From a virus, in IMG/VR virus record IMGVR_UViG_3300025030_000080, positions 1 to 64,000 of that record: 64,000 nt of DNA. One strand, 5' to 3'. The translations under genes and the position numbers were made by a program. Within the stretch, counting starts at the first letter, position 1. Every line of letters begins with the position of its first letter. Positions 1 to 64,000 of the stretch are shown here, one piece after another. The notes beneath the pieces are model-generated. The model saw only the letters and a list, made by a program, of their open reading frames with translations. It had not been told where the DNA came from and did not search any database.

Positions 1-377
1 TGCACTGATAAAAGCATAAGGTCTTTTTTTGAATTTCCTTTTCCAGTTACAAATTTTTTTAATACAGTTGGAGGAACGATGATAAAAGGATAATTCGCCA
101 TAAATAAATCTCGTTTTATTATTCCTGCAAGCTCTCCTAATTGAAATATACTGATTGTTTTGGTGATACCAAAAGCAGGACCTTCTATCATTATTAGATC
201 AGGTTTAATCTTACCAACGGATAATCCAATACTAATTGCTATTTTTGTTAATCTTGGTGTATTTTCCTCTTTGGAAGAAGATGTTATGAGTCGTTGTTCT
301 ACAATTTTTTCTTGGGAATCTACAGCTACCAATCCAGTTGCACATAACGATAAATCTAGTCCCATCACTATACTCAT
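1..377 (-). CDS. ruvC: RuvC-like Holliday junction resolvase (3' part cut by window)
   Basis: The reading frame starts with ATG and runs off the window edge. Residues 5-15 read MGLDLSLCATG, the usual first strand of a RuvC/RNase H-fold resolvase with catalytic Asp8. An EGPAFG strand near residue 69 would supply the next acidic residue, and a late VTGKGNSKKD stretch matches the conserved basic TGxGxAxK segment of RuvC. The family cuts Holliday junctions as a dimer, and phage versions resolve branched replication intermediates before packaging. It sits directly behind the RecA-like gene and one unknown gene, which supports a recombination role. The last active-site residues are outside the window. 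Confidence 0.8.
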   Translation of the reverse strand, partial: MSIVMGLDLSLCATGLVAVDSQEKIVEQRLITSSSKEENTPRLTKIAISIGLSVGKIKPDLIMIEGPAFGITKTISIFQLGELAGIIKRDLFMANYPFIIVPPTVLKKFVTGKGNSKKDLMLLSV

Positions 378-384
378 GGATTTT

Positions 385-825
385 TCATCCTCCTTGGTTC
401 CCAAAGAATTCAACCAAAACAACTTCACCATCCAATGATTTAGCCGTTAATTCTTTTCCGGGGAAATATTTCAATTTAATTATAGACCAAAATAATCCCC
501 GTATAGATTTCAAAGCCTCCGTCTTCCATCTTACTTCTTCTTCTCTTCTTTTTGATTCTACTACTGTATGACTAGTTATATCTAATTTCACTATATTAAT
601 TTGATCTACCATTATATCTGATATGGAAAACATCAGTTTTTTCCAACCAGATAATTGCAATAAAATTATTTCTTGAGGTTGAACGGGGGTTCCTTTATAT
701 TTCCAATTTGGTAATTGTAAAAGTATGGCCGATCCGAATAATTCTTTAGTCAAATGGGTTAAAAACAATTCCCATCGTTTTTCTTCAACGCTAGGACTTA
801 AATTGACTACATTATTTTCATTCAT
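385..825 (-). CDS. Unknown protein between recA-like and ruvC-like genes
   Basis: A 146-residue protein of unrecognised family. I chose the start reading MNENNVV because GTAGGA lies 6 bases before it; a longer in-frame start 24 bases upstream would overlap the recombinase gene without a clear SD. The middle is rich in charged residues (SKRREEEVRWK) and the C-terminal half has alternating hydrophobic residues typical of a compact alpha/beta fold. It is translationally packed between recombinase and resolvase, so a recombination accessory role is an inference from position only. Confidence 0.7.
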   Translation of the reverse strand: MNENNVVNLSPSVEEKRWELFLTHLTKELFGSAILLQLPNWKYKGTPVQPQEIILLQLSGWKKLMFSISDIMVDQINIVKLDITSHTVVESKRREEEVRWKTEALKSIRGLFWSIIKLKYFPGKELTAKSLDGEVVLVEFFGNQGG

Positions 826-826
826 A

Positions 827-1861
827 TTAATTCCTACTTTTTGGGACACGTTCAGTTTGAAATTTTTCGTCTATTTCTGTCCACATATTTATAGTTGCAT
901 CTTTAAGTTGTCCTTGTAAATTGTTTTGTTCAATATGGGCAATAGCTTTATCCAAACTTTGGAAACTCTCTGTAACCGCCCAGTAGGTAGTCATAGCAGA
1001 ATTTTCTTTGATATAGATTAAGTTAGCTCTAATATCGTCGATACCATAGTCGAAAATAATATAGATATCAGCTTCTCTATATGGAACATCAATAGAACTT
1101 TTAATAACTTTTACTTTAGAATGAACCCCTACGGCTCTTTTTAAATCTTTCCCTCCCAATTTTATTGTCTTTTCTACTTTTCCAATTTGGGTTACTGCTA
1201 ATCTTAAAGATGCTAAAAATGGTATAGCGTATCCTCCAGCTGTTTTTGTTTTTGCTTGACCAGGCATAGGATCTTGAACATCTTGTACCTGATTTGTAAA
1301 AACTATCAATTTAGTAGGATCTGATATAACTGCTACTGCTTTTCTACAAAGTTGGTGAAGCTCTTTGGCTCGGGCACTCCCTCGTTTATCTCCCTTTTCC
1401 TCTTCCAATTCTGATAATAAAACTGCTACGCTGTCTATGGCTACCAAATTAATACAACCGTTCTCAGATTCTGGAGAACTCATTATTAATTCTTGAGCTT
1501 CTTTGATAAGTCTAGGACGATGTAAATTATCGTCGGTGATTTTTATTCCCATATTTTTTATAAATTCTGGTTGCATTCTTCTTTCTGCATCTCCTATATC
1601 AGCACGTCCTCCTTTGGATTGGGCATCGGCGCACATTTCTCCTATAATGGTAGTCTTACCCCCCATGGGGAGTCCTGCTAATTCCATCAATATTCCTCCA
1701 GGTATACCCCCTCCCCTTCGTATACGACCACTTATAGCGAGGTCTACTAGGGTAGACCCAGTAGAAATTACTTTAGACATATTTAGTTTTTCTTCTTCAG
1801 GTTCTTTAGTAGCTACCAATCCTTTAGCAATATCTTGAATCTTACGTTTAATCAATGGCAT
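827..1861 (-). CDS. recA: RecA/UvsX-like recombinase
   Basis: A 344-residue strand-exchange ATPase. Walker A is GLPMGGKT at residues 63-70. A Walker B-like strand LVAIDSVAVLL lies near residue 140, and a DAERRMQPEF segment corresponds to the DAEHALDPxY segment of bacterial RecA. The polymerising N-terminal helix is basic (MPLIKRKIQD). RecA proteins coat single-stranded DNA and pair it with homologous duplex DNA; in phages this drives recombination-dependent replication and repair. The start overlaps the end of the upstream 5' nuclease gene by 14 bases, which implies coupled translation. The length is close to bacterial RecA and shorter than T4 UvsX (about 390). Confidence 0.93.
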   Translation of the reverse strand: MPLIKRKIQDIAKGLVATKEPEEEKLNMSKVISTGSTLVDLAISGRIRRGGGIPGGILMELAGLPMGGKTTIIGEMCADAQSKGGRADIGDAERRMQPEFIKNMGIKITDDNLHRPRLIKEAQELIMSSPESENGCINLVAIDSVAVLLSELEEEKGDKRGSARAKELHQLCRKAVAVISDPTKLIVFTNQVQDVQDPMPGQAKTKTAGGYAIPFLASLRLAVTQIGKVEKTIKLGGKDLKRAVGVHSKVKVIKSSIDVPYREADIYIIFDYGIDDIRANLIYIKENSAMTTYWAVTESFQSLDKAIAHIEQNNLQGQLKDATINMWTEIDEKFQTERVPKSRN

Positions 1862-2714
1862 TCTGATCTCCTTTTAATAAAACTCTCCATTTGTTGTATA
1901 AATCCCTCTTTAAAAAACTAGAAAATCCATAATCCATGCATATTCCCTCAAATACATTGAAATCTAATTTATCTGGTACTAAATCTACGGGGGTTGATTT
2001 TTTATGGGGGAGTTTTACTAAGGAATAATTAAAAGTAGGGTCAAAAGCATGTATATCTTGATATTTTTTGGAAGAAACTCCTAATTCTGATTTTAGATAT
2101 TTTATAGCAGTTTTTTCACCAACTCCCACCACTCCCTTCACGGAGTCAGATGAACACCCTGCGACCGATTTAACGTAGTACCACATATTGGGATCTATTC
2201 CTTTTTCTTCTATGAAATCATCTTTAGAGTAAATTTTCTTTTCTCTTGGATTATAAATAGACACTTTTGAATTTAGCAATTGATATAAATCTTCGTCCGA
2301 AGTTACGATATAGGTATGATCAAATTCCCAAGCATGGTCATTAGCTATATGAGCAATAATATCGTCTGCTTCTAATCCTGTTTGAATAAAATTATTTTGA
2401 AATCCTAATTTAGGAAGAACTTTGGTACGAATCTCTGTAAATTGGGGTTTACCAGAACGAATTATATCTTCCATCTCGGGATCTTCAACTTGAGGGCGTT
2501 TTTTATAATCGGGGTAAACGTCTCTACGATATGATTTTCTAGAATCCCAAGCAAATGTAAATCGAGGTTGTTCAAAATCTTCGGATAACTTTAAAATCTC
2601 TCTCATGAAACCAAATATAACTCCAGTGGAGTGTTCCTCATAAGAAAGTCCCATCATTGATAACATGGCTCTATATGCTATGAAATTAGAATCAATTATT
2701 AAAAGGTTGCTCAA
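1848..2714 (-). CDS. FEN-type 5'-3' exonuclease (Pol I N-domain / T4 RNase H-like)
   Basis: A 288-residue flap endonuclease. The N-terminal LLIIDSNFIAYRA places metal ligand Asp8. Further motifs are AWDSRKSYRRDVYPDYK, GLEADDI (acidic pair), VTSDEDLYQLL, and the helix-three-turn-helix GVVGVGEKTAIKYL that grips the downstream duplex. Such enzymes remove RNA primers and 5' flaps. The polymerase in this window lacks the Pol I 5' nuclease domain, so this separate gene supplies it. It overlaps the recombinase start. An untranslated, highly structured stretch lies just upstream of its start. Confidence 0.92.
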   Translation of the reverse strand: MSNLLIIDSNFIAYRAMLSMMGLSYEEHSTGVIFGFMREILKLSEDFEQPRFTFAWDSRKSYRRDVYPDYKKRPQVEDPEMEDIIRSGKPQFTEIRTKVLPKLGFQNNFIQTGLEADDIIAHIANDHAWEFDHTYIVTSDEDLYQLLNSKVSIYNPREKKIYSKDDFIEEKGIDPNMWYYVKSVAGCSSDSVKGVVGVGEKTAIKYLKSELGVSSKKYQDIHAFDPTFNYSLVKLPHKKSTPVDLVPDKLDFNVFEGICMDYGFSSFLKRDLYNKWRVLLKGDQNAID

Positions 2715-2767
2715 ATTTTTTCCTTAATTTTTACGTTTGGTTTCAATTTTATCTCTTTCCATTAGTA

Positions 2768-3068
2768 TGGTGGTCGGGAGTGCCTTCACCCCAAGACATT
2801 TGCTTGGTCAGCACGTTTACCATCCGTGTCTCGCTATCGACGGGCGACAACAATCCCCGCTACTCAAGCAAGAACACTCCCAACCTACGTACCAGTTTCA
2901 GCAGCCGACTCACTGCTTAACGCTCCCTGGTACGATTAAAATGGGGAAGCGGCCCGACCGTTAGTTGTAGTTGTCGCGCTACCACCACAGACCCTAGCCA
3001 CCTCCCCATCTCGTAGATGGCTATGGAAACTTTCTCTCCATATTTAATCCCCCTGAAAAGGACTAGGG
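2768..3068 (-). ncRNA. Unidentified pseudoknotted structured RNA
   Basis: This 364-base gap has no plausible gene but is much richer in GC than its surroundings and full of long perfect helices. Positions 2768-2774 pair with 2981-2987 (7 bp), 2776-2782 with 2875-2881 (7 bp), 2844-2851 with 2970-2977 (8 bp) and 2888-2895 with 2927-2934 (8 bp). The second and third helices cross, forming a pseudoknot inside the first. Hairpins CCAAG/CTTGG (2791/2807) and AGCAG/CTGCT (2900/2917) are nested. A second domain is closed by 2992-2997 with 3063-3068 and holds two hairpins. Conserved RNase P, tmRNA and group I or II intron signatures were looked for and not seen. The strand is inferred from the neighbouring genes. 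Confidence 0.7.
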
Positions 3069-3078
3069 AAAACCATCT

Positions 3079-3312
3079 TTAATCTTTTACTTCTCCAGTT
3101 ACTATTACCCAATCATTTCCTATCATATCTCCTTCAGATACCAAGAGCCTTGATATACTTCCATCTTTCTTTTTAATGGATAAAAATCCGTTGTAAAGAA
3201 AGATGAATACATTAGGATTATCCCACTCCAGTTTGGAAACTCTCCCCCCAAGAATGATATTTTGAATAGCTTGAGAAAAGTTCATCGTTTTTCTCAAAGG
3301 TGTTTGTTTCAT
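3079..3312 (-). CDS. DUF2829 / Tad2-like protein (possible anti-Thoeris)
   Basis: A 77-residue protein. From residue 10 it reads MNFSQAIQNIILGGRVSKLEW, followed by a beta-rich core and the ending GDMIGNDWVIV (61-71). This is the layout of DUF2829: MNFxxAL..L..GkkV.R..W at the front and DhhxxDWxIV at the end. Phage SPO1 Tad2 belongs to this family and blocks Thoeris immunity by sequestering the cyclic ADP-ribose signal; that function is known for the family and only inferred here. The first ATG follows CAGGGGAT at good spacing, and an inner ATG at residue 10 is the family's usual start. The gene lies between the single-strand binding protein and the structured RNA. Confidence 0.6.
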   Translation of the reverse strand: MKQTPLRKTMNFSQAIQNIILGGRVSKLEWDNPNVFIFLYNGFLSIKKKDGSISRLLVSEGDMIGNDWVIVTGEVKD

Positions 3313-3316
3313 TACT

Positions 3317-4519
3317 TTATCCCCTGGGCCTTAGACCACGCCGAGGTCCTGTAGCAGGAGCCGGTGCCGGAGCCGCTGTTGCAGCCGGTCTAGGTGTAGG
3401 TCTAGGGGTTGCCGGGGCTGCTGGAGTAGGACGGGGAGTGGGTGCCGCAGGGGCTTCTGCCTTGGCTGCATCTAATTTATCTTTCTCAGCCGAGCAATCA
3501 TCCCAAATGGGACAAGCAGCACATTCGTTATACTTTTCACAATCCTCCCCAAATACTCCCCCTACGGGACAAGTTTGGGCACCAGCCGTACCCGGAGCCG
3601 CCGTTGTTTGGACTCGCGGAGTTGCACGGGGGGTAGGAGTTGGATTAACAGCCGGGGCAGGTGTCGGAGGTTCCGCAGCAGGAGCAGCTACCCTGCTTCT
3701 CAATCGAGATTCTGCCGGAGGGACTACTACAGGCTGAGGAGGGGGTAATTCCTCTGTGGGTGCTATATCCCCTCCCCCTGTTCCTTGAAAAGCCTGGTTA
3801 ATTTCATCATATGTAGCATAGTTAATGCATTCATCTAATACGAAAGCAGCGTCAAGAACTTCATCAGGAATGACATAATTCCTATCTACAAACTTATGGG
3901 CAAGAAACTCTGAATTCCGTTTGGTCCCCTTACGGGTAAATGAAATGGACTTTCCGGTATCTGGATCAGAGAAAGCTACGTACATATCGGTGGATTTTCC
4001 GGCCCCCCGAGTAGGAGTTTTAGCCAAAGGAGCAATATGCTTTTCCATAAACCAATGGGCGGCATCGAAGATTTGAACTCCCTTACCCTCTTCTTTTTCA
4101 CTATCATAGCAAAGGATGTTATAAATACTTCGACGCTTGGGGGTAAGTTCTTTCACCAATTCTTCATCGTAATCTTCCTGTCTGCGAACTTCTTCACGAT
4201 ATTCGCAGATAGGGCATTGCTTGTTGTAGTTACGGGCCTGGCAAACATATGCATCTTGGTTAACCCCCACTCCGTAATGAACCCAAAGAATTAAAACGTA
4301 GTTGGGTTCCCCCGGTTTGGTATTAGGATCATGGTTTCCTGCGGGAAAGGGAATAATATCAATGATGTGTTCCCCTTCTCCACATTTCCAAAGTTTACTA
4401 GCAAATTCATCTTTGAAAATGTTCTTAAACTGACCAGAATCATCTCTTTTCTCATACGATTCTTGAGTCTTTCTTGCAAGGGCTTCCTTCATCGCTGCCC
4501 TTCGATCAAGATTTGCCAT
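3317..4519 (-). CDS. gp32-like single-stranded DNA binding protein
   Basis: A 400-residue protein. The start is set by AGGAGGGCAAAA immediately before ATG. The N-terminal RRAAMKEALARKTQE is a basic self-association arm, followed by an OB-like core. Ligands H81, C93, C102 and C105 (H-x11-C-x8-C-x2-C) closely match the T4 gp32 zinc site (H-x12-C-x9-C-x2-C). A long Pro/Ala-rich linker from about residue 255 holds a second Cys cluster (CPVGGVFGEDC, NECAACPIWDDC near 317-342). Unlike T4 gp32, the tail ends in basic RRGLRPRG rather than acidic residues. It coats single-stranded DNA at the fork and would work with the recombinase and clamp system nearby. A hairpin abuts the SD site. Confidence 0.82.
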   Translation of the reverse strand: MANLDRRAAMKEALARKTQESYEKRDDSGQFKNIFKDEFASKLWKCGEGEHIIDIIPFPAGNHDPNTKPGEPNYVLILWVHYGVGVNQDAYVCQARNYNKQCPICEYREEVRRQEDYDEELVKELTPKRRSIYNILCYDSEKEEGKGVQIFDAAHWFMEKHIAPLAKTPTRGAGKSTDMYVAFSDPDTGKSISFTRKGTKRNSEFLAHKFVDRNYVIPDEVLDAAFVLDECINYATYDEINQAFQGTGGGDIAPTEELPPPQPVVVPPAESRLRSRVAAPAAEPPTPAPAVNPTPTPRATPRVQTTAAPGTAGAQTCPVGGVFGEDCEKYNECAACPIWDDCSAEKDKLDAAKAEAPAAPTPRPTPAAPATPRPTPRPAATAAPAPAPATGPRRGLRPRG

Positions 4520-4715
4520 TTTTGCCCTCCTCCCCTTTCGGGGTGTTATCCTTGAACAAGTCAAGGAGTTTTTGGGTGTATTTAATCTTAGAGTCCCACC
4601 AACTGTTCAAACAAGCGGTTGATACCACTCTTGTAACAAGATAGATCATCATCATTGCTATTGGTATTCCTATTAAGAAACAAACTACTTGTAACCAAAT
4701 TGGTATATTGGTCAT
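4506..4715 (-). CDS. Small single-pass membrane protein
   Basis: A 69-residue protein with a hydrophobic segment of about 22 residues from residue 6 (WLQVVCFLIGIPIAMMMIYLV), followed by a charged C-terminal tail ending KGEEGKNGKS. No family recognised. The 3' end overlaps the next gene by 14 bases, and the SD of the binding protein lies inside it, so the two are translationally coupled. Its stop-proximal hairpin is listed separately. Confidence 0.7.
   Translation of the reverse strand: MTNIPIWLQVVCFLIGIPIAMMMIYLVTRVVSTACLNSWWDSKIKYTQKLLDLFKDNTPKGEEGKNGKS
4532..4543 (-). promoter_or_regulatory. Hairpin joined to the SD of the binding-protein gene
   Basis: On the minus strand CCCC-GAAA-GGGG forms a GNRA-capped hairpin whose 3' arm runs straight into AGGAGGG, the SD of the gp32-like gene. 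It could modulate initiation, as T4 gp32 is autoregulated through a structure upstream of its own start. This analogy is inference. Confidence 0.4.
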
Positions 4716-5209
4716 TCGACTCTCTTTCTGATCCGAAGGAGAGACTTTTGATGTTCCGTAGCATCATCGGCTAATTTTCCTATGCCTTCATTATTTAATT
4801 TAACTTCGGAAAAGTAGCCTGAAATATATAATGCTACCAGTTTCTCCAACATGGATCTACGTTGGTCTAGTGCTTCTTTCGCCGCACTATAAATATTGAC
4901 GGCGTATTGAGCATCTGAAACGGCCTTCTCTGCTTGATTTACCTCCTCATTGGATTCTAATGCAGCATTAATAGATCCTTCAGTAACTTTATCAATTCCG
5001 TATTCTCCAGGACGTGACCTGATGTCAATATTCGTATTAGCTTTAACGACTGAAGTTTTACGTTTGGCTTCATCTCTGACTCTGACAGCCTCAGCATATT
5101 CTACTGACCATTTCATAAAACGCCTTGGCTGGTCGAGGCAAGCGGTGGATAAATCATTTTTATCAATTTCTAAATCTTGTTCAATTTCGGTGATTTCTAT
5201 ATCAGCCAT
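4712..5209 (-). CDS. Helical protein in the replication operon, possible recombination mediator
   Basis: A 165-residue acidic, mostly helical protein with long heptad-like stretches (VRVRDEAKRKTSVVKAN; NQAEKAVSDAQYAV). It lies between the clamp loader and the single-strand binding protein genes, overlapping a neighbour by 4 bases. Size, helical content and position resemble phage recombination mediators such as T4 UvsY (137 residues), but I cannot see a diagnostic motif, so this is a weak suggestion. Confidence 0.65.
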   Translation of the reverse strand: MADIEITEIEQDLEIDKNDLSTACLDQPRRFMKWSVEYAEAVRVRDEAKRKTSVVKANTNIDIRSRPGEYGIDKVTEGSINAALESNEEVNQAEKAVSDAQYAVNIYSAAKEALDQRRSMLEKLVALYISGYFSEVKLNNEGIGKLADDATEHQKSLLRIRKRVE

Positions 5210-5399
5210 TTTTTCCTCCCAACATATTGGTAAAAATATTTTTATACAATTCTTTCATACTTTCGGCAGCTAAAGTACTTTGTAATAAAGAAGCCGTGGA
5301 TTGAAGTACGGCTATCTTTTCTGCTATATCAAATTCATTCAAATCTTGAAGATTAATAAGGATTTTTGCCACTCCTTCATTTATTTTTATAATATTCAT
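5202..5399 (-). CDS. Small unknown protein coupled to clamp loader
   Basis: A 65-residue protein starting MNIIKINEGVAK. Its ATG shares a base with the TAA stop of the clamp loader gene (TAATG), which decides the start over a longer frame inside that gene. It looks mostly helical (DLNEFDIAEKIAVLQSTASLL). Its place directly after the clamp loader suggests a partner in the same complex, for instance an equivalent of a small subunit, but nothing in the sequence proves it. Confidence 0.65.
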   Translation of the reverse strand: MNIIKINEGVAKILINLQDLNEFDIAEKIAVLQSTASLLQSTLAAESMKELYKNIFTNMLGGKNG

Positions 5400-7372
5400 T
5401 AAATTAAAGTTGATAAATATACGGAGCTTATAAGTCCAGCTTTTCCGCAATCATAATAATTATTTGAGAATTCTGATATAAGCTGAGCTACTCTCTTACC
5501 GTTATCATGATTTCCATTTATAAGAACAGAAGAAAGATAACCTAAGATTGCACGTCTAACACTTTCTGGCTCCTGTTCGATATTTTTAAGCATAATTGAT
5601 AATTCTTTCCAACGAGCCGGACCTGGCTCCTTAGCCATAATCTTACGACAAAGCTCTATGATGGTCGTTTCATCAGGAGTATTTTCATTAATAGCTTCAA
5701 GCTGTTTTTCTTCTTCTTTAATATCAATAATTTGGTCTAGAATAACTAGTGCTTTTCTAGCACATCCTTCTGCGGAAAATAAAATAGCATTTTTCACTTT
5801 TTCGGATAATTGAACCCCTTCGGATTCCAAAATCCAATTTACTAATGATATCATATCATGTTTACGAAGGGGGGATACGGTATATATGGTGGATCTAGTT
5901 TTTATTGTATTTAAAAGTTTTTCTGGCTCAGTTGTACAAAGAATAAAGTAAACCCCCTTTGGGGGTTCCTCTAAAATTTTTAGCATTGCATGTTGGAAAT
6001 CTTTGGTTGCTGTATGACAATTATGGGCCAGAATTCCATTTGCAAAATAAGATGGATGCCCGTCTATTTCTAAATCGTAGAATTCGACATACCCTTGATT
6101 TCTTTCTTTATTAGAAATAATACCTCGGAAAGATTCGTCATTATTTCCTGATTGGTAAATCTCAATACTTTCCACCCCAATTCTTTTAGTTTCTCCTCCT
6201 TCTTTTTGTCTCTCAATATAGGATCTCTCCCATTGTGCCCAGGCCCGTCCACTTCTATCGCTATTTTCAATTTGGTATTTCCTATATCCACTTTGTAGTT
6301 TGGAGGATATCCCAAATTGAGCTCCTTTTTTGAAGAATGTCCTGTAAGGATCACTACTTCTGTTTCCCATCCTAGAGATATTGATAACAAAGTTTGGGGT
6401 TCTGTTATTTTTCCATTCCCTCCCCTTTTCCCCTTCCAAATATGAAGGGTTCCGTTCAATCGTTTGGTAGACATAATTTTTTCCATTATTATTGGGTTTT
6501 GAGAAGGGTTGTTTTCTAACATTCTCAAGGAAGATTCTAATCTCATTCGATCCTTCGTTATTTGAGGAATTTTTTTCCATCCCTCTTTCATCTTTCGTAT
6601 TCTCTCTGGATCTGACTTCGCCTTTTTTATTTGGGGAAGAGACTCCCGGAATAGTGCCACACATCGACGAGAACAAAATCTCCTCGTCCTTTCGGAGAGG
6701 AATTTTATCAAAAAGGGAGCTTGGCACCATTCGCAAAGTTTCGTTTCTTCCATTTGGAAGACCCCCTTGTTTAAGGATGTTCCCCATTATACTACTATCG
6801 AGTCCGAAAGTAAAATATTTTTTAAGATTTTTGGCCGGAACCCACTCTCCAGAGGGGGTAAAAAATAAATGATCTTCGCTGCAAATAATATTACGGCCAT
6901 CATTAAAATTTATTTTTACCACTCTATTTATAGGAACTGTATTTTTGAAGGTATTTTTTACTTTACAAAATCCCCCCATACCTTGTACTTTGTCTCCTAT
7001 TTGAATATTTTCTATTGGTACTATTCCTTTATCGCTGCATATAGTGGTTCCTCTAGCGAAACATTCATCAAGAACTATAACTCTTACATCTCCATATAAA
7101 GGTTCAAACTGGCAACTTGCTATAATATCTCTAGCAGTATCAATCCCTCGCATATCAGAAATATTATGTTCGATATAATCCATATCGTTACAACCTAACA
7201 TTTTAGCGATTATTCTTGCAAGTGTGGTCTTTCCGTTTCCAGAGGGTCCTGAAAATAAAATCGTTTTTGGTTTATCCTCTCTTGCTAAAATTGACTTTAA
7301 ACTTTCTTTGATAGCTTCGTTACCAAAGAATTCCTCCAGTGAGGTGGGCCTGTACGATAGAGAAAGCGGCAA
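5399..7372 (-). CDS. Clamp loader ATPase subunit interrupted by an intein
   Basis: A 657-residue precursor, about 309 residues after intein removal. It is an AAA+ clamp loader (T4 gp44 / DnaX / RFC type): box II LSYRPTSLEEFFGN at 4-17, Walker A GPSGNGKTT at 42-50, Walker B VIVLDE interrupted by the intein and continuing CHTATKDFQHAML, sensor 1 near YFILCTTE, and the arginine-finger motif TRSTIY. It loads the sliding clamp found at 12.8-13.9 kb onto primer ends. The start codon is TTG after TAGGAGGAGATACC, a strong SD that decides the start. The intein sits exactly between LDE and CH of the catalytic box, so ATP hydrolysis requires splicing. Confidence 0.92.
   Translation of the reverse strand: MPLSLSYRPTSLEEFFGNEAIKESLKSILAREDKPKTILFSGPSGNGKTTLARIIAKMLGCNDMDYIEHNISDMRGIDTARDIIASCQFEPLYGDVRVIVLDECFARGTTICSDKGIVPIENIQIGDKVQGMGGFCKVKNTFKNTVPINRVVKINFNDGRNIICSEDHLFFTPSGEWVPAKNLKKYFTFGLDSSIMGNILKQGGLPNGRNETLRMVPSSLFDKIPLRKDEEILFSSMCGTIPGVSSPNKKGEVRSRENTKDERGMEKNSSNNEGSNEIRIFLENVRKQPFSKPNNNGKNYVYQTIERNPSYLEGEKGREWKNNRTPNFVINISRMGNRSSDPYRTFFKKGAQFGISSKLQSGYRKYQIENSDRSGRAWAQWERSYIERQKEGGETKRIGVESIEIYQSGNNDESFRGIISNKERNQGYVEFYDLEIDGHPSYFANGILAHNCHTATKDFQHAMLKILEEPPKGVYFILCTTEPEKLLNTIKTRSTIYTVSPLRKHDMISLVNWILESEGVQLSEKVKNAILFSAEGCARKALVILDQIIDIKEEEKQLEAINENTPDETTIIELCRKIMAKEPGPARWKELSIMLKNIEQEPESVRRAILGYLSSVLINGNHDNGKRVAQLISEFSNNYYDCGKAGLISSVYLSTLI
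6020..7063 (-). other. Intein in clamp loader (residues 104-451)
   Basis: The splice junctions are LDE|Cys104 and His450-Asn451|Cys452. Block A is CFARGTTICSDKG, and block B appears as the DGRNIICSEDHLFFT segment with the histidine of the TxxH class. Blocks F and G are VEFYDLEIDGHPSYFANGILAHN. Between blocks B and F there is no recognisable LAGLIDADG or HNH domain in the clamp-loader frame. Instead this region is Arg/Ser/Asn-rich and is overlapped by a nuclease gene in another frame (6070-6753). Confidence 0.9.
6070..6753 (-). CDS. Vsr-like PD-(D/E)XK homing endonuclease nested in the intein, other frame
   Basis: A 227-residue protein encoded in the +1 frame relative to the clamp loader. Its ATG follows AAGGGGG at a usable distance. 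It begins with a zinc knuckle (C7, C10, C27, C31) and ends with a clear nuclease core: YKVDIG (Asp156), LKIAIEVDGPGHNGRD (Glu167, Asp169, His173) and LGWKVLRFTNQEI. This matches Vsr/DUF559-type nucleases used as phage homing enzymes. The gene fills just the space between intein blocks B and F. Both frames are open for about 228 codons, so the same DNA encodes the intein linker and a free-standing nuclease. It probably cuts intein-less clamp loader alleles. Confidence 0.8.
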   Translation of the reverse strand: MEETKLCEWCQAPFLIKFLSERTRRFCSRRCVALFRESLPQIKKAKSDPERIRKMKEGWKKIPQITKDRMRLESSLRMLENNPSQNPIIMEKIMSTKRLNGTLHIWKGKRGGNGKITEPQTLLSISLGWETEVVILTGHSSKKELNLGYPPNYKVDIGNTKLKIAIEVDGPGHNGRDPILRDKKKEEKLKELGWKVLRFTNQEIMTNLSEVLFLIKKEIKGMSNSTI

Positions 7373-7389
7373 GGTATCTCCTCCTATCT

Positions 7390-7401
7390 ATTCTACAAGA
7401 A
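7390..7401 (-). promoter_or_regulatory. Promoter-like motif upstream of clamp loader
   Basis: Minus-strand TTCTTGTAGAAT lies 18-29 bases before the clamp loader start, in one of the few real intergenic gaps. Similar TTC-TGTAG-A words occur before starts at 24.2, 28.9 and 48.4 kb. No convincing -35 box is seen here. Confidence 0.25.
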
Positions 7402-7419
7402 ATTAGGGTAAATCAGGTT

Positions 7420-10400
7420 TTACTCCTCTGAATAATCTTTTTTCGTATGCCATGGACCGTCTATCTCCGTTACACTTATCTCTGATATTAATGGAATACA
7501 TATCCATGGATTATTTTTCAATATGTCCTCAGTCATAACTCTTTTGGTAGTATTTGCTATATATTTTAATTCATCTGGATGAATATCTCCTAAAATTTCG
7601 TCGTGAATTTCTCCTATCCATTTAGATTTCCATTCTTCTTTTATACGAAGATCATTGAGTCTATTACAAGATTCCAATAGGCAGTGAAACGCTGTTCCCT
7701 GAATAACAGTATTTATGATCTCATTCTTCTTCAAGAATCCCCTTCTGCGGAATCCATGCATCATTTCTACATAACCATTTCTTTTGTATGAATTAATTAA
7801 TTCTTCTTGAAATTTCTTTACCCCTTTATACTTTTTCCAAAATTCTTGTTCTGCCTTTTGAACCCTCATCATAGGTAGATCATGGTATCCCCTACTAACT
7901 AAGTCAGCATGTATATTCTTGAAATATGATCCGTAAAATTCTGCAAATACAAAAGCATTTTTGGCATCAAATCTATGTGTTTTAGCGTCAAATCCAGATA
8001 GTTGTAAAAAATCTGACCACTCTTGGTGTATATCTGCTCCTTGTTCTCTCTCTTTCATTAAAACTTTATCTTTTGAATAGCATGCTATAATTCCTACTTC
8101 ATGACCTCCGTAATCCGCAGCCAATATGATATTTCCAGGAGAAGGAATCATTCCCCCTCTTACCATAATCATAGCTTCTTTATCTCTTTTGGGAATGTTC
8201 TGAAGATTAGGCGAATCAGAGTTATGAACGCATATTTCGTTAGCTATAAAATTTGAAAATTCCTCTACTTGGATATCATAAACTTCCGAAAATAAATTAA
8301 TATCTTCTATTTTGATTATAATATGATTTTTGGTAGTAAAAGAGCCAAATTGATTCCCCCATTTTCTTTGATAATATACCCCGTAAATTTTTGATAATCT
8401 TTGAGTTTTATAATAATTAAATCCTAATAATTCTATAGCTGCACTAGGTCCTTGTTTTAATATATTTATCAATTTATTTTTACTTATAAATTTCCCATTT
8501 CTATCCCACCTAGATTTTACCACAAATAAATCAATTTTTTCTAATTTAGAATGGTATTTAAAAGTACTAAAATCAAATTCTTTTCTACCCGTTACTACTC
8601 CTTTTCCTATGACCAGTAGTTTTAGTAATTGGTACCTACTTATTTTTTTATAATTATGATTTTCCTTTCCAATTTTATATGTTATTTTACCTTCTTTATG
8701 TAATTTTTTCATGGTAATAGTTCCACGCAAACGAAGGGTTTCCTTTGGTACTTTATTCATATGTAGTGCACAATGGGAATTTTTAGTGCGCTTTTCCAAG
8801 TTATTCGGAATATTGTTAAAATGATTTTCATCTTTATGATGAACAATATCTCCTAATTCTAACTTTTCTATTAATTGATCATATACTAGTACTTGATCTG
8901 CAATAGGAATATTTCCTGTAAAATAAACTCTATCGTCCCCTGTAGTTCTACCCATAGACAACACGCTAAATTTGGGAGATTTTTTAGATTGATTCGCTCC
9001 TCGTAAATCAAATTTTAATAAATTTTGGGCTTCTACATATTTTCCACTAACAGTTCTTACCAAATGCTCAGGGGTTAGATCTAAATACCCCCTTTTTTTC
9101 CATTTTTGACCCGATTGCCAATGAATTCTTATTACTTTTTTGACTCCAGTTTTCCCCGCCCAAAGAACTTTTCTTATGGCTGGTTTTAAATTATTATCAT
9201 AACAATAGACAAAATCTCCTTCTTTGATATCTTCTATAGGAATTCCTTTAGAAAATTTTGATACATCCCGAACTACTTCAATTATTGTTCCTTTAGCTAT
9301 GCAACTACTGCGGTAGGTCCTCACTAAATGTAAATTAAAATTAGAATGTAATTTTTTATCAACTTGTAATTCTAATATTCCGTCAATATATGTAGTTTTT
9401 AATTTATCTAATTGTCTCTTTTTAACCAAGTTTTTAGCAAAGGGAAGATCCAAACTTTCCAAAACATCCTTATCCACAGACTCATTATCTTTTTCAGTTC
9501 TTTTGACCGATTTAATTCCAAGGTAATCAAAAAATAATTTTTTCAAATCGTCTGGGGAACCTAAATTTATATCTCTCCCCATTTTTGATTTAAAGAGATT
9601 AGCCTCAGATGTACGAAGAAGTTGTTTTTCAAGAAAGGATAATCTCTTTTCCAATTTAACTTGAGTATCTTGGTAGTATTCCGTATTAACCGTAATTCCT
9701 GTCATTTCCATATCAGAGAAAGTTAAAATTCCTTTATGAAATAAATCGTAGGCTCTTGAAGCTGCTTCTGATTCTTTATTACCTTTATCTAAGAAATCCC
9801 ATTGCTTCTCAGCCAATCTCATAGTGAAATAGGCGTCCAGTCCGTTATATTTCAATAGTTCATTTAACGGACATTTTTGCATAGAATTAAATTTAGTTCC
9901 GGGGGCAGCTTTTTTATATTTTGATACTTCTCCTCCGTATTCATATCCCCAATTTATAAATGTTTGAAAGTCTAGCCCGGTAAATTGAGGACGTTCGTCA
10001 ACGATGTGGGAGAATACCATCGTATCCCAATACCATCCTTTTGGTTCTTCTCCGATTATTATTTTACTCCAAGGGTGCTCCATCTGAATATTTTGAGCTA
10101 CTTTTAAAATATCGGGGTCCGAAAGTACCCTGCGCCACGCCGTATTTACCCTATCTAACTGTCCTGATTCCCACGCTCCGGGGTAGTTACCGGGGAAGGA
10201 ATAGGCTAGATCCTCCCCGTAAATAGCGACAGCCGTAGACACAATAGAGTGTCCGGGGAAGTAGGGACGAATTCCCGTAGTTTCATAGTCAAAGGCTATC
10301 GTAGGTTTTTGATCTTTAATAGTTTTTAATAAATTTAAAACTTCATCTACGTTGGTCAAGCATTTTATTTTTTGGGAATAATCTATTTCTTCTATATCAG

Positions 10401-11031
10401 GAAGATTCGAGTTTATTTGTTCCATTGCCCATTTGAGATCTAGTTTAAAAATAGATTCTGCATCTGGATTTCTAATAACAAATGAAGGATGGTAAAGGGG
10501 AATAATCCAAGCCTTTATTTGAACGTCGGGAATACAAAGTTTTCTCCAACGTCCGATAGATAAATTGGTAGAAATTGGTTGAGTTCTATTCATGAAAAAC
10601 GCTTCTACTGCTTTTGCCCCAAAAAGTATGATGTATTTTGGTTGGTATTTCTGAATAGCGGAACGCCACATAAATTCACACGCTTTTAATTCCCTAGTGG
10701 TTGGAGTTCGATTGGTTCCCTTATCCGTAGCAGTACGACAAGCAACAGCATTAGTTTTCCAGAAATCTCTATCTAAATCGTACCCCATAGTCCGAAAACA
10801 TTTACGAAGAAAATGGCCAGTATCACCCACGAAAGCGTTATTTAACTTATCCTCTGTTTCACCAGGAGCCTCCCCTATTATTAAAGTTCTGAGTAACCCT
10901 TCCCCCGTGGGGGGAATCTTAGGGGATAAAACTTTTTTATGCAATCCGCACGCATCGCAGCCTATGGCACCTCGGATTGTTTTTGGTTGAACACTTTTAG
11001 ATTGTGTAGGTAGGTCGAAGAATCCGTTCAT
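7420..11031 (-). CDS. Uracil-DNA glycosylase / family A DNA polymerase fusion with intein
   Basis: A 1203-residue precursor. Residues 1-210 are a family 4-type uracil-DNA glycosylase: Cys25/Cys28 with later cysteines for a 4Fe-4S cluster, GEAPGETED at 53-61 and HPSFV at 191-195. Next comes a 3'-5' exonuclease: Asp248/Glu250 in FDYETTG, Exo II near 311-321, and YNGLDAYF with Asp399. The polymerase has motif A AADYGGHEVG (Asp973), motif B with Arg1020, Lys1024 and Tyr1033, and motif C GEIHDEI (His1143, Asp1144). An intein splits it just before SPNLQNIP. Polymerase and proofreading residues look intact. The glycosylase domain would couple uracil removal to synthesis. It ends 47 bases before the clamp loader. 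Confidence 0.93.
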   Translation of the reverse strand: MNGFFDLPTQSKSVQPKTIRGAIGCDACGLHKKVLSPKIPPTGEGLLRTLIIGEAPGETEDKLNNAFVGDTGHFLRKCFRTMGYDLDRDFWKTNAVACRTATDKGTNRTPTTRELKACEFMWRSAIQKYQPKYIILFGAKAVEAFFMNRTQPISTNLSIGRWRKLCIPDVQIKAWIIPLYHPSFVIRNPDAESIFKLDLKWAMEQINSNLPDIEEIDYSQKIKCLTNVDEVLNLLKTIKDQKPTIAFDYETTGIRPYFPGHSIVSTAVAIYGEDLAYSFPGNYPGAWESGQLDRVNTAWRRVLSDPDILKVAQNIQMEHPWSKIIIGEEPKGWYWDTMVFSHIVDERPQFTGLDFQTFINWGYEYGGEVSKYKKAAPGTKFNSMQKCPLNELLKYNGLDAYFTMRLAEKQWDFLDKGNKESEAASRAYDLFHKGILTFSDMEMTGITVNTEYYQDTQVKLEKRLSFLEKQLLRTSEANLFKSKMGRDINLGSPDDLKKLFFDYLGIKSVKRTEKDNESVDKDVLESLDLPFAKNLVKKRQLDKLKTTYIDGILELQVDKKLHSNFNLHLVRTYRSSCIAKGTIIEVVRDVSKFSKGIPIEDIKEGDFVYCYDNNLKPAIRKVLWAGKTGVKKVIRIHWQSGQKWKKRGYLDLTPEHLVRTVSGKYVEAQNLLKFDLRGANQSKKSPKFSVLSMGRTTGDDRVYFTGNIPIADQVLVYDQLIEKLELGDIVHHKDENHFNNIPNNLEKRTKNSHCALHMNKVPKETLRLRGTITMKKLHKEGKITYKIGKENHNYKKISRYQLLKLLVIGKGVVTGRKEFDFSTFKYHSKLEKIDLFVVKSRWDRNGKFISKNKLINILKQGPSAAIELLGFNYYKTQRLSKIYGVYYQRKWGNQFGSFTTKNHIIIKIEDINLFSEVYDIQVEEFSNFIANEICVHNSDSPNLQNIPKRDKEAMIMVRGGMIPSPGNIILAADYGGHEVGIIACYSKDKVLMKEREQGADIHQEWSDFLQLSGFDAKTHRFDAKNAFVFAEFYGSYFKNIHADLVSRGYHDLPMMRVQKAEQEFWKKYKGVKKFQEELINSYKRNGYVEMMHGFRRRGFLKKNEIINTVIQGTAFHCLLESCNRLNDLRIKEEWKSKWIGEIHDEILGDIHPDELKYIANTTKRVMTEDILKNNPWICIPLISEISVTEIDGPWHTKKDYSEE
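8221..9303 (-). other. HNH-bearing intein in DNA polymerase (residues 577-937)
   Basis: A 361-residue intein between YRSS|Cys577 and Val-His-Asn937|Ser938. Block A is CIAKGTIIEV; block B includes DLTPEHLVRT (residues 651-660). The central endonuclease is HNH type: HHKDENHFNNIPNNLE at 731-746 with a following His/Cys segment. Block F is SEVYDIQVEEFSNFIAN and block G is ICVHN. The insertion splits the conserved S-S/D-SPNLQNIP motif that binds template-primer, a usual hotspot for polymerase A inteins. Confidence 0.92.
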
Positions 11032-11577
11032 TTATTTCCTCTTAGCTAAAAATGCTATTTGTCTGACAATATTTATTGGGGGCCACTCTAAAATCACCCC
11101 TGCTTTTTCCATAGTTTTGGTTACATCTATTCCCATGGCTTCTGGTATATAAATGGCTTCATATCCTTCATCTTTACGAGGAGGGAAACTTGAATATTCA
11201 TCAGTATAATTTAGAAAATAGTTAACTTTCATTTTTAATTGTTTTCTAGCGGAATTTTGCCAATAAAGAAGGTTTCTACATTGTCTGTCTGTCCAAGTAG
11301 GATGAAGATATTTCATTTTCTCCGTATGGGATTTAAGATTGAATTCATTTATTACCGCATATATTCTATTTTGTAAATTAAATATTTTATTAAATAATGG
11401 GGCAATTGGGGGACAATCTATTCTATTAGAATCAAAATTAGGGCATCCTTTTGGATGATCGGGATAGGGTAGTTTACAAAATACTCTAGTTTTTAAATCT
11501 ACAATTGGGATAATTACTATTAATTGAAATTTCCAATTATCATTAGCATTAGGATTTATATTGAAAAATCCTTGCAT
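11032..11577 (-). CDS. DUF2284-like metal-binding protein
   Basis: A 181-residue protein. Cysteines are arranged as CKLPYPDHPKGCPNF then DCPPIAP, and the C-terminal half holds IPEAMGIDVTKTMEKAG. This resembles DUF2284, a predicted metal- or Fe-S-binding family with CPP-AP and a MEAxGIDVxxxxxxAG signature. The start chosen is ATG behind GGAGATAGG; it lies just past the TAG stop of the previous gene, while a longer frame starting 75 bases upstream has no SD. Function in the phage is unknown. It is co-directional with the polymerase gene that follows immediately. Confidence 0.65.
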   Translation of the reverse strand: MQGFFNINPNANDNWKFQLIVIIPIVDLKTRVFCKLPYPDHPKGCPNFDSNRIDCPPIAPLFNKIFNLQNRIYAVINEFNLKSHTEKMKYLHPTWTDRQCRNLLYWQNSARKQLKMKVNYFLNYTDEYSSFPPRKDEGYEAIYIPEAMGIDVTKTMEKAGVILEWPPINIVRQIAFLAKRK

Positions 11578-11578
11578 C

Positions 11579-11875
11579 CTATCTCCATTTTCTATTAGGT
11601 ATTGTATACACTGTTTTCTTTTTCCAATCAAATCCGTATACGGAATCGTCATGACTAAGTGAATCAGGTTTTTGTTTTATAATTAATTTAGGGAGTTCTT
11701 TACTATAAGTTGGTTCTCCTGTTTTAGCATCAAATTTTAATATCGTCCTTTGTAAATATACTTTCCATTCTAAAGGGGTTCCATAATCAGGATGATAATT
11801 TGGTAATTGTTCTTTTATTCTTTTAATAAAACTTTTGTATCTTATATATTTTTTAATATTTGATAGTAAAGACAT
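11579..11875 (-). CDS. Unknown small basic protein
   Basis: A 98-residue protein of unknown family. The N-terminus is strongly basic (NIKKYIRYKSFIKRIKEQ) and the rest contains LEWKVYLQRTILKFDAKTGEP. Its ATG overlaps the stop of the preceding gene, and its stop sits at the start of the DUF2284-like gene, the compact spacing typical of this operon. Confidence 0.6.
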   Translation of the reverse strand: MSLLSNIKKYIRYKSFIKRIKEQLPNYHPDYGTPLEWKVYLQRTILKFDAKTGEPTYSKELPKLIIKQKPDSLSHDDSVYGFDWKKKTVYTIPNRKWR

Positions 11876-12081
11876 TATATTCTCTCCAAATCTACATTAA
11901 CTTGTCCTATTGTAAATTTATTTTTGATATCCCCAAAAGTAGTGGTTTCTATCATATTTATAGTTATACTTTCAATTCTAACTCCTGTTACTAATGAAAA
12001 TTCATCTATATGATGCATAACTGCTTGTTGAATATTTTCTTCCATACGGGATTTTCTTCTTCTAATTTCTTCTAAATCCAT
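11875..12081 (-). CDS. Unknown 68-residue protein
   Basis: Starts MDLEEIRRRKSRMEEN after GGAGGATTAATA, which decides the start over an upstream in-frame one. A basic-acidic helix is followed by a strand-rich second half (VRIESITINMIETTTFGDI). No family recognised. Confidence 0.65.
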   Translation of the reverse strand: MDLEEIRRRKSRMEENIQQAVMHHIDEFSLVTGVRIESITINMIETTTFGDIKNKFTIGQVNVDLERI

Positions 12082-12083
12082 TA

Positions 12084-12266
12084 TTAATCCTCCTTCCAAG
12101 CTATAGGATCGTGCCCTTTTTCTTTGTATATTTCATTTGCCAAATATTCGAATTGAGGAAATTTTTTTATGAAAGGTTTTACCATTTCAGAAGTGCAATG
12201 GCCACAATCTCCCCCATGGGCTAACCAGAATAAATTTATTATGAATTTAGCGGTTTCTTCATCCAT
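12084..12266 (-). CDS. Unknown 60-residue protein with Cys-His pair
   Basis: A short helical protein with an internal HGGDCGHC segment that could bind a metal. No family recognised. It sits 2 bases from both neighbours in the operon. Confidence 0.6.
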   Translation of the reverse strand: MDEETAKFIINLFWLAHGGDCGHCTSEMVKPFIKKFPQFEYLANEIYKEKGHDPIAWKED

Positions 12267-12268
12267 TT

Positions 12269-12487
12269 TTATTTCCCTTGATAAGGATCTTCAGAATGAA
12301 CTCCATGGCAAGTGGTCATGATAGTAAGAGGTTTTTTCCTTTTCCCTTCCAAAAATTCTGTATCTTTGAAATCCAAAATTGGAATTTTCCCAGCGTAGAA
12401 ACTTTTACATCTTGGGCATAATTCCCCTTCCCCTCGTTCAAGGGAGGGGGGATTTGCAATTGTTCCGTCTCCCATTTTTCCAGCCAT
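12269..12487 (-). CDS. Small CxxC protein overlapping the upstream gene
   Basis: A 72-residue protein with CPRCKSFYAG near residue 24 and a later Cys-His. Its ATG follows CGGAGGAAGAATT, a near-perfect SD. The first 172 bases are also open in the frame of the preceding gene, so either the two overlap or the previous gene's tail was extended by loss of a stop. Confidence 0.6.
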   Translation of the reverse strand: MAGKMGDGTIANPPSLERGEGELCPRCKSFYAGKIPILDFKDTEFLEGKRKKPLTIMTTCHGVHSEDPYQGK

Positions 12488-12795
12488 AATTCTTCCTCCG
12501 TTTTCATGATATATGGAATTTCTGTAATTACCCCTTTATCTGCCCAATACCATTGTTCATCGAATTCTACCCAATTTGGATGTTTCCAACTACCTATTAT
12601 ATTCATCATATAAACACATGTAGGAGAGTTACATCCACATGTAGTATTCGGAACGTAAATGCTAACCATGGCATGTTTTTCTATCCGACCGCATCCAGGA
12701 CATTGATATAAAATGTACCCTGCTTGAATATCTGTCATATATACTCCCCATCCGTTGGGACCGGGGACTATTTCAATTATTCCAGGAAATCTCAT
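12316..12795 (-). CDS. Zinc-site protein with long overlapping tail
   Basis: A 159-residue protein. The front carries CPGCGRIEKH and CGCNSPTC, which look like zinc ligands, and Trp-rich strands (EFDEQWYWADKG). The final 57 residues lie over the next gene in a different frame and look like low-quality sequence (Lys/Gln/Trp-rich), so the functional part is probably the first 100 residues. Function unknown. Confidence 0.6.
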   Translation of the reverse strand: MRFPGIIEIVPGPNGWGVYMTDIQAGYILYQCPGCGRIEKHAMVSIYVPNTTCGCNSPTCVYMMNIIGSWKHPNWVEFDEQWYWADKGVITEIPYIMKTEEELWLEKWETEQLQIPPPLNEGKGNYAQDVKVSTLGKFQFWISKIQNFWKGKGKNLLLS

Positions 12796-12797
12796 AT

Positions 12798-13868
12798 TTA
12801 CTCTTGCTTGCTCATAGAAGCAACCATGATATGTTGAAACTTTTCAGAAGAAAATAAAAGGGACTTCTTAGTAGGAGATAAACGGAATTGACGAGTAATT
12901 CCAAGAATCTTTTTGAAAAAATCAGGTTGTACCTTAATTTGCATTCCTTCTTCGAAGAAATCCTTTTTCCATTCCACTCCATCAATAATCTCTCCAGCTT
13001 CCTTTCCTGCCCTAATTTCTAAATTCCCCTTTGAATAGGAAAGAAATACTCTGGACAAGGATTCCCAATTATCTCCTTCTCCACTAGCTAAAATTTTAGC
13101 TCTTTCCAACGGAGCTTCCATTCCTTTTGGAAACTCTAAAGGATCGGCTTTCATATCAAATTTCATAGATTCAAATAACCCCGTAATCTTCTTGAAGGGG
13201 TAATCCCCTGCTAAAATGCGAGAACTATATATAGGACCACCTTCATTTGAGAAATGAACCCAAGCTTTTGATAAAGCCATAATTTCAAATACTGGTTCTA
13301 ATTTTAAAAGTCCCTCCACTGTCTTGATAGGAAGAGTAAATGCGCTATTCACCGCTTCTAACATAGTATATACAGATACACGGTAGTTATCAGTAGAAAC
13401 AGCTTTATTTTCAAAGAAATGAACTCCTGCGAGAGGCCCTAAAGCTGGTCCTGTTCCAGCCCCGAAGGAGCACAATTCTAATCCCACTTGGAAATCTTTG
13501 GGGAGGTAAAACCATTCTAATCCGTCCGTTTGAACAGCCCAAGCCCTCTCAAGAGAACTAGTTATTTGTTCCTTTTGAAGAGGGTTCATTTTGAGAGTAG
13601 TTCTTCCCCCCTTAATTTGAAACTTTCCCTCTTCTGTCAATTTCATATCTATTTCTTCAGCGTCCATTTTGGATAAAACTTTGTATAATTCCTCTGCTCG
13701 TACTGCTGTTCGAATTTTTGTTTCTAATGGAAATGATACGCTGATATCTTCCTTGTACGAACGAACCCAATCTTCATCGAATAGGATAAAATCCGATCCA
13801 ATTGCACTAGACTTGTCAATTCCCATCATTACGGATTTAATGGCTAGTAATAATTCAGACTTTTTCAT
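12798..13868 (-). CDS. dnaN: DnaN-like DNA sliding clamp
   Basis: A 356-residue protein with the repeating beta-strand/helix pattern of the bacterial beta clamp. Recognisable parts are VSTDNYRVSVYTML (clamp TD-xR-hA segment), SRILAGDYPFKKI (LIEGKFPDY equivalent), GGRTTLKMNP (SG-R-F-L equivalent) and VQPDFFKKIL (xxYLxDxL equivalent). The length matches bacterial DnaN. It would be loaded by the clamp loader at 5.4-7.4 kb and hold the family A polymerase on DNA. The C-terminus (IMVASMSKQE) differs from the host VMPMR(L/V) end. Confidence 0.78.
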   Translation of the reverse strand: MKKSELLLAIKSVMMGIDKSSAIGSDFILFDEDWVRSYKEDISVSFPLETKIRTAVRAEELYKVLSKMDAEEIDMKLTEEGKFQIKGGRTTLKMNPLQKEQITSSLERAWAVQTDGLEWFYLPKDFQVGLELCSFGAGTGPALGPLAGVHFFENKAVSTDNYRVSVYTMLEAVNSAFTLPIKTVEGLLKLEPVFEIMALSKAWVHFSNEGGPIYSSRILAGDYPFKKITGLFESMKFDMKADPLEFPKGMEAPLERAKILASGEGDNWESLSRVFLSYSKGNLEIRAGKEAGEIIDGVEWKKDFFEEGMQIKVQPDFFKKILGITRQFRLSPTKKSLLFSSEKFQHIMVASMSKQE

Positions 13869-14086
13869 TTTTTTGCCTCCATTGATTTAGATTCTTCATT
13901 TATAAGACGATTTAAATACCATTGGGCTTTCTTTAAATCCTCTAATTTTTTCCCTTTATGAGGAGCACGACATAAATATTTTACGACATTGCCTCCAAGA
14001 AAATCTAATTTTTGATCTAATATAAAATCAATAACTTCAATTTTCCCAGTAGTATAATGAGATGGATGATTAATTTGATCTTTCAT
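13865..14086 (-). CDS. DUF3310 protein
   Basis: A 73-residue protein with the complete DUF3310 pattern: INHPSHYTTGKIEVIDFI, then GNVVKYLCRAPHKGK, then EDLKKAQWYLNRLI. The family is common in phages next to nucleotide metabolism genes; T7 gp1.7, a nucleotide kinase, contains a related domain. Here it overlaps thyX by 4 bases upstream and the clamp by 4 downstream. A role in nucleotide supply is inferred from family and context. Confidence 0.85.
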   Translation of the reverse strand: MKDQINHPSHYTTGKIEVIDFILDQKLDFLGGNVVKYLCRAPHKGKKLEDLKKAQWYLNRLINEESKSMEAKK

Positions 14087-14838
14087 TCTCCTTCTCCTCC
14101 TACAAAAATATCGTCAAAAACAATAAGAAACGTTTTCTTAAATCTTTCTAGCATAGGAATAGTAATCTCTCTCATTTGAGGATGAGCTTTCGAAGAAGTT
14201 CTCAAACGAAAGAAATGCCGCCATTCACGAATATTAAAGGTGATTACAATTTCCGTTTTCAAACTATTAGGAAGCACCGATCGAGCTTCTTGGGGATTAG
14301 CATTATGTTGAAGCAACTCCATATAAGAATTTTCAGCAGTTTGGCACGCTGTATACCAATGATAAAAACGAGTTCCTGAATTTAATGGTAAATTTTCTGC
14401 ATGCATTTTTCCAATGGCAGCGTCCTTGGTATATCCTTTTAAAATAAGATCATTAAATGTTTCATAAGCTATTTGATACCAAATAGGCAGAATAACCGTT
14501 ATTTCTTTACTATTTCCATAGTTACAATATCGGGTAGATTCTTGACTATAGCTTGCTATTCTATGACGAACTATTTCATGAGATACACCACGATCACAAA
14601 TTACTCTAACTGTTATTTTTTCATGCTCAAGAACCGATTCGTGCCCGTTTTTTATAATCATTTGAACAAATTTAGCCGCAGAATCAATCGTTATTTTATC
14701 TTCTGATTTATAGCAAGTTCGTCCATACTTTTCTAATTTTGCGAGTAAATCATCTCCGTGATAATGATATTTTGTTTCATACCTTGGGCACTCTATTTCT
14801 TCATCTTCAAATTTCCACCAAGGAGAGATAATTTTCAT
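14083..14838 (-). CDS. thyX: Flavin-dependent thymidylate synthase ThyX
   Basis: A 251-residue enzyme converting dUMP to dTMP with FAD, NADPH and methylenetetrahydrofolate. The ThyX motif RHRIASYSQESTRY is at 91-104. Preceding HESVLEH and VSHEIVRHR carry FAD and dUMP contacts. The C-terminal SLKTEIVITFNIREWRHFFRLR with AHPQMRE completes the family signature. It overlaps the DUF3310 gene and likely supplies dTTP for this AT-rich genome. Confidence 0.95.
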   Translation of the reverse strand: MKIISPWWKFEDEEIECPRYETKYHYHGDDLLAKLEKYGRTCYKSEDKITIDSAAKFVQMIIKNGHESVLEHEKITVRVICDRGVSHEIVRHRIASYSQESTRYCNYGNSKEITVILPIWYQIAYETFNDLILKGYTKDAAIGKMHAENLPLNSGTRFYHWYTACQTAENSYMELLQHNANPQEARSVLPNSLKTEIVITFNIREWRHFFRLRTSSKAHPQMREITIPMLERFKKTFLIVFDDIFVGGEGE

Positions 14839-14839
14839 T

Positions 14840-15652
14840 TCAATCTCCTATTTTAACATAAGAATAAATTTCTCTTTTTTCCACAGGACAAAGTTTATCT
14901 TTAAATATTCTCAAGCTTTCTATCCCCATAATTCCTCCATCATTAACTAATTTATTTTGATTCAAAATAACGGGGTCTGTATAAAATAAATATCTTTGGT
15001 ATTCATTCAAAAATTTAATATTTCTAGAAAATGAAAATCGGAAGTTAATATAAAAATAATTGGAATCCCAAATATTGATTCCAAGAATATATCCATTTTT
15101 ATCTACCAAAATTTTCCTATTATTTCCATTAAAAATATAATTAGTCATAACTTCATCATCATGAATTTCTTGATTTCCTTCTTTATTTTTTAACCATTCT
15201 ATGAATAAATCTTTTAGTTGATTTTCATGATTATCATTCGCTTCAATATACTGCAAAGGGGAATTCCCATACCGTCCAGGAAATTTACGGATATTCTTTC
15301 GGAAAACTTGAAATTTGTTTCCAGTTAGATCTAGGAAATGACGAGGGTTATAAATATGTTCTAATTCCAAAAATTCTTTTTTATAATTAGAAGGCATAGA
15401 CCAATTGGGAAAACTAGCCCATATATGAGTAGCCCAATTTTGGTAATCTCCGCTTATGCTATTTCCATTGGGGAGTAATTCCCCCGTATTCATATTTATT
15501 GGGGGGAATAAAATCCATTCGTTGTGTTTCCAATAAATAAAATCACCCGTAATTTCCTCTTTAATTTTAGCTCTTTGAAAATATTCTTCAGAGCAGGGAA
15601 AAGTAGGAATTATCTTATATTTTTTTAACAATTCCAAATATTGGTTTTTCAA
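14840..15652 (-). CDS. DUF2156 / GNAT-fold acyltransferase-like protein
   Basis: A 270-residue protein. LTGNKFQVFRKNIRKFPGRYG resembles the G-k-hxxhRk segment of DUF2156 (C-terminal GNAT domain of phosphatidylglycerol lysyltransferase-like proteins). The end LVNDGGIMGIESLRIFKDKLCP matches the vNdGxxxGxxgLxxFKxkf-P motif of the same family. Those enzymes transfer amino acids or acyl groups; the substrate here is unknown. A gene for a zinc-finger/acyl-carrier fusion lies 1.1 kb upstream, a possible partner. Confidence 0.7.
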   Translation of the reverse strand: MKNQYLELLKKYKIIPTFPCSEEYFQRAKIKEEITGDFIYWKHNEWILFPPINMNTGELLPNGNSISGDYQNWATHIWASFPNWSMPSNYKKEFLELEHIYNPRHFLDLTGNKFQVFRKNIRKFPGRYGNSPLQYIEANDNHENQLKDLFIEWLKNKEGNQEIHDDEVMTNYIFNGNNRKILVDKNGYILGINIWDSNYFYINFRFSFSRNIKFLNEYQRYLFYTDPVILNQNKLVNDGGIMGIESLRIFKDKLCPVEKREIYSYVKIGD

Positions 15653-16086
15653 ATTCCCTCCATTTTTTCTGATCGAAGGATTTCTATATCAGTTCCTTCT
15701 TCAAGAATAAATACTTTTATTTTTCCTTTCATTTCAGCAGGTAAATTATCTTCCACCATCTTTTTGATTCTTTCTGATCGTTCCATGCTAATTTTTTGTT
15801 CAATTTTGATAACTATTAAATCATTTTCACGAACTTCTAATGTTTGGACACTTTTAACAAAATCAATTTCGTTCATTTTTTCCTCCATCATCTTTGTTGG
15901 TGAATTAGACCACCCACACCCAAACCAATGTTTACAGGGTCCATTTGTTTTACAGTAGGGGCAAGGACCATCTATATTATTCCAGGGTCGATTTATTTTT
16001 TTAATTATAGAATTCAGTTCCTCCGATTCGCAGATCCCGCATAGGGCAAATGGAGGTATTTCATGAATGCAATTAGAGAGTCTCAT
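15649..16086 (-). CDS. Cys-rich protein with possible internal start
   Basis: A 145-residue protein starting MRLSNCIHEIPPFALCGIC, with further cysteines in GPCPYCKTNGPCKHWFGCG (zinc-like). An internal ATG at 15876 (MNEIDFVKS) has a better SD (GGAGGAAAAA) than the first, so the C-terminal 75-residue domain, which is mixed alpha/beta (ENDLIVIKIEQKISMERSE), may also be made alone. Family unknown. Confidence 0.6.
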   Translation of the reverse strand: MRLSNCIHEIPPFALCGICESEELNSIIKKINRPWNNIDGPCPYCKTNGPCKHWFGCGWSNSPTKMMEEKMNEIDFVKSVQTLEVRENDLIVIKIEQKISMERSERIKKMVEDNLPAEMKGKIKVFILEEGTDIEILRSEKMEGI

Positions 16087-16330
16087 TTTTTTCCATAATT
16101 TTGATCGCGGCACGTAAGGAGCAATTGGTACATTCCAATGAGTCAAATGGTTCTTCTATATGTGAGTAAGAAATGATCTTCCATCCGTGCCCAACAAATG
16201 TGCATTTTATTCTTAAATAGAGCAACTTATACCACCACCATTGACGTTTCCACCAAATGCCCCCCACGTTGGATGGTACGGGATATACGAAACACCAAAG
16301 CCCCCTATCTTTACAAATAGTCCAACTCAT
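16073..16330 (-). CDS. Trp/Cys-rich small protein
   Basis: An 85-residue protein with many tryptophans (GGIWWKRQWWWYK) and a C-terminal LECTNCSLRAAIKI cysteine pair, a pattern seen in other phage small zinc proteins. It overlaps the next gene by 14 bases. Function unknown. Confidence 0.6.
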   Translation of the reverse strand: MSWTICKDRGLWCFVYPVPSNVGGIWWKRQWWWYKLLYLRIKCTFVGHGWKIISYSHIEEPFDSLECTNCSLRAAIKIMEKNETL

Positions 16331-16331
16331 C

Positions 16332-16733
16332 CTACTTTCCTTCTACCGCTTTCAACGCGGCTCTACAGATGGCGAGAGGAGCAGTATCGGCGTATCCCCA
16401 AAATTGCTCTCCGTGTCCCTTGTTATGGTCATCCAAACAACATTCCCATTCGCAATTTTCCCACATAATTGCTGGATGAAGATCTATGAGATGGTCCATG
16501 ATATCCCATGCGGCGGCTAGATTGGTGGAGTATGACTTTATAAGCCCATCGCCCGATTGGGCGTTGTGCATACCAGCGCACTTGCAAAACCATACGGTCC
16601 CAGAAAATCCATCAATGTCACCACCGGAAAGTTTCCATGAATAGTCTTTCCTCACCAATGCAGAACACCCCATGACCTTCTCAGCCACCAGCGCGTCCAT
16701 CTCCCGGCCAGCTTTCATCGTATCAATATTCAT
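16332..16733 (-). CDS. Phage ABA-sandwich domain protein, copy 1
   Basis: A 133-residue protein. AGREMDALVAEKVMG at the front, STNLAAAWDIMDHL in the middle and ADTAPLAICRAALKAVEGK at the end are the pattern of the small phage ABA-sandwich family (alpha-beta-alpha, function unknown). A second, diverged member lies at 45.4-45.7 kb. This copy is clearly richer in GC than its neighbours, which suggests more recent arrival. Confidence 0.75.
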   Translation of the reverse strand: MNIDTMKAGREMDALVAEKVMGCSALVRKDYSWKLSGGDIDGFSGTVWFCKCAGMHNAQSGDGLIKSYSTNLAAAWDIMDHLIDLHPAIMWENCEWECCLDDHNKGHGEQFWGYADTAPLAICRAALKAVEGK

Positions 16734-16745
16734 TATTTTCCTTCT

Positions 16746-17225
16746 TTATAAAAGTGAATTTACTTTAGCATCTATAAATTTAATAGCTTGTTCTACAGTA
16801 AAAATTTCTTCGGCCTCATTAATAAAAATATCTATTTGAAATTCTACTTCTGCTTTTGTTATTAAACCAATAATATCTAAAGAATCTAATTTTAAATCTT
16901 CGATAAAATGATCTTTTCTATCTATTTTATCTAATGGCATACCAGATTGATCGGATATAATTTTAAAAAGACGATCTTCAACAGAAATAGGTTCTATTTT
17001 CTTTCTTTTTTTCAAAATAGGATGGAGGTTTTCCTTAACTTTTTTATTTATGGGTAATAGTCCATCTCCTTTACATTTACTACAAACTTTTGAATTTCCC
17101 CCATATATAAGGGACATCCAAGTTTTTTCTTTATTAGGCATTTTTCCAGAACCCTTACAAACTTTACAAAAGTCATATTCCGCTACTGGCATATAAATTT
17201 GGAAATGTTCCATAGTCATAGTCAT
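16746..17225 (-). CDS. DnaJ-type zinc finger fused to acyl carrier protein domain
   Basis: A 159-residue fusion. Residues 20-55 contain two CxxCxG motifs (CKVCKGSG at 20-27, CSKCKGDG at 48-55) as in the DnaJ cysteine-rich domain. Residues 80-157 look like an acyl carrier protein: DLKLDSLDIIGLITKAEVEF with Ser115 in the DSL motif, the normal site for 4'-phosphopantetheine, then ITVEQAI-like FTVEQAIKFID. A carrier domain could tether an acyl or aminoacyl group for a transferase; a DUF2156 protein lies nearby. This domain pair is not one I recognise from known proteins. Confidence 0.8.
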   Translation of the reverse strand: MTMTMEHFQIYMPVAEYDFCKVCKGSGKMPNKEKTWMSLIYGGNSKVCSKCKGDGLLPINKKVKENLHPILKKRKKIEPISVEDRLFKIISDQSGMPLDKIDRKDHFIEDLKLDSLDIIGLITKAEVEFQIDIFINEAEEIFTVEQAIKFIDAKVNSLL

Positions 17226-17233
17226 TTATATTG

Positions 17234-17425
17234 TTATTTCCCTCTTCTTTCTACTGCATCTCGAATATTGCCTACTGCTTGTTTTTGCCCTTCTGTCGCA
17301 TGTTTTCTTTCTTCAACAGTTTCTGCTATGCCCAATAGAGTATCCTCTGCCCATTCGAAATCATCATCAGATATGCAATCATTTATTTCTTTTAACAAAT
17401 CCTCCCATTCACATTCTTTACACAT
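17234..17425 (-). CDS. Small acidic protein
   Basis: A 63-residue helical, acidic protein starting MCKECEWEDLLKEIND. No family recognised. It overlaps the upstream gene by one base (TAATG-like junction). Confidence 0.6.
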   Translation of the reverse strand: MCKECEWEDLLKEINDCISDDDFEWAEDTLLGIAETVEERKHATEGQKQAVGNIRDAVERRGK

Positions 17426-17622
17426 TACTTGTCTCCCTCGGCCTCTCTCTTTTTCCTTTCTTCATCTCCAGGGAAATCCTTCGTCCAATCTAACCCCCCT
17501 TTATTCATAAGTCCTGAGGAAGAGCCAGATTTAGAGGATTTTCCTCCTTTTGATGATTGGCTCTGTAACCGTTCGACTAATTTGCGACTTATAGAACCAG
17601 TTTTTCTACTCTTGCCCCCCAT
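17425..17622 (-). CDS. Small Ser/Lys/Gly-rich protein
   Basis: A 65-residue low-complexity basic protein (SSKGGKSSKSGSSSG) probably disordered. No family recognised. It overlaps the upstream homing endonuclease gene by 17 bases. Confidence 0.5.
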   Translation of the reverse strand: MGGKSRKTGSISRKLVERLQSQSSKGGKSSKSGSSSGLMNKGGLDWTKDFPGDEERKKREAEGDK

Positions 17623-18574
17623 TTGATACCCCCTTTTTAAATTTTCTTCTCTCCCGGCCCTCTTTTACTTTAGCCCTAGATTTTGGATCAGACCAAAGTT
17701 GTTTCATAGTTTTAGATAATTTTGATTTTGATTCTTCACTATTTTGTTTTCCAGTATTAGACTCTATGTTTTTTCTTCTATATTCTGGATTATTCCATTT
17801 TTCTTTTATAGATTGAGATAAGGACTTTAACATATTTGATCTCATTTCTGGATCAGCCCATTGATTTGTAGCAGATTCTGATGCTTTTCTACTAAATTCA
17901 GGATCAGATGCTATAGTATTTGCTCTATTTAAAACTCTTTTTGATCGAATATCAGGGTCTTCCCATTCTTTTTTCCTCAGAATAGATCCAATTTGACGAG
18001 ATTCTGGTGATCTCATAATTTCTAATATTTTGTCCTTAAATTTAGGGTTTTCCCACCTATCTTTAGTACTTTTAGACATTATAGCTTTTACTTCTGGGTT
18101 ATCAAGTCCCTTTTTAATAGCATCTTTCATTCTATTTTTATATTCTGGATCTTCCCATAAATTTTTAACTGATTCAGATATTTGAGATATAATTTCAGGA
18201 TTATCTTTGTATCTATTTTTAGTTAATTCAGATAGCTTTACTTTAGATTCCTCCGACCATTTTATCCCCCTATTGGATTCTGCTATTTCCCGAATATTAT
18301 ACCCATTTTCTTGTTTATATGATTCATAGTAATCTAACCAAATTTGTTCTCTAGGAACTAATTGAGTTAAATCATAAACTAATTCTATTACCATAAATAC
18401 AAAAGATTCTTCCCCATATTTACAATAGGCAGATTGAATGTGTTGAGTATGTTCTCCTCTACGAAGTAACCATAAATGCCCCCTTTCCCATCTAATATAT
18501 ACATCTTCAGAAGATCCTATATACTTCTTCCCATTTATTCTATTAAGTATCATGTATACACCGGAAATTTTCAT
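17606..18574 (-). CDS. GIY-YIG homing endonuclease with NUMOD3 repeats
   Basis: A 322-residue free-standing homing enzyme. GIY-YIG core: SGVYMILN at 4-11 and KKYIGSSEDVY at 17-26, with Arg28 and the PREQIWLDYYES segment carrying the metal-binding Glu. The rest is a long row of NUMOD3-like DNA-binding repeats of the form (S/T)K.rWeNPefk.k, at least seven of them. The start overlaps the TGA of the previous gene (ATGA) and follows GAGAAG. It most likely targets a site in or near the neighbouring unknown gene. Confidence 0.9.
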   Translation of the reverse strand: MKISGVYMILNRINGKKYIGSSEDVYIRWERGHLWLLRRGEHTQHIQSAYCKYGEESFVFMVIELVYDLTQLVPREQIWLDYYESYKQENGYNIREIAESNRGIKWSEESKVKLSELTKNRYKDNPEIISQISESVKNLWEDPEYKNRMKDAIKKGLDNPEVKAIMSKSTKDRWENPKFKDKILEIMRSPESRQIGSILRKKEWEDPDIRSKRVLNRANTIASDPEFSRKASESATNQWADPEMRSNMLKSLSQSIKEKWNNPEYRRKNIESNTGKQNSEESKSKLSKTMKQLWSDPKSRAKVKEGRERRKFKKGVSNGGQE

Positions 18575-19344
18575 TTTATTCTTCTCTTTAAAATAGGGGG
18601 GATTATTTTTTCTTTCTGTAAATCCAAAATCCCCCCGCAGTCGTCGAAAATACACCCCGCCACAACTGCTTGCATATTATTATGCAGTCCATCTATCATA
18701 AAATATTTACATCCTTCTGGAAAATAGATATTAATTTTATCATTGAAATTAAATAATGCTAAGAAATCTCCTGTTCTTATTCCAAGAGGAGAAATAGAAT
18801 CTGGAAGAACATCTTCTGGTTCTGTTAAGCCGAGGCCCTCCATTTCTATTTTTCTTTCGAGCAGTATCAGAGATCCGGCGTAGATATCTCGTTGAAGTAT
18901 TTTTATTTCTCCCCCTCTAGTTACAAATTCAATATGCGATAAATTCTCGTCCAAAAGGTCTAACGAGGATTTATGAAAAGGGATCTTCCACTTCATTTTT
19001 TCTGTATCATAAAATTTATAAAATAACTCTTCTACTTCTTGAAAAGTTTGAGTAGGTATTCTACATTTTTTCTTACGGAGAAATTCTTCTCCTTTTTGAA
19101 GGAAAGTTATGCTATTTCCGTCTGCAGTAAAATTTGGGGAATCATAATCGCTTAGAAAAAAACGAATTGGTTCTGGAAATTCATTCTTAGTTGCCTCGAA
19201 CCGAAGTATCATGGTTTTATCGCTGTTGAGAATATAAATAACATTTTCCCAACAGAATGCAGAGTTTTTTTGATTCCCTGATTGTTCCAAAGCAACTCCA
19301 TATGAAAATATTCTTTCTACTTCTAATTCTCTCAAAATTGTCAC
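18571..19344 (-). CDS. Unknown beta-rich protein between homing genes
   Basis: A 257-residue protein starting with GTG behind AAGGAGAATAAG. It is rich in predicted strands (SHIEFVTRGGEIKILQRDIYAGSL; GIRTGDFLALFNFNDKINIYF) and ends CKYFMIDGLHNNMQAVVAGCIFDD. The strand-rich repeats faintly recall a sliding clamp or processivity factor but I see no firm motif. GIY-YIG genes lie on both sides (one broken), which is typical for a conserved phage gene targeted by homing. Confidence 0.65.
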   Translation of the reverse strand: MTILRELEVERIFSYGVALEQSGNQKNSAFCWENVIYILNSDKTMILRFEATKNEFPEPIRFFLSDYDSPNFTADGNSITFLQKGEEFLRKKKCRIPTQTFQEVEELFYKFYDTEKMKWKIPFHKSSLDLLDENLSHIEFVTRGGEIKILQRDIYAGSLILLERKIEMEGLGLTEPEDVLPDSISPLGIRTGDFLALFNFNDKINIYFPEGCKYFMIDGLHNNMQAVVAGCIFDDCGGILDLQKEKIIPPILKRRIK

Positions 19345-19688
19345 CTTATTCTCCTTATCATTATGGGTTTTTCTTTTTTCTCAGCGTTTAATTTTCTATT
19401 TTTATGCCCCTCTATCATTTTAGCCCTAAATTTTGGATTTTCCCATTGATTTTTAGTTCTTTCTGATGCTTTTCTTTTATATTCAGGGTCATTTAATTTT
19501 TTTCTGATTGAATCTATCATTCTATTTCTTATCTCTGGATTATTCCACCTATTTTTAATAATCTCTGACATTCTTATTTTTCCTTCGGGGGATACTTTTC
19601 TTCCTGTTTGCCCCATTATCATATTGGAACGGGCTATGGGATCTTTCCCCGTTTTAATATTAATAATTTTGTAAATAGATGAAATCAT
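19341..19688 (-). pseudogene. Deleted GIY-YIG/NUMOD3 homing endonuclease remnant
   Basis: A 115-residue frame that starts like a GIY-YIG domain (SIYKIINIKTGK) but jumps directly to NUMOD3 repeats (SEIIKNRWNNPEIRNRM, SERTKNQWENPKFRAKM). About 100-200 residues holding the YIG motif and catalytic residues are missing, so it cannot be an active nuclease. It still has an open frame and overlaps the next gene by 4 bases. It may persist as a DNA-binding fragment or be decaying. Confidence 0.75.
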
Positions 19689-19728
19689 TATAAATACTTT
19701 TCTTCTAATTCATTTCTGAGTCCCAAAT

Positions 19729-19962
19729 TTACTCCCCTTTCCGCAATAAAGATGGCAATGAAATAATATCTTCCGTGGTTACTTTATTTGTCCATTCAAA
19801 AAATAATTCTTTTCCTTTGGTAAATACCGTTATCCAAATAGTAAAGAATAATATACCAATTTGAACAATACATTGCAAGAAAGATATAATAGTTAATATT
19901 ACAGATTTAAATAACTTTCCACTCCTTTCATATAAATCTTTTCCTTCATCTTTAACCTTCAT
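19729..19962 (-). CDS. Small membrane protein
   Basis: A 77-residue protein with a hydrophobic stretch of about 28 residues in the middle (SVILTIISFLQCIVQIGILF) and charged ends, so one long or two short membrane helices. No family recognised. It overlaps the upstream gene by 4 bases. Confidence 0.6.
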   Translation of the reverse strand: MKVKDEGKDLYERSGKLFKSVILTIISFLQCIVQIGILFFTIWITVFTKGKELFFEWTNKVTTEDIISLPSLLRKGE

Positions 19963-20627
19963 TTTATTTCCTCCATTAAATTGAAAATTCCGTTTGAATC
20001 TGACTGAAAATGCCCTCGCATAAAATGATTATCTTTTCGGAAAAATTCTAATCCCCGTCTCTTTACGGAGTTGGAGAAGGTATAAAAACATTCATCTGAT
20101 TTTTTATGTTTATTTAATAGACCGATGAAACAAAATTTATTTATGCTATGATTCGCCGTCGTTCTATCGAATTTAAATTCAATTTCTGAATGATCCCTTC
20201 CAACTTCTCCACGTATAAATTCTACAATATCCGGTACTTTTATTTTGATTAATTTATTTTCAGAATATACTTTTGTAAAGTACTGCCACATGCACCAACT
20301 AAGACGGTCATCAGGGTTTATTCCGTGGTTTTCTACGTATTCCAAATCAACTAATCCTTCTCCTTCCATTATAGTTTTCTTATATGATTCTATACAATTT
20401 TTAGAATATGCGGTAGAGTCAGGGTATTTTGGTTTTCTTACTCTTTTCTTTTTTTCAACTACCATATCAAACTCTGTATGAACTAATTTGATAGTTGCTT
20501 CTACTATTCCCTTTTTGGCATAAGCTGTTATTACAAAAGATTGGACATTATCAATACTTTCTCCAGTTTCTGCATTTATTACTTTAGTCCCTGGTATGGT
20601 ACCATCACTAATAATTTTCAGTTTCAT
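19959..20627 (-). CDS. Unknown protein with DNH-RG-SD motif
   Basis: A 222-residue protein: strand-rich front, a central KKKRVRKPKYP basic linker, then a mostly helical C-terminal half with KDNHFMRGHFQSD near residue 200. A similar motif (DEDNHYIRGELSSD) occurs in the 229-residue protein at 40.6-41.3 kb, suggesting the two share a domain. Function unknown. Confidence 0.65.
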   Translation of the reverse strand: MKLKIISDGTIPGTKVINAETGESIDNVQSFVITAYAKKGIVEATIKLVHTEFDMVVEKKKRVRKPKYPDSTAYSKNCIESYKKTIMEGEGLVDLEYVENHGINPDDRLSWCMWQYFTKVYSENKLIKIKVPDIVEFIRGEVGRDHSEIEFKFDRTTANHSINKFCFIGLLNKHKKSDECFYTFSNSVKRRGLEFFRKDNHFMRGHFQSDSNGIFNLMEEIK

Positions 20628-20791
20628 TTGGTACCCTTCTTTTTCTTGATAATAACAATAGTAGATGGTTTATAATCATCTACCAAAGATTGTAAAGTTT
20701 CTTGAGGACAATTTCCACTATACTTACATTTACAAGTAGATGACCTTAAATAATTCTTGGCTGCGGTAACTAATTTCTCCGTGTAGTCCAT
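20624..20791 (-). CDS. Short Cys protein (55 residues)
   Basis: A short frame starting MDYTEKLVTAAKNYL, with CKCKYSGNCPQET (possible metal site) and a basic end (IIKKKKGTK). It has an ATGA overlap with the gene downstream and a GGAGGAATAA SD upstream, which supports it being a real gene. Confidence 0.6.
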   Translation of the reverse strand: MDYTEKLVTAAKNYLRSSTCKCKYSGNCPQETLQSLVDDYKPSTIVIIKKKKGTK

Positions 20792-21202
20792 TTATTCCTC
20801 CTCCGTAAATACTTTATTCCAAGGAATTATTTTAGTTCTTTCCAAATTACGAACTTCAAATTGTTCCGGAAATCGGATAGCAAATTCTAACTCCTCTGAT
20901 TCTTTGACGAGTACAAATAAAATCATATCTGCTTCCGTTCCTCTATCGAAATGAAAACGTCCACGTCTTCTTGGGCCACTACTACCTTTTCCATTTTTTC
21001 CCTTAGACTTTATCCATTCTTCGCAAGATTTAATTTCAATTTTTGCATCTCCCACCGTAACATCATATCCTGCCTTATAATCCGGTTTAATCGGAGGATC
21101 TTTGAAAGTTTCCTCCAAAAATCGGAGAACTTGGGGTGAACCCTCCGTCCAGTGCCTAGAAAAGAATTTTTCATTTTTTCTCCCTTTATTGAAAAACTTC
21201 AA
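20792..21202 (-). CDS. PD-(D/E)XK nuclease-like protein
   Basis: A 136-residue protein. GYDVTVGDAKIEIKSCEEW fits the PD-(D/E)XK nuclease pattern: Asp in strand 2, then E-x-K in strand 3. Basic RRRGRFHFDRG follows. It could be a phage nuclease or Holliday-type resolvase. The only in-frame start is TTG without a good SD. An ATG with GGGAG upstream lies one base out of frame in an A-run, so a base-count error or a recent indel near 21170 is possible. Confidence 0.6.
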   Translation of the reverse strand: MKFFNKGRKNEKFFSRHWTEGSPQVLRFLEETFKDPPIKPDYKAGYDVTVGDAKIEIKSCEEWIKSKGKNGKGSSGPRRRGRFHFDRGTEADMILFVLVKESEELEFAIRFPEQFEVRNLERTKIIPWNKVFTEEE

Positions 21203-21211
21203 AATTGTTAT

Positions 21212-21916
21212 TTACAATGCTTCAAAATTTAAGTTTCTTTTATTTCTAGCTTTTGCTTTTCCTTCAACGGATTTGGCAATATGTTCCGGACTAAGATGTC
21301 TTCCAATAAGGGAAGCAGATAAATTGGCTAAATATTTTGGGTTATTGCTTCTCCTTATAAACCCTTCCGCCATTTTAGCTCTAAATTTTGGATCTGCCCA
21401 TTGTTTTTTAGCAACAACTGACTGATTTTTTCTAAAATTAGGATCTTTTCCCCTTTCTTGATTCATTTCTAATATTTTTATTTTATGTTCAGGACTTTTC
21501 TTTCTGCCTTTCAAAAGAGAAATTACTTTATTTCTATATTCTGGATCTAACCAATGATCTTTACTAGTTTGAGAAATTATTTTCTTAACTTCTTCTGAAT
21601 GTTTATTTCCTAAACAAGAATTAGCATATCTACAAACATTATACCCATATCTATCGTCATATGATTGGTAGTAATCTAACCAAGTTTGCTCTCTGAAAGA
21701 TAATTGAGACAAATCTTTTACTATTTCCATTATTATAAATTCAAAATTTTCTTCTCTATATTTATGATAAGCCCTTTGAAAATAAAGAGAATGGTGAGTT
21801 CCTTTACGAAGTTCGCATAAATGATTAGTCCACCTACTATATAAATTTACAGCAGATCCGACATATCTTTTTTCATTAATTTTATTAACTATCATATAAA
21901 TACCTGATACTTTCAT
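21212..21916 (-). CDS. GIY-YIG homing endonuclease with NUMOD3 repeats, second copy
   Basis: A 234-residue homing enzyme: SGIYMIVN at 4-11, KRYVGSAVNLYSRW with Tyr18/Gly20 and the catalytic Arg, FREQTWLDYY with Glu, then NUMOD3 repeats (SQTSKDHWLDPEYRNK, VVAKKQWADPKFRAK). It is related to the copy at 17.6-18.6 kb but shorter. It lies right after the C-terminal piece of a radical SAM gene that also carries an intein. Confidence 0.9.
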   Translation of the reverse strand: MKVSGIYMIVNKINEKRYVGSAVNLYSRWTNHLCELRKGTHHSLYFQRAYHKYREENFEFIIMEIVKDLSQLSFREQTWLDYYQSYDDRYGYNVCRYANSCLGNKHSEEVKKIISQTSKDHWLDPEYRNKVISLLKGRKKSPEHKIKILEMNQERGKDPNFRKNQSVVAKKQWADPKFRAKMAEGFIRRSNNPKYLANLSASLIGRHLSPEHIAKSVEGKAKARNKRNLNFEAL

Positions 21917-22570
21917 TCACCGTACCAAATTTTCCAACATTTCTAGACGGAAATCGGAACTTTCAATATATCTCCAAATTATGTTTTCCTCTCGATCTCT
22001 TCCATATGGTTCCATTCCTTGGGCCCAATCCGGAAAATAAGCCGGATTGCTCATTCTTAAATTCCACGAGTTCTTAACTTCTTTCATCAAAGTTTCTGAT
22101 AACCACCCTCCACGTTCCTCTACGAAAGTGTTATATTCTCCCCACGTTACGGGTCGGGGGGCGTTGTTTCGAACAAACCTAGCTGCAATCATATTGTTTC
22201 CGTAGGAGAATCCTCCACCTAAAGGAAGATAGATGTCAGATATAGAACAGCAAATATCGTCGTCATTGATAGGAGAGTTGCCAAAATCAAAAGTGGATGA
22301 AGAGAATCCCTGATTTTTCATTAATTTCATAAATTCCCCTAAGACTAGGGAACCTAGCCACTGACTATCTGACATTATAAGAAACATTCGATGGAAATCT
22401 ATCCCTAACATTTCCATTTGGCGCTTTACTCCGGGGGCGGAAGCGGAATAACTATATGTATCGAAAGTAATGTGCTTGATTCCAATTTCCTTTACTCTAC
22501 TGATCCATTCTTCCACTGCATCTTTTTCATCGTTTACGAAAATCATTAAGGGTTCGATCCTAGCCACCAC
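21917..22570 (-). pseudogene. C-terminal part of a frameshifted radical SAM protein
   Basis: This 217-residue frame starts exactly where the upstream radical SAM frame goes wrong: AGVRVV in that frame and ARIEPLMIF in this one form AGVRVVARIEPL, the expected continuation, if one copy of an 11-bp tandem repeat is removed. It holds the C-terminal barrel and tail (ITFDTYSYSASAPGVKR). With the repeat present, two separate polypeptides result, or no functional enzyme. The ATG at its start lies inside the repeat boundary and has no convincing SD. Confidence 0.75.
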
Positions 22571-23775
22571 CCTAACACCACCCTAACCCCTGCATCTACA
22601 AGAGCTTTTGCAGCAAGTAAGCGTTGGGAGAAGGAAGGTGCCCCAGGCTCTAACTTTTTATTTAAAGCATCATCAGAAGATATCATAGTCATATGGACAG
22701 CAGAACCGGCCTTATTATCTGCCAAAGCTCTAACGTAGTCTTCTCTACCGATTAACGCTGATTTTGTGTTCACCATAATAGGATAAACTTGATCTGATAA
22801 ATAACGCATGAAATTCAAACTAATTCCTTTTTGCGCTTCGATAGGAAGAAAATCTTCAAATCGAATTCCTAGACGGATGGGAATTTGAAGACTTATTGCT
22901 TTTGGTAATTCTGGTCCATCAATCTTTTGGCCTCGAAATTTCATTAATTTATCCATCTCCGTTCGGAAGTATTCCGGTCGGCAATGGCGTATTCCAATTT
23001 CTTTGGGATTATCAAAAAATGATGTATATAATGATGATCGGAATGAATCTGCAAAACAATTGTGAACTAAAATCCCCTCCGCGAAATAATTATTATTGGG
23101 CACGCATTCAAAATTATAAACTATTTTTTTATTGCTAGTTTTTGCTCTATATATAGATTCAATTCTTCTCCATGCCCATTTATTAGAATTATTGGGGGGA
23201 TAAAAAACAATCATATCATGAATACTTAATTGTCCAGCATCTATCCATCCTCTACTAGTAAATACAGGATGTTCTAAAGTAAGTTTTAAAATTTTTTCTT
23301 TTATTTTGATAACTATCAAATCTTCTGCGGTTCGACTCATTATTTTTGTAACTACTGACTTTTCTGATTCTAAGTGAGTTCTGTAAGTTTTTAATGAAAC
23401 TACCAAATCTCCTTCTTTGATATCCTTAATATTCTTTTTCTTTCCGCCCCACATTTGTATTTTAGTTAATGGCGGCAGACAATATTTGCACTGGTAACTG
23501 CAAGATAGGGCATCGTAAGTATCTGAATTTAAAGGAAGTGGACAATGAGCGGCTCTTAATGAAACTTCAATAAATGAAGTAATTTCCTCTTTATTTAGCA
23601 TTCGCTGTTTAACTTCAAATTTTTCGCTATCGAATGAAAATTCGGAATAATTTACTTTACGGCCTTTCTCACGAACTAATCCTTTATGCTTCTCCATTGA
23701 TTCGAGTTGAGATCTACGAGGGATAATGGTTTTGACTATTTCGCGCAACTCCCAGTAATCTTTAAATATAGTCAT
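22546..23775 (-). CDS. Radical SAM protein (SPL-like), N-terminal part, with mini-intein
   Basis: A 409-residue frame. The AdoMet/4Fe-4S motif CSYQCKYC starts at residue 92 but an intein (99-239) separates CSYQCKY from the third cysteine (Cys240). After splicing the barrel continues FADSFRSSLYTSFF, then KAISLQIPIRLGIRFEDFLP and VNTKSALIGREDYV, resembling spore photoproduct lyase-like radical SAM enzymes. It ends out of frame at an 11-bp duplication; the rest of the barrel is in the adjacent frame (21917-22570). A related intact enzyme is at 25.5-26.7 kb. The reaction is unknown. Confidence 0.85.
   Translation of the reverse strand: MTIFKDYWELREIVKTIIPRRSQLESMEKHKGLVREKGRKVNYSEFSFDSEKFEVKQRMLNKEEITSFIEVSLRAAHCPLPLNSDTYDALSCSYQCKYCLPPLTKIQMWGGKKKNIKDIKEGDLVVSLKTYRTHLESEKSVVTKIMSRTAEDLIVIKIKEKILKLTLEHPVFTSRGWIDAGQLSIHDMIVFYPPNNSNKWAWRRIESIYRAKTSNKKIVYNFECVPNNNYFAEGILVHNCFADSFRSSLYTSFFDNPKEIGIRHCRPEYFRTEMDKLMKFRGQKIDGPELPKAISLQIPIRLGIRFEDFLPIEAQKGISLNFMRYLSDQVYPIMVNTKSALIGREDYVRALADNKAGSAVHMTMISSDDALNKKLEPGAPSFSQRLLAAKALVDAGVRVVLGWWLGSNP
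22565..22586. repeat. 11-bp tandem duplication that frameshifts the radical SAM gene
   Basis: The plus-strand unit CACCACCCTAA occurs twice in direct succession. Eleven is not a multiple of three. Deleting one copy joins the two halves of the radical SAM protein in a single frame reading AGVRVVARIEPL. Confidence 0.9.
23059..23481 (-). other. Mini-intein in radical SAM protein (residues 99-239)
   Basis: A 141-residue intein without endonuclease. It starts CLPPLTKIQMWGG, has LTLEHPVFTSRGW (block B, with T..H) and ends YNFECVPNNNYFAEGILVHN followed by Cys240. It interrupts CxxxCxxC between residues 7 and 8, so the +1 residue of the extein is the third cluster cysteine itself. No frameshift or stop lies inside it. 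Confidence 0.9.
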
Positions 23776-23982
23776 TTAATGATTTATCTCCATTTCTTCT
23801 TCTCTTTCGTCAAATTCTACCACTTCGTCAATTGCCCATAGTAAAGAAGTATAATCAGGCAGTAAATATTTCATTTCTGATACGAATACTAAGGCTTGAG
23901 CTAATTCTTCCCATTGATCTTCCGTTGCTGCTCCTGATTTAAATAATTCAATAGTTCTGTCCATATATTCCCGTTTGGTCAA
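23776..23982 (-). CDS. Small acidic protein upstream of radical SAM gene
   Basis: A 68-residue helical protein (MTKREYMDRTIELFKSG; DYTSLLWAIDEVVEFDEREEE). Stop and next start touch directly. No family recognised; the context suggests cotranslation with the radical SAM gene. Confidence 0.6.
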   Translation of the reverse strand: MTKREYMDRTIELFKSGAATEDQWEELAQALVFVSEMKYLLPDYTSLLWAIDEVVEFDEREEEMEINH

Positions 23983-24233
23983 TTATCTTTCCTCCCTTGT
24001 CCAGTGGGAGGATTAATTGGCCTTGGAGTTATGGGAGGAGAGTTCCATCCTCCTTTACACATATTAGTAGGTGGATGGGTAGGAGCAATACCATTTGGTT
24101 TTTTAGTAGGAAGTTTTGGTTGGTAGCTATATCCACTACGTTTTGGCTCTCTCTCAGAATAACCCCAAATATAACATATTAATCCCCAAACTATAAATAA
24201 TATTAAAGATTCCCATCGTTCAAATCCCGTCAC
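23979..24233 (-). CDS. Membrane-anchored Pro-rich protein
   Basis: An 84-residue protein starting with GTG after GGGAGG. Residues 8-25 are a membrane helix (SLILFIVWGLICYIWGY) and the rest is Pro/Gly-rich and disordered (THPPTNMCKGGW; PPITPRPINPPTG). A 72-base gap with a promoter-like word precedes it. No family recognised. Confidence 0.6.
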   Translation of the reverse strand: MTGFERWESLILFIVWGLICYIWGYSEREPKRSGYSYQPKLPTKKPNGIAPTHPPTNMCKGGWNSPPITPRPINPPTGQGRKDN

Positions 24234-24251
24234 GTTTTTCCTCCCTACTAG

Positions 24252-24262
24252 TTCTACAGAAA
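24252..24262 (-). promoter_or_regulatory. Promoter-like motif
   Basis: Minus-strand TTCTGTAGAAC sits 19-29 bases before a GTG start. TTGAAA lies 15 bases upstream of TAGAAC, a possible -35/-10 pair, and the same 15-base spacing occurs at 48.4 kb. Confidence 0.3.
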
Positions 24263-24305
24263 ACGGAATAGTTTCAATTTATTTTATATCATTTTATTTG
24301 TAATT

Positions 24306-24602
24306 TTAATTCAATGTAGGTATTATGACCTTTCGTCTAACTCTCTTTCCGTCCCAAGATTCTGGTAAAAAACAAGCTCCCATATCCTCTTTTGTTTTGA
24401 TATTCATTACAATCATAATTAATTTTTTAACTACTAAAAGGGGTCCTTTGTCATCTAATGTATATATTACTGTATATTTGGGTCCTAATGGAAGTCTTTT
24501 TACAAATTCCTTTACTTCCCATTTATCAATATATAATTTTGGATTATCAACTTCTAGAATATCATCATTTGCTAAAATAGTTTTAGTTATCGAAAGTTCC
24601 AT
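24306..24602 (-). CDS. Unknown 98-residue protein
   Basis: A strand-rich protein (LYIDKWEVKEFVKRLPLGPKY; DKGPLLVVKKLIMIV) with no recognised family. SD GGGAGATGAA precedes ATG. It is the last gene before a 72-base gap. Confidence 0.6.
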   Translation of the reverse strand: MELSITKTILANDDILEVDNPKLYIDKWEVKEFVKRLPLGPKYTVIYTLDDKGPLLVVKKLIMIVMNIKTKEDMGACFLPESWDGKRVRRKVIIPTLN

Positions 24603-24603
24603 T

Positions 24604-25539
24604 TCATCTCCCTAACCTATCTTTAAAATATTTTATAGTTTGTTCTAATCCGTCAGATAATGTAACTTTTGGTTCCCATTTTAATTTATCTTTAGCCATA
24701 GTTATATCAGGTCTACGTCGAATGGGGTCATCTCCAGGCAATGGTTTATAAATTATCTCTGATTTTGATTTTGTTAATTTTATTATTACTTGAGCCAACG
24801 TTTTTATATCTATTTCTATTGGATTACCTATATTTATAGGACCAGTAATATCATTGGTATTCATCATTTTTATAATACCTTCTATTGTATCATCTATAAA
24901 ACAAAAAGAACGAGTTTGCCTTCCATCCCCATATATTGTGATAGGATCATTTTTTAAAGCTTGTAAAATAAAGTTAGATACCACTCTTCCATCTCCAGTG
25001 GCTAAATTAGGTCCATAAGTATTGAAAATTCTTACCACTTTGATAAAAAGTTTATGTTGTCTATAATAATCAAAGAATAAAGTTTCTGCACATCTTTTTC
25101 CTTCATCATAGCAAGATCGAATCCCTATAGGATTTACATTTCCCCAATAATCTTCATATTGAGGATGCCTCAAAGGATCTCCGTAAACTTCCGATGTAGA
25201 TGCTTGAAGTATTTTAGCTTTTGTTCGTTTTGCTAATCCTAGCATATTTATTGCCCCATGAACTATTGTTTTAATAGTTTGAACAGGATCTTTTTGATAA
25301 TAAATAGGAGAAGCAGGGGCAGCAAGATTATAAATTTCATCTACTTCAACATATAATGGAAAAGTTATATCGTGCCTTAATAATTCAAAATTAGGATTTG
25401 ATAAAAGAGGAAGAATATTTTCTTTGGTGGATGAATAAAAATTATCTACACAAAGAACTTCATTTCCTTCATTTAATAATCTTTTACATAAATGAGAACC
25501 AAGAAATCCTGCTCCTCCAGTTACTAATATTTTTTTCAA
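24604..25539 (-). CDS. UDP-glucuronate decarboxylase-like SDR (UDP-xylose synthase type)
   Basis: A 311-residue extended SDR enzyme. NAD-binding TGGAGFLGS at 7-15, [11 protein letters not shown] at 71-81 (typical of UDP-xylose synthases), STSEVYGDP with the catalytic Ser/Thr near 115, Tyr144-x3-Lys148 in SCYDEGKR, then RIFNTYGP and [13 protein letters not shown]. The last two elements and the LAAPASP signature favour UDP-glucuronate decarboxylation to UDP-xylose over 4-epimerisation. In a phage it could alter host surface sugars or feed DNA or protein glycosylation; no glycosyltransferase is seen in the window. It overlaps the radical SAM gene by 4 bases. Confidence 0.88.
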
Positions 25540-26723
25540 AATAATAATCCTTTTTTTTCTTCAATAGCTCCTTCTTCTTTTCTTCCATAAATATTCATTC
25601 CATTTTTATCTTTATCCAAAATTATAATTTCTGGACTATCCTTCAAAGAAAAATATTGTCCTTTTCCATTCCAAATTTCTTTCATTCTATCGTAAGCCTC
25701 TGGTTGTCTAAATGTTATTTCCTCCATATCATCCCAACAAACCGAACCTTTTTCCATTATTATTTTACAAGCATGTTGAAAGGTGAATTCATAGGGAACG
25801 AATAACCCATCCACTCCGCAACAACTTTCACAAGAATTACTAAATGGAAAATTTACGAAATCAGGAGAAGAAGCGGGGACATTTTTACTTCTCAAAATAT
25901 CTCTAAATTGTTTTCCTACGGGGGTCCAATTTTCATCTAGATTCTTTTCCAAAAGTTTGACGTAATTGAATCCCCGGCTTTCAAATTCTTTTTGAGCTAT
26001 TTTGTAATTTGAAGTCCGATAATTAAAGAAACTAACATGTTTAGCTCCGGTACGGGATGCCATCTCGGCGTACCCTTCCAACATGTCTTCCTTCGAATTG
26101 ATTCCCACTAGGATTGGTTCCCAACGTACAGCGGTCCAAATCCCTAGGTTGTTTAAAGTCTTGACTAGGGACCATCTCATAGATGCAGGGGGATTCCCCG
26201 GTTCTAATTTGTAATTGAGGGTATCACTACCCCCCATAATAGATACAATAACAGCTACATTCATATCTTTTAATAAATCAAGGTACCTATGCATTCCAAT
26301 ATAATGACTTTTAGTTTCTATGATCATAGGAACTTTATATTCTTTGAATAATTTGAGAACGGGGACTACTACATTATCTCTCATATCCTCTAGGCAGAAT
26401 ACTTCTGATTTACTTCCCATATTGAAAGGGAGTCCTCTACGAAGGCATTGAACGTGCCAATCTGTATATTGTTTATCAGAACCATAGGCTTTATCAAAAA
26501 GTTTCTTAAAATCTTCTGGATTACAAGCTCTGACTAAATCTCTTGACCATCCTTCGTAGTACCGTGTGTAAAGTCCTTCTTCCATTTCTCTACAAAAACA
26601 AAAATGACATGGAAAACTGCAGCCAGCAAAAATATCACCTCCAAATGCTTGGGGGCATACGAGGGAATCATTTCTAAATCCAACTATAGACCCAAATTTT
26701 AGTTCTCTAATATCTTTTTTCAA
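25536..26723 (-). CDS. Radical SAM protein (SPL-like)
   Basis: A 395-residue enzyme with CSFPCHFC (Cys35, Cys39, Cys42). Downstream [36 protein letters not shown] and [10 protein letters not shown] correspond to barrel strands in spore photoproduct lyase-like proteins. They are mirrored in the broken gene at 22-23.8 kb (SSDDALNKKLEPGAPS, ARIEPL). Thus the window carries two paralogs. A second Cys cluster ([11 protein letters not shown]) near residue 300 could bind another Fe-S centre. The substrate could be DNA or a nucleotide, but this is inference. Confidence 0.87.
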
Positions 26724-27121
26724 GATGTCATCTTTTCTTTCAACTCAGGTAGATCCTTTCTTTCTTTTAGACTAAAATTTCCCAAAACTTTTTGTAGACA
26801 CCGTTTTTGATCTTCTGCTTCATCTACTGTCATTTCTGCGTTATAAATAGGAATAATTTTATCGCCCTTTAAATTAAATCCCACATTGTAAATCCAAATT
26901 TTATTGATATTGGGTGTTATATGAGAAGTTGGTTTTACTAGTGCCCCAGTCCCAACAAAACCATTAAGATATGTAATAACGTGGGCTATTTTTACACGAG
27001 AATAAAAATACTCTAATTCAATAAATAATGTATCTCTCTGTTTTTTAGTAATATTTTTATTCTTACAACTTTCGTTCCATATATTATAGGTGTCTAGACT
27101 AAATGGAAGTTTTCTATCCAT
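26720..27121 (-). CDS. Unknown protein coupled to radical SAM gene
   Basis: A 133-residue protein with a helical front and a mixed C-terminal half (NKIWIYNVGFNLKGDKIIPIYNA). No family recognised. A 4-base overlap with the radical SAM gene suggests a partner. Confidence 0.6.
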   Translation of the reverse strand: MDRKLPFSLDTYNIWNESCKNKNITKKQRDTLFIELEYFYSRVKIAHVITYLNGFVGTGALVKPTSHITPNINKIWIYNVGFNLKGDKIIPIYNAEMTVDEAEDQKRCLQKVLGNFSLKERKDLPELKEKMTS

Positions 27122-27156
27122 TTATTGATTCTCCTTAATCCTAGTATTTTCTTTCA

Positions 27157-28005
27157 TCAATACCCCACAGGAAGTTCAAATGGTGTAATTAAATCTTCGG
27201 GTATTTCAATATCATCGAATTGAGGAATATTGGCAGATGATTTTCGTATATATTCCAAATATCCCACTCTACTTGGATCAATATCTAATATTTTGGTAGC
27301 AGCTACGTCCATAACGTACATATCTTTTGTTGAAATTAAAATATTAGCTGGTTTAGGAATTCCGCATTGTTCCGAATATTCTGATCCTACGATACCATCT
27401 AAAACACAAGCAGCAACTCTATCTTTAATAAGAAAATATAAGTCATGAAGTCTTTTATGAAGAATATCACAACTTCCACGTGGGTGCATACTACCTTTTT
27501 GGGCCATCATGCCCATACAATTTTTGATAGATATCGTAGTTCCCGACATATTATGAACTTTCAATTTAGGAACATTTATGACGAAATCGCATTCCAACAT
27601 AGTATTAGAAAATTTGGCCCCGAATAAGGATAAATATCCATCCCTACGGTAAAGGGTAAACTCATGAAACCGGGGTCCTTCCTGAAGTCCTATTAATTGT
27701 ACTCCATATTTTTTAGATAATTGGTCATAACCAGACAATTTAATTGTATGCTCAAATTGGTCTTTAAATCCACAATCTCCTACTATTATATCATTAGCCC
27801 CTTCTCTTATCAAATATTCTATAACTAGAGAAACAACTTCAACTCTGGTAGTAGATGCTATATCCCATCGGGTGGGAGGACATACGAGGTTGGGTTTAAT
27901 GAAAACTTTTTTACCACTACAATCTGGAAAGTATTTCCAAAATTCTTGGGATATATTTTCTAATTTTAAATTTGCGTAATCAGATTCTCTATGAAATTGG
28001 ATCAA
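27157..28005 (-). CDS. DUF362 protein
   Basis: A 282-residue DUF362-type protein: KKVFIKPNLVCPP, then EYLIREGANDIIVGDC, CDFVINVPKLKVHNMSGTTISIKNCMGM (the most conserved stretch) and LDGIVGSE. Many family members are associated with Fe-S proteins, and their reaction is unknown. The start is TTG, set by AGGGAGTAGTAA. It lies next to the radical SAM genes and directly behind a structured RNA element. Confidence 0.85.
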   Translation of the reverse strand: MIQFHRESDYANLKLENISQEFWKYFPDCSGKKVFIKPNLVCPPTRWDIASTTRVEVVSLVIEYLIREGANDIIVGDCGFKDQFEHTIKLSGYDQLSKKYGVQLIGLQEGPRFHEFTLYRRDGYLSLFGAKFSNTMLECDFVINVPKLKVHNMSGTTISIKNCMGMMAQKGSMHPRGSCDILHKRLHDLYFLIKDRVAACVLDGIVGSEYSEQCGIPKPANILISTKDMYVMDVAATKILDIDPSRVGYLEYIRKSSANIPQFDDIEIPEDLITPFELPVGY

Positions 28006-28031
28006 TTACTACTCCCTTTTAAAAATATGGT

Positions 28032-28129
28032 GGTGGTGAGGGGATTACCACTTATTTCGGTCTTATCACCGAACACTGTTAAGTACCCCCGTCAAGGTTC
28101 CTCCGGGACATTCGTCCAAGAGCACCACC
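28032..28129 (-). ncRNA. Multibranched RNA element upstream of DUF362 gene
   Basis: The 137-base gap holds several nested helices: 28032-28038 with 28123-28129 (7 bp) closes the element. Inside are a long arm (GGGG 28040/CCCC 28089, ACTTA/TAAGT, TTCGGT/ACCGAA), a CCCG/CGGG hairpin (28088/28107) and GGAC/GTCC (28106/28117); some are mutually exclusive, as in switching structures. The DUF362 TTG start is 27 bases downstream. It could be a riboswitch-like leader or a free RNA. Its ends carry the same ACCACCATA sequence as the 2.8 kb element. Confidence 0.45.
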
Positions 28130-28142
28130 CCAAGATTATATT

Positions 28143-28865
28143 TCAGTTAACGGTGAACGATCCATTTGCTACTGTAATAATTTCCATCTTGCTGAGCAAC
28201 GACACTCCGCATTTGGCTACTGCAGCGGATTCCTTAATATTACTTTTCCCTCCCTGATCTGCGTAAGACTGATCAGCAGCATTAACCAACTCCTCTAAAG
28301 TCCCCGTTTTCAACGAGAGAAGAGTATCCGCCAAAACTGTCCAACGACTAAATGACTTGGGAGCCGGGGGAACACGCTTGATTCTTTCTTTCTCCGGTTT
28401 TGGAGCTTTAGGAGCAGCCGGAGTTTTAGCGACAGTAGGAGCCGTGGGAGCAGGAGTTGCTGCTGTAGGAGTGGCAACGGGGGCTACGGGAGCGGCGGGG
28501 GCAGGGGTAGCTGCAGAACGCCCAACACGACGGGCTACGGGAGGGGGCGGGGGAGCAGGAGGTTCGGGTTCAGGTTCCGGTTCAGGTTCCGGCTCAGGAG
28601 TGATCGGAGCTTCCTCCACCGGAGTTTCCGGAGTTGATTCTTCCTGATCTAACCCCAACGTGGTAATAATATCGTTGTACATGTTGATAATATTTGCGTT
28701 CGATGACCCCGGAGCATCCCCTTCGGCCTTTTCCACTGCATCGAGATATGCCGGGATCAGCATCTCCTTTGAAATCTTGTCGGCGTTGTTAATCCCAATT
28801 TCAGTAGCACAAGCAATGAGCTTTGAATGTACGATTTTCTTCAAAAGTTTCGGATCGAATTTCAT
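28143..28865 (-). CDS. Ala/Pro-rich protein with winged-helix-like end
   Basis: A 240-residue protein starting MKFDPKLLKKIVHSKL after CGGAGGGAG; an in-frame ATG 75 bases upstream is an alternative. A helical front domain is joined by a disordered linker with six Glu-Pro pairs and Ala/Pro/Val-rich repeats to a C-terminal domain (FSRWTVLADTLLSLKTGTLEELVNA) that could be a small helix-turn-helix. Function unknown. The linker's GC-rich repeats resemble those in the single-strand binding protein. Confidence 0.65.
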   Translation of the reverse strand: MKFDPKLLKKIVHSKLIACATEIGINNADKISKEMLIPAYLDAVEKAEGDAPGSSNANIINMYNDIITTLGLDQEESTPETPVEEAPITPEPEPEPEPEPEPPAPPPPPVARRVGRSAATPAPAAPVAPVATPTAATPAPTAPTVAKTPAAPKAPKPEKERIKRVPPAPKSFSRWTVLADTLLSLKTGTLEELVNAADQSYADQGGKSNIKESAAVAKCGVSLLSKMEIITVANGSFTVN

Positions 28866-28906
28866 GTAGTTCTCCCTCCGTTCGGAATTTGTAAGACAAC
28901 TACAAT

Positions 28907-28917
28907 CTTCTACAGGA
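28907..28917 (-). promoter_or_regulatory. Promoter-like motif
   Basis: Minus-strand TTCCTGTAGAA lies 42-52 bases before the chosen start of the Ala/Pro-rich gene, in a 219-base stretch without another gene. No -35 box is evident. If the longer start is used, the word would be coding. Confidence 0.2.
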
Positions 28918-29084
28918 ATAGCCACTATCTGATACTTCATCTCACCCACCCCTTCTGGCTTGGTTTCCCGTGTACTTATTACTACAGGAGCTAAGCCTAA
29001 ATCAATATTATTTTTTATGAACAATTATTATACCTTTTGATTGATTATTTTAAATTTCTTCCTTTTCATTATCTGATGGGTAAA

Positions 29085-30461
29085 TCATAGTATATCTCCT
29101 CTGTCTGGTTGATACGGAGAATTTTCCTTAGTAATAATATCAGGGGTCCCCCTTCTGTCAATTCTTCCCTTACCTATCAAATAACGAGTTAATACTTCTG
29201 TGTAAGTATGGGAAGATCGTACATTTCCCGTAACAACTTTATCAATTCCCCATCTATTAATCAAAGAATCTATTACTTTTTCGCACCATTCTCTGGCCCC
29301 TATTGGCATATTTAAACGTGGATGAAGTTCTCTAATTCTATCGTGAAGTCTATTAGCCCCTATAATAAAATCATTTTCTTCTTTTTGGTTAAACTCTCCA
29401 CTCGCCCCTAATAAAATTTTATCACGATAAAATTCTTTTAACCATCTTGTATTTTCGGGGTTTTTCTCTTTTTCTTTTTTAACCATGAAAGTTACTGGTT
29501 CAGGTTCGTTTTCTAAACAATGTAAAAATTGACTTTTAATTGACGAGGCAAAACGATTGTAAAAGAAAGTACCTAACCCCAAATTTTTAAAAATTGATTT
29601 ATTTACTGGTCGGTAATTCAGATTTGTAGCTATTAATTTATATTTATCTATCACCGAAATTATTTCTTCTTTTGAATAATTTTTATTATTAGTTAAACCC
29701 TCTCCTATAAAAAGTTTTCCATCTAATACTTTTTCTATGATAGAAACTATATCTGTAAATGTTTTTGTTGGTTTGGCGTAGCCTTGATTATTCCATGCCG
29801 GCATATGATGATGGGGTAAACCCGGCGAGGAATTCCAATAATTGATAATATCGAGAGTGTCTTTCCTATACCGTTGACGAGGGGTAACTTCAAATTCTAT
29901 AGATATAGATTTATTTCTTTTAATTAAAGACTGGGTTGAATTTAAGCCTAAATTATGAACGTCGGTTTCACCTGCTTTTGGTGAAACCCCCGAATCTTTC
30001 GAGAGAAAAGATTCGTTAGAATCTTTTGGATCTAAAGATTCTGGTATAGGTTCAATAATTATAGGTTTACTTAAAGAGATTCCGCTTTGAACGGAATCCA
30101 GATTCCGCTTTGAACGGAATCCAGATTCCGCCCATTCTTGTATTTTATTACGATCAATTCTATACCAATTTTTGGCCGGTATCCCTTTTCGAGATACTTG
30201 AATAAAATTTAAATCTTGAAGTATTTTAGTGGAAGATGTTTGAACATCTTCGCTAAATCCAGTTCTATTTTTCAATAAACTTTGAAGCATATAAAAATAC
30301 TCTCCGGGTTGTATTAATTCTTGTTTAATTAAGTAATTTTCCCAATCTATTAAGTCTCCTAAAATTATAGTAACGAAAGGACCTAATTTTATTAATACGG
30401 AACGGTTACAAGCTATGAAATTTGCAAATGGAATTTGAGATATATTCCTATTATTTTCCAT
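29085..30461 (-). CDS. Replisome organiser-like / initiator protein
   Basis: A 458-residue protein. The N-terminal 110 residues look like a winged helix (VTIILGDLIDWENYLI; STKILQDLNFIQVSRKGIP). A Ser-rich linker (115-190) follows, then a helical DnaD/DnaB-loader-like C-terminal half (DIINYWNSSPGLP, LINRWGIDKVVTG). The order wHTH-linker-helical and position before a wHTH gene and the helicase resemble phage replisome organisers and lambda O. The linker DNA holds palindromes and GANTC sites that could be the origin, as in lambda. Assignment rests on architecture and context. Confidence 0.65.
   Translation of the reverse strand: MENNRNISQIPFANFIACNRSVLIKLGPFVTIILGDLIDWENYLIKQELIQPGEYFYMLQSLLKNRTGFSEDVQTSSTKILQDLNFIQVSRKGIPAKNWYRIDRNKIQEWAESGFRSKRNLDSVQSGISLSKPIIIEPIPESLDPKDSNESFLSKDSGVSPKAGETDVHNLGLNSTQSLIKRNKSISIEFEVTPRQRYRKDTLDIINYWNSSPGLPHHHMPAWNNQGYAKPTKTFTDIVSIIEKVLDGKLFIGEGLTNNKNYSKEEIISVIDKYKLIATNLNYRPVNKSIFKNLGLGTFFYNRFASSIKSQFLHCLENEPEPVTFMVKKEKEKNPENTRWLKEFYRDKILLGASGEFNQKEENDFIIGANRLHDRIRELHPRLNMPIGAREWCEKVIDSLINRWGIDKVVTGNVRSSHTYTEVLTRYLIGKGRIDRRGTPDIITKENSPYQPDRGDIL
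29964..30128. repeat. Palindrome/iteron cluster in initiator gene, candidate origin
   Basis: The cluster starts with GGTTTCACC/GGTGAAACC (29964-29988). Nine GATTC/GAATC words follow between 29992 and 30128, in alternating orientation, making hairpins of 8-9 bp with 4-7 nt loops at 29991-30015, 30006-30027 and 30019-30041. Two direct copies of a 23-bp unit (GATTCCG...CGGAATCCA) follow at 30078-30123, then a third half. All are GANTC sites. The reading frame stays open although the repeat is not a multiple of three. Confidence 0.7.
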
Positions 30462-30936
30462 TTTTATTCTCCTTAGCTATTTCCTCTTCACATTTCGATT
30501 CTAATTCCATAAATCGTATAAGCATTTCGTTACACGCTTGAACATTTATTTTGTAATAAATTTTATCGGTTTTTTTATCCCATATGAATTTAAGTATATC
30601 AGAATTTTCTAATTCATTTAGTATTTCTACGAGTTTTTCTTTGCCTATGAAAAGTAACCTCCCCGTCGTTTCTAACGATATAAAAGGCAAATCCCCAAAT
30701 TTATTTGGGTAATGTCTTTTTATTTCGAACCAATAGTTATGATCTTGATTTAATAAACTAACAAAAGCTCCTTTTTCCAAACCGTAAAAATAAACAAAAC
30801 CCCTATCAATTGTTATAAGCCCCCCACCAGCTATTATATGATCGACATATAGCTTCGATTTTACAAATTTTTTACTTAATTCTCCCCCACCTTCACTCAT
30901 TATTTTATATAATCTAATAGATTTTGTATCACTCAT
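30451..30936 (-). CDS. Winged-helix-like replication partner protein
   Basis: A 161-residue protein starting MSDTKSIRLYKIMSEGGG after GGGGGAAAGAAAG. GLEKGAFVSLLNQDHNYW and GRLLFIGKEKLVEILNELENSDILKFI resemble a winged helix, as in the next gene's N-terminus (ILGDLIDW; LLKNRTGF), so the two may be related. It sits between helicase and initiator genes with overlaps on both sides, which suggests a replication role. Confidence 0.6.
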   Translation of the reverse strand: MSDTKSIRLYKIMSEGGGELSKKFVKSKLYVDHIIAGGGLITIDRGFVYFYGLEKGAFVSLLNQDHNYWFEIKRHYPNKFGDLPFISLETTGRLLFIGKEKLVEILNELENSDILKFIWDKKTDKIYYKINVQACNEMLIRFMELESKCEEEIAKENKNGK

Positions 30937-32494
30937 CTTTCTTTCCCCCTTTATTTCCATCATAAAATACAAATTCTGTATCAATAATTGGCTGGCCCAA
31001 TTCTAATTGTTGAAGCATCATCACTTGCCTTCGTTTGTTAAATCTTTTCCATCTATGCTCCAACACTCCAGTTCTCCATACTCCTTTTTCTTTTTCTTCA
31101 GGAGTTTGATCTAGAGACATCATTATATCTACATGAGCCAAAATATAAGCATTTACTCCGATATCACTTTCATCTTGTAAATCTTTGGTAAGGGCGGATC
31201 TTCCAGATCCTAACGATTGTGCTCCGGTTACTACTAACGCAGATCTGGATTGAGCCAATCGTTTATGAGCTTTAAATACATCGTCAACATCATGACGAGG
31301 ATCATTAAATTTACGTTCTGATAAAATGATTGAAGCGTAGTCGGTGATTATAACGTCGGGTATAAATCCTTCAATTCTTTCTAATTCATCTAATTGATCT
31401 TCTACGTCCGACATTGTAGCGGAATAGGCAGGGAAGCTGATCATTCTGAGCAAGTCTTTACCGAACATTTTATTGAAACGTTTGATCTCTTTACGGGTAT
31501 TAGGTAGGCTTAATTTAGGCCGATCTGCCACGAAGAACCACGTTGTAGCTAAGAAATTACCCCCTCCGGGTATCTTCCTACAGGCCGTACACGGTCGATA
31601 CCTTCCGGGGGCTTTAGGGTCGAATTTAGGGGGGCGGGTTTCCCTATTCATACGTTCTAAATTATTGCAGGAATTATCTTGATTATTCAAACAATCAAAA
31701 CTAGGATAAATATAACCTTGGTTTTCGTCTCCTTCTCCCATAACTCCTAATTCTTTATACATTCTGGTAGCTTGGTGCTTATCTTTCATTTCGAAAGAAA
31801 GCATAGCTACCCTTTTTCTAGACATCATAGCATCGAATGCGAAATTTTCTAGAATCCAGGTTTTTCCACGTTTTGCAGGCCCCATTACAGTTATTAACCA
31901 TCCTCTATGAAGATCACCTAATAAATCTCCTAATTTACCTTTCATTCTAAATAGAGGAACTTCTTTTTCTTCAAAAACTGAATTTAAAAAATTAGGATCA
32001 TCTAGTGGTTTAGACCATTTATAAGTGACTTCGTCAACTATCTTTTTTTTACTTTCATAGAATTTTTCAGCTTCTTCAGTTTTACCTATATCTAATAGAG
32101 CAGTAATACCTTCTGCAGTCCTTCTTAAATGCTGAGTCTTTAAATATTCCTTGCCTTTATCGATAATAAAATCATCGTTTACTCCGTCGGGTCCTCCTTC
32201 TGATAAATATTCCTCTGATAACTTAGCCAGGAATAATTCAATTTCTTCGTCTAGTCCCTGTTTGAGTTTTCCTTTTTCTGTTTCGTACAAATCTTTAATA
32301 TGATTCTTTGGAGCAGATTTATATCGGTCAAAATAATCTAGAATCCATCGAACGATATTTTTGCTGACCTCTAGTTCGAATACGTTTGGATCAGCGAATG
32401 GAGCAAGATGTGTTATTACCTTGTCAGAAATGATCATTCCTGTAATGATACGTTTTTCTACTCCCTTATCAGAGCGGTGAATCCGTCTGAGCAT
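30929..32494 (-). CDS. dnaB: DnaB-like replicative helicase with zinc insertion
   Basis: A 521-residue RecA-fold hexameric helicase. The N-terminal helical domain (1-165) is DnaB-like. Walker A GPAKRGKT is at 205-212, MLSFEM (motif 1a-like) at 231-236, DVIITDYASII is Walker B and VVTGAQSLGSG is the motif 3-like Gln-containing strand. The insertion with Cys268, Cys276, Cys302 and Cys305 could bind zinc and is absent from bacterial DnaB. It unwinds DNA at the fork, fed by the primase at 34.3-35.2 kb. Confidence 0.87.
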   Translation of the reverse strand: MLRRIHRSDKGVEKRIITGMIISDKVITHLAPFADPNVFELEVSKNIVRWILDYFDRYKSAPKNHIKDLYETEKGKLKQGLDEEIELFLAKLSEEYLSEGGPDGVNDDFIIDKGKEYLKTQHLRRTAEGITALLDIGKTEEAEKFYESKKKIVDEVTYKWSKPLDDPNFLNSVFEEKEVPLFRMKGKLGDLLGDLHRGWLITVMGPAKRGKTWILENFAFDAMMSRKRVAMLSFEMKDKHQATRMYKELGVMGEGDENQGYIYPSFDCLNNQDNSCNNLERMNRETRPPKFDPKAPGRYRPCTACRKIPGGGNFLATTWFFVADRPKLSLPNTRKEIKRFNKMFGKDLLRMISFPAYSATMSDVEDQLDELERIEGFIPDVIITDYASIILSERKFNDPRHDVDDVFKAHKRLAQSRSALVVTGAQSLGSGRSALTKDLQDESDIGVNAYILAHVDIMMSLDQTPEEKEKGVWRTGVLEHRWKRFNKRRQVMMLQQLELGQPIIDTEFVFYDGNKGGKKDE

Positions 32495-32498
32495 AAAG

Positions 32499-32744
32499 CT
32501 ATTTCTTGACGGCGTTCAGATTTAAGGAAAATCCTTCAGCGCCAAGAATGGGAATAAATCCTCCAGTACTGGCGATTATGTTAGTTTTCCCCGATTGAGA
32601 TTTACCAAAATCTTGTTTTAAATCTACTTCAATGATGGGGATATTATCATTTTGTACTTCCATTATTATGTTTTTAATTTTAATTTTATTTTGATTCTCT
32701 AATTCTGCTATTCTTTCTTTAAGTTTCTGAATATCTTCGGTCAT
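32499..32744 (-). CDS. Small coiled-coil protein beside helicase
   Basis: An 81-residue protein with a coiled-coil front (KLKERIAELENQNKIKIKN) and a glycine-rich C-terminal part (STGGFIPILGAEGF). No family recognised. It lies 4 bases from the helicase start. Confidence 0.65.
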   Translation of the reverse strand: MTEDIQKLKERIAELENQNKIKIKNIIMEVQNDNIPIIEVDLKQDFGKSQSGKTNIIASTGGFIPILGAEGFSLNLNAVKK

Positions 32745-33439
32745 TTTTGATCTCCTTTTGGTTGGAAGGGTTGGATTAAACTAGGATCTCTTATGATATT
32801 CCAATGATTTCCTGCTCCCCAAAGTAATAGCTGAGGGGAGAATACTATACGCTCGGTCCTTTTCCAAGTAAACCACAAAATTGCTTGTAATTGATTCGGA
32901 AGTAATTTATGTTTTCTAGCTACTTTGAAAAATACTTCGGCCATTTCGTCGTATCTTTTTGGGGAAGATACTAATTTCAACTCTGCTACTTCTTTCATAC
33001 GGTATCGTCTACCAGAATAAATGGAACACATATGCCCATCAAGTGTAATATATTTAGGGTCTTTGGGCAGCAAAATATTTAAGTAAAAATTTCTAGTTTT
33101 TGGTCCTGAAGTTTCTGCTAGGAAATCCTTATTTCCGATTAGGAATTCAATTGCTCTACTTTTACATTGATTATAAGTAGAAACTATAATTTTATTTGGA
33201 GGGATTTTATTTTTAATACCGATCATAATACTGACGAGGGACCGGATATTACCCATATAATCATTGTTGGGGGATAATGCAACGAATGCGGCTACTGTTG
33301 GGCAGAATCCGAATCCATGATAATTTGCTACATTTTTTAACATTTCATTATATCTATGGTAGGCTACTTTTCCTTCTTCTTTGTCGATGGAATCTGATAA
33401 AGAGTAAACTTTTTCTATGTTGATTGTTTTAGATTTCAA
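32741..33439 (-). CDS. Conserved phage protein, HhH-like (DUF7178-like)
   Basis: A 232-residue protein. FCPTVAAFVALSPNNDYMGNIRSL, GPKTRNFYLNIL, YITLDGHM and LPNQLQAILWFTWKR form a pattern I associate with phage proteins of the DUF7178 type, with a helix-hairpin-helix-like middle (GPKTRNF) recalling DNA glycosylases. The start is TTG, overlapping the preceding TGA. No catalytic residues can be assigned with confidence. Confidence 0.55.
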   Translation of the reverse strand: MKSKTINIEKVYSLSDSIDKEEGKVAYHRYNEMLKNVANYHGFGFCPTVAAFVALSPNNDYMGNIRSLVSIMIGIKNKIPPNKIIVSTYNQCKSRAIEFLIGNKDFLAETSGPKTRNFYLNILLPKDPKYITLDGHMCSIYSGRRYRMKEVAELKLVSSPKRYDEMAEVFFKVARKHKLLPNQLQAILWFTWKRTERIVFSPQLLLWGAGNHWNIIRDPSLIQPFQPKGDQK

Positions 33440-34302
33440 AAGAAAAGCCCTGCTAATTCTTTCTTTATGTTTTTTTCTATCTTTAAAATTGCATTATTTT
33501 GTTTTATCAACGATTTGATAATAGCGGGTCTAGCCCAATTTCTTTGGAATTTGGACCATTCTTTGTTTTTATCTCCTTTTTCATTTTTATATAACATACC
33601 CATTGGTAAAAACCCTGCCTTGACCGTTTTAAATAGCCTATTTTCTGCTTTTTGTATAGTATCGTTAGGAAATCCTATTAAAACAAAACATCTGAGTTGA
33701 TTGAAAGTAAACCCTGCTTCTTTCAGCATGCTCCCCGCTTTGATTAAAGATTCATATTTTTCCTCCGTATCGTATGCAAAGAATATTTGAGAAGGATTGG
33801 CTTTTATGAGTAGATCTACTATCCATGGTTTTAATTTAGTTGCTTCTAATCCTCCAGTAAATTCTGGTCGATGATTTTGGCGTGAAAGCATTAAAAAGAC
33901 ATTTCTAATATGATTTTCTGAGCAAGCTAATAGGTTATCATCTAGTATATTCCAACCATCTTTTATTTCTAATTCCCTGATATTTCCTTCTCTTTTCCAA
34001 ACAGAACAAAACCAACATTTATTTGGGCATCCTCTAGATGTAATGACATATCCTAATTTTAAATATTTACCAGGGATAAATTCTTCCCCTTTATTTCCTA
34101 ATGCAGGACCACCAATATTTATAGGAGCAACATCTTTCCAACTTTTTTCTAAAATTTCTATTAATTTTAGGTCCCAAGTAAAAGTAAAGGATATCTCCAC
34201 TTTTTTTATTTCTGGTAATAGTAACCCAGGTGGTCCGAAGAATGCCAAGGAATCATCTGGGGATGCTTTAGTTTTTCTAGGGAATACTCTTGCTATAGTC
34301 AT
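33436..34302 (-). CDS. Radical SAM protein, B12-binding-family type
   Basis: A 288-residue protein. GCPNKCWFC (Cys92, Cys96, Cys99) binds the cluster. The front (ARVFPRKTKASPDDSLAFFGPPG...INIGGPA) resembles the remnant of a B12-binding-like N-domain, and the barrel includes EFTGGLEATKLKPW and FAYDTEEKYESL, RCFVLIGFP. It is unlike the two SPL-like copies. It sits in the primase-helicase block. Substrate unknown. Confidence 0.8.
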   Translation of the reverse strand: MTIARVFPRKTKASPDDSLAFFGPPGLLLPEIKKVEISFTFTWDLKLIEILEKSWKDVAPINIGGPALGNKGEEFIPGKYLKLGYVITSRGCPNKCWFCSVWKREGNIRELEIKDGWNILDDNLLACSENHIRNVFLMLSRQNHRPEFTGGLEATKLKPWIVDLLIKANPSQIFFAYDTEEKYESLIKAGSMLKEAGFTFNQLRCFVLIGFPNDTIQKAENRLFKTVKAGFLPMGMLYKNEKGDKNKEWSKFQRNWARPAIIKSLIKQNNAILKIEKNIKKELAGLFF

Positions 34303-35228
34303 TGCAAGGATCTCATCAATTCTTTCCCTTGTTCAACAGTTAACTCTCCGGGGTCTTTAACTCCATTTAATTCAATTACTTCCGATTCAGTCCACCAAAT
34401 TTGTTCTGATAACTTCTTTGCAGATTTCTGAGCAATCTCCTCCGAATCGAACAAGATAAATATCTTACTACCGTTTAATTCTCTTAGTAGTTTCACTTGC
34501 GAAGCTGTCCATTGAGTTCCAAAAGTAGCTACAGATCCTGCTCCTAATCGGATCTGATCAAGAGGTCCCTCGACAACGACTATGTTTTTTCCAGGGGGAG
34601 TTTCATCGAATCCAAATAAAGTTTCTTTTGCTGGAAATATACTTTTTTCCTCTTCCAAATTTCGATATTTTATTTTTGATCTATTAGTTAGGTCTCTGCC
34701 GATCCAAGTTACTAATCGTCCTCTGAGAGTTATTGGTAGAATTAATCGAAACTTGAAATCCCCTACGTGTCCGCCATAATAAAGTTCTCTACTTCTTATT
34801 ACAGATTCTGGGTCGAATCCACGTTTAGCTAAAAATTTTATTACTATATCAGGAATAGTAGGCCAAGATAATTTAACGTAATTTTTTGGTATTTCTAATT
34901 TAGTAATTCCTGATTTACTTTCTTCTGAATATTCTATTAATGATAGTCTACTAGGATTTTGATATTTCTCCATTACCTCCAGAGTTTCCGGAAAAGTTAC
35001 ATGGTTTTCTAAAATTTTAATTAATTTGGATATGCTTCCTTTTGTAGAACATTTCCAGCAACTGATGAAATTTGAGGTAATATTAATGCCTAAATGCTCT
35101 CCAGTATCTGAGCAGAAAGGGCACGCTACGCCTAACCATCCACGTTCTTGTCGGGAAGAATTAAATGGTATTCCCCTATCATTTAAATAGGGAATAACAT
35201 CAAAAAGCATTATGGTTAAATTATTCAC
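34299..35228 (-). CDS. dnaG: DnaG-type primase
   Basis: A 309-residue primase. Zinc ligands Cys36, Cys39, Cys57 and Cys60 (CPFC...CWKC) are followed by a helical linker and a TOPRIM domain with VVVEGPLD (Glu220) and LFDSEE (Asp261). It is about half the length of bacterial DnaG and lacks a helicase-binding tail. The start is GTG with no strong SD; an ATG 18 bases downstream is an alternative. It makes RNA primers for the fork. Confidence 0.87.
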   Translation of the reverse strand: MNNLTIMLFDVIPYLNDRGIPFNSSRQERGWLGVACPFCSDTGEHLGINITSNFISCWKCSTKGSISKLIKILENHVTFPETLEVMEKYQNPSRLSLIEYSEESKSGITKLEIPKNYVKLSWPTIPDIVIKFLAKRGFDPESVIRSRELYYGGHVGDFKFRLILPITLRGRLVTWIGRDLTNRSKIKYRNLEEEKSIFPAKETLFGFDETPPGKNIVVVEGPLDQIRLGAGSVATFGTQWTASQVKLLRELNGSKIFILFDSEEIAQKSAKKLSEQIWWTESEVIELNGVKDPGELTVEQGKELMRSLQ

Positions 35229-35419
35229 TATTTTAAATCAAAAAGATTTTCAATTTCTTTTAGTACTTCATAAGGAGGACATTTAATTGATTTTATTAAT
35301 TTATCAGAATGGCCATGTTCAGATCCTCCGTAACGATGATATAATTCTAACCTGTAGTTTGTCTTCATTTTATCAATAGTAATTTCTATTACTTTTCTAC
35401 TTTTCATAGTTTTTTCCAT
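35228..35419 (-). CDS. Small unknown protein upstream of primase
   Basis: A 63-residue basic-to-acidic protein (MEKTMKSRKVIEITIDKM; HRYGGSEHGHSDKLIK). No family recognised. Stop overlaps the primase GTG by one base. Confidence 0.6.
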   Translation of the reverse strand: MEKTMKSRKVIEITIDKMKTNYRLELYHRYGGSEHGHSDKLIKSIKCPPYEVLKEIENLFDLK

Positions 35420-35423
35420 TTGA

Positions 35424-36032
35424 TTATTCTTCCTTTCTTTTCATTATTCCTACAGATTCTAAATCAAATAAATAGATGGTTCTCTCTGGAAGGTATTTAA
35501 TTATTTTGAAGTTTTTTCCAAAACATTTAAATGAAATTAGTTTTCCATTTGGATCTCTTTTTATATTTATTGCTAAAGGTAAAAGTATTTCAGCATCTGT
35601 TGGATTTATTACTCCATCTTTCATATTTGGATAGGGTTCTGGGGGAATGTTTTTATTTATTTTCTCCCAAAGATCTGTAATATCTTTCATAGATAAATTA
35701 CCTATTGGCGGTGGTGTGCTATAGGTATTAGCAGTTAATTCTCCAAAAAGTTCATTTTCTATTTTATCCAATAAAATTTTTGTTCTTTCTTTTTTCATCC
35801 ATTCCTTAGTGGTTATTTCTATGGCTCCGTGCTCTACGGCTATTTTTCTTCTTTTTGGGGTAAGATCATAATGAGGATATTTTTCATCTTGAAACCATTC
35901 TCTTTTCATTTCTATTCTATTTGCGAATCTATGTAATTCTTCCAAATATCCGTCAGTAAACATATGACAATTTAGGGTAACTCTCCCTCGTAGACGCCAA
36001 CCATGGTTTTTTAATTCATCGACGTAGATCAT
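35424..36032 (-). CDS. DUF4031 protein with C-terminal extension
   Basis: A 202-residue protein. Residues 1-80 are DUF4031: MIYVDELKNHGWRLRGR, CHMFTDGYLEELHRFA, HYDLTPKRRKIAVEHGA. The family is small and its role unknown. Residues 90-202 form an additional domain with no assignment (PNGKLISFKCFGKNFKIIKYL). The start overlaps the upstream gene by 4 bases. Confidence 0.75.
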   Translation of the reverse strand: MIYVDELKNHGWRLRGRVTLNCHMFTDGYLEELHRFANRIEMKREWFQDEKYPHYDLTPKRRKIAVEHGAIEITTKEWMKKERTKILLDKIENELFGELTANTYSTPPPIGNLSMKDITDLWEKINKNIPPEPYPNMKDGVINPTDAEILLPLAINIKRDPNGKLISFKCFGKNFKIIKYLPERTIYLFDLESVGIMKRKEE

Positions 36033-36346
36033 ATAGCATTTAATTTTTCTTTGAATTCTTTTAATATTTTTTCAAATTCTTCTTTACTCGATTTATATTT
36101 TCCTTCACCTAAGAAGTAATCTGCATCTCCATTTACTAAACTATTCTCTATTTCTAATTCATATGAAATTTCATTATTTCTACATCTAATATCTTTATGG
36201 AGACTAATATGATTTCTTTCTGATAATCTTTTGGTATAAATATTTGCCTCATAATCATCTCCGCTACAATCATGTCTCATATAAATGGGAAATTCTATAT
36301 CTACCTCTATTTCTTTTTCAATTTTAGTTTTTAATTTAATTTTCAT
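36029..36346 (-). CDS. Unknown protein, charged
   Basis: A 105-residue protein starting MKIKLKTKIEKEIEVDIEF after AAGGAAAAA; a longer frame overlaps the upstream gene more. Charged and strand-rich, with a GDDYEANIYTKRLSE middle. No family recognised. Confidence 0.6.
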   Translation of the reverse strand: MKIKLKTKIEKEIEVDIEFPIYMRHDCSGDDYEANIYTKRLSERNHISLHKDIRCRNNEISYELEIENSLVNGDADYFLGEGKYKSSKEEFEKILKEFKEKLNAI

Positions 36347-36357
36347 TTTTTCCTTCT

Positions 36358-36729
36358 TTAATTTATTTTTTCCCACTTATTGCATATTGCATCATAACTT
36401 GAATCTTTATAAGTTTTTTCGCACATACCAATAAGAGGGGTTCTATCAAGATTAATTCTCCAGTGTTTACAACAAATGCAAGAAGTAACGGGGATAATTT
36501 TTGATATAAGTTCTTTGCTTTGTTGAATTGGAGAAATTCCCCATATTATTTCCTTGTCCACTTGTTTAAAAAATAATTCAGTTACTTTATTTTTCATCCA
36601 TTCTATATATTTTAATACTTCTTCTTCAGTGCAATTAGGAATATTAAAAGTTTGGAATGTGCTAATTATTGTTTCATCTCCATCCTTATCTCCTTTATCA
36701 AAGTATTTAAATTCATCAGAATCTTTCAT
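36358..36729 (-). CDS. Unknown protein with C-terminal zinc-like cysteines
   Basis: A 123-residue protein whose end has TSCICCKHWRI, MCEKTY and ICNKW (four to five cysteines), a pattern of small phage zinc proteins. The start is uncertain: ATG (MKDSDEF) is used, with an upstream in-frame GTG possible. Confidence 0.55.
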   Translation of the reverse strand: MKDSDEFKYFDKGDKDGDETIISTFQTFNIPNCTEEEVLKYIEWMKNKVTELFFKQVDKEIIWGISPIQQSKELISKIIPVTSCICCKHWRINLDRTPLIGMCEKTYKDSSYDAICNKWEKIN

Positions 36730-36916
36730 TTTTGTTATTCTTACCTTCACATAATCTGCAGTATCTGTAAAGTTTTTCAGCTTCTTTTCTAGTTATAATT
36801 TTTTTGTAATCTGGATGTGCTCTTCTAAATGAAGGGCAATCAGCATTTGTATGAAATTTTACATCTTTTATATATGTTAGAGGGTGTCGGGCTATAAATA
36901 CTTTTTCAGATTCCAT
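36716..36916 (-). CDS. Unknown protein with metal-like cysteines
   Basis: A 66-residue protein starting MESEKVFIARHPL, chosen because GATAGGAGAAGAGTA precedes it. Contains FHTNADCPSFRRAHP and YCRLCEGK, so a Cys-Cys-Cys site possibly binds zinc. Overlaps both neighbours. Confidence 0.6.
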   Translation of the reverse strand: MESEKVFIARHPLTYIKDVKFHTNADCPSFRRAHPDYKKIITRKEAEKLYRYCRLCEGKNNKNERF

Positions 36917-37122
36917 TACTCTTCTCCTATCGGGGTTCGACATGAGGGAGGCAATCCAGAACAATTACATTTATAAGTTAATAAACATTCCCCATCATCA
37001 GAATGGTATCCTTCATGATGGCCGCATGGACACATCTTTGGTCCATTTTTATAGCACCATGATGGAACATAGGGAGTATCGTTTGACGGACCACGACTAC
37101 TTTGACTTACTGGACCAGGCAT
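36916..37122 (-). CDS. Small Cys/His-rich protein
   Basis: A 68-residue protein with CPCGHHEGYHSDDGEC and CNCSGLPPSC, a zinc-binding-like arrangement of CxC...H...C. Family unknown, but this layout recurs in phage and actinobacterial small proteins. Confidence 0.6.
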   Translation of the reverse strand: MPGPVSQSSRGPSNDTPYVPSWCYKNGPKMCPCGHHEGYHSDDGECLLTYKCNCSGLPPSCRTPIGEE

Positions 37123-37137
37123 TTTATTCCCTCCAAT

Positions 37138-37308
37138 CTACTCACCGCCAAAAATTATCAACGATGCTCCTCCATATATTATTGCCAACACCCCTATTGT
37201 TATATACGTTGCCGCTGCACCAGTTTCATTTCCTGATATTGGCATACGAGATACCAATAATATTACTCCAAGAAGTATAATGGCGAGTCCTTGGCATCTA
37301 ATTAGCAT
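37138..37308 (-). CDS. Small two-helix membrane protein (56 residues)
   Basis: A 56-residue protein with hydrophobic segments at residues 7-21 (GLAIILLGVILLVSR) and 35-53 (YITIGVLAIIYGGASLIIF). SD GGAGGAAGGGAA lies just before ATG, and its start overlaps the end of the previous gene. No family recognised. Confidence 0.65.
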   Translation of the reverse strand: MLIRCQGLAIILLGVILLVSRMPISGNETGAAATYITIGVLAIIYGGASLIIFGGE

Positions 37309-37790
37309 TTCCCTTCCTCCTTCACCGAGGGCGGGGTTATTGCTTCGTAGTTGTCATCGGAATCTTCCCGCGAACAATCCCCCCGGCGTAGGTGATCTTC
37401 ACAGAATCGGCGGTACGCGATCCCATAGAGATCATCCTTGTCGAGTTTATGCCCTCGGTCAGAAAACTCTTGCTTGATCGCGTAGGTGATTAAGGCGGGC
37501 TTGCCACATGAGGGCTGGTCGCATAAATCTTTTTCAAGGGCGATAACTTTATCTGGAATAGGTTCCTGCGCCAACATCCACTCGTTCCCTAAGAATAGGA
37601 TAGCCGTATTCATATCCCTAGTCGTGTAATCATGAACTAAGTGTCCCTTGAACCAAAATTCGACGCGGACACTCTGCCGCCATTCGTCTCCCGATAGGCC
37701 ACTCGTTTTGTAGCGTGGAACAATTTGCATAGTAATGTGGTCGAATGCTTCCCATCCTGACAACCTCTTATGGTACGAATTGTTAATCAT
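37302..37790 (-). CDS. GC-rich accessory gene, unknown protein
   Basis: A 162-residue protein starting MINNSYHKRLSGWEAF after GGGAGTGAGG. Contains CDQPSCGKPALITY, a likely zinc knuckle, and a charged C-terminal tail (RRGDCSREDSDDNYE). It and the next upstream gene are markedly richer in GC than the rest of the window. Confidence 0.6.
   Translation of the reverse strand: MINNSYHKRLSGWEAFDHITMQIVPRYKTSGLSGDEWRQSVRVEFWFKGHLVHDYTTRDMNTAILFLGNEWMLAQEPIPDKVIALEKDLCDQPSCGKPALITYAIKQEFSDRGHKLDKDDLYGIAYRRFCEDHLRRGDCSREDSDDNYEAITPPSVKEEGKC
37319..37338. repeat. Direct repeat carrying an SD, copy 1
   Basis: Plus-strand CCTTCACCGAGGGCGGGGTT is repeated at about 37976. On the minus strand each copy ends in GGTGAAGGA, so it brings an SD to the next start. 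A partial third form lies near 38258. Confidence 0.7.
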
Positions 37791-37792
37791 CC

Positions 37793-37975
37793 TCACTCCC
37801 TCCCCTCCCCATTCAGTCTCCCCGCCAGCCACTCCGCGTACCGTAACCGCTCGGCCCTGTTCCTGAAATCCCCGTTCACGGTGAGCGCAACATCGTGGTG
37901 GAAGTCGCCGGACTCCACGTACACTCCCCGCGTTTCTTCATCGTAGCGGAAGGTCCAGGGGCCGATGTCCATCAT
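37793..37975 (-). CDS. Unknown small GC-rich protein
   Basis: A 60-residue protein (MMDIGPWTFRYDEETRGVYVES). Its start codons lie directly after the second copy of the repeat with AAGGATG. Strand-rich front and an Arg-rich helix (RNRAERLRYAEWLAGRL). No family recognised. Confidence 0.6.
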   Translation of the reverse strand: MMDIGPWTFRYDEETRGVYVESGDFHHDVALTVNGDFRNRAERLRYAEWLAGRLNGEGRE

Positions 37976-37995
37976 CCTTCACCGAGGGCGGGGTT
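37976..37995. repeat. Direct repeat carrying an SD, copy 2
   Basis: A second copy of the 20-bp sequence at 37319, here supplying the SD for the 60-residue gene immediately downstream on the minus strand. Confidence 0.7.
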
Positions 37996-38244
37996 CTATT
38001 TGCGTACAGCCAGGTACCTTTTAATGGCCCGGTCCTGATTATCCATTACGGATTCTAATTTATATATAACGGCCATACTCCTTGCAATGGTGTAACTTTG
38101 ATTCTTTATTACATTATCCTGAAAGACAATGGTCTTGGTTTGTATAGTTATCGTCTCGCGCAATTCCCTGATGGATAACTGTTGAAAAACAATTGATATT
38201 ATCATCAAAACGACAATCCCTACCAAGTATATCCTGATTGTCAA
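37996..38244 (-). CDS. Small membrane protein with coiled coil
   Basis: An 82-residue protein with an N-terminal membrane helix (IYLVGIVVLMIISIVF) followed by a helical tail (LRETITIQTKTIVFQDNVI). TTG start with GGGGGAGAA. The shape recalls an inner-membrane spanin-like subunit, but there is no other lysis gene nearby, so this is only noted. Confidence 0.6.
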   Translation of the reverse strand: MTIRIYLVGIVVLMIISIVFQQLSIRELRETITIQTKTIVFQDNVIKNQSYTIARSMAVIYKLESVMDNQDRAIKRYLAVRK

Positions 38245-38531
38245 TTCTCCCCCTCCTTCAGCGAGCGTAGGGCGGCTAGTTCATCAATATGTTTTTGAAC
38301 TATATTCCGTTGCCATTCATTACGAACGGCGGCAGAAGGATACTCTTCTGCGTCTCCCTCCCAAAATATATATATCCCTTTTGTTTTTGCCTCAAGTATG
38401 AAGCATTCCATGCAAAGTAAATTTTTCTTTGTGACTTTATCCCATAGTTCATCTGTTACGCGATAAACATCGTCATATCCTTCACCGCATATTTGGCAAT
38501 GTTCCCTCTCTAGATTCGTATCCAAGTTCAT
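38241..38531 (-). CDS. Small CxxC protein
   Basis: A 96-residue protein with CQICGEGY at residue 12 and CMECF at 40, a four-cysteine zinc ribbon. The rest is helical and acidic. Family unknown; neighbours overlap by 4 bases. Confidence 0.65.
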   Translation of the reverse strand: MNLDTNLEREHCQICGEGYDDVYRVTDELWDKVTKKNLLCMECFILEAKTKGIYIFWEGDAEEYPSAAVRNEWQRNIVQKHIDELAALRSLKEGEN

Positions 38532-38908
38532 TTTCCTCCCGTGGTCCCCACGATATAGAATTGCTTCTTTCCCATTGCTATTTTTTCTTTTTTATTTGGA
38601 TCGTTATATCTTATTTGTACAATAATTCCGTTTCCATTTTTATCTGCATTGGGAATGTAAATTCCAATAGATCTATCGGGATTGGGTATTTCATAGATAG
38701 GCTTCATCCCTGCTTTTTTCATTAAAGCAGCAAGGGGGCATTTCTTATGGTGGCCTATTGTATCCGTCCACCAATCCATATTTGGCTTATGGCCATGGCA
38801 TAGTTCACATTGCCCGTTGCCCATACTCCACTCGAAATCTTCAATGGTCTTATGATCAATCTCGTCTTTACTAAGCCAGTTTAATCTGTTTTTATTTTTA
38901 CGTATCAT
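38528..38908 (-). CDS. Unknown protein with CxxC
   Basis: A 126-residue protein. CELCHGHKPNMDWW, HHKKCPL (zinc-like) and a strand-rich C-terminal half (GIYIPNADKNGNGIIVQIRY). No family recognised. Confidence 0.65.
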   Translation of the reverse strand: MIRKNKNRLNWLSKDEIDHKTIEDFEWSMGNGQCELCHGHKPNMDWWTDTIGHHKKCPLAALMKKAGMKPIYEIPNPDRSIGIYIPNADKNGNGIIVQIRYNDPNKKEKIAMGKKQFYIVGTTGGK

Positions 38909-38911
38909 CTT

Positions 38912-39184
38912 TTATTTCTCCTTTCTTTTCACCCATCGTTTTTGTTTCATTATTTTCCTAGTTTTCAAATTGATTCTATCGAAACGTATTCCAAGTAAAT
39001 TACAAACCCCTATTCCTATTGGACCCCCAAATATTCCTTCTGTTCCCTTGGTATCTTTCTCACAATCATAGCACCAGATATGATCTATGTATTCGCTCCA
39101 AGTTGTATTAGTTCCCTGGCATAGATCGCAAGTAATTTCATATATAATTGGTTTTTGGGCATAGCACCAAGTTCGTTTTCTCAT
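38912..39184 (-). CDS. Zinc-ribbon-like small protein
   Basis: A 90-residue protein starting MRKRTWCYAQKP. Four-cysteine pattern CDLCQGTNTTW and WCYDCEKD. Basic C-terminus (KQKRWVKRKEK). Start is uncertain: an upstream ATG at 39214 overlaps the helicase gene; neither has a perfectly spaced SD. Confidence 0.6.
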   Translation of the reverse strand: MRKRTWCYAQKPIIYEITCDLCQGTNTTWSEYIDHIWCYDCEKDTKGTEGIFGGPIGIGVCNLLGIRFDRINLKTRKIMKQKRWVKRKEK

Positions 39185-39189
39185 ATATT

Positions 39190-40611
39190 TTAGAATTCCT
39201 CGCTTCCAAACCATTTTTCAGAAAAATAAAGTACCAATCTTTCTGAAAAATGGTCTTTGATGTACCGATGCGATGGATCCCAAATATCAACTAAAATAAC
39301 ATCTTCTTTGATACCTTCCACTGTACGAAGTCCTCGCCCGATACTTTGTAAAGTTAAAATTTCACTTTTTCCTCCAGCTGCGTTTATGATTGCTCCCAAG
39401 GTAGGAATATCTACTCCTTCTTTCCATACTGCATCAGCAATTACTACATCTACTTTTTTACTATTCAAATCCTCTTTGATAATTTTACGGGCGGTTCCTG
39501 GTATTTTACTCCATACAAATTCAATTTTTAAATGAGGAAATAATCTACGGGCCATATCAAGAATATTATTACCATGCTGAACAATAGTTACCAATATCAG
39601 TACCGTTCTACCCGCTTTCACTAAATTATCAGCTGTTTGTAAAACTAATTTATGTCTACGACTATTGAAAGTAACGGCAAATTTATATACTTCTTGGTAT
39701 GATTTTGCTTCTCTAGCGGCTAGTGTTATAGGCAACTTTTTTAAAATAATTTTTATTTTAGCCAATCTATCTACCTCAGAAATCTTTTTTCTTGATATAA
39801 CTGGTCCTATGTAACCTTCCAAAGCAAATTTCGCTTCCTCTATATATGGTAGTGTAGCGGTAAACCCCAGTCTAATGGGGGCATTGATAACTGAAAGTAC
39901 TCTTGCGTATGTTCCTCCTTTTCCAGTATCGAACGGAGGAGCAAGGGAACTCAGGTGGTGTGATTCGTCCGTGATTACAATATCTATCGAATTAAACCAC
40001 TCCTTCTCTATTTCTACAGATTTTACTAGAGATTGCACCGTAGCGACAGTTATACGTTTTGGGTTATCTATTCCGGCTCCGATTATTCCCACTTCTCCGG
40101 GGAAAAATTCTTTTGCTTTATCAGAAGTTTGAAAAAGTAAATCTTGAGAGTTTACAATTATTAACGCTCGGGATTTTGGAAATAAGGATAGAAATGATAG
40201 GAATATAATTGTCTTCCCACTGCCGGTAGGATACGCGATAACCCCCCTAGTATAGTACACAGCATTCTGTACGGCTTCCACTTGTATTTGATCTAAATTG
40301 TATCCCCTAGGTAAGGGGGTGTTCTTAATTTTTTCGTCCGTGATATCGTAATATTCTTTTGGTAGGGAGGGGGGAGGATGTACTATTTCAAGAGGAATAT
40401 TTCTTGATTTGCAGTATTCTTCTATACGAGTGATAAATCCAGTAAGGAACTGACCCTTTTTAACTAACGGCTTAACATATGATTTTTCAATTTTTCTGTA
40501 TGCAGTTTGTTTGAAATAAACTTGTTTATAACATAAGAAACTGGCAAGTATTTCAGCATCTTCTTTAGTGGTAACTTTACTAAAAATATTATTGATAATT
40601 ATTATTTTCAA
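39190..40611 (-). CDS. SF2 DNA helicase, UvsW-like
   Basis: A 473-residue SF2 helicase. Motif I is YPTGSGKT (127-134), motif II DESHH near 214, motif III GFTATLP, motif VI QSIGRGLR. A 90-residue N-terminal domain precedes the core as in T4 UvsW. UvsW-like helicases branch-migrate and reverse forks, linking recombination to replication. It overlaps the next gene by 4 bases. Confidence 0.85.
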   Translation of the reverse strand: MKIIIINNIFSKVTTKEDAEILASFLCYKQVYFKQTAYRKIEKSYVKPLVKKGQFLTGFITRIEEYCKSRNIPLEIVHPPPSLPKEYYDITDEKIKNTPLPRGYNLDQIQVEAVQNAVYYTRGVIAYPTGSGKTIIFLSFLSLFPKSRALIIVNSQDLLFQTSDKAKEFFPGEVGIIGAGIDNPKRITVATVQSLVKSVEIEKEWFNSIDIVITDESHHLSSLAPPFDTGKGGTYARVLSVINAPIRLGFTATLPYIEEAKFALEGYIGPVISRKKISEVDRLAKIKIILKKLPITLAAREAKSYQEVYKFAVTFNSRRHKLVLQTADNLVKAGRTVLILVTIVQHGNNILDMARRLFPHLKIEFVWSKIPGTARKIIKEDLNSKKVDVVIADAVWKEGVDIPTLGAIINAAGGKSEILTLQSIGRGLRTVEGIKEDVILVDIWDPSHRYIKDHFSERLVLYFSEKWFGSEEF

Positions 40612-41297
40612 GTTATATTTTTCCTTCTAGGTATAAATTCAGGTAGTGCTTTTTTAATTTCAGTATCAATCGCCAAGGGATCTTTCTGAATTCCTTCTAG
40701 AAAATTGTTTATTTTCAAAGCGGCATTTTCAATACTTTTAACAAGCGAGACTAAAAATTCTTCACGTTCCTTAGTATATGGAACTACGGCGGAATGGGAT
40801 TCCCTATCAGAAGAAAGTTCTCCACGTATATAATGATTATCTTCGTCAAATAGTCTTTCACCAATTTTATAACAAATTTCATAATTTATTCCAAGTGTAG
40901 GACTAACATCACAAAATGAAATATTATCTCTACTTAAAATACAATATCCATCATCTCCTTTTAGGAATACTTTCATAGATACATTTATTAAAATAACTTT
41001 TTCCCTAGTAGTAGTTTTAATGAAATCTAGGCATCGTATTATTAAATTTCCCCAATTAGTATTGGCTTCTTCTAATGTTTTGGCATAAATTCTGTTATTT
41101 CTATCATCGTAAGGAATAGGACGATGGTGTTCTCCCCATTGTCTATATACAGATTTAGCGATCTCCTTTAAATGTTCTGGAAATGTTAAATAAAACTCCC
41201 CTGATGAATTATTAACACTAGTGGTACGAGTATATTTGATGTATTTAATTCCATCTATATCGGGAACTTCTTTTATATTTTTGCTAATAATGGGCAT
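40608..41297 (-). CDS. Unknown protein with DNH-RG-SD motif, second copy
   Basis: A 229-residue protein with helical regions and DEDNHYIRGELSSD near residue 150, like the protein at 19.9-20.6 kb. Overall similarity is otherwise low by eye. It ends in basic PEFIPRRKNIT. No family recognised. Confidence 0.65.
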   Translation of the reverse strand: MPIISKNIKEVPDIDGIKYIKYTRTTSVNNSSGEFYLTFPEHLKEIAKSVYRQWGEHHRPIPYDDRNNRIYAKTLEEANTNWGNLIIRCLDFIKTTTREKVILINVSMKVFLKGDDGYCILSRDNISFCDVSPTLGINYEICYKIGERLFDEDNHYIRGELSSDRESHSAVVPYTKEREEFLVSLVKSIENAALKINNFLEGIQKDPLAIDTEIKKALPEFIPRRKNIT

Positions 41298-41416
41298 TAT
41301 TTAAATTCTTTATCGTACATAATACACCATTTTCCACTTTCATTAACAAAGTTTACCAATCCATGTCTAAATAAAGAGCAATAGAATATTTTATATATCC
41401 ATTTAGATATTTTCAT
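41297..41416 (-). CDS. Tiny protein (39 residues)
   Basis: A 39-residue frame MKISKWIYKIFYCSLFRHG... ending DKEFK. It has an ATGA overlap with the upstream gene and a 1-base overlap of its TAA with the next ATG, so junctions fit the operon. No function assignable. Confidence 0.5.
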   Translation of the reverse strand: MKISKWIYKIFYCSLFRHGLVNFVNESGKWCIMYDKEFK

Positions 41417-41634
41417 TTGTAGTCCAAAATATTATTTACTTTTCGTATCACTAATAATGCAATATCACAAGGTCCATCTCCACAGGGTTCTTCTGAATGA
41501 AAACAAGTACTTCTTATTTTTTCTACTTTGGATTTTATGTTTTCTTTTCCTTTTTGATATCCCCAATACCATACTAAGTTTAGCAGTAACAATAATAAAA
41601 TTCCGAAAATTGCTATTTCTATAGAATTATTCAT
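41413..41634 (-). CDS. Membrane protein with Cys-rich tail
   Basis: A 73-residue protein with a membrane helix at residues 6-24 (EIAIFGILLLLLLNLVWYW) and a tail with HSEEPCGDGPCDI. No family recognised. Confidence 0.6.
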   Translation of the reverse strand: MNNSIEIAIFGILLLLLLNLVWYWGYQKGKENIKSKVEKIRSTCFHSEEPCGDGPCDIALLVIRKVNNILDYK

Positions 41635-41635
41635 T

Positions 41636-42103
41636 TTACGATCCCACTATTTCGTTAGTTCCTTCCCATACAAATTCATTTACTGGGAGATGTTTTCCAC
41701 ATCCGCAACAGAAAGTACCGCCATAAAATTTGGTGTCTCTTGCATAGGTTTCAGCAATGGCTTGGCCCATAGTTGTAACCGTATTACAACCCCCATTCAA
41801 TTGTTCTTTTGTATAAAAACGTCCGGTGACGGGAGATTCACTATCTGGATATATTTCAAATGCAACATAATTCCATTGTTTATGACGTTCCTTTTCTTCC
41901 TCGGTTAAATCTCGTATGGGGTATTTGGGCGGATTGCCTACATGTCGATAGCTACGGCGTACTGGCCTAACAAATCCCTTTGCACGTTCCTCTTCAGAAA
42001 GAACTATATATCCTTTCTGTTGGCCGGTATTGGGATTGATTTCTTTATGGTTAGAGGTAACAGGACTTCCATCAGATAGAGTTACTTTTGGTTCATCGTT
42101 CAT
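41636..42103 (-). CDS. Conserved phage zinc protein
   Basis: A 155-residue protein with a clear phage family pattern: IVLSEEERAKGFVRPVRRSY, GCNTVTTMGQAIAETYARD and GTFCCGCGKHLPVNEFVW (zinc site CC-GC). Family function unknown. Confidence 0.75.
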   Translation of the reverse strand: MNDEPKVTLSDGSPVTSNHKEINPNTGQQKGYIVLSEEERAKGFVRPVRRSYRHVGNPPKYPIRDLTEEEKERHKQWNYVAFEIYPDSESPVTGRFYTKEQLNGGCNTVTTMGQAIAETYARDTKFYGGTFCCGCGKHLPVNEFVWEGTNEIVGS

Positions 42104-42321
42104 GATTTTTTCCTCATTTCAAATTTAAATACTTTATTTATAATGCTAAAAGCTACCATATCATTCCCAGTATCATCCATTTCTTCCATAGGGATATTAA
42201 CGGTTCCTGATAATTTTTCTAATCTTTTCAACATAACTATGATAAGTTGGTCTTTAAAATCATCTAATATCTCGGCGTGTTCTGGCGCGTCCCCTCTGGC
42301 TAAATCAATCCCTTTTCCCAC
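42100..42321 (-). CDS. Small conserved phage protein
   Basis: A 73-residue protein: APEHAEILDDFKDQLIIVMLKRL then helical. The pattern is common in phages beside the CPIC proteins. 4-base overlap with the next gene. Function unknown. Confidence 0.65.
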   Translation of the reverse strand: MGKGIDLARGDAPEHAEILDDFKDQLIIVMLKRLEKLSGTVNIPMEEMDDTGNDMVAFSIINKVFKFEMRKKS

Positions 42322-42332
42322 GGTATTCTCCT

Positions 42333-42668
42333 TTATTGAATATCTTTTTTGAAGGACTCTTCGTACATTATTTTTGTATCTCTTGCGGCAAATTCAATCC
42401 AATTATCAGCTTTTAGAAAGCAGATGGGGCATCTCTCTGTTCCATCCTCGTTGTCTATTAAAACTTCTAATCCTGCTATTTCCATAGCATTACCTAAAAT
42501 CATATTATGAGCAGTCATAAGGGGATCAAAGTTTTCTAATGATGGATTTTCCATTGATTTTATTGTTTTTTCCACAGCTTCCTTACCAGAAGTCGGTACA
42601 AGATCATATAGTCCAATTTCTTTGATTTTATCTTTCAATAAATCCCAATGCGGTATACAAAATTTCAT
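42333..42668 (-). CDS. Conserved phage CPIC protein
   Basis: A 111-residue protein with a C-terminal RCPICFLKADNWIEFAARD, a recurring phage motif, preceded by a helical front (HWDLLKDKIKEIGL). Probable zinc or nucleotide-related; unknown function. Confidence 0.7.
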   Translation of the reverse strand: MKFCIPHWDLLKDKIKEIGLYDLVPTSGKEAVEKTIKSMENPSLENFDPLMTAHNMILGNAMEIAGLEVLIDNEDGTERCPICFLKADNWIEFAARDTKIMYEESFKKDIQ

Positions 42669-42704
42669 TTATATTTCCTTTCTAGTTGAAAATTTGCATT
42701 TAAG

Positions 42705-42890
42705 TTACAATTGTCTACAAGATCGAAGAAATTTTTCAAGTAATGCGATGTCATCATATATTTCATTATCTCCTATAGCTGCTGCACGGAAACGTATCTT
42801 AATTGCTAATTGTACGACTTCCACGGGAATTTTCGCATATCCGAACCATCCCATAATAAATTGAATTGGGGAAATAAGTTTAATTTTCAT
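42705..42890 (-). CDS. Unknown small protein
   Basis: A 61-residue protein with a hydrophobic front (LISPIQFIMGWFGYAKIPVEVV) and a helical acidic end (EIYDDIALLEKFLRSC). No family recognised. Confidence 0.6.
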   Translation of the reverse strand: MKIKLISPIQFIMGWFGYAKIPVEVVQLAIKIRFRAAAIGDNEIYDDIALLEKFLRSCRQL

Positions 42891-43107
42891 TTCTACTCCT
42901 TTTGGTAACGGCTATCAATCTATCAGAAATATGTTTACCGCAACAAGGACAGGTCATCGGACAGGGAGTTCTGGTCAAATATTCTTTTGAGCAATTCTCT
43001 TTAGTTTCTTCCATTAATTTTTTTACTAACCTATATCCCTCCGATCTACTTTTAGCGTGAGCGTGAATGTAAATAAAATATCGTAAATTTTTGTGCGCTT
43101 GGTTCAT
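42880..43107 (-). CDS. Small zinc protein
   Basis: A 75-residue protein with CPMTCPCCGKHISD (CxxxCxxC-like) near residue 50 and a basic front. No family recognised. 11-base overlap with the next gene. Confidence 0.6.
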   Translation of the reverse strand: MNQAHKNLRYFIYIHAHAKSRSEGYRLVKKLMEETKENCSKEYLTRTPCPMTCPCCGKHISDRLIAVTKRSRNEN

Positions 43108-43442
43108 TTTTCTTCCTCTTTTTTGGTGAGAGTAGCACGATCATATTTAATCCCACATTTTGGGCAGAAAAGTTCACTTAATCTTTTCCCCCAATTATCT
43201 CTTTCTCCAGGGCCATATATAATTGGTCCTGCTCCTGATAATCTAAACCCTTCTTCTCTTTCTTCAAGAGGTTCCTTACAAACTACGCAATGATATTTTG
43301 TTATCAACTTTTCCTCCATTTTTGTACTACGTATTTTACATAAATTATTTTTAATATTTTCTGATTGTTCTTTGGTAATACAAGAATGAAGTTGTTCTGT
43401 GTAGTCTAATGGCCATCCACAACGTATGCAATGAGTGGGCAT
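43104..43442 (-). CDS. Double zinc-ribbon protein
   Basis: A 112-residue protein with HCIRCGWP at 4-11, HCVVCKEP near 51 and FCPKCGIKYD near 90, so three CxxC knuckles. Typical phage small zinc protein. Function unknown. Confidence 0.65.
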   Translation of the reverse strand: MPTHCIRCGWPLDYTEQLHSCITKEQSENIKNNLCKIRSTKMEEKLITKYHCVVCKEPLEEREEGFRLSGAGPIIYGPGERDNWGKRLSELFCPKCGIKYDRATLTKKEEEK

Positions 43443-43804
43443 TACTTTTCCTCACTTTTTTTATTAATCATATCTATTAATTTTTCACAAGTTTCTTTAT
43501 TAAATCGGGAAATGTGAGCTTCTTCTTTAGGCAATGATAAAGCATCTTGCATCCATTGGTAAGCCTCTTTCCTAGTCATGCCATTATTTTTCCATAGAGT
43601 ATCAAATGCTTCATGAGCTTTAATTCTAACTTTTTTAGTCTCCGCGTTAGCAGGAATTCCCATAGGCTTACCTGTCTTTTGATGGGCACCATGGGTTCCG
43701 TTACATTCCGGCCATTTGATACACCCATAGAATTTTCCATACATTCTAGATTCAAGGAGTCGCATAGGAGCGCCACATTCTCCGCATTTAACCTCTTCCT
43801 TCAA
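43442..43804 (-). CDS. DUF3268 zinc-finger protein
   Basis: A 120-residue protein. CGECGAPMRLLES, FYGCIKWPECNGTHGAH are the four-cysteine topoisomerase-like finger, followed by NAETKKVRIKAHEAFDTLW and KEAYQWM, the DUF3268 pattern. Start is TTG with AGGAAAAAAAT upstream. Function unknown; the finger suggests DNA binding. Confidence 0.8.
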   Translation of the reverse strand: MKEEVKCGECGAPMRLLESRMYGKFYGCIKWPECNGTHGAHQKTGKPMGIPANAETKKVRIKAHEAFDTLWKNNGMTRKEAYQWMQDALSLPKEEAHISRFNKETCEKLIDMINKKSEEK

Positions 43805-44012
43805 ATTTTTTTCCTTTCTTAATTTTCACCGTTCCATCCCAAAAAGGAGCTATGAAATTACTCCAGTAGAATTCAGTTACAACCCCCATCCTAGATTCCC
43901 ACCCACTTCCCAAATATCCGGTATACTCTACTATGAATGGCCAACAAGGAATATATCCTTTTGTACCAATTTTAATATCTTCAGTATTATTTGTATTTGG
44001 AGTATTCATCAT
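43788..44012 (-). CDS. Unknown protein
   Basis: A 74-residue aromatic-rich protein (GYIPCWPFIVEYTGYLGSGWESR) ending basic KKGKKFEGRG. Overlaps the next gene by 17 bases. No family recognised. Confidence 0.6.
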   Translation of the reverse strand: MMNTPNTNNTEDIKIGTKGYIPCWPFIVEYTGYLGSGWESRMGVVTEFYWSNFIAPFWDGTVKIKKGKKFEGRG

Positions 44013-44395
44013 TCACCTAAAGAAAAATCTATATATTCCTTTGTTATTTTTTCATTTATTTTTCTTTCCAAAATTCCTTTTAAATGGTTGAAATTTGTTA
44101 TTATTCCTAAACAGTAATGTTGAATATCTATAGGTTGGTATATTCTAAATTCATGCCCCAAGTCCTCGCTTCGATACCTATATTCTGTTGGGACATGTTT
44201 AAAATATGTCGTAGAACTGCTACCAACTCCTTTGGAAAGAACTTTTTTTTGGAATAAATAAATATATTCTCCAAAAAAGGATACAAATTGATTAAGACTA
44301 AAACATATACAAGGTTTATCCCATTCAGAAATTTTATTTGGTTTTAATATATCAACTTTTTTATCAGAAGTATGTATTAATAAATCTTCCATCAT
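44009..44395 (-). CDS. Unknown protein
   Basis: A 128-residue protein, mixed fold (CICFSLNQFVSFFGEYIYLF; YQPIDIQHYCLGII), similar in style to phage-associated abortive-infection-related AbiEii-like or RES-type small enzymes, but no motif can be assigned. No family recognised. Confidence 0.6.
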   Translation of the reverse strand: MMEDLLIHTSDKKVDILKPNKISEWDKPCICFSLNQFVSFFGEYIYLFQKKVLSKGVGSSSTTYFKHVPTEYRYRSEDLGHEFRIYQPIDIQHYCLGIITNFNHLKGILERKINEKITKEYIDFSLGE

Positions 44396-44652
44396 ATGGA
44401 TTTTTTCCTCATTTTTATGATTACAGTTCTTTTCAACATTTTAGGAGGTTCTGGAGAATACGTATTACTTCCAAATGCTACTCTTTCTAAGAACCTAGCA
44501 TCTTCAATACGATTGGCTAGGTATAGTTTATCAATAGCCATTCTTATCTCTGGACGCGGAATAGAATTCAATTTGTAGGTACAAGTAGAACAAATATAGG
44601 TAGCATACCTATCGGCCCCTTTTTCCTTCTTAGTGCATAGGCAGCAACTCAC
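44392..44652 (-). CDS. Zinc-ribbon protein
   Basis: An 86-residue protein with CCLCTKKEKG at residue 3 and ICSTCTYKL near 21. A helical middle (PEIRMAIDKLYLANRI) and basic end. Function unknown. Confidence 0.65.
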   Translation of the reverse strand: MSCCLCTKKEKGADRYATYICSTCTYKLNSIPRPEIRMAIDKLYLANRIEDARFLERVAFGSNTYSPEPPKMLKRTVIIKMRKKSI

Positions 44653-45170
44653 TTAGTTTCCTTGGGAACACGTGCTGCTTTCTTCATACTTTCTATCCAA
44701 AAAGTATTCCCCTCATTGGCTTTATTGAAAGTGTTTACCGCTTCTTCAAATTCTGCTGTTCCATTTAAATTATCATAGGCATCTTCATAAAGGTCTTCGC
44801 AAAATCTTTCTAATATATCTTCTGCATCAAGCGTGGGAATATTTTCTGTTTCGGCAATATAAACAAATTCTGGTAATTTTTCTATTTTATTACAATCTAT
44901 TAAATCTTCCAAAGTAGCATAATAAGAATCATTGAATACTACAGGACCGTCCCAATTTTCTAACTTTTCAGCTTTATCCATTTGATCTTTATCCCTGCAA
45001 TCATAACATTTCTCATTGAATATAAAGATGGTTTCTCCCCCACATTGTTTACAAACTCCCTTTTTGCAACAATTCTCTGCTACGTCATGGATATTTGGTT
45101 TTAAACAGATATTGCAATAGGATATATTCGTGGGATGACCATTTTTGGTAAATAATGGAATAGCGTTCAT
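44649..45170 (-). CDS. Zinc protein with acidic C-terminal half
   Basis: A 173-residue protein. YCNICLKP, CCKKGVCKQCGG and KCYDCRDKD in the first 60 residues form two likely zinc knuckles. The rest is acidic and helical (ILERFCEDLYEDAYDNLNG). Family unknown. Confidence 0.65.
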   Translation of the reverse strand: MNAIPLFTKNGHPTNISYCNICLKPNIHDVAENCCKKGVCKQCGGETIFIFNEKCYDCRDKDQMDKAEKLENWDGPVVFNDSYYATLEDLIDCNKIEKLPEFVYIAETENIPTLDAEDILERFCEDLYEDAYDNLNGTAEFEEAVNTFNKANEGNTFWIESMKKAARVPKETK

Positions 45171-45374
45171 TTATTCCTCCATTATTTCTATTTTATTTAA
45201 TTTTTGTCCATACCAATAATTAACGGTGGGATAATTGGGTTCTTCTTTTTGATGCTTTAATAATGATTCTGAAATTATTCCTAATATCTTGCCAATTTCT
45301 TTATAGCCCCTATATTCATATTTATTTATAGGAAGTATTCCTTTCTCATCTACATATATGGTCATTTTAAGCAT
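45171..45374 (-). CDS. Unknown small protein
   Basis: A 67-residue protein (MLKMTIYVDEKGILPIN; GYKEIGKILGIISESLLKH) set by GAGGGATAGC before ATG. No family recognised. Confidence 0.6.
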   Translation of the reverse strand: MLKMTIYVDEKGILPINKYEYRGYKEIGKILGIISESLLKHQKEEPNYPTVNYWYGQKLNKIEIMEE

Positions 45375-45375
45375 G

Positions 45376-45738
45376 CTATCCCTCTACCATTTGTAATATA
45401 ACCCTACAAACGGCTAATGAAAAAGTGGGGGCTTCTGCGGAAAATTTCCAAAAATCTTCGGGATCTAATCCCCCAGTCCCTGCAAAGAAATGCCCATCAG
45501 GGTATTTGATGATTTCTATATGGGGTACTTTATTGATTACATCTAAAGTATCTCTTATATCGGTTGAGGGAGACCAAAACTTAAAATGGGTACTACCTTG
45601 GGATGGCTCACATTTTCTTACGTCATATTCTTCTTTATTAACCATAAAGAAGGAGTCATATGTTCTTTCCCACCCCATTATTTTTTCTGCTATAAGTATG
45701 TCTAAATCTTTACCTGCAGGTATTTTATCATAGTCCAT
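45376..45738 (-). CDS. Phage ABA-sandwich domain protein, copy 2
   Basis: A 120-residue member of the family seen at 16.3-16.7 kb: AGKDLDILIAEKIMGWE, STDIRDTLDVINKV and SAEAPTFSLAVCRVILQMVEG. It is the first gene after tRNA-Leu. Role unknown. Confidence 0.75.
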   Translation of the reverse strand: MDYDKIPAGKDLDILIAEKIMGWERTYDSFFMVNKEEYDVRKCEPSQGSTHFKFWSPSTDIRDTLDVINKVPHIEIIKYPDGHFFAGTGGLDPEDFWKFSAEAPTFSLAVCRVILQMVEG

Positions 45739-45754
45739 TTAATCCTCCATTATT

Positions 45755-45841
45755 TGGTGGGCGAGGAGGGAGTCGAACCCTCATGGTTTTTCAACCACTG
45801 GATTTTAAGTCCAGCGTGCATACCAATTCCACCACCCGCCC
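45755..45841 (-). tRNA. tRNA-Leu (anticodon TAA)
   Basis: An 87-nt tRNA with encoded CCA. Acceptor GGGCGGG pairs with CTCGCCC (one G-T pair). The anticodon stem CTGGA/TCCAG holds loop CTTAAAA (anticodon TAA). A class II variable arm (TGGTTG...AACCA) and T loop GGTTCGACTC are present. It reads the UUA codon, which is expected to be common in this AT-rich genome. Confidence 0.95.
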
Positions 45842-45854
45842 ATTTTATCGGTGT

Positions 45855-45933
45855 CCCCGGACCCAGATCAGCCCCTTCAAGGTGACTAACCCGAAGGTTG
45901 GTTGTCATCCGGCTTAACCTACTGGGTCCGGGG
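45855..45933 (-). ncRNA. Unidentified 79-nt element closed by a perfect 12-bp helix
   Basis: The ends CCCCGGACCCAG and CTGGGTCCGGGG pair over 12 bp. Inside are nested AGCC/GGCT, TGAC/GTCA and AACC-TTCG-GGTT; the last has a UUCG tetraloop on the minus strand, supporting that orientation. It lies between the stop of the upstream gene and tRNA-Leu, 13 bases from the tRNA 5' end. It lacks a following T-run, so it is not an obvious terminator, and it does not fit the tRNA shape. Confidence 0.65.
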
Positions 45934-45952
45934 AATCAAATTTTGTTTACCC

Positions 45953-46339
45953 CTACAAAGCCTCCGCCAATTTCTGAAGGTCTTCAATAGAAGACGCAGC
46001 CAGCTGCTCATTTTGTTTGCTAGCGATGATAGCAAGAATCTGCTGTTTCCGTTCCTTGTTGGCCCTAGCCGTTGCAGCAGCTTCGTTCTCGGCCAGTCGA
46101 ATTTCAATGATATGTTTTACGATATCAAATTTTATCAGAGTAGCTTCATTGGCTTTTGCAGGTTTTACTACAAAGGATTCCGTTTCGGCTTCTTTTACCT
46201 GTTTGGAAAGTCCTCTGGCAATATCATCCAGATTGGCTCTATTCGTACTGGTTAATGGAAGATCCCATAAATCTTCTACATCGAGTTGTCCCATGGAGGT
46301 ATCAAACCGAAGCTTGAGGCGAGACGCTTTTTCAAACAT
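45953..46339 (-). CDS. Conserved phage protein beside DUF2135 gene
   Basis: A 128-residue helical protein starting MFEKASRLKLRFDTSMGQL with EDLWDLPL, then long helices (ETESFVVKPAKANEATLIKF; KERKQQILAII). The pattern is widespread in phages; function unknown. It is paired with the 672-residue gene. Confidence 0.75.
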   Translation of the reverse strand: MFEKASRLKLRFDTSMGQLDVEDLWDLPLTSTNRANLDDIARGLSKQVKEAETESFVVKPAKANEATLIKFDIVKHIIEIRLAENEAAATARANKERKQQILAIIASKQNEQLAASSIEDLQKLAEAL

Positions 46340-46356
46340 TTTGTTTCTCCTTTCTT

Positions 46357-48375
46357 TCAGAAGTTAATTTTGATGGTACGAGAAAAACTCCCTTTGACTC
46401 GACAGAGCACACTATTACGTTGTGTACTAGAAAAACCAATACCACTAAGTTGGTTATTAGATTCCTCCGTTTTCATCTTGGAACCTACAATTTCGAATAC
46501 TTTTCTATTAGTATCAAATTCACTTTTGAGAAATTCATTGAAAAACCCACGGGCCTTTCCTTCATTTAAGCATCCATCTATCATAAAGAAGAAGTGTTTA
46601 TTACCTACTGTTTTATCATCCCAATAATTAGGAGATAACATTAGAATGTTGACATTATGGAAAGTTTGAGTAGGAATTCCCCATACCTCCCTAACTGATT
46701 GGGAAGATGGCAGGGATTTGATTATTTCGATACCCTTGACATGTGAGTATTTAATTTCTGCAACTGTAATTGTTTCATTATGCTTGACTGGTTTATCATA
46801 AGTAAATCTATAAATAGTTCCTAACCAGTCCATTTCAACTTCAAATCCTACATTGGTTGATTCTCTCCTGTTATAGTTATGAACTAGTAAATAATAACTA
46901 CCTTCGCACATTTTTCTCTTATCTGGATAAAATATATTCTCGACAGGTTCACGAGTAAATCCGCTTCCAGCATTCATATCTACATCAAGTTGTCCACCGC
47001 CTAGGGGGGAAGGTCCCTTATTACCAAAATATATTTCATTGCCTTTAGGCTCTTTCATATGGAGGTCTAAATCATCGTGGTTATGCCATGCTAATCGGTT
47101 GCACCAATCTCCAGAAACATTTCCCCCTGCCTTCTTTACTCTTTCTTTGATAGAGTCGGCCAATTCTCCGTTATAAGACCAACTAAAATTATTGGACCAT
47201 TTAAATAGTCTTCCAGCAGTCGGATCTACTGGAGCTACCAAACTTACCAAATTCCCTGCATGACGATTTTCAAACATAACTTCGATTGAATTAACTTTAG
47301 GAATGATATCTGATATAAATTTATCAATGGTGACTTCCTCTATCTTATCAAGATTCTTCGTTTTCTCAGAAACTCCCCCGGAGATTTCATCAAATACATT
47401 ATTAGTCATTTTCTTTCGTGATTCTCTATTAGCAAATATAATGTTATTTACTGTGATATCATTGATTGTTGCATACCTACGTTCAAGGGCCGAAGTGAGT
47501 CCCATTTCTTCAATCTTATTTTTGGCTTGTTCTATCATGGCCTTAGTAACGATGGCCGTGGGTCGTTTGTAATTCGTTGGGGCAACTTTTGATTCAAAGG
47601 AAGCCACAGCTATATCCATATCTTTTCCTTCGGAAAGATCTACCAAAAGAGTTCCAATAACGGTACTGCGTATGCGAGATATAGATGGTTGAATTTTTTT
47701 GATTTGAGACCATACGAAAGAATCTTTATCTTCGTGGGGTTTTAATTTATTGGTTCTTTTCTTTAACGTCATAAAACTTTCAACTACAAATTTATGTTCC
47801 TCTCCACGATACAGAGAATTCTGCGCTATCAACTCCAAGACGGTATCAAGAGATTCGTCGGTGATTTCTTCCAGACTACGAAGTAATACATCATGGGTTG
47901 CTCTGGAATCCGACAATTTAGGACCAATATCTATCTTTTTGCATACGTATTCCTCGGGGATATTGATAAAAAAGTGCTCCCAAGTTTTTACTTGATCCAT
48001 TAATTGCTGGAAATTTTTATCTGTTCCAGCAGTACGCTCTGTATGAAAAAATACATTTTCGATAGGGAAAGTTTTAACCAAATTAGCCATAGCATCAGCA
48101 ACAACTTGGTAATGTTCAACTCCTACCTGAACATCCCAAATACTTTCTATTTTTCCGTTGATAATGGCAACGGTATTACCTACAGCCCTAATAAATTGTT
48201 TACAACATTGGCAATCATGCTCTGTTCTCTCTCGATAGATGGGATTAGATCCATCAGGAAAACTCCCCAGATAGGTACTCCAGAGTAAATCCTTATCAAC
48301 TTGTACACGAAATAAATCATGCTTTCTCATTTTATCAAATTGTTTGCTCACTGCTACTTTAAAATGGTTGAACAT
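46357..48375 (-). CDS. Large protein with C-terminal DUF2135-like domain
   Basis: A 672-residue protein. The N-terminal 350 residues are helical with HDCQCCKQFIRAVGNTVAIING near residue 53, and a middle domain contains INDITVNNIIFANRES. Residues 410-540 read LAWHNHDDLDLHMKEP, NEIYFGNKGP, GGQLDVDMNAGSG and SYYLLVHNYNRRES, the pattern of YfaP/DUF2135. The protein with its 128-residue neighbour is a recurrent pair in large phages; the role is unknown. AAAGGAGGGC precedes its ATG. Confidence 0.8.
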   Translation of the reverse strand: MFNHFKVAVSKQFDKMRKHDLFRVQVDKDLLWSTYLGSFPDGSNPIYRERTEHDCQCCKQFIRAVGNTVAIINGKIESIWDVQVGVEHYQVVADAMANLVKTFPIENVFFHTERTAGTDKNFQQLMDQVKTWEHFFINIPEEYVCKKIDIGPKLSDSRATHDVLLRSLEEITDESLDTVLELIAQNSLYRGEEHKFVVESFMTLKKRTNKLKPHEDKDSFVWSQIKKIQPSISRIRSTVIGTLLVDLSEGKDMDIAVASFESKVAPTNYKRPTAIVTKAMIEQAKNKIEEMGLTSALERRYATINDITVNNIIFANRESRKKMTNNVFDEISGGVSEKTKNLDKIEEVTIDKFISDIIPKVNSIEVMFENRHAGNLVSLVAPVDPTAGRLFKWSNNFSWSYNGELADSIKERVKKAGGNVSGDWCNRLAWHNHDDLDLHMKEPKGNEIYFGNKGPSPLGGGQLDVDMNAGSGFTREPVENIFYPDKRKMCEGSYYLLVHNYNRRESTNVGFEVEMDWLGTIYRFTYDKPVKHNETITVAEIKYSHVKGIEIIKSLPSSQSVREVWGIPTQTFHNVNILMLSPNYWDDKTVGNKHFFFMIDGCLNEGKARGFFNEFLKSEFDTNRKVFEIVGSKMKTEESNNQLSGIGFSSTQRNSVLCRVKGSFSRTIKINF

Positions 48376-48404
48376 GCGCCCTCCTTTTAAAATCTTCTAC
48401 TTAA

Positions 48405-48414
48405 TACTACAGAA
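48405..48414 (-). promoter_or_regulatory. Promoter-like motif
   Basis: Minus-strand TTCTGTAGTA lies 30-39 bases before the 672-residue gene. GTGAAA sits 15 bases before TAGTAT, the same spacing as at 24.2 kb. The gene upstream ends at 48427, so this lies in a true gap. Confidence 0.3.
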
Positions 48415-48426
48415 GTTTCATCGTTT

Positions 48427-48924
48427 TCACCCCTCTTCGGACTCCTTCTCCTTGAACTCCGTCCAAAATTTCTTTACGTCTGAAGTAGACCACCCTTTGT
48501 ACTTTCGAAGGTATTTGGAAAGTCCTATCTTAAAATCATTATGACGAATTAAATCAATAAATTCATTTGGTGCGGATAAAATTACATCTACTACTTCTTT
48601 CATTTCTTTTGATAAACTAACATATTTTTCTAACATTTTTCTCGGATCTCTACCTAGCATTTCTTCCATCTCCGCAAAAGATAATTCCTCCCCAGTTCTT
48701 TTCAATGCTTTTTTCTTTTCAATCATATTAAGAAAATGTTGTCTAATATGATTTGATAATGCCGCTTCAAATGGACAACAAAGCCCATATTTCTTTTCTT
48801 CCTCAATTACTTCCATAAAACATACGAATCCTTCCCCCACTAAGTCTTCCATTTCTTGTTTGTTTGGTGAGAATTTAAAAGCCATTCCAAATATTATTCC
48901 TTTGTAATTAGTCCAGTCTCTCAT
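48427..48924 (-). CDS. Sigma-70 region 2-like protein
   Basis: A 165-residue protein starting MRDWTNYKGIIFGM after AGGAGGGC. FSPNKQEMEDLVGEGFVCFMEVIEE matches sigma region 2 (EDLxQEGxLGL-xA), and PFEAALSNHIRQHFLNMIEKK fits FxxYaxxxIrxxh. The C-terminal 70 residues do not show a clear region 4. It could redirect host RNA polymerase to phage promoters. Such divergent phage sigma-like proteins are known in large phages. Confidence 0.7.
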   Translation of the reverse strand: MRDWTNYKGIIFGMAFKFSPNKQEMEDLVGEGFVCFMEVIEEEKKYGLCCPFEAALSNHIRQHFLNMIEKKKALKRTGEELSFAEMEEMLGRDPRKMLEKYVSLSKEMKEVVDVILSAPNEFIDLIRHNDFKIGLSKYLRKYKGWSTSDVKKFWTEFKEKESEEG

Positions 48925-49256
48925 TTTTTGCCCTCCTTTATATCTATCCAAAGTTTCATTAATCCTATGGTTTGTTTGGGGACTTTTGCCCCTGAGAAAT
49001 CTATTTTGGTTCCGGTAAGAAAATCTGATAATAAACTAAGTGCTTTCATTTCATTTAGTAAAATATCTGAATCCTCTTGAGAAGATGACGCATCTATGGC
49101 CCCAGCAATTGCTGCTTTAAATCTTAAATCTTCGTCTGTAAGCATCCAATGATTTTTAGTTACCTCCATCGCTGCCTTAACTTTTGCTACCAAAGTAAAT
49201 TTTTCTTTCGCCGCTTCTGATGCTTCTGTAACTGCAATCATAAATTTAACGTCCAT
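48921..49256 (-). CDS. Unknown helical protein
   Basis: A 111-residue protein starting MDVKFMIAVTEASEAAKEK after AAGGGGGGC. Helical, acidic, Ala-rich. No family recognised. It overlaps the sigma-like gene by 4 bases. Confidence 0.6.
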   Translation of the reverse strand: MDVKFMIAVTEASEAAKEKFTLVAKVKAAMEVTKNHWMLTDEDLRFKAAIAGAIDASSSQEDSDILLNEMKALSLLSDFLTGTKIDFSGAKVPKQTIGLMKLWIDIKEGKK

Positions 49257-49461
49257 TTTTGCCCCCCTTACTTTTGTATTCCTCCACTTCAATCATAATA
49301 TGAGATAATATCTTTCCCCCAACTACTGATTTAATTTTGAGTGGCGTTTCTCCCAACCAAATTTCTAACTCTCCGTATTTGGCTGGAGGTGCTTTTTCTC
49401 CGCCAAATTCTTTTATTCTTTCTGAAAGAATATCTCTGAATTTAATTATTTTTAATTTCAT
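49246..49461 (-). CDS. Unknown small protein
   Basis: A 71-residue protein (MKLKIIKFRDILSERIKEFGG; LEIWLGETPLKIKSVVGG) with mixed fold. Overlaps next gene by 11 bases. No family recognised. Confidence 0.6.
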   Translation of the reverse strand: MKLKIIKFRDILSERIKEFGGEKAPPAKYGELEIWLGETPLKIKSVVGGKILSHIMIEVEEYKSKGGKNGR

Positions 49462-49673
49462 TTATTTATCTTTTTGCTTCTTACTTCTAAAATTACAGAA
49501 TGTACATTATAAAATATTTCATCTTTTTCCCATCTAATGGTTAGTCTATTTCCTTGTAAGGTCACTCCAAACATAGTTGCTATTTTGGATCTAAGCATTT
49601 CTAAAATAGGTTGAGCAAATTGCAATGTTTCATCGTCGTAAATATCTATGGATAATTCTTTATCTCTTTTCAT
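49458..49673 (-). CDS. Unknown small protein
   Basis: A 71-residue protein with a helical middle (LQFAQPILEMLRSKIATMFG) and a strand end (LTIRWEKDEIFYNV). Overlaps both neighbours. No family recognised. Confidence 0.6.
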   Translation of the reverse strand: MKRDKELSIDIYDDETLQFAQPILEMLRSKIATMFGVTLQGNRLTIRWEKDEIFYNVHSVILEVRSKKINK

Positions 49674-50196
49674 TTTCCCTCCATTTAATTTCTTTTCTAA
49701 TCCATTCCATTGATACGGGGGTATAGCCCGTCACCTCTACTGATACACAAATATGAATTCCTGCTTCAGGTACCTCCCCTCTATGAGTATTTCCGTGAGT
49801 ATGCCCATGAATATTAATAATTCCTGGTTCATCTATGGGTTCATGGGATAGTGTCCAAAATTCTTCTTCAATAGTATTTTTAGAAACATCAAATAGTACA
49901 GGGCTTTTATATGCTTCAACCCCTCGTTTTTTCCAAAATGTAACTGTTCTTCTCCTATCATGATTTCCCATAATTAAAATAATTTTACCATTAAGAGCAT
50001 CAATATATTCTTGATACTTTTCAGAACGGGATAGGGAAAAATCTCCTAAATGACAAACTGTATCCTCTGGTTTTACTATTTGATTCCAATTTCTTATGAT
50101 AGTTTCGTCCATCTCATCTGAATTCTTAAAGGGGCGACCACAATATAAAACTATTGCAGAATGTCCGAAATGGCTGTCGCTAATAAACCAAATCAT
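49660..50196 (-). CDS. Calcineurin-like metallophosphoesterase
   Basis: A 178-residue enzyme with all metal motifs: DSHFGH (Asp7, His9), HLGDFSL, GNHDRR, SHEP and HGHTHG. It is the size of phage and YfcE-like phosphoesterases and probably acts on phosphodiesters or nucleotides. It is the last gene before tRNA-Met. Substrate unknown. Confidence 0.9.
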   Translation of the reverse strand: MIWFISDSHFGHSAIVLYCGRPFKNSDEMDETIIRNWNQIVKPEDTVCHLGDFSLSRSEKYQEYIDALNGKIILIMGNHDRRRTVTFWKKRGVEAYKSPVLFDVSKNTIEEEFWTLSHEPIDEPGIINIHGHTHGNTHRGEVPEAGIHICVSVEVTGYTPVSMEWIRKEIKWRENEKR

Positions 50197-50217
50197 TATT
50201 TGCCCTCCATAGTAATT

Positions 50218-50292
50218 TGGTGGGTCCTCCCAGATTTGAACTGGGATAGCAGCGGTTATGAGCCGCTTTCTCTACCATTGAGATAAGGACCC
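50218..50292 (-). tRNA. tRNA-Met (anticodon CAT)
   Basis: A 75-nt tRNA with encoded CCA. Acceptor GGGTCCT/AGGACCC is perfect (7 bp), the anticodon stem GCGGC/GCCGC-like holds loop CTCATAA (anticodon CAT), and the T arm is CCCAG-TTCAAAT-CTGGG. It could be elongator Met, or Ile if the C is lysidinylated; the modification cannot be seen here. Confidence 0.92.
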
Positions 50293-50301
50293 TTTTCAAA
50301 A

Positions 50302-50315
50302 CAGGGGCGTCGCAC
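50302..50315. repeat. 14-bp repeat CAGGGGCGTCGCAC, copy 1
   Basis: This 14-mer occurs here, at about 52568 and at about 62638. The copy here lies in the gap between tRNA-Met and the Ski2-like helicase; the other two are coding (reading CDAP). Three copies in 64 kb is more than chance would give in an AT-rich genome. Confidence 0.6.
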
Positions 50316-50389
50316 TCTATGATCTCTACTGTTAGATGGTGTTCGAAGGTTTTCTATTCTAACGTATTCTATATATCTTTTCTTTAGAA

Positions 50390-53215
50390 TCATTTCCCCT
50401 CCGCTAACATTATTTTACGGGCGTCATTTTGTATCTTTTTTACAAATGTAGGAACGAACATCGTTTTCAAAACTTCGGTTTTCTCTATAACGTCTTGTAA
50501 AGATTTGATTCCTTTTTCATAGAGTTTCCGCGCTTTAACACCACCGATCCCTGGAATTTTTACGAGGGGGATCATTTCCTCCGGTATTCCGTATTGAATT
50601 CTGATCGGGAGGATCTTCCAAAACTCCCCACGATCCCATCTACCATGTCGAGAATCTATCAAGGATAGAGCTTGAACAAGACGATGGATATCATATTTAA
50701 TTGTTCGGGCGTTCGCTTTCAAAACTCCTTCTAACTCGTTCCCTTGAAGAAGTCCGTAAGCTGCAAGAGAAAAATGAACGGCATCAGAGGCCATTAATCC
50801 CCGGTTACGGAGTTTCCACTTCATTTCGTCGGCTTCACTTTGAATTTCTCTAGGGATATATCCCCAGTCATTGTTTGGAGAATCCGTAAGTGCCCAAGAA
50901 ATAGATAGATCGTCTATTATCGGTTTCGTATAAGACCATCCACAATATCCACAACATATTTTGGGCTCTGTTATAATATTTGGTAATTTACAAGCTGGAC
51001 AAATATCGTTCGTCTTGGGAGTTCCAAATAATTGATTCCAATTTTTGTACCATGCATATATGGTATAGGGATCGTAGTATAACCATCCAGATACTTGCCC
51101 CAACCCCGTCAGAGTATAGTGAGTGCCTTTGTTGATTACCATTTCCATTTGTTCTAAATCATCTAGTAGACCTTTGGCATCGTGAATAGTAAATTCTTCT
51201 CCTTGAAAATAAGCAAGGGATCTTGAATACCAAATAAGTAAACTTTTTGGATCGGTTATTACTCTATTTTGAATTTCCGCCAAAACGTGAAATGCTAGAA
51301 CTTGGTGGGTTTTCAAAACAGATAAAGTTGGACGGGGGTTTCTAAAAACCTCTTTCCACGTTTCTGTAGTTCCTTCTGGAATTATTAGATATACAAATCC
51401 TGAATCATCAATTCCGAAACGACCGGCGCGACCGGATTCCTGCAAAATATCTAATTCGTCCACTTCGGAAAGGCCCCTATGAACTCCCACTATAATTACG
51501 TTTCTGGCTGGTAAATTCCTCCCGTATGCCAAAGTGCTTGTTGAAATCAATACTCTTAATCCTCCTGATCTATTAGAAAAAGATGATTCTATACCGGACC
51601 TTTCTGTACTATCTAAATCTGCATTATGAAATATAGATTCTATGCCTTCATCTTTGAGTTTACTAACAATGTTCCTACCAGTTCCTTTATCATGAACGAA
51701 TACGAGAAACTTTTCATTTGGTTTACTTTTAATTATATCAATAGTTAATTTTCTTTTTGCTTCTTGAGATGATTGGTAACTTTCTCCTCCAAATCTATTT
51801 CTTTCTATTTTGTATTCTACATAATGCATTTGTAATTGTACTGGTCTCCAAGTAGAAAATATAACTTTGGTTTCTTTTTGATTCAATTTTATTAGCCAAG
51901 CCCCTAATTGGTCTACATTAGGCATTGTAGCAGAAAGTAGTATCAATCTTGCTTTTTTGTTAATTGAGGTAAATCGCATAAGTCCTGTTTCGATTGCATG
52001 TCCACGAGTGGCCAGCCCAATAACATGAGATTCGTCCGTTACTACTAATCCAATATCTAATATCCAATCGTATTTTTCTGTTTCTGCTCTTCTAGTAACG
52101 GAGTCTAATAATTCAGAGGTACAGATTATTATATTTGCTGTTCTGGCTTCTAACATTTGTTTTTCTCTTTCGTTAGGACTCCAAAGTGTATCCCCAGTTA
52201 ACATTAATATTTTTTTGTCAGGAAAACGAATTTTCCAATCCTCGAATTTTTCTGCAGAAAGGGATTTTAACGGTGAGGTGTATAAAACTTTCATATTTCC
52301 TAGTAAACATTCTTCCATAATTATCTCCGCAAGAATCGTCTTTCCGCTACTAGTATTTGCACCTACTGATATGTTGCAATCATCCCCTCTAAACGGGTAC
52401 ACTAAACTTTGAACGGGATTAAACTTTTCAAACTTGTAAGGGTATCCAGTAGTCGGGATTAATTCCATCCCCGGAGTGTCGGATACTACTGTTATGTTAT
52501 CGTATTTACTGGGTTGATTTTGACGATCTCCTATAACCGTGAGTTCCCCTCCGTTTCCGTTTTCTACAGGGGCGTCGCACACTTTGATCGGGGTTTCGTC
52601 TTCATTTTCGTCAGCCCCCGGTTCTCTGATTTCTTCTTCGACTTCAATAAAAGTGGGATCATAGACCCAACCTTTTGATAGGATTTTCGCCTCCATCGTT
52701 TGATACCCTTTTGGAGATATTTCTCCCAAGACGTAGGCAAGTTGCCCGTCTGTTAAACTTTTGTACTTTTCCAATCCCGTGAGAAGATTTTCTGCAAACG
52801 TAGGGTTAGATGAAATCCTGACTGTTTCTTTTAATACGGATTTAACATATCCCCAGTCAATTATGGAAACGTTTGGGGCATCGTTCATGAAAAGTAAAAT
52901 TCCTGCCATAATACGTTGGGCGACGGATTCCTTACTGGTGACTCTGTAAACTCTTTTCCCTTTGCCTAACGGTCTATCATCCCGACTGTTCCAGAGGACA
53001 AGTCGGATGGCATCTTCGCCAACTCCTCTTGTTTTATTTGTTCGTTTATCAACGCTAGAGTATACCATAATTTTAATTATTGGATGAGAAGTTTTCAATA
53101 AATATTGATACTCTTGGGATCTGGAGTTTTCGTATGGTTCTGCCCCTAAATCATATTTTTTGAATATTCCTTCTTCGAAATCTTCTTTGGATAACTCAAT
53201 GTATTCAGTGGCCAT
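50390..53215 (-). CDS. Ski2-like SF2 helicase with added N-domain and HhH
   Basis: A 941-residue helicase. Residues 1-200 form an extra domain (GVGEDAIRLVLWNSRDDRPLG near 64). The SF2 core has motif I GANTSSGKT (285-293), motif Ia YTSPLKSL, motif II DESH, motif III LLSATMP, IV-VI with VLISTSTLAYGRNLPA and QESGRAGRFG. Then a winged-helix region, a zinc knuckle CPACKLP...CCGYCGW and a C-terminal HhH (VKIPGIGGVKARKLYEKG). This resembles Hel308/Ski2-like fork-remodelling helicases. It probably acts on stalled forks or recombination. The protein is unusually long for a phage helicase. Confidence 0.88.
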   Translation of the reverse strand: MATEYIELSKEDFEEGIFKKYDLGAEPYENSRSQEYQYLLKTSHPIIKIMVYSSVDKRTNKTRGVGEDAIRLVLWNSRDDRPLGKGKRVYRVTSKESVAQRIMAGILLFMNDAPNVSIIDWGYVKSVLKETVRISSNPTFAENLLTGLEKYKSLTDGQLAYVLGEISPKGYQTMEAKILSKGWVYDPTFIEVEEEIREPGADENEDETPIKVCDAPVENGNGGELTVIGDRQNQPSKYDNITVVSDTPGMELIPTTGYPYKFEKFNPVQSLVYPFRGDDCNISVGANTSSGKTILAEIIMEECLLGNMKVLYTSPLKSLSAEKFEDWKIRFPDKKILMLTGDTLWSPNEREKQMLEARTANIIICTSELLDSVTRRAETEKYDWILDIGLVVTDESHVIGLATRGHAIETGLMRFTSINKKARLILLSATMPNVDQLGAWLIKLNQKETKVIFSTWRPVQLQMHYVEYKIERNRFGGESYQSSQEAKRKLTIDIIKSKPNEKFLVFVHDKGTGRNIVSKLKDEGIESIFHNADLDSTERSGIESSFSNRSGGLRVLISTSTLAYGRNLPARNVIIVGVHRGLSEVDELDILQESGRAGRFGIDDSGFVYLIIPEGTTETWKEVFRNPRPTLSVLKTHQVLAFHVLAEIQNRVITDPKSLLIWYSRSLAYFQGEEFTIHDAKGLLDDLEQMEMVINKGTHYTLTGLGQVSGWLYYDPYTIYAWYKNWNQLFGTPKTNDICPACKLPNIITEPKICCGYCGWSYTKPIIDDLSISWALTDSPNNDWGYIPREIQSEADEMKWKLRNRGLMASDAVHFSLAAYGLLQGNELEGVLKANARTIKYDIHRLVQALSLIDSRHGRWDRGEFWKILPIRIQYGIPEEMIPLVKIPGIGGVKARKLYEKGIKSLQDVIEKTEVLKTMFVPTFVKKIQNDARKIMLAEGK
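52568..52581. repeat. 14-bp repeat CAGGGGCGTCGCAC, copy 2
   Basis: Coding copy of the repeat inside the helicase gene, read as CDAPV on the minus strand. Confidence 0.6.
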
Positions 53216-53236
53216 TCTGGCCCTCCTTTAATTTCC

Positions 53237-53449
53237 CTAATATCTTTTGGTATTAGTATTATCAAATACTATACAAGCATCTGCTATGGAATCTAAAACA
53301 GTTATTTTTACTACCAATGTTCTGTTTATTTGTATTCTAGCCCATTTAATGGCTTCTTTTTTGGAAATTAAGAATTTTAATTTATTTATGCAAACATAAT
53401 ATTTCTTTTTTCTTTCCCCCACTTGAGAATATACTAAATATTCTATCAT
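53237..53449 (-). CDS. Unknown small protein
   Basis: A 70-residue basic protein (QVGERKKKYYVCINKLKFLI) with a strand-rich second half. No family recognised. 4-base overlap with the upstream gene. Confidence 0.6.
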   Translation of the reverse strand: MIEYLVYSQVGERKKKYYVCINKLKFLISKKEAIKWARIQINRTLVVKITVLDSIADACIVFDNTNTKRY

Positions 53450-53823
53450 TTTTTCCTCCTTGTACTTTTAATAATTTCCACCTTTCGGTTGAATCGGGTT
53501 CCTACTGGCCAAATATCGCATTTTAATAAGCAATTTAAAAAATAATCTTCAACTTCTTCTTTTTCTTCAGGTTTTGTCAAAAACCCTTTTTCATTTACGG
53601 GATAGAAAAATAGACGATCATCTCCAATAAAATGTCTGGATATAAATTTCCCTGTTTTTGAAGGAATATAGGTTATCTTGAGAGTCCCATATTTTTTGGG
53701 GTAACGTTCTATTTCATTTATATCTTGATAATCATATGGAACTTGACTTATAGTACCTTCTACTTCAGATTGCCATGAAGGATCTTTTCTTTTTTTGTGC
53801 ACTATAAACGAAGGTCTTTTCAT
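53446..53823 (-). CDS. Unknown protein
   Basis: A 125-residue strand-rich protein (YGTLKITYIPSKTGKFIS; RLFFYPVNEKGF). C-terminal EIIKSTRRKK is basic. No family recognised. Confidence 0.6.
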   Translation of the reverse strand: MKRPSFIVHKKRKDPSWQSEVEGTISQVPYDYQDINEIERYPKKYGTLKITYIPSKTGKFISRHFIGDDRLFFYPVNEKGFLTKPEEKEEVEDYFLNCLLKCDIWPVGTRFNRKVEIIKSTRRKK

Positions 53824-53833
53824 ATTCCCTCCT

Positions 53834-54034
53834 TTAACACTCCGTTGGAAACCAACTTTTTACTTTTTGAATCACATATGTTTCTTTTCTATTTGTAAAT
53901 GTTTTTTCATACCATTCTTGTTTCTCCTTTGCTTCTTTTTCAGTTGAGAAAGCAGACATGACTATAAATTCTTTTCCTCTTCCTTTTATTTTCCACCATC
54001 CCACCAACCATATATCTCTTCTTTCTAATTTCAT
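53834..54034 (-). CDS. Unknown small protein
   Basis: A 66-residue protein (DIWLVGWWKIKGRGKEF; STEKEAKEKQEWYEKTF) resembling small phage proteins with a strand-strand-helix layout. No family recognised. Confidence 0.6.
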   Translation of the reverse strand: MKLERRDIWLVGWWKIKGRGKEFIVMSAFSTEKEAKEKQEWYEKTFTNRKETYVIQKVKSWFPTEC

Positions 54035-54041
54035 ATTCTTC

Positions 54042-54251
54042 TTACTTAACGTCTGATCTTCTCAAAATTTCTTTAACCACTAATCCTAAAGCCAAAGTAT
54101 TTCCTGCTAAATTTTCTATTGCACTTTCTAATCCTTCTAAGGATCTATCATATCCTCCCATTCCTTGAATAGCATCTACATCAGAAATAATTTCATCCGT
54201 CATGGCAATTAGTCCATTTTTACTTAAAGATTTAAGTATATTATTATTCAT
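54042..54251 (-). CDS. Unknown small helical protein
   Basis: A 69-residue protein starting MNNNILKSLSKNGL. I use this ATG because it lies right behind the TAA of the upstream gene; a longer frame lacks an SD. Helical with Ala/Leu-rich end (ENLAGNTLALGLVV). Confidence 0.55.
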   Translation of the reverse strand: MNNNILKSLSKNGLIAMTDEIISDVDAIQGMGGYDRSLEGLESAIENLAGNTLALGLVVKEILRRSDVK

Positions 54252-54253
54252 AT

Positions 54254-54547
54254 TTATCTTAACCAAAGACATACGAATGAGGGATTATCATAAAACTTAG
54301 AACTGGTAGATGCTAATATTTTTCCAGTTTTATTATTACATCCAATAGACCAAATCCAATTTTCTGTATCAGCATCGCAATAATCTGCTCCTTCAGTAAA
54401 TTGAGTAAGGATATAATCCCCCTCTTTTGTCTTCTTACAATGGGATAAATCAATACATTCTCCAGAGGTTAATTTTTCCGCCATTCTGAGATTACTTAGT
54501 CTACTCCACCTTGGGGCTATAGTTCTGTTCATAGGATTTTTTTTCAT
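54254..54547 (-). CDS. Unknown protein with three cysteines
   Basis: A 97-residue protein, strand-rich, Cys near ECIDLSHC and ENWIWSIGCNNK. Possible small metal or disulphide protein. No family recognised. Confidence 0.6.
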   Translation of the reverse strand: MKKNPMNRTIAPRWSRLSNLRMAEKLTSGECIDLSHCKKTKEGDYILTQFTEGADYCDADTENWIWSIGCNNKTGKILASTSSKFYDNPSFVCLWLR

Positions 54548-54927
54548 TTTACCCTCCTATAGTGGGGAACTCCATTTTTTATGATCAATTCTACTTTTTC
54601 CTTATTTACCAACTTTCCCATTACTGCTCCCCAAATAGATTTACTGAAAGTTCGAGGAGTTTTAACTCCTTTTCTAATACTTTCCATGGTAATACCCGGT
54701 CCTGAGTCGGGGAGGTTTTCCAAAATAGCATTTCCTAATGGGAATTTTTCCGATCTTTTTGCATACTTCTTTTTAGGTTTTTCTTCTTGAGATGGTTCGA
54801 ATAATATTGCTACCCGGAGTAAAACGTCACTCAATTTTTCATAATGGTATTTATTTAATCCTACCATTAGTAAATAAATTGGAACTTTTATAATAGGATC
54901 AGATTTCTTTTCAATTGATATTTTCAT
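54544..54927 (-). CDS. Winged-helix-like protein
   Basis: A 127-residue protein. The C-terminal half (ESIRKGVKTPRTFSKSIWGAVMGKLVNKEKVELI then NGVPHYRR) looks like a winged helix, following a basic linker KPKKKYAKRSEK. It may bind DNA as a regulator. No family recognised. Confidence 0.6.
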   Translation of the reverse strand: MKISIEKKSDPIIKVPIYLLMVGLNKYHYEKLSDVLLRVAILFEPSQEEKPKKKYAKRSEKFPLGNAILENLPDSGPGITMESIRKGVKTPRTFSKSIWGAVMGKLVNKEKVELIIKNGVPHYRRVK

Positions 54928-55286
54928 GGTAAAAGTTCCTTTTCTAATTTCGCAATTGCTTGGTGAGCCTCTGTTTCTCTCTCCGCATAATTGGCTTTTC
55001 CCACATAAGATATGCTACCATGAGCAGTATGAACCAATTTGTTTATATCATCTTTATATTTTTGTAGAGAAATAAATTTTTCCTTTCTTTCTTCTTGGAT
55101 TTCCCCTTTATCTTTTATTGCTCCTATTAATTCATTTGGCTGGATATAATACATTTTGCTATTATGTATTAATCGGACATTTCTCCATTCTGTAGTTGCT
55201 AAAATGAGAGCTTCTTGGAAACAATCTCCTACAGATACTCCAGGTTTAGCAGATAATTGAATATAAACTAATTCTGTATTTTTCAT
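54924..55286 (-). CDS. Unknown protein
   Basis: A 120-residue protein: mixed front with GVSVGDCFQEALILATTEW and a helical C-terminal half (ETEAHQAIAKLEKELLP). 4-base overlaps on both sides. No family recognised. Confidence 0.6.
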   Translation of the reverse strand: MKNTELVYIQLSAKPGVSVGDCFQEALILATTEWRNVRLIHNSKMYYIQPNELIGAIKDKGEIQEERKEKFISLQKYKDDINKLVHTAHGSISYVGKANYAERETEAHQAIAKLEKELLP

Positions 55287-55651
55287 TTAACTCCCCCTAT
55301 CATTTCTCTACTTTGAGCAAACTTAATAAGATTTTCAACTTCGTCTTTAGTCCAACGTTTCTTTGCACGATCTCCTAAATCAGTAGGATTTCCATGAAGC
55401 CATTTCTCCGCGAAGTATGAAGCGCAAGTGGATCCAAATCCTTTCTTGATAGAATCTTCATTTTTTAACGTTCTTCCGCAATTTCTACATTTCGGAGTTC
55501 TGTACAAAAGAAAGTCTTTAATATATTGTTTATCTGGTAAAGAACTTTGAACTTTCAATTTGGTAGACCCGCAATACATACAACGAATGTCTAATGGATT
55601 AGAACCAGATTTAAAATCTTTTCCGCACTTTTGACAAGAATATCTTTTCAT
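55283..55651 (-). CDS. Double zinc-ribbon protein with DUF6011-like end
   Basis: A 122-residue protein. A front ribbon CQKCGKDF...RCMYCGS and a back segment CRNCGRTLKNEDSIKKGFGSTCASYF match the DUF6011 pattern (CxxCgrxLxx..S...GxGxxC). Zinc-binding is likely; role unknown. Confidence 0.7.
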   Translation of the reverse strand: MKRYSCQKCGKDFKSGSNPLDIRCMYCGSTKLKVQSSLPDKQYIKDFLLYRTPKCRNCGRTLKNEDSIKKGFGSTCASYFAEKWLHGNPTDLGDRAKKRWTKDEVENLIKFAQSREMIGGVK

Positions 55652-55821
55652 AATATTTTTACCTCCTTGGAATTAAGTAGTTTACCCCATAAGTTCTTCC
55701 AACAATCTGAACAAACTTTCACTTTATTTAGTATTCCATCTTCTACCTCCATTTGAGCGTCTATTAATTTGACTTTATCAATTCCACATATGACGCATTT
55801 ATTTTTTGTTGGATTTGCCAT
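55648..55821 (-). CDS. Zinc-ribbon protein (57 residues)
   Basis: A 57-residue frame with CVICGIDK and VCSDCWKNL, two CxxC knuckles. It overlaps the next gene by 4 bases and has a GGAGGTTAGC SD. Too regular to be chance, so I count it as real. Confidence 0.65.
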   Translation of the reverse strand: MANPTKNKCVICGIDKVKLIDAQMEVEDGILNKVKVCSDCWKNLWGKLLNSKEVKIL

Positions 55822-55830
55822 GCTAACCTC

Positions 55831-56127
55831 CTATTTCATCTCCTCCTGAATAGAATGTCTAGGAGAGAAGAAATCTTTCAATTTTCCAGTATTACGATCA
55901 AGATGTACTCTAATGCCAAATACATCGTGGGCAAAATCAAAATCCTCCGCATCTAAAAGATTAGATAGATGCATAGGGTTTCCATTACAATGGCAAGCAG
56001 CTATATCCATTTGAGCGTCCTTTTCGTCATACTGCCATCCTGCATTATCTGCCATTTTGACTGCTCGATGAGCTATCTTTTCAATGGTGGTTAAATCCTT
56101 TTTAGTAACTTTAAATGTAACGCTCAT
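55831..56127 (-). CDS. DUF6874-like phage protein
   Basis: A 98-residue protein: AHRAVKMADNAGWQYDEKDAQMDIAACHCNG is a pattern repeated in many phages (DUF6874-type), with NLLDAEDFDFAHDVFGI. Unknown function. 4-base overlap with the upstream gene. Confidence 0.75.
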   Translation of the reverse strand: MSVTFKVTKKDLTTIEKIAHRAVKMADNAGWQYDEKDAQMDIAACHCNGNPMHLSNLLDAEDFDFAHDVFGIRVHLDRNTGKLKDFFSPRHSIQEEMK

Positions 56128-56438
56128 ATTCCCCTCCTTTTAATTTGAGATAATGGAACGGGTTTGAAATACCTATCCCTTTCAATACCTAATCCAAACC
56201 TCCCTCTAAATTTGGTTAACTCTTTGAGGGAAAACATTCCTAATTCATCTTCAAACCCTTGAACTAACCCAAAAAAGTAAAAATCCTCCCCCTCTGCAGA
56301 ACCCTCCGTTGCATACCAAGTCCAACTTCCTGTAGGATCGAAGAACTTTACCCAAACGGTGGGATCAGGATTATTTTCCTGACTGTATAATGGGGGCAAC
56401 TTACTCAAAATTTCTTTTGTTAATAGTTTCATGGCCAT
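56124..56438 (-). CDS. DUF2958 protein
   Basis: A 104-residue protein: EILSKLPPLYSQE, VWVKFFDPTGSWTWYATEG, DFYFFGLVQGFEDELGMFSLKEL is DUF2958, a family on phages and mobile elements often beside ArdC-type genes. Function unknown; an ArdC-like gene lies 2.3 kb upstream. Confidence 0.88.
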   Translation of the reverse strand: MAMKLLTKEILSKLPPLYSQENNPDPTVWVKFFDPTGSWTWYATEGSAEGEDFYFFGLVQGFEDELGMFSLKELTKFRGRFGLGIERDRYFKPVPLSQIKRRGI

Positions 56439-56450
56439 TTTATTCCTCCT

Positions 56451-56633
56451 TTACGAATGATTATCTAACAATTCATAGCCATCATCTAAATACATACCTC
56501 GGTGCTCTCCGCATAGGTAGGCACGACGATGAATTTTCTTTGTTATCGGATCTCTTACAATCATGAGATGAACGTCATCGTCATAGTTTTCATGCTCTCC
56601 ATTTCGGCAATCGGCACATCGTTTTTCTTTCAT
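56451..56633 (-). CDS. Small Cys protein
   Basis: A 60-residue protein starting MKEKRCADCRNGEHENY after GGAGTAACGAAA. CADC...LCGEH could bind zinc. Overlap with the upstream gene puts its SD inside that gene. Unknown function. Confidence 0.6.
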   Translation of the reverse strand: MKEKRCADCRNGEHENYDDDVHLMIVRDPITKKIHRRAYLCGEHRGMYLDDGYELLDNHS

Positions 56634-56638
56634 TTTCG

Positions 56639-56833
56639 TTACTCCACGTCGAACCATTTAAAGCAAGTTTGAAGTACGTGATCGTAATCCCCCGACGTAG
56701 CATCATCTTGAAATTCTTTAATTTGTTCTGGAGTTGCTCCTTCTCTTCGGAGTACTCTAATACATCTTCCGATGATACTGAAAGCGTTTCCATCTTCTCC
56801 GGTCAATTTGATCGTCGGTTTTGGCTCAAGCAT
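56639..56833 (-). CDS. Conserved small phage protein
   Basis: A 64-residue protein: LTGEDGNAFSIIGRCIRVLRREG, PEQIKEFQDDATSGDYDHVLQT is a common phage pattern of unknown role (GN-F-I-G-V--aLr--G then SGDYDhvL). Confidence 0.75.
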   Translation of the reverse strand: MLEPKPTIKLTGEDGNAFSIIGRCIRVLRREGATPEQIKEFQDDATSGDYDHVLQTCFKWFDVE

Positions 56834-57029
56834 TTTTCTCTCCTTTCTTCTTTTTAAATTCTTCTTTCAATTCATTTATTCTTTCTCTACTGGTTGCAAG
56901 TATGGGTTGTAAATCATTTACTAATTTCCATGCTTCTAACGTTTTTATATGGTATCTGTGATCTCCTATTATCAAAGTAATCCAATACTTTCTTTTTCTA
57001 TCCTTTTTGTAGGCTTTGGCAGCTATCAT
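56826..57029 (-). CDS. Unknown small basic protein
   Basis: A 67-residue protein starting MIAAKAYKKDRKRKYW after AAGGAGAGGAC. Strand then helix with a highly charged tail (ELKEEFKKKKGEKNA). No family recognised. Confidence 0.6.
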   Translation of the reverse strand: MIAAKAYKKDRKRKYWITLIIGDHRYHIKTLEAWKLVNDLQPILATSRERINELKEEFKKKKGEKNA

Positions 57030-57283
57030 GTCCTCTCCTTCACCACTAACCATATATCATGGGGTCCTTGGCCTATCCAAATTAAACATCCTTGTTCTCT
57101 TTTGCCTTTACGAATTGCTTCTTTTTTATGCTCAAAAGCCCCCAAAAATATTAAATTTTCCTGCCTCAATTCTTCTCTAACGAAAGGACAAGCGATCATG
57201 GATCCATCAATATAATGGTTCCCCGTTATATCCATTGGAATACTTTGGTTGCATCCTATGCAGGAATTTACCGGAATTCTCAT
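57026..57283 (-). CDS. Unknown protein with N-terminal cysteine pair
   Basis: An 85-residue protein: SCIGCNQSIPMD then IDGSMIACPFVREEL, and a basic strand end. Three cysteines suggest a metal site. No family recognised. Overlaps both neighbours by 4 bases. Confidence 0.6.
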   Translation of the reverse strand: MRIPVNSCIGCNQSIPMDITGNHYIDGSMIACPFVREELRQENLIFLGAFEHKKEAIRKGKREQGCLIWIGQGPHDIWLVVKERT

Positions 57284-57747
57284 TTTCCCTCCTCCTCCAT
57301 CAGAAATATTCTCTTCTTCAACTCTTGATCACCATGATCCCCCACTACGTCTGGCGGTACGGAGAATGCTAGGAAGTCCCCAGGGGTATCTCCATCCCCC
57401 TGTCCCGGATAGCAAGGGGAACAGAGAGCACAACGAATTCCCCATTTTGATTGAACAACTTGAACAACATTACTATCCCACCGGACGATAGCGGAGTATT
57501 CTGATTCTTTATCAGGATTGAAAAATCCTTTATCATCTTTTTTGAATCCTATAAGATGAGTATCTGCGTCTATATCTCCACAATCGCATTCCCCTTTTGC
57601 TTGGTAATCTTTACAATTTGCTAAATGTTCTTCTAATGCCATATCAATTCCTGCCCATGCATCATCATCAATGAATTCTAAATTATTTAGTTGAAACACC
57701 CCTGTCGTTGCTACATTTGGGTCTACGTGAATTCCGTAATGATTCAT
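57280..57747 (-). CDS. Cys-rich protein
   Basis: A 155-residue acidic protein. CDCGD, RCALCSPCYPGQGDGDTPGD is a pattern seen in phage small zinc proteins. Function unknown. SD GGAGGTAAAA before ATG. Confidence 0.65.
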   Translation of the reverse strand: MNHYGIHVDPNVATTGVFQLNNLEFIDDDAWAGIDMALEEHLANCKDYQAKGECDCGDIDADTHLIGFKKDDKGFFNPDKESEYSAIVRWDSNVVQVVQSKWGIRCALCSPCYPGQGDGDTPGDFLAFSVPPDVVGDHGDQELKKRIFLMEEEGK

Positions 57748-57758
57748 TTTTACCTCCT

Positions 57759-57953
57759 TTACTTGTTATCAAATTTTGCCCATCCTATCGAGTTTCCATT
57801 ATCATCCCAAAGAATGATAGTCTTTGGAAGTTTTATTCCTTCCTCTTCTATCTCATTGGCTTTGTTTTGAATCTGTAATAATACTTGGTTTAATGCCTTC
57901 GAATAGTTATCAACGAATGATGAATTTCCCGTCTGAATCTTAATTGTTATCAT
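57759..57953 (-). CDS. Unknown small protein
   Basis: A 64-residue protein (VDNYSKALNQVLLQIQNKANE; IILWDDNGNSIGWAKF), helix then strands. No family recognised. Overlaps the upstream gene by 14 bases. Confidence 0.6.
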   Translation of the reverse strand: MITIKIQTGNSSFVDNYSKALNQVLLQIQNKANEIEEEGIKLPKTIILWDDNGNSIGWAKFDNK

Positions 57954-58125
57954 TTTTCTCCTCCCTTAAAGGTCCGTACCCCAATGGATTAAAATCTTTT
58001 GCCTTCCCTTTATCACATCTTGGACAAGGAAGTTCTAAATCATTAGGGAGGAATCCCACTATATATTTACAATGGGGACACTCCCAACGAAAGCAGAAAA
58101 CGTTACTTGATGGTTTATTTGACAT
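57940..58125 (-). CDS. Zinc-ribbon protein
   Basis: A 61-residue protein with ECPHCKYIVGF and LPCPRCDKGKA, two CxxC knuckles 18 residues apart, a simple zinc ribbon. Unknown role. One-base overlap with the upstream gene. Confidence 0.65.
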   Translation of the reverse strand: MSNKPSSNVFCFRWECPHCKYIVGFLPNDLELPCPRCDKGKAKDFNPLGYGPLREEKNDNN

Positions 58126-58376
58126 TATTTTCTTCTCTTTGGTTGAATAGCATCTGCCACTAAATCAGATGGAGCATAAATCCATTTTCTTCCCCCAGTG
58201 TCGATTCTGTTAAAGGGAATACCTTTACATTCCCTTATAGTTTCGGCACATCTGTTTTCTACCGCGTGAATGAGAGCAGTAATTCCGTTCCGAAGTTTTT
58301 TTTCCATCGCAGGAGTAATGCGAATATCTTTGCGAATAAAATCTACTAATTCTTTTTCTTCCTTTAATTTTATCAT
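58125..58376 (-). CDS. Unknown protein
   Basis: An 83-residue protein, mostly helical front (LRNGITALIHAVENRCAETI), basic end (DAIQPKRRK). No family recognised. Confidence 0.6.
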   Translation of the reverse strand: MIKLKEEKELVDFIRKDIRITPAMEKKLRNGITALIHAVENRCAETIRECKGIPFNRIDTGGRKWIYAPSDLVADAIQPKRRK

Positions 58377-58721
58377 TTATAGAACCTCCGTTAGAATACG
58401 CCAGGATTTGAGAGTGCGTTCTTCATTGAATATAGCCTCAATTGGAATACCAATTAGTTTCTGCGTTTTATTCACTTTGGCTTCGAAAAGGGTCCTGTCG
58501 ATAAATCGCATTACCTTATCAAATGATTTACTTCTGTCGTCCTCTGTCCACTTTGTATGCTCAGTCCACTTTATCAGGGAAGGACTCCAGGTACATTCAC
58601 TAGTACAAACCCCCCATCCTTGCCCACTTAGAGTTATATGAACCCCAAGCATTGCATCTTGGTACCCCCCAATACCTACGTCAAACTGACCAATTTTTCC
58701 CAATTCCTTGTACTCTGTCAT
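58377..58721 (-). CDS. Unknown conserved phage protein
   Basis: A 114-residue protein: DVGIGGYQDAMLGVHITLSGQGWGVCT is a pattern seen in several phages; a helical C-terminus with GIPIEAIFNEERTLKSWRILTEVL follows. It is directly behind the ArdC-like gene with no gap. Confidence 0.65.
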   Translation of the reverse strand: MTEYKELGKIGQFDVGIGGYQDAMLGVHITLSGQGWGVCTSECTWSPSLIKWTEHTKWTEDDRSKSFDKVMRFIDRTLFEAKVNKTQKLIGIPIEAIFNEERTLKSWRILTEVL

Positions 58722-59576
58722 TTACGCTACCTCCTCTTTTGCTTTTTCTTCTGGTTTAATAATATGATCAAACGCTTTCTGCGCTTTACTTGCGGCAGAA
58801 ATGACCAAGTTGGGTTCTTCCTTCAACCTTTTCATCCAACTTTGGATATAAGCAATTGAATTTTCAAACGGAGATTTAATTCCTACCTTGCTATATAGAA
58901 ATACAGATCCTATTTCTGCTATTAATTCCTCCTTGCTATAGTCAGGAGAACCAAACGGAGGAAAAGTATCTCGATCAAATCCATCTCTATCGGCTCTATT
59001 TGGGTGTCCCGTAGAATGTACCATTTCATGAAAAAGAACTTCATAATAATATTCAGAAGATTCAAACGTTTTCATATCAGGCATATAGATTACATCTGTA
59101 CGAGGGGCATATGCAGCCCGATCCGATTGAAATATTTTGGGTTTATCAGAGTATCCTTCCACCACTTTTTCACATTCTTCAATAGGGTTAATAATCCTGG
59201 ATAATGTTGGAGGAATCTTACTTTCAATTCCCTCGCAATCTTCTACATTAAATACCTTGTAATATCTAAGCATAGGGACCGTTTTCAATCCATCCTTACT
59301 ATTTTCATCTAAGTATTCCAAACTTTTGAAATAGACTACCATTGCTCCTTGCGTTCCCTTTTTTACATTTCCTCCTAAATTTGACACTTGTGTATACGTT
59401 GCCCAATATGGACTACTTTTTCCTTCTAATGTTAGAAGAATCACGTTGATACCTCTATAATCCTTTTTACTAATCAAATTCTTGGGAGAGGAAATGGCCC
59501 AAGGCTTATGCCAGGGGACAACTCCCTTTTCAAGTTGATCTATAATTTTTTGGGCGATAATTTCATTCACATGCAT
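58722..59576 (-). CDS. ardC: ArdC-like antirestriction / DUF1738 protein
   Basis: A 284-residue protein. The N-domain (1-120) has GVVPWHKPW, YRGINVILL, YWATYTQVSNLGG and VKKGTQGAMVVYF, the ssDNA-binding ArdC N-terminus. The C-domain is a zinc metallopeptidase: LFHEMVHSTGH (His183, Glu184, His187) with EELIAEIGSVFL carrying the third ligand. ArdC proteins block restriction and protect incoming single-stranded DNA. It is a likely anti-defence gene, close to DUF2958. Confidence 0.9.
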   Translation of the reverse strand: MHVNEIIAQKIIDQLEKGVVPWHKPWAISSPKNLISKKDYRGINVILLTLEGKSSPYWATYTQVSNLGGNVKKGTQGAMVVYFKSLEYLDENSKDGLKTVPMLRYYKVFNVEDCEGIESKIPPTLSRIINPIEECEKVVEGYSDKPKIFQSDRAAYAPRTDVIYMPDMKTFESSEYYYEVLFHEMVHSTGHPNRADRDGFDRDTFPPFGSPDYSKEELIAEIGSVFLYSKVGIKSPFENSIAYIQSWMKRLKEEPNLVISAASKAQKAFDHIIKPEEKAKEEVA

Positions 59577-59980
59577 TATCGTACCTCCTTTAATGGAAGG
59601 ATAGAATCACACCAAGCGGTATCTTTAGGAAATGTATGTTCATAATATTTGATGTTACCCTTTTTTACATCTTTCCAATATTGTTCATATCTTTTCGCAG
59701 TATCAAAGTAAGAATTCCCTGGAGGATGTGTTTTAAATAATGGTTCTGTAACTCCCATAGCAGAACATTTTAATATTTTCAAATCTATTGAGGGTCTTTC
59801 TAACTGAAATTTAATTGCCTTTTCTAAATTAAAAAAAGCAATCAATTTTGACCTTCTATCTTTAGAAATTCTCCCAATTCGATAAATCTTTTTCCAACCT
59901 CTTGGAGCATAGCAAGAAGTTAATCTACCTCCTTCAACCCGAACAACTTTGTATACTATTCTGGATTCTCCTTCAGCCAT
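59576..59980 (-). CDS. Unknown protein upstream of ArdC-like gene
   Basis: A 134-residue protein: RIVYKVVRVEGGRLTSCYAPRGWKK and a basic strand-rich fold. The pattern of KVVR..gg.l.S. ..wg..Y..g is seen in phage and plasmid hypothetical proteins. Function unknown. Confidence 0.65.
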   Translation of the reverse strand: MAEGESRIVYKVVRVEGGRLTSCYAPRGWKKIYRIGRISKDRRSKLIAFFNLEKAIKFQLERPSIDLKILKCSAMGVTEPLFKTHPPGNSYFDTAKRYEQYWKDVKKGNIKYYEHTFPKDTAWCDSILPLKEVR

Positions 59981-60140
59981 TTTCTTCTCCTTTCATCTCT
60001 TTGTAGGTTAACCCAATCTCTTGGCAAGCCTTCTTTTCCTTTTCATAATGCCCTTCTCCTCCAAGAAGTTTGTCGAATAAGTTATCCCACATCCTACCAG
60101 TCGCCTCCAACACTTCAATATCAGTTTCTTCGATTTCCAT
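59973..60140 (-). CDS. Unknown short acidic protein (55 residues)
   Basis: A 55-residue frame: MEIEETDIEVLEATGRMWDNLFDKLLGGEG, then charged. It overlaps the downstream gene's start by 8 bases and touches the stop of the upstream one, so junctions fit the operon. No family. Confidence 0.6.
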   Translation of the reverse strand: MEIEETDIEVLEATGRMWDNLFDKLLGGEGHYEKEKKACQEIGLTYKEMKGEENG

Positions 60141-60320
60141 TTATGTCCCCTTCCTTTTCAAAACATACCCCATCCATCCTGCTTGCCAAAATAAATACTT
60201 CCCCGTTCCTAAAAGGAAATTGACGGCTTCCAAATTATGGAAATATCCTATTAATCCATCCATATCAATAAATTTATTAGAAGTTGCTAATGCTTCTTCT
60301 TCAGTATTTATTTTTTTCAT
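60141..60320 (-). CDS. Unknown short protein (59 residues)
   Basis: A 59-residue frame with two weak hydrophobic stretches (IGYFHNLEAVNFLLGTGKYL; WQAGWMGYVL) and a basic end. ATGA overlap with the upstream phosphoesterase. No family. Confidence 0.6.
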   Translation of the reverse strand: MKKINTEEEALATSNKFIDMDGLIGYFHNLEAVNFLLGTGKYLFWQAGWMGYVLKRKGT

Positions 60321-60997
60321 CTAAATTCCTCCACTTTTTTGGATGATGTATTAAAATACTCTAATCTTTCATTATCACATCCTAATGCCCATAAATCATA
60401 ATTTACATTTTTAATTCTATTCCCTAGTACTTTGGAGTGACCAAATATTTGAGGAATGTCATAAAATTTTTCATCTCTGTAATCCGCCCAAAATATTCCT
60501 CCAAAAGGATCTCTTCCACCACGGCAACGCGGAATATTGAATATAACGCTTCCTTTCTTCCTACTTTTTAAAAACTCATTCCATTCCGCTATCAATATTT
60601 CAGATACGGAATTTTCTTTCATTGCTCCTTTTATAAAACGTTGAGAAAGCCCCTCAGAAATTCCACCATGGGTAATTACAAATCCATCTACTTCTGTTAC
60701 AGGAACAAATCGGTCAATAAACTCCTCATAAATTTCATTTAATCCTTTAGTCATATGATAATTATATCCAGAACACATAAACGGAGAATTGGTGAGATAG
60801 TGAATATCATGATTTCCCAAAAGTAATATGGCATCTGATTCTATTACTTTTTTCAAGGTATACAATATTTCTTCGTCTGAAGCATTAAAAGAATCCACAT
60901 AATCCCCGGTGAAAATATGAGTTTCCTCAGGTTTATATTTCAAAAACTTTTCTACTTTTGATAGCCTTCCGTGAACATCGCCAATTACTAATGCCAT
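60317..60997 (-). CDS. Calcineurin-like phosphoesterase (PPP-type)
   Basis: A 226-residue enzyme. GDVHGR (Asp7, His9), GDYVDSF, LGNHD, ITHGG and GHS motifs give the metal centre of PPP-type phosphatases such as lambda phosphatase, which hydrolyse phosphoproteins or nucleotides. A second, different phosphoesterase is at 49.7-50.2 kb. It has 1-base overlap with the SLOG-like gene. Confidence 0.9.
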   Translation of the reverse strand: MALVIGDVHGRLSKVEKFLKYKPEETHIFTGDYVDSFNASDEEILYTLKKVIESDAILLLGNHDIHYLTNSPFMCSGYNYHMTKGLNEIYEEFIDRFVPVTEVDGFVITHGGISEGLSQRFIKGAMKENSVSEILIAEWNEFLKSRKKGSVIFNIPRCRGGRDPFGGIFWADYRDEKFYDIPQIFGHSKVLGNRIKNVNYDLWALGCDNERLEYFNTSSKKVEEFR

Positions 60998-61479
60998 TAT
61001 TTCCTCCTTGTTTCTCGGAATAATTCAATTAGAAATGCATATGCTTCCCTATAGATTCCAGGATGTTTATCTTCACTGGGACCGGCTACGTTCAAAATAT
61101 AAATCCCTTGGGCAAGAATCCAATCTTTAGCGGAGGTAAAGGGAAGGGGCATTCCATTAGGAAACGCTTCATTGTAAGGGACCATTATATAAGGTTTTTC
61201 CCAAGTTTTAAGAATTGTTAAGGTCAACTCCGTTCCTCTTGAATACTTTCCATCGGTATAAATTAATGTTCCGTCAGAATCCTCAACGTTTAATCTTGTT
61301 CGTGGAGGATAAGTAGCAGAAATAGTTTCCATCAATTTATACTTAGCAGGAATAACTCCATCTTTCGCTGTCCTCCCCTTTGGGCACCAACCTCCGTGGG
61401 GTATACCTAGTTCTATGGCGGCATCGAGTGCTGCCCTATCGACGCCCACTTGTCCACCACTGATCACTTTTTCAAGCAT
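60997..61479 (-). CDS. Putative molybdenum carrier / SLOG superfamily protein
   Basis: A 160-residue protein: ISGGQVGVDRAALDAAIELGIPHGGWCPKGR, then PAKYKLMET, RTRLNVEDSDGTLIY, SRGTELTLTI and ILNVAGPSE. This is the putative molybdenum carrier pattern, a Rossmann-like member of the SLOG group that binds nucleotides or ligands. SLOG proteins occur in nucleotide-signalling defence and in phages. Here a ligand-binding or signal-sequestering role is possible but unproven. Confidence 0.85.
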   Translation of the reverse strand: MLEKVISGGQVGVDRAALDAAIELGIPHGGWCPKGRTAKDGVIPAKYKLMETISATYPPRTRLNVEDSDGTLIYTDGKYSRGTELTLTILKTWEKPYIMVPYNEAFPNGMPLPFTSAKDWILAQGIYILNVAGPSEDKHPGIYREAYAFLIELFRETRRK

Positions 61480-61657
61480 TATTTTTCTCCTTCATAAACT
61501 GGTAAATAGTTACTCCACTTTTTTCTTTCCACCCTAATCGTCGGGCGTGGGATCTTACACACCCCTGGGTACAGTATCCAGCAATCTCCGTACTGGAATC
61601 CCTAAAGTTATATTGAAATCCACAACCTTTACAAGTATTCGTTGGATGTTCAAGCAT
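61472..61657 (-). CDS. Small zinc protein
   Basis: A 61-residue protein: TCKGCGFQYNFR then YCTQGCVRSHARRLGW, a four-cysteine zinc knuckle. Unknown role. Overlaps both neighbours by 8 bases. Confidence 0.65.
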   Translation of the reverse strand: MLEHPTNTCKGCGFQYNFRDSSTEIAGYCTQGCVRSHARRLGWKEKSGVTIYQFMKEKNNA

Positions 61658-61973
61658 GGCTACCTCCCCTCTTCATCGGTTTCTGATTTCCAATCTTATG
61701 TAAACCACATCTAAATACGGGATCCAGTGTAGTGGTATACCATTCCCCTCGGTACTTGAATGCCCACTGATCAGCCCCCGGAGACACTGGCCTACCTGTA
61801 CGAGTTACAACCTCCTTCAGTTCCCCATTCTCACCGTAAATGGCGATGGGCATATTTTCTAATCTTGTTGGTTCATTCCATTCCCCCTTGGTAACCAAAC
61901 GGGATTTTGGTAGGGAAACTTTGAATTTCTTTTCCGGTTGGCCGTAAATCTTAGGAACAGCGATTTCTGGCAT
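61650..61973 (-). CDS. Unknown protein
   Basis: A 107-residue protein with strand-rich middle (RLENMPIAIYGENGELKEV) and basic ends (KPMKRGG). No family recognised. Confidence 0.6.
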   Translation of the reverse strand: MPEIAVPKIYGQPEKKFKVSLPKSRLVTKGEWNEPTRLENMPIAIYGENGELKEVVTRTGRPVSPGADQWAFKYRGEWYTTTLDPVFRCGLHKIGNQKPMKRGGSHA

Positions 61974-61987
61974 GAAGGCCCCCTTTA

Positions 61988-62146
61988 TTAAGATTTGAAT
62001 TCATATACTTCTACAATTTCAGAACTATTGTATTCTACTTCACTAAAAGGAAAACCATTGTTTTCAAATTTTTCTCTCGCTTCTATTTCAGAATTTGCTT
62101 CTACCTCAACGCTTTTCCTTTCATCCCAAACAATGGTAAATTTCAT
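61988..62146 (-). CDS. Unknown short acidic protein (52 residues)
   Basis: A 52-residue frame: MKFTIVWDERKSVEVEA, SEIEAREKFENNGFPF, a beta-beta-alpha-beta-like small fold. TAATG junction with the upstream gene supports it. No family. Confidence 0.6.
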   Translation of the reverse strand: MKFTIVWDERKSVEVEANSEIEAREKFENNGFPFSEVEYNSSEIVEVYEFKS

Positions 62147-62340
62147 TATTTTTCTCCTTTGATAATATTTTTCATATCCTTAGCATAATCAGGCATTTCC
62201 TTTTCCAATTCTGCAGTAGCGTCCCTATACCTACATTTATGGCCATCTGACCATGGTAGTCCCGTTGGATACTCTATGGACATAACTTCCATTCCACAAT
62301 TGGGGTCGGTACATTTCCACCATTTATATTCTTTTGTCAT
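62146..62340 (-). CDS. Zinc protein
   Basis: A 64-residue protein: WKCTDPNCGMEV and HKCRYRDA (three Cys plus His), helical acidic end. No family recognised. Confidence 0.65.
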   Translation of the reverse strand: MTKEYKWWKCTDPNCGMEVMSIEYPTGLPWSDGHKCRYRDATAELEKEMPDYAKDMKNIIKGEK

Positions 62341-62620
62341 ATATTCCCTTCTTTGCGTCAGATATGGTATCTTTGATAGATTCTATTAATTCTTTATCTT
62401 GGTTTGGGTACACGTCCGTCTCTATACGATGCAAAGCATCTTCAAGTAATTTCAACATCGTTGGAGCCTCTTTAATCAAATTGGAATACTTATCAAAAAG
62501 TGGATTTCTCTTGTTTCCCTCTTCATAGGGTTGAAAACTAACTTTAGCAATTCTTTCTCCCTTGTTATCATTAATTCCATGTCCGTCAAATCTCCAAGGG
62601 GCATTATATTCATTACTCAT
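62324..62620 (-). CDS. Conserved small phage protein
   Basis: A 98-residue protein with NAPWRFDGHGINDNKGERIAKV, a common phage N-terminal pattern followed by NLIKEAPTMLKLLEDAL, the helix repeated in many phage proteins of this kind. Unknown role. 17-base overlap with the next gene. Confidence 0.75.
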   Translation of the reverse strand: MSNEYNAPWRFDGHGINDNKGERIAKVSFQPYEEGNKRNPLFDKYSNLIKEAPTMLKLLEDALHRIETDVYPNQDKELIESIKDTISDAKKGIYDKRI

Positions 62621-62865
62621 TTTTTCTCTCCCTTTTCAGGGGCGTCGCACCCCTTGGCCGATTCCTCATCAGCAGAATACTTTCTGAATTGACTCATTTT
62701 GAACGTAGTTATTTCAACTTTATACCAAATAAATATAGAGAATGCTTCATCGCATCCACCAATTTCATTATCACAACGAACTATTTTTGTTTCCCCGTGG
62801 TCTCCCCCTACCCTTTGTTCTACCCCACAATATGGGCATTCTATTTTTTTGTATAAAATAGTCAT
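62617..62865 (-). CDS. Zinc-ribbon protein
   Basis: An 82-residue protein: IECPYCGVEQR, then IVRCDNEIGGCDEAF (CxxC and CxxxxxxC), a zinc-ribbon pattern. The end contains the KGCDAP repeat sequence. Unknown role. Confidence 0.65.
   Translation of the reverse strand: MTILYKKIECPYCGVEQRVGGDHGETKIVRCDNEIGGCDEAFSIFIWYKVEITTFKMSQFRKYSADEESAKGCDAPEKGEKK
62638..62651. repeat. 14-bp repeat CAGGGGCGTCGCAC, copy 3
   Basis: Third copy, here followed by CCCTTGG so that AGGGG/CCCCT can form a short hairpin around TGCGACG on the minus strand. Confidence 0.6.
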
Positions 62866-63089
62866 GATTTTTCCTCCACATTACAGGCTGAACAAGGGCA
62901 ATCGGATGTTAGAATGATTGTTCCATCCTTTACAAAACCTTCCCAACATTCCGGGCAAAGAGTTTGGTCAGCCCTAGTTTCACTTTGATATTTTTCAACG
63001 TAATGCATATAATTATAATCTTGAGTTTTCTTCCCACACTCATCACATTCAAATTCTGGAATTCCTGGATCATTCAAATTAGTAGGCAT
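62862..63089 (-). CDS. Zinc protein
   Basis: A 75-residue protein: CDECGKKTQDYN, LCPECWEGF and DCPCSACN, two zinc knuckles plus Cys tail. Unknown role. 4-base overlap with the next gene. Confidence 0.65.
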   Translation of the reverse strand: MPTNLNDPGIPEFECDECGKKTQDYNYMHYVEKYQSETRADQTLCPECWEGFVKDGTIILTSDCPCSACNVEEKS

Positions 63090-63308
63090 TTATTTATCCT
63101 CCTTGTTTTTAATTGGGCAACATAATGCTATTGCTTCTCCGCTTACAAACATTTCATTTTGTTGGGGGTCAGTTTTTACTTCCATTTCCATTCTACATAT
63201 AACGCAAACAGAAATTTGCCAAGTAATTCTACCTTGGAATCTATCCATTATATGCCCCCGAAACTTTGCGGCTTCTCTTGCATAAGTTCGGAGGGTAGAT
63301 ATTTTCAT
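63090..63308 (-). CDS. Unknown Cys-containing protein
   Basis: A 72-residue protein with basic helical front (RTYAREAAKFRGH) and VCVICRMEME, ALCCPIK cysteines. No family recognised. 4-base overlaps. Confidence 0.6.
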   Translation of the reverse strand: MKISTLRTYAREAAKFRGHIMDRFQGRITWQISVCVICRMEMEVKTDPQQNEMFVSGEAIALCCPIKNKEDK

Positions 63309-63520
63309 TTATTCTCCTTTTGAATATGATGGTCAGGAGCAACCCTATCTCCCAAAAAGTTGTTATCCATTCTGTTGATAATATCTTCATTACTTTCTTG
63401 AACGAAAGGAACATTATCAGTAACCCATACTCCTTGCATAGTTTGTTCCTCTTTGGATTCCTCATATTCCCCACATCCTAACAACATAGGTATGACGATT
63501 AACAATGTTAATTTTTTCAT
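63305..63520 (-). CDS. Small lipoprotein
   Basis: A 71-residue protein with a lipoprotein signal: MKKLTLLIVIPMLLGC with lipobox L-L-G-C at residues 13-16. The mature part is acidic and disordered-looking. A phage lipoprotein may act in superinfection exclusion or lysis control, which is inferred from other phages. Confidence 0.75.
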   Translation of the reverse strand: MKKLTLLIVIPMLLGCGEYEESKEEQTMQGVWVTDNVPFVQESNEDIINRMDNNFLGDRVAPDHHIQKENK

Positions 63521-64000
63521 ATTCCCTCCCCCTTGAAATTCTTTTGTTCATGATAATGATCTATCACTGATTTGGCTTCCCCTAAAGCATTCTTTTCAGG
63601 ATCTCCGTAGAATCCCCAGCAAGAATCTACGTGTTCCCCATCTTTTTCAATTACATACCCATAAATATTTCCTGTTAGATAGTTATCATATTCTTCTACT
63701 TCTGCTTTCAATTGTTTAAGTACTTCATTAATTAATTTTTTGGTAATACGTTTAGCATTAAAATTCTTTTTAATATCTTCATATCTAACAAAGATATATC
63801 CTACTTGGCCAGAATCCCATGGGCAACTAAATCCGGTAGTATTCATAGTAATTCCAGAATGATCGTACAAGTAGAGTGGTAGGGAAAGTACGTCTTTTCT
63901 CTTGATCAAATCTTCTATTTCTTGAATACAATATCCGTGTCGATCTCCCAACTGATACTTACGATGCCAACAATACATGGCACCAAGATTGTCCCATTCC
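63517..64000 (-). CDS. Conserved phage protein, N-terminus cut by window
   Basis: The frame is open to the window edge and reads WDNLGAMYCWHRKYQLGD, a conserved segment that in related phage proteins lies internally. The methionine in it is therefore probably not the start. Downstream: SLPLYLYDHSGITMNTTGFSCPWDSGQVGYIFV and SCWGFYGDP, all typical of this phage family. Function unknown. Confidence 0.75.
   Translation of the reverse strand, partial: EWDNLGAMYCWHRKYQLGDRHGYCIQEIEDLIKRKDVLSLPLYLYDHSGITMNTTGFSCPWDSGQVGYIFVRYEDIKKNFNAKRITKKLINEVLKQLKAEVEEYDNYLTGNIYGYVIEKDGEHVDSCWGFYGDPEKNALGEAKSVIDHYHEQKNFKGEGI

Follow-up and report, generated by a model that had tools for sequence, protein, structure and literature searches.

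Split inteins and intron-encoded nucleases provide the closest known counterparts of the locus described here. In 2009, Dassa et al. reportedly described the gp41-1 split intein and 'fractured genes' in which a nuclease lies between the intein halves. I-Bth0305I is intron-encoded. EDxHD (Vsr-like) homing endonucleases of the I-Bth0305I type are an established family (PMC3943268), and a hidden out-of-frame HNH endonuclease, the ShiLan domain, was found in a phage methylase, where the authors think that the peptide remains in the host protein (PMC11855218). We analyzed the first 64,000 nucleotides (the window) of a virus record of 76,087 bases (IMGVR_UViG_3300025030_000080). Its clamp loader gene is very probably interrupted by a mobile homing intein whose endonuclease, judging from the sequence and predicted structures, is a separate gene that overprints the intein coding sequence in the +1 frame and is translated on its own.

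Like I-Bth0305I, the nested nuclease has the catalytic fold and the acidic/histidine motif, is phage-borne, and is tied to a self-splicing element, but its reading frame differs from that of the intein that it overlaps, and its N-terminus has an FCS-like zinc finger. The nuclease lies between Hint-N and Hint-C as in the gp41-1 fractured genes, and gp41-1 is the closest relative of the intein by both sequence and fold; however, the window intein is contiguous and its nuclease is overprinted. ShiLan is likewise a homing endonuclease read in a different frame from its host gene, within an insertion that does not interrupt the host frame, but it belongs to the HNH family, has no intein or intron splicing domain, and shows no detectable Shine–Dalgarno (SD) sequence, whereas the present gene is nested within a full Hint intein. 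Canonical LAGLIDADG/HNH inteins carry the nuclease at the same standard place between Hint-N and Hint-C; unlike theirs, the nested nuclease would not be part of the spliced polypeptide. This breaks the rule that an intein endonuclease belongs to the spliced protein, and would uncouple nuclease expression from splicing.

In the gp41-1 loci that were read out, the intein halves were separated by other genes, including a GIY-YIG-like ORF in some of the loci. Scanning 30 of the 50 fetched loci with the nuclease HMM revealed no EDxHD gene between the halves. Descent of gp41-1 split inteins from nested ones was not supported, as the sole nuclease-HMM match (L330, E 0.0016) was located well upstream of the intein and the genes between the halves included a GIY-YIG-like ORF. 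Out-of-frame homing endonucleases without an intein (ShiLan) and the EDxHD family are already published, while a literature search, with the preprint on non-canonical actinobacteriophage inteins (10.1101/2025.01.02.630785) outside its coverage, turned up no case of an intein whose endonuclease is overprinted. We consider it reasonably likely that these loci form a large and previously undescribed class of phage inteins with an overprinted +1 homing endonuclease, specialized for the Walker-B/DExH motif II of P-loop ATPases, in which the register is held since only that one can encode any protein without a forced stop in the intein frame.

The clamp loader (phrog_5846 match, 2.3e-56) is encoded on the minus strand, as are all the features of this locus, by a single open frame (5399-7372; 657 aa). 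The N-extein (7064-7372) has a TTG start preceded by the SD sequence AGGAGG and ends with the residues VIVLDE at Walker B, which is the insertion site. The intein (6020-7063) comprises 348 residues (ORF residues 104-451) running from Cys1 to His-Asn, and the C-extein (5399-6019) starts at Cys+1 (CHTATKDF...). The clear splice ends noted in the initial annotation were confirmed by Cys1, block B (CSEDH), block F (EFYDLEIDGHPSYF), the His-Asn/Cys+1 end, and a match to the Pfam family Intein_splicing (7.2e-10). The sequence features of a class 1 Hint intein were all present, namely Cys1, blocks A, B, F, and G, and a C-terminal His-Asn followed by Cys, Ser, or Thr, contiguous with both exteins. The closest solved intein by sequence was gp41-1 (1.4e-11, phmmer), which was also the best PDB match of the predicted model (7.5e-7, Foldseek), and the model had the Hint fold. 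When 37 inteins were modeled in their own frame with AlphaFold2, the pLDDT was about 95 for both Hint-N (residues 1-96; 6776-7063 in the window) and Hint-C (residues 277-348; 6020-6235), which contains the strand VESIEIY and blocks F and G, and mostly below 50 for residues 97-274. The intein-frame spacer (residues 97-276; 6236-6775) is thus open and predicted to be disordered. As had been claimed, the intein frame lacks an endonuclease: nothing nuclease-like was found in that frame of the clamp loader, and the nuclease is in the +1 frame.

The nested gene (6070-6753) encodes an EDxHD/Vsr-like (DUF559) putative homing endonuclease of 227 aa plus stop, covering intein residues ~104-331. It has its own ATG, preceded at a distance of 7 nt by an SD-like sequence (AAGGGGGT; 6761-6768; dG -11.2) that lies within the intein coding sequence. 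The zinc-knuckle, Vsr-like character proposed for this product held up, with a Pfam match to DUF559 (2.8e-12) and a Cys4 zinc finger at the N-terminus. In the family alignment, D156, D169, H173, D182, and K185 were invariant and E167 was nearly invariant, so that the active-site residues E, D, H, and D of the EDxHD type are all present; these conserved residues would correspond to those of I-Bth0305I. AlphaFold2 models of 72 nucleases reached a pLDDT of 93.7 and showed a Vsr-like catalytic fold, for which the best PDB match was the catalytic domain of I-Bth0305I (3r3p, probability 1.00) with a modest Foldseek E of 1.8e-3. The FCS zinc finger (2w0t) was matched weakly. No Rfam match was obtained at E up to 0.5, which ruled out a group I intron around the nuclease.

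Frame-blind protein searches identified 121 non-redundant nested copies in clamp loaders and SF2 helicases, all in the +1 frame and none fused in frame; some contigs were common to several scans, and 121 is the count after removing redundancy. The first queries retrieved 81 viral loci, in 80 of which the nuclease was nested in a long ORF, always in +1, and a second query taken from the helicase group gave 79 nested loci of 80. In bacterial assemblies, 14 of 15 strong relatives were nested, and seven weak matches to DUF559 only were not. Plasmids yielded one weak match (NZ_OW485606.1, 62317-62646), inside an SNF2-related gene of a Rhodovastum plasmid. The insertion site was nearly always Walker B or DExH motif II (DE/C...HN/CH in clamp loaders and SF2 helicases, with the variants DEAH/C, DEIHK/C, and DEFH/C); one nested intein was found in a Dam-like methylase (L081). 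The nuclease never shared the frame of the splicing domain, and a search of the relatives for in-frame intein–nuclease fusions, which the initial annotation had named as a possible counterexample, found none. The intein halves were not on separate polypeptides, as the intein frame was a single open frame in 120 of the 121 copies. The out-of-frame, free nuclease gene was correctly described as a departure from the usual homing arrangement, but it is a large conserved class and not an oddity.

Cultured phages show the same layout. All 40 matching phage records in the isolate collection have the nuclease under a CDS named helicase, ATPase, or left unnamed, and it is annotated in none of them; being contained within a longer gene, this conserved gene escapes the annotation of cultured phages. 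Seven isolate phages were read out (CP-T1, phi673, MR14, 1.088.O, 1.194.O, 159E43-1b, and 104E43.1), and all seven were nested in +1.

The intein was precisely absent from homologous genes. The nested intein of CP-T1 corresponds to an empty site (DEAHH) in vB_VchM-138, with exteins 97.2 and 96.0% identical. In related Vibrio helicases, the same site is empty (1.024.O, 141O35-1, and 142E35-1), occupied by a 150-aa mini-intein (K389, K459, and PS65A.1), or occupied by a nested intein (1.088.O, 1.194.O, K391, and 159E43-1b). This is a natural overlapping-gene system in cultured Vibrio phages with empty, mini, and nested alleles, in which overprinting, homing, and intein decay are directly testable. 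A scan with a single protein returned clamp loaders of the same phage only, and an alignment query retrieved inteinless clamp loaders 80% identical to the window gene (L122-L125), one of which (L123) has NECH in place of DECH at Walker B. Another clamp loader (L294) contains a 152-aa mini-intein in which the last 34 nuclease codons are kept in the +1 frame and the rest is lost. The remnant is 71% identical to residues 194-227 of the window nuclease, and the surviving part of the nuclease is the part that the intein also needs. The correlation between Hint and nuclease distances was only moderate (Mantel r=0.45), and long joint inheritance of the two is thus not proven.

The nuclease probably spreads the intein. 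Ribosomes starting at the clamp loader would read the intein frame and produce Hint-N, a disordered spacer of ~180 residues, and Hint-C, and the motifs and fold suggest that the Hint domain would then excise itself and restore the clamp loader. Those starting at the internal SD/ATG would produce a free nuclease with an FCS zinc finger and an EDxHD domain, which may cut clamp loader alleles that lack the intein, close to the DE/CH site at Walker B; repair of the cut allele would then transfer the complete intein. Alternatively, a nested and expressed nuclease may have lost its homing function and have another role, such as cleavage of competitor phage DNA or replication-linked cleavage, with the intein kept passively. 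DUF559-type domains do occur in other nucleases (PDB 3hrl), but the patchy presence with near-identical exteins, the mini-inteins, and the single conserved insertion motif fit a homing cycle, and the free-standing nuclease relatives L266 (3355-3996) and L010 (4788-5321) directly adjoin helicase genes that lack an intein and might serve as their targets. We therefore regard loss of homing as unlikely.

Both frames had been reported to stay open for about 228 codons, and this was the case: synonymous shuffling of the window nuclease gave 12 expected stops in the intein frame against none observed, and the open intein frame is thus not due to chance. Over the nuclease, one intein-frame stop was found in 27,624 codons. 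For 72 nuclease genes, 888 intein-frame stops were expected by synonymous shuffling and one was observed, compared with 1,520 observed and 1,377 expected in the other frame. A T at the wobble position occurred in one of 8,306 cases before AA, AG, or GA codons versus 26% before other codons (121 genes), and it is by this avoidance of T-ending codons that the intein frame is kept open over the nuclease. In free-standing relatives, the equivalent frame was interrupted by 12 (L010), 16-17 (L089), and 29 (L266) stops. The constant +1 register is explained in the same way. The register used can accommodate every amino-acid pair without imposing a stop on the intein frame, whereas in the other out-of-frame register, a Met that precedes I, K, M, N, or T makes a TGA unavoidable, and 116 of the 121 nucleases would contain forced stops if placed there. 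This stop-avoidance rule accounts for the single register and hints at how other overprinted homing genes may be sought. The only stop was a TAG in the intein frame within the nuclease of L007 (4937-4939). Recoding of this TAG was not supported, as TAG also terminates the L007 nuclease ORF; the copy may be broken or may represent a step towards a split intein.

SD sequences had a mean dG of -6.65 at the nuclease starts and of -4.53 at internal in-frame start codons, and were thus stronger at the former (p=1.7e-9). This suggests that the nuclease would be initiated independently on the clamp loader mRNA, although a few nuclease starts lacked a clear SD. If ribosomes instead left the clamp loader frame by programmed frameshifting, the product would be an intein–nuclease fusion and the nuclease would not use its own start; the two frames are always in the +1 relation that such a system would need. 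This constant register is already accounted for by stop avoidance, however, and the nuclease starts have their own ATG with an SD stronger than that of the internal controls. In addition, the nuclease-frame ORF opens just 11 codons ahead of the ATG in the window and at the ATG itself in L006. Frameshifting is thus unlikely.

The comparison of synonymous and nonsynonymous changes suggested in the initial annotation was run on close pairs and showed constraint on the nuclease frame (dN/dS 0.03-0.15) against 0.73-2.15 in the intein frame. For example, 1.088.O and 1.194.O differed at 3 first, 0 second, and 32 third positions of the nuclease codons. For distant pairs (648), a null for the intein-frame identity was obtained by re-coding each nuclease synonymously without stops. 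Over nuclease residues 1-180, the intein-frame identity equaled the null (difference of -0.01 to +0.04), ruling out selection on the spacer peptide, the conservation of which did not exceed that expected from synonymous coding of the nuclease. It was above the null by 0.08 for residues 181-195, 0.19 for residues 196-210, and 0.21 for residues 211-225. A first overall test had appeared significant because the dual-coded tail was pooled with the rest and closer relatives were included. In the intein frame, the bulk of the overlap is thus open but free of constraint, whereas in the tail both frames are constrained. The truly dual-coded stretch (6073-6235) corresponds to nuclease residues ~174-227 and Hint-C residues 277-331, about 54 codons that are predicted to be ordered in both products and include the nuclease strand GWKVLRFTN and the intein strand VESIEIY. 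Conservation and the predicted models together show that, over its last ~45-55 codons, the nuclease gene also encodes the first elements of Hint-C. The extended dual coding put forward for the whole overlap was accordingly narrowed to these codons, the remainder being an open, unconstrained spacer and not a region encoding two functional proteins.

Given this strong purifying selection on the nuclease frame, the recurrence of the two-frame layout in independent contigs at 30-57% protein identity and in isolated phages, which excludes the sequencing error that the initial annotation had raised, and the failure to find an in-frame relative, there is hardly any chance that the overlap arose through decay of an in-frame intein endonuclease displaced by two compensating indels or that it is a sequencing or assembly artefact, common as such errors generally are in metagenome contigs.

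Other inteins and endonuclease genes were noticed in the window, all on the minus strand. DNA polymerase I (PolA; 7420-11031), which has an N-terminal UDG-like domain, contains an intein of its own, with a probable HNH motif in frame; this conventional arrangement contrasts with the nested intein of the same genome. A Radical SAM protein (22546-23775) carries a mini-intein of ~150 aa without a nuclease, and two free-standing GIY-YIG endonuclease genes (17606-18655 and 21212-21916) have repeated NUMOD-like tails. Among the relatives, the clamp loader of L006 (1083-4067) carries an intein in the P-loop in addition to the nested intein at Walker B, and the PS65A.1 helicase (L114) likewise contains two inteins.
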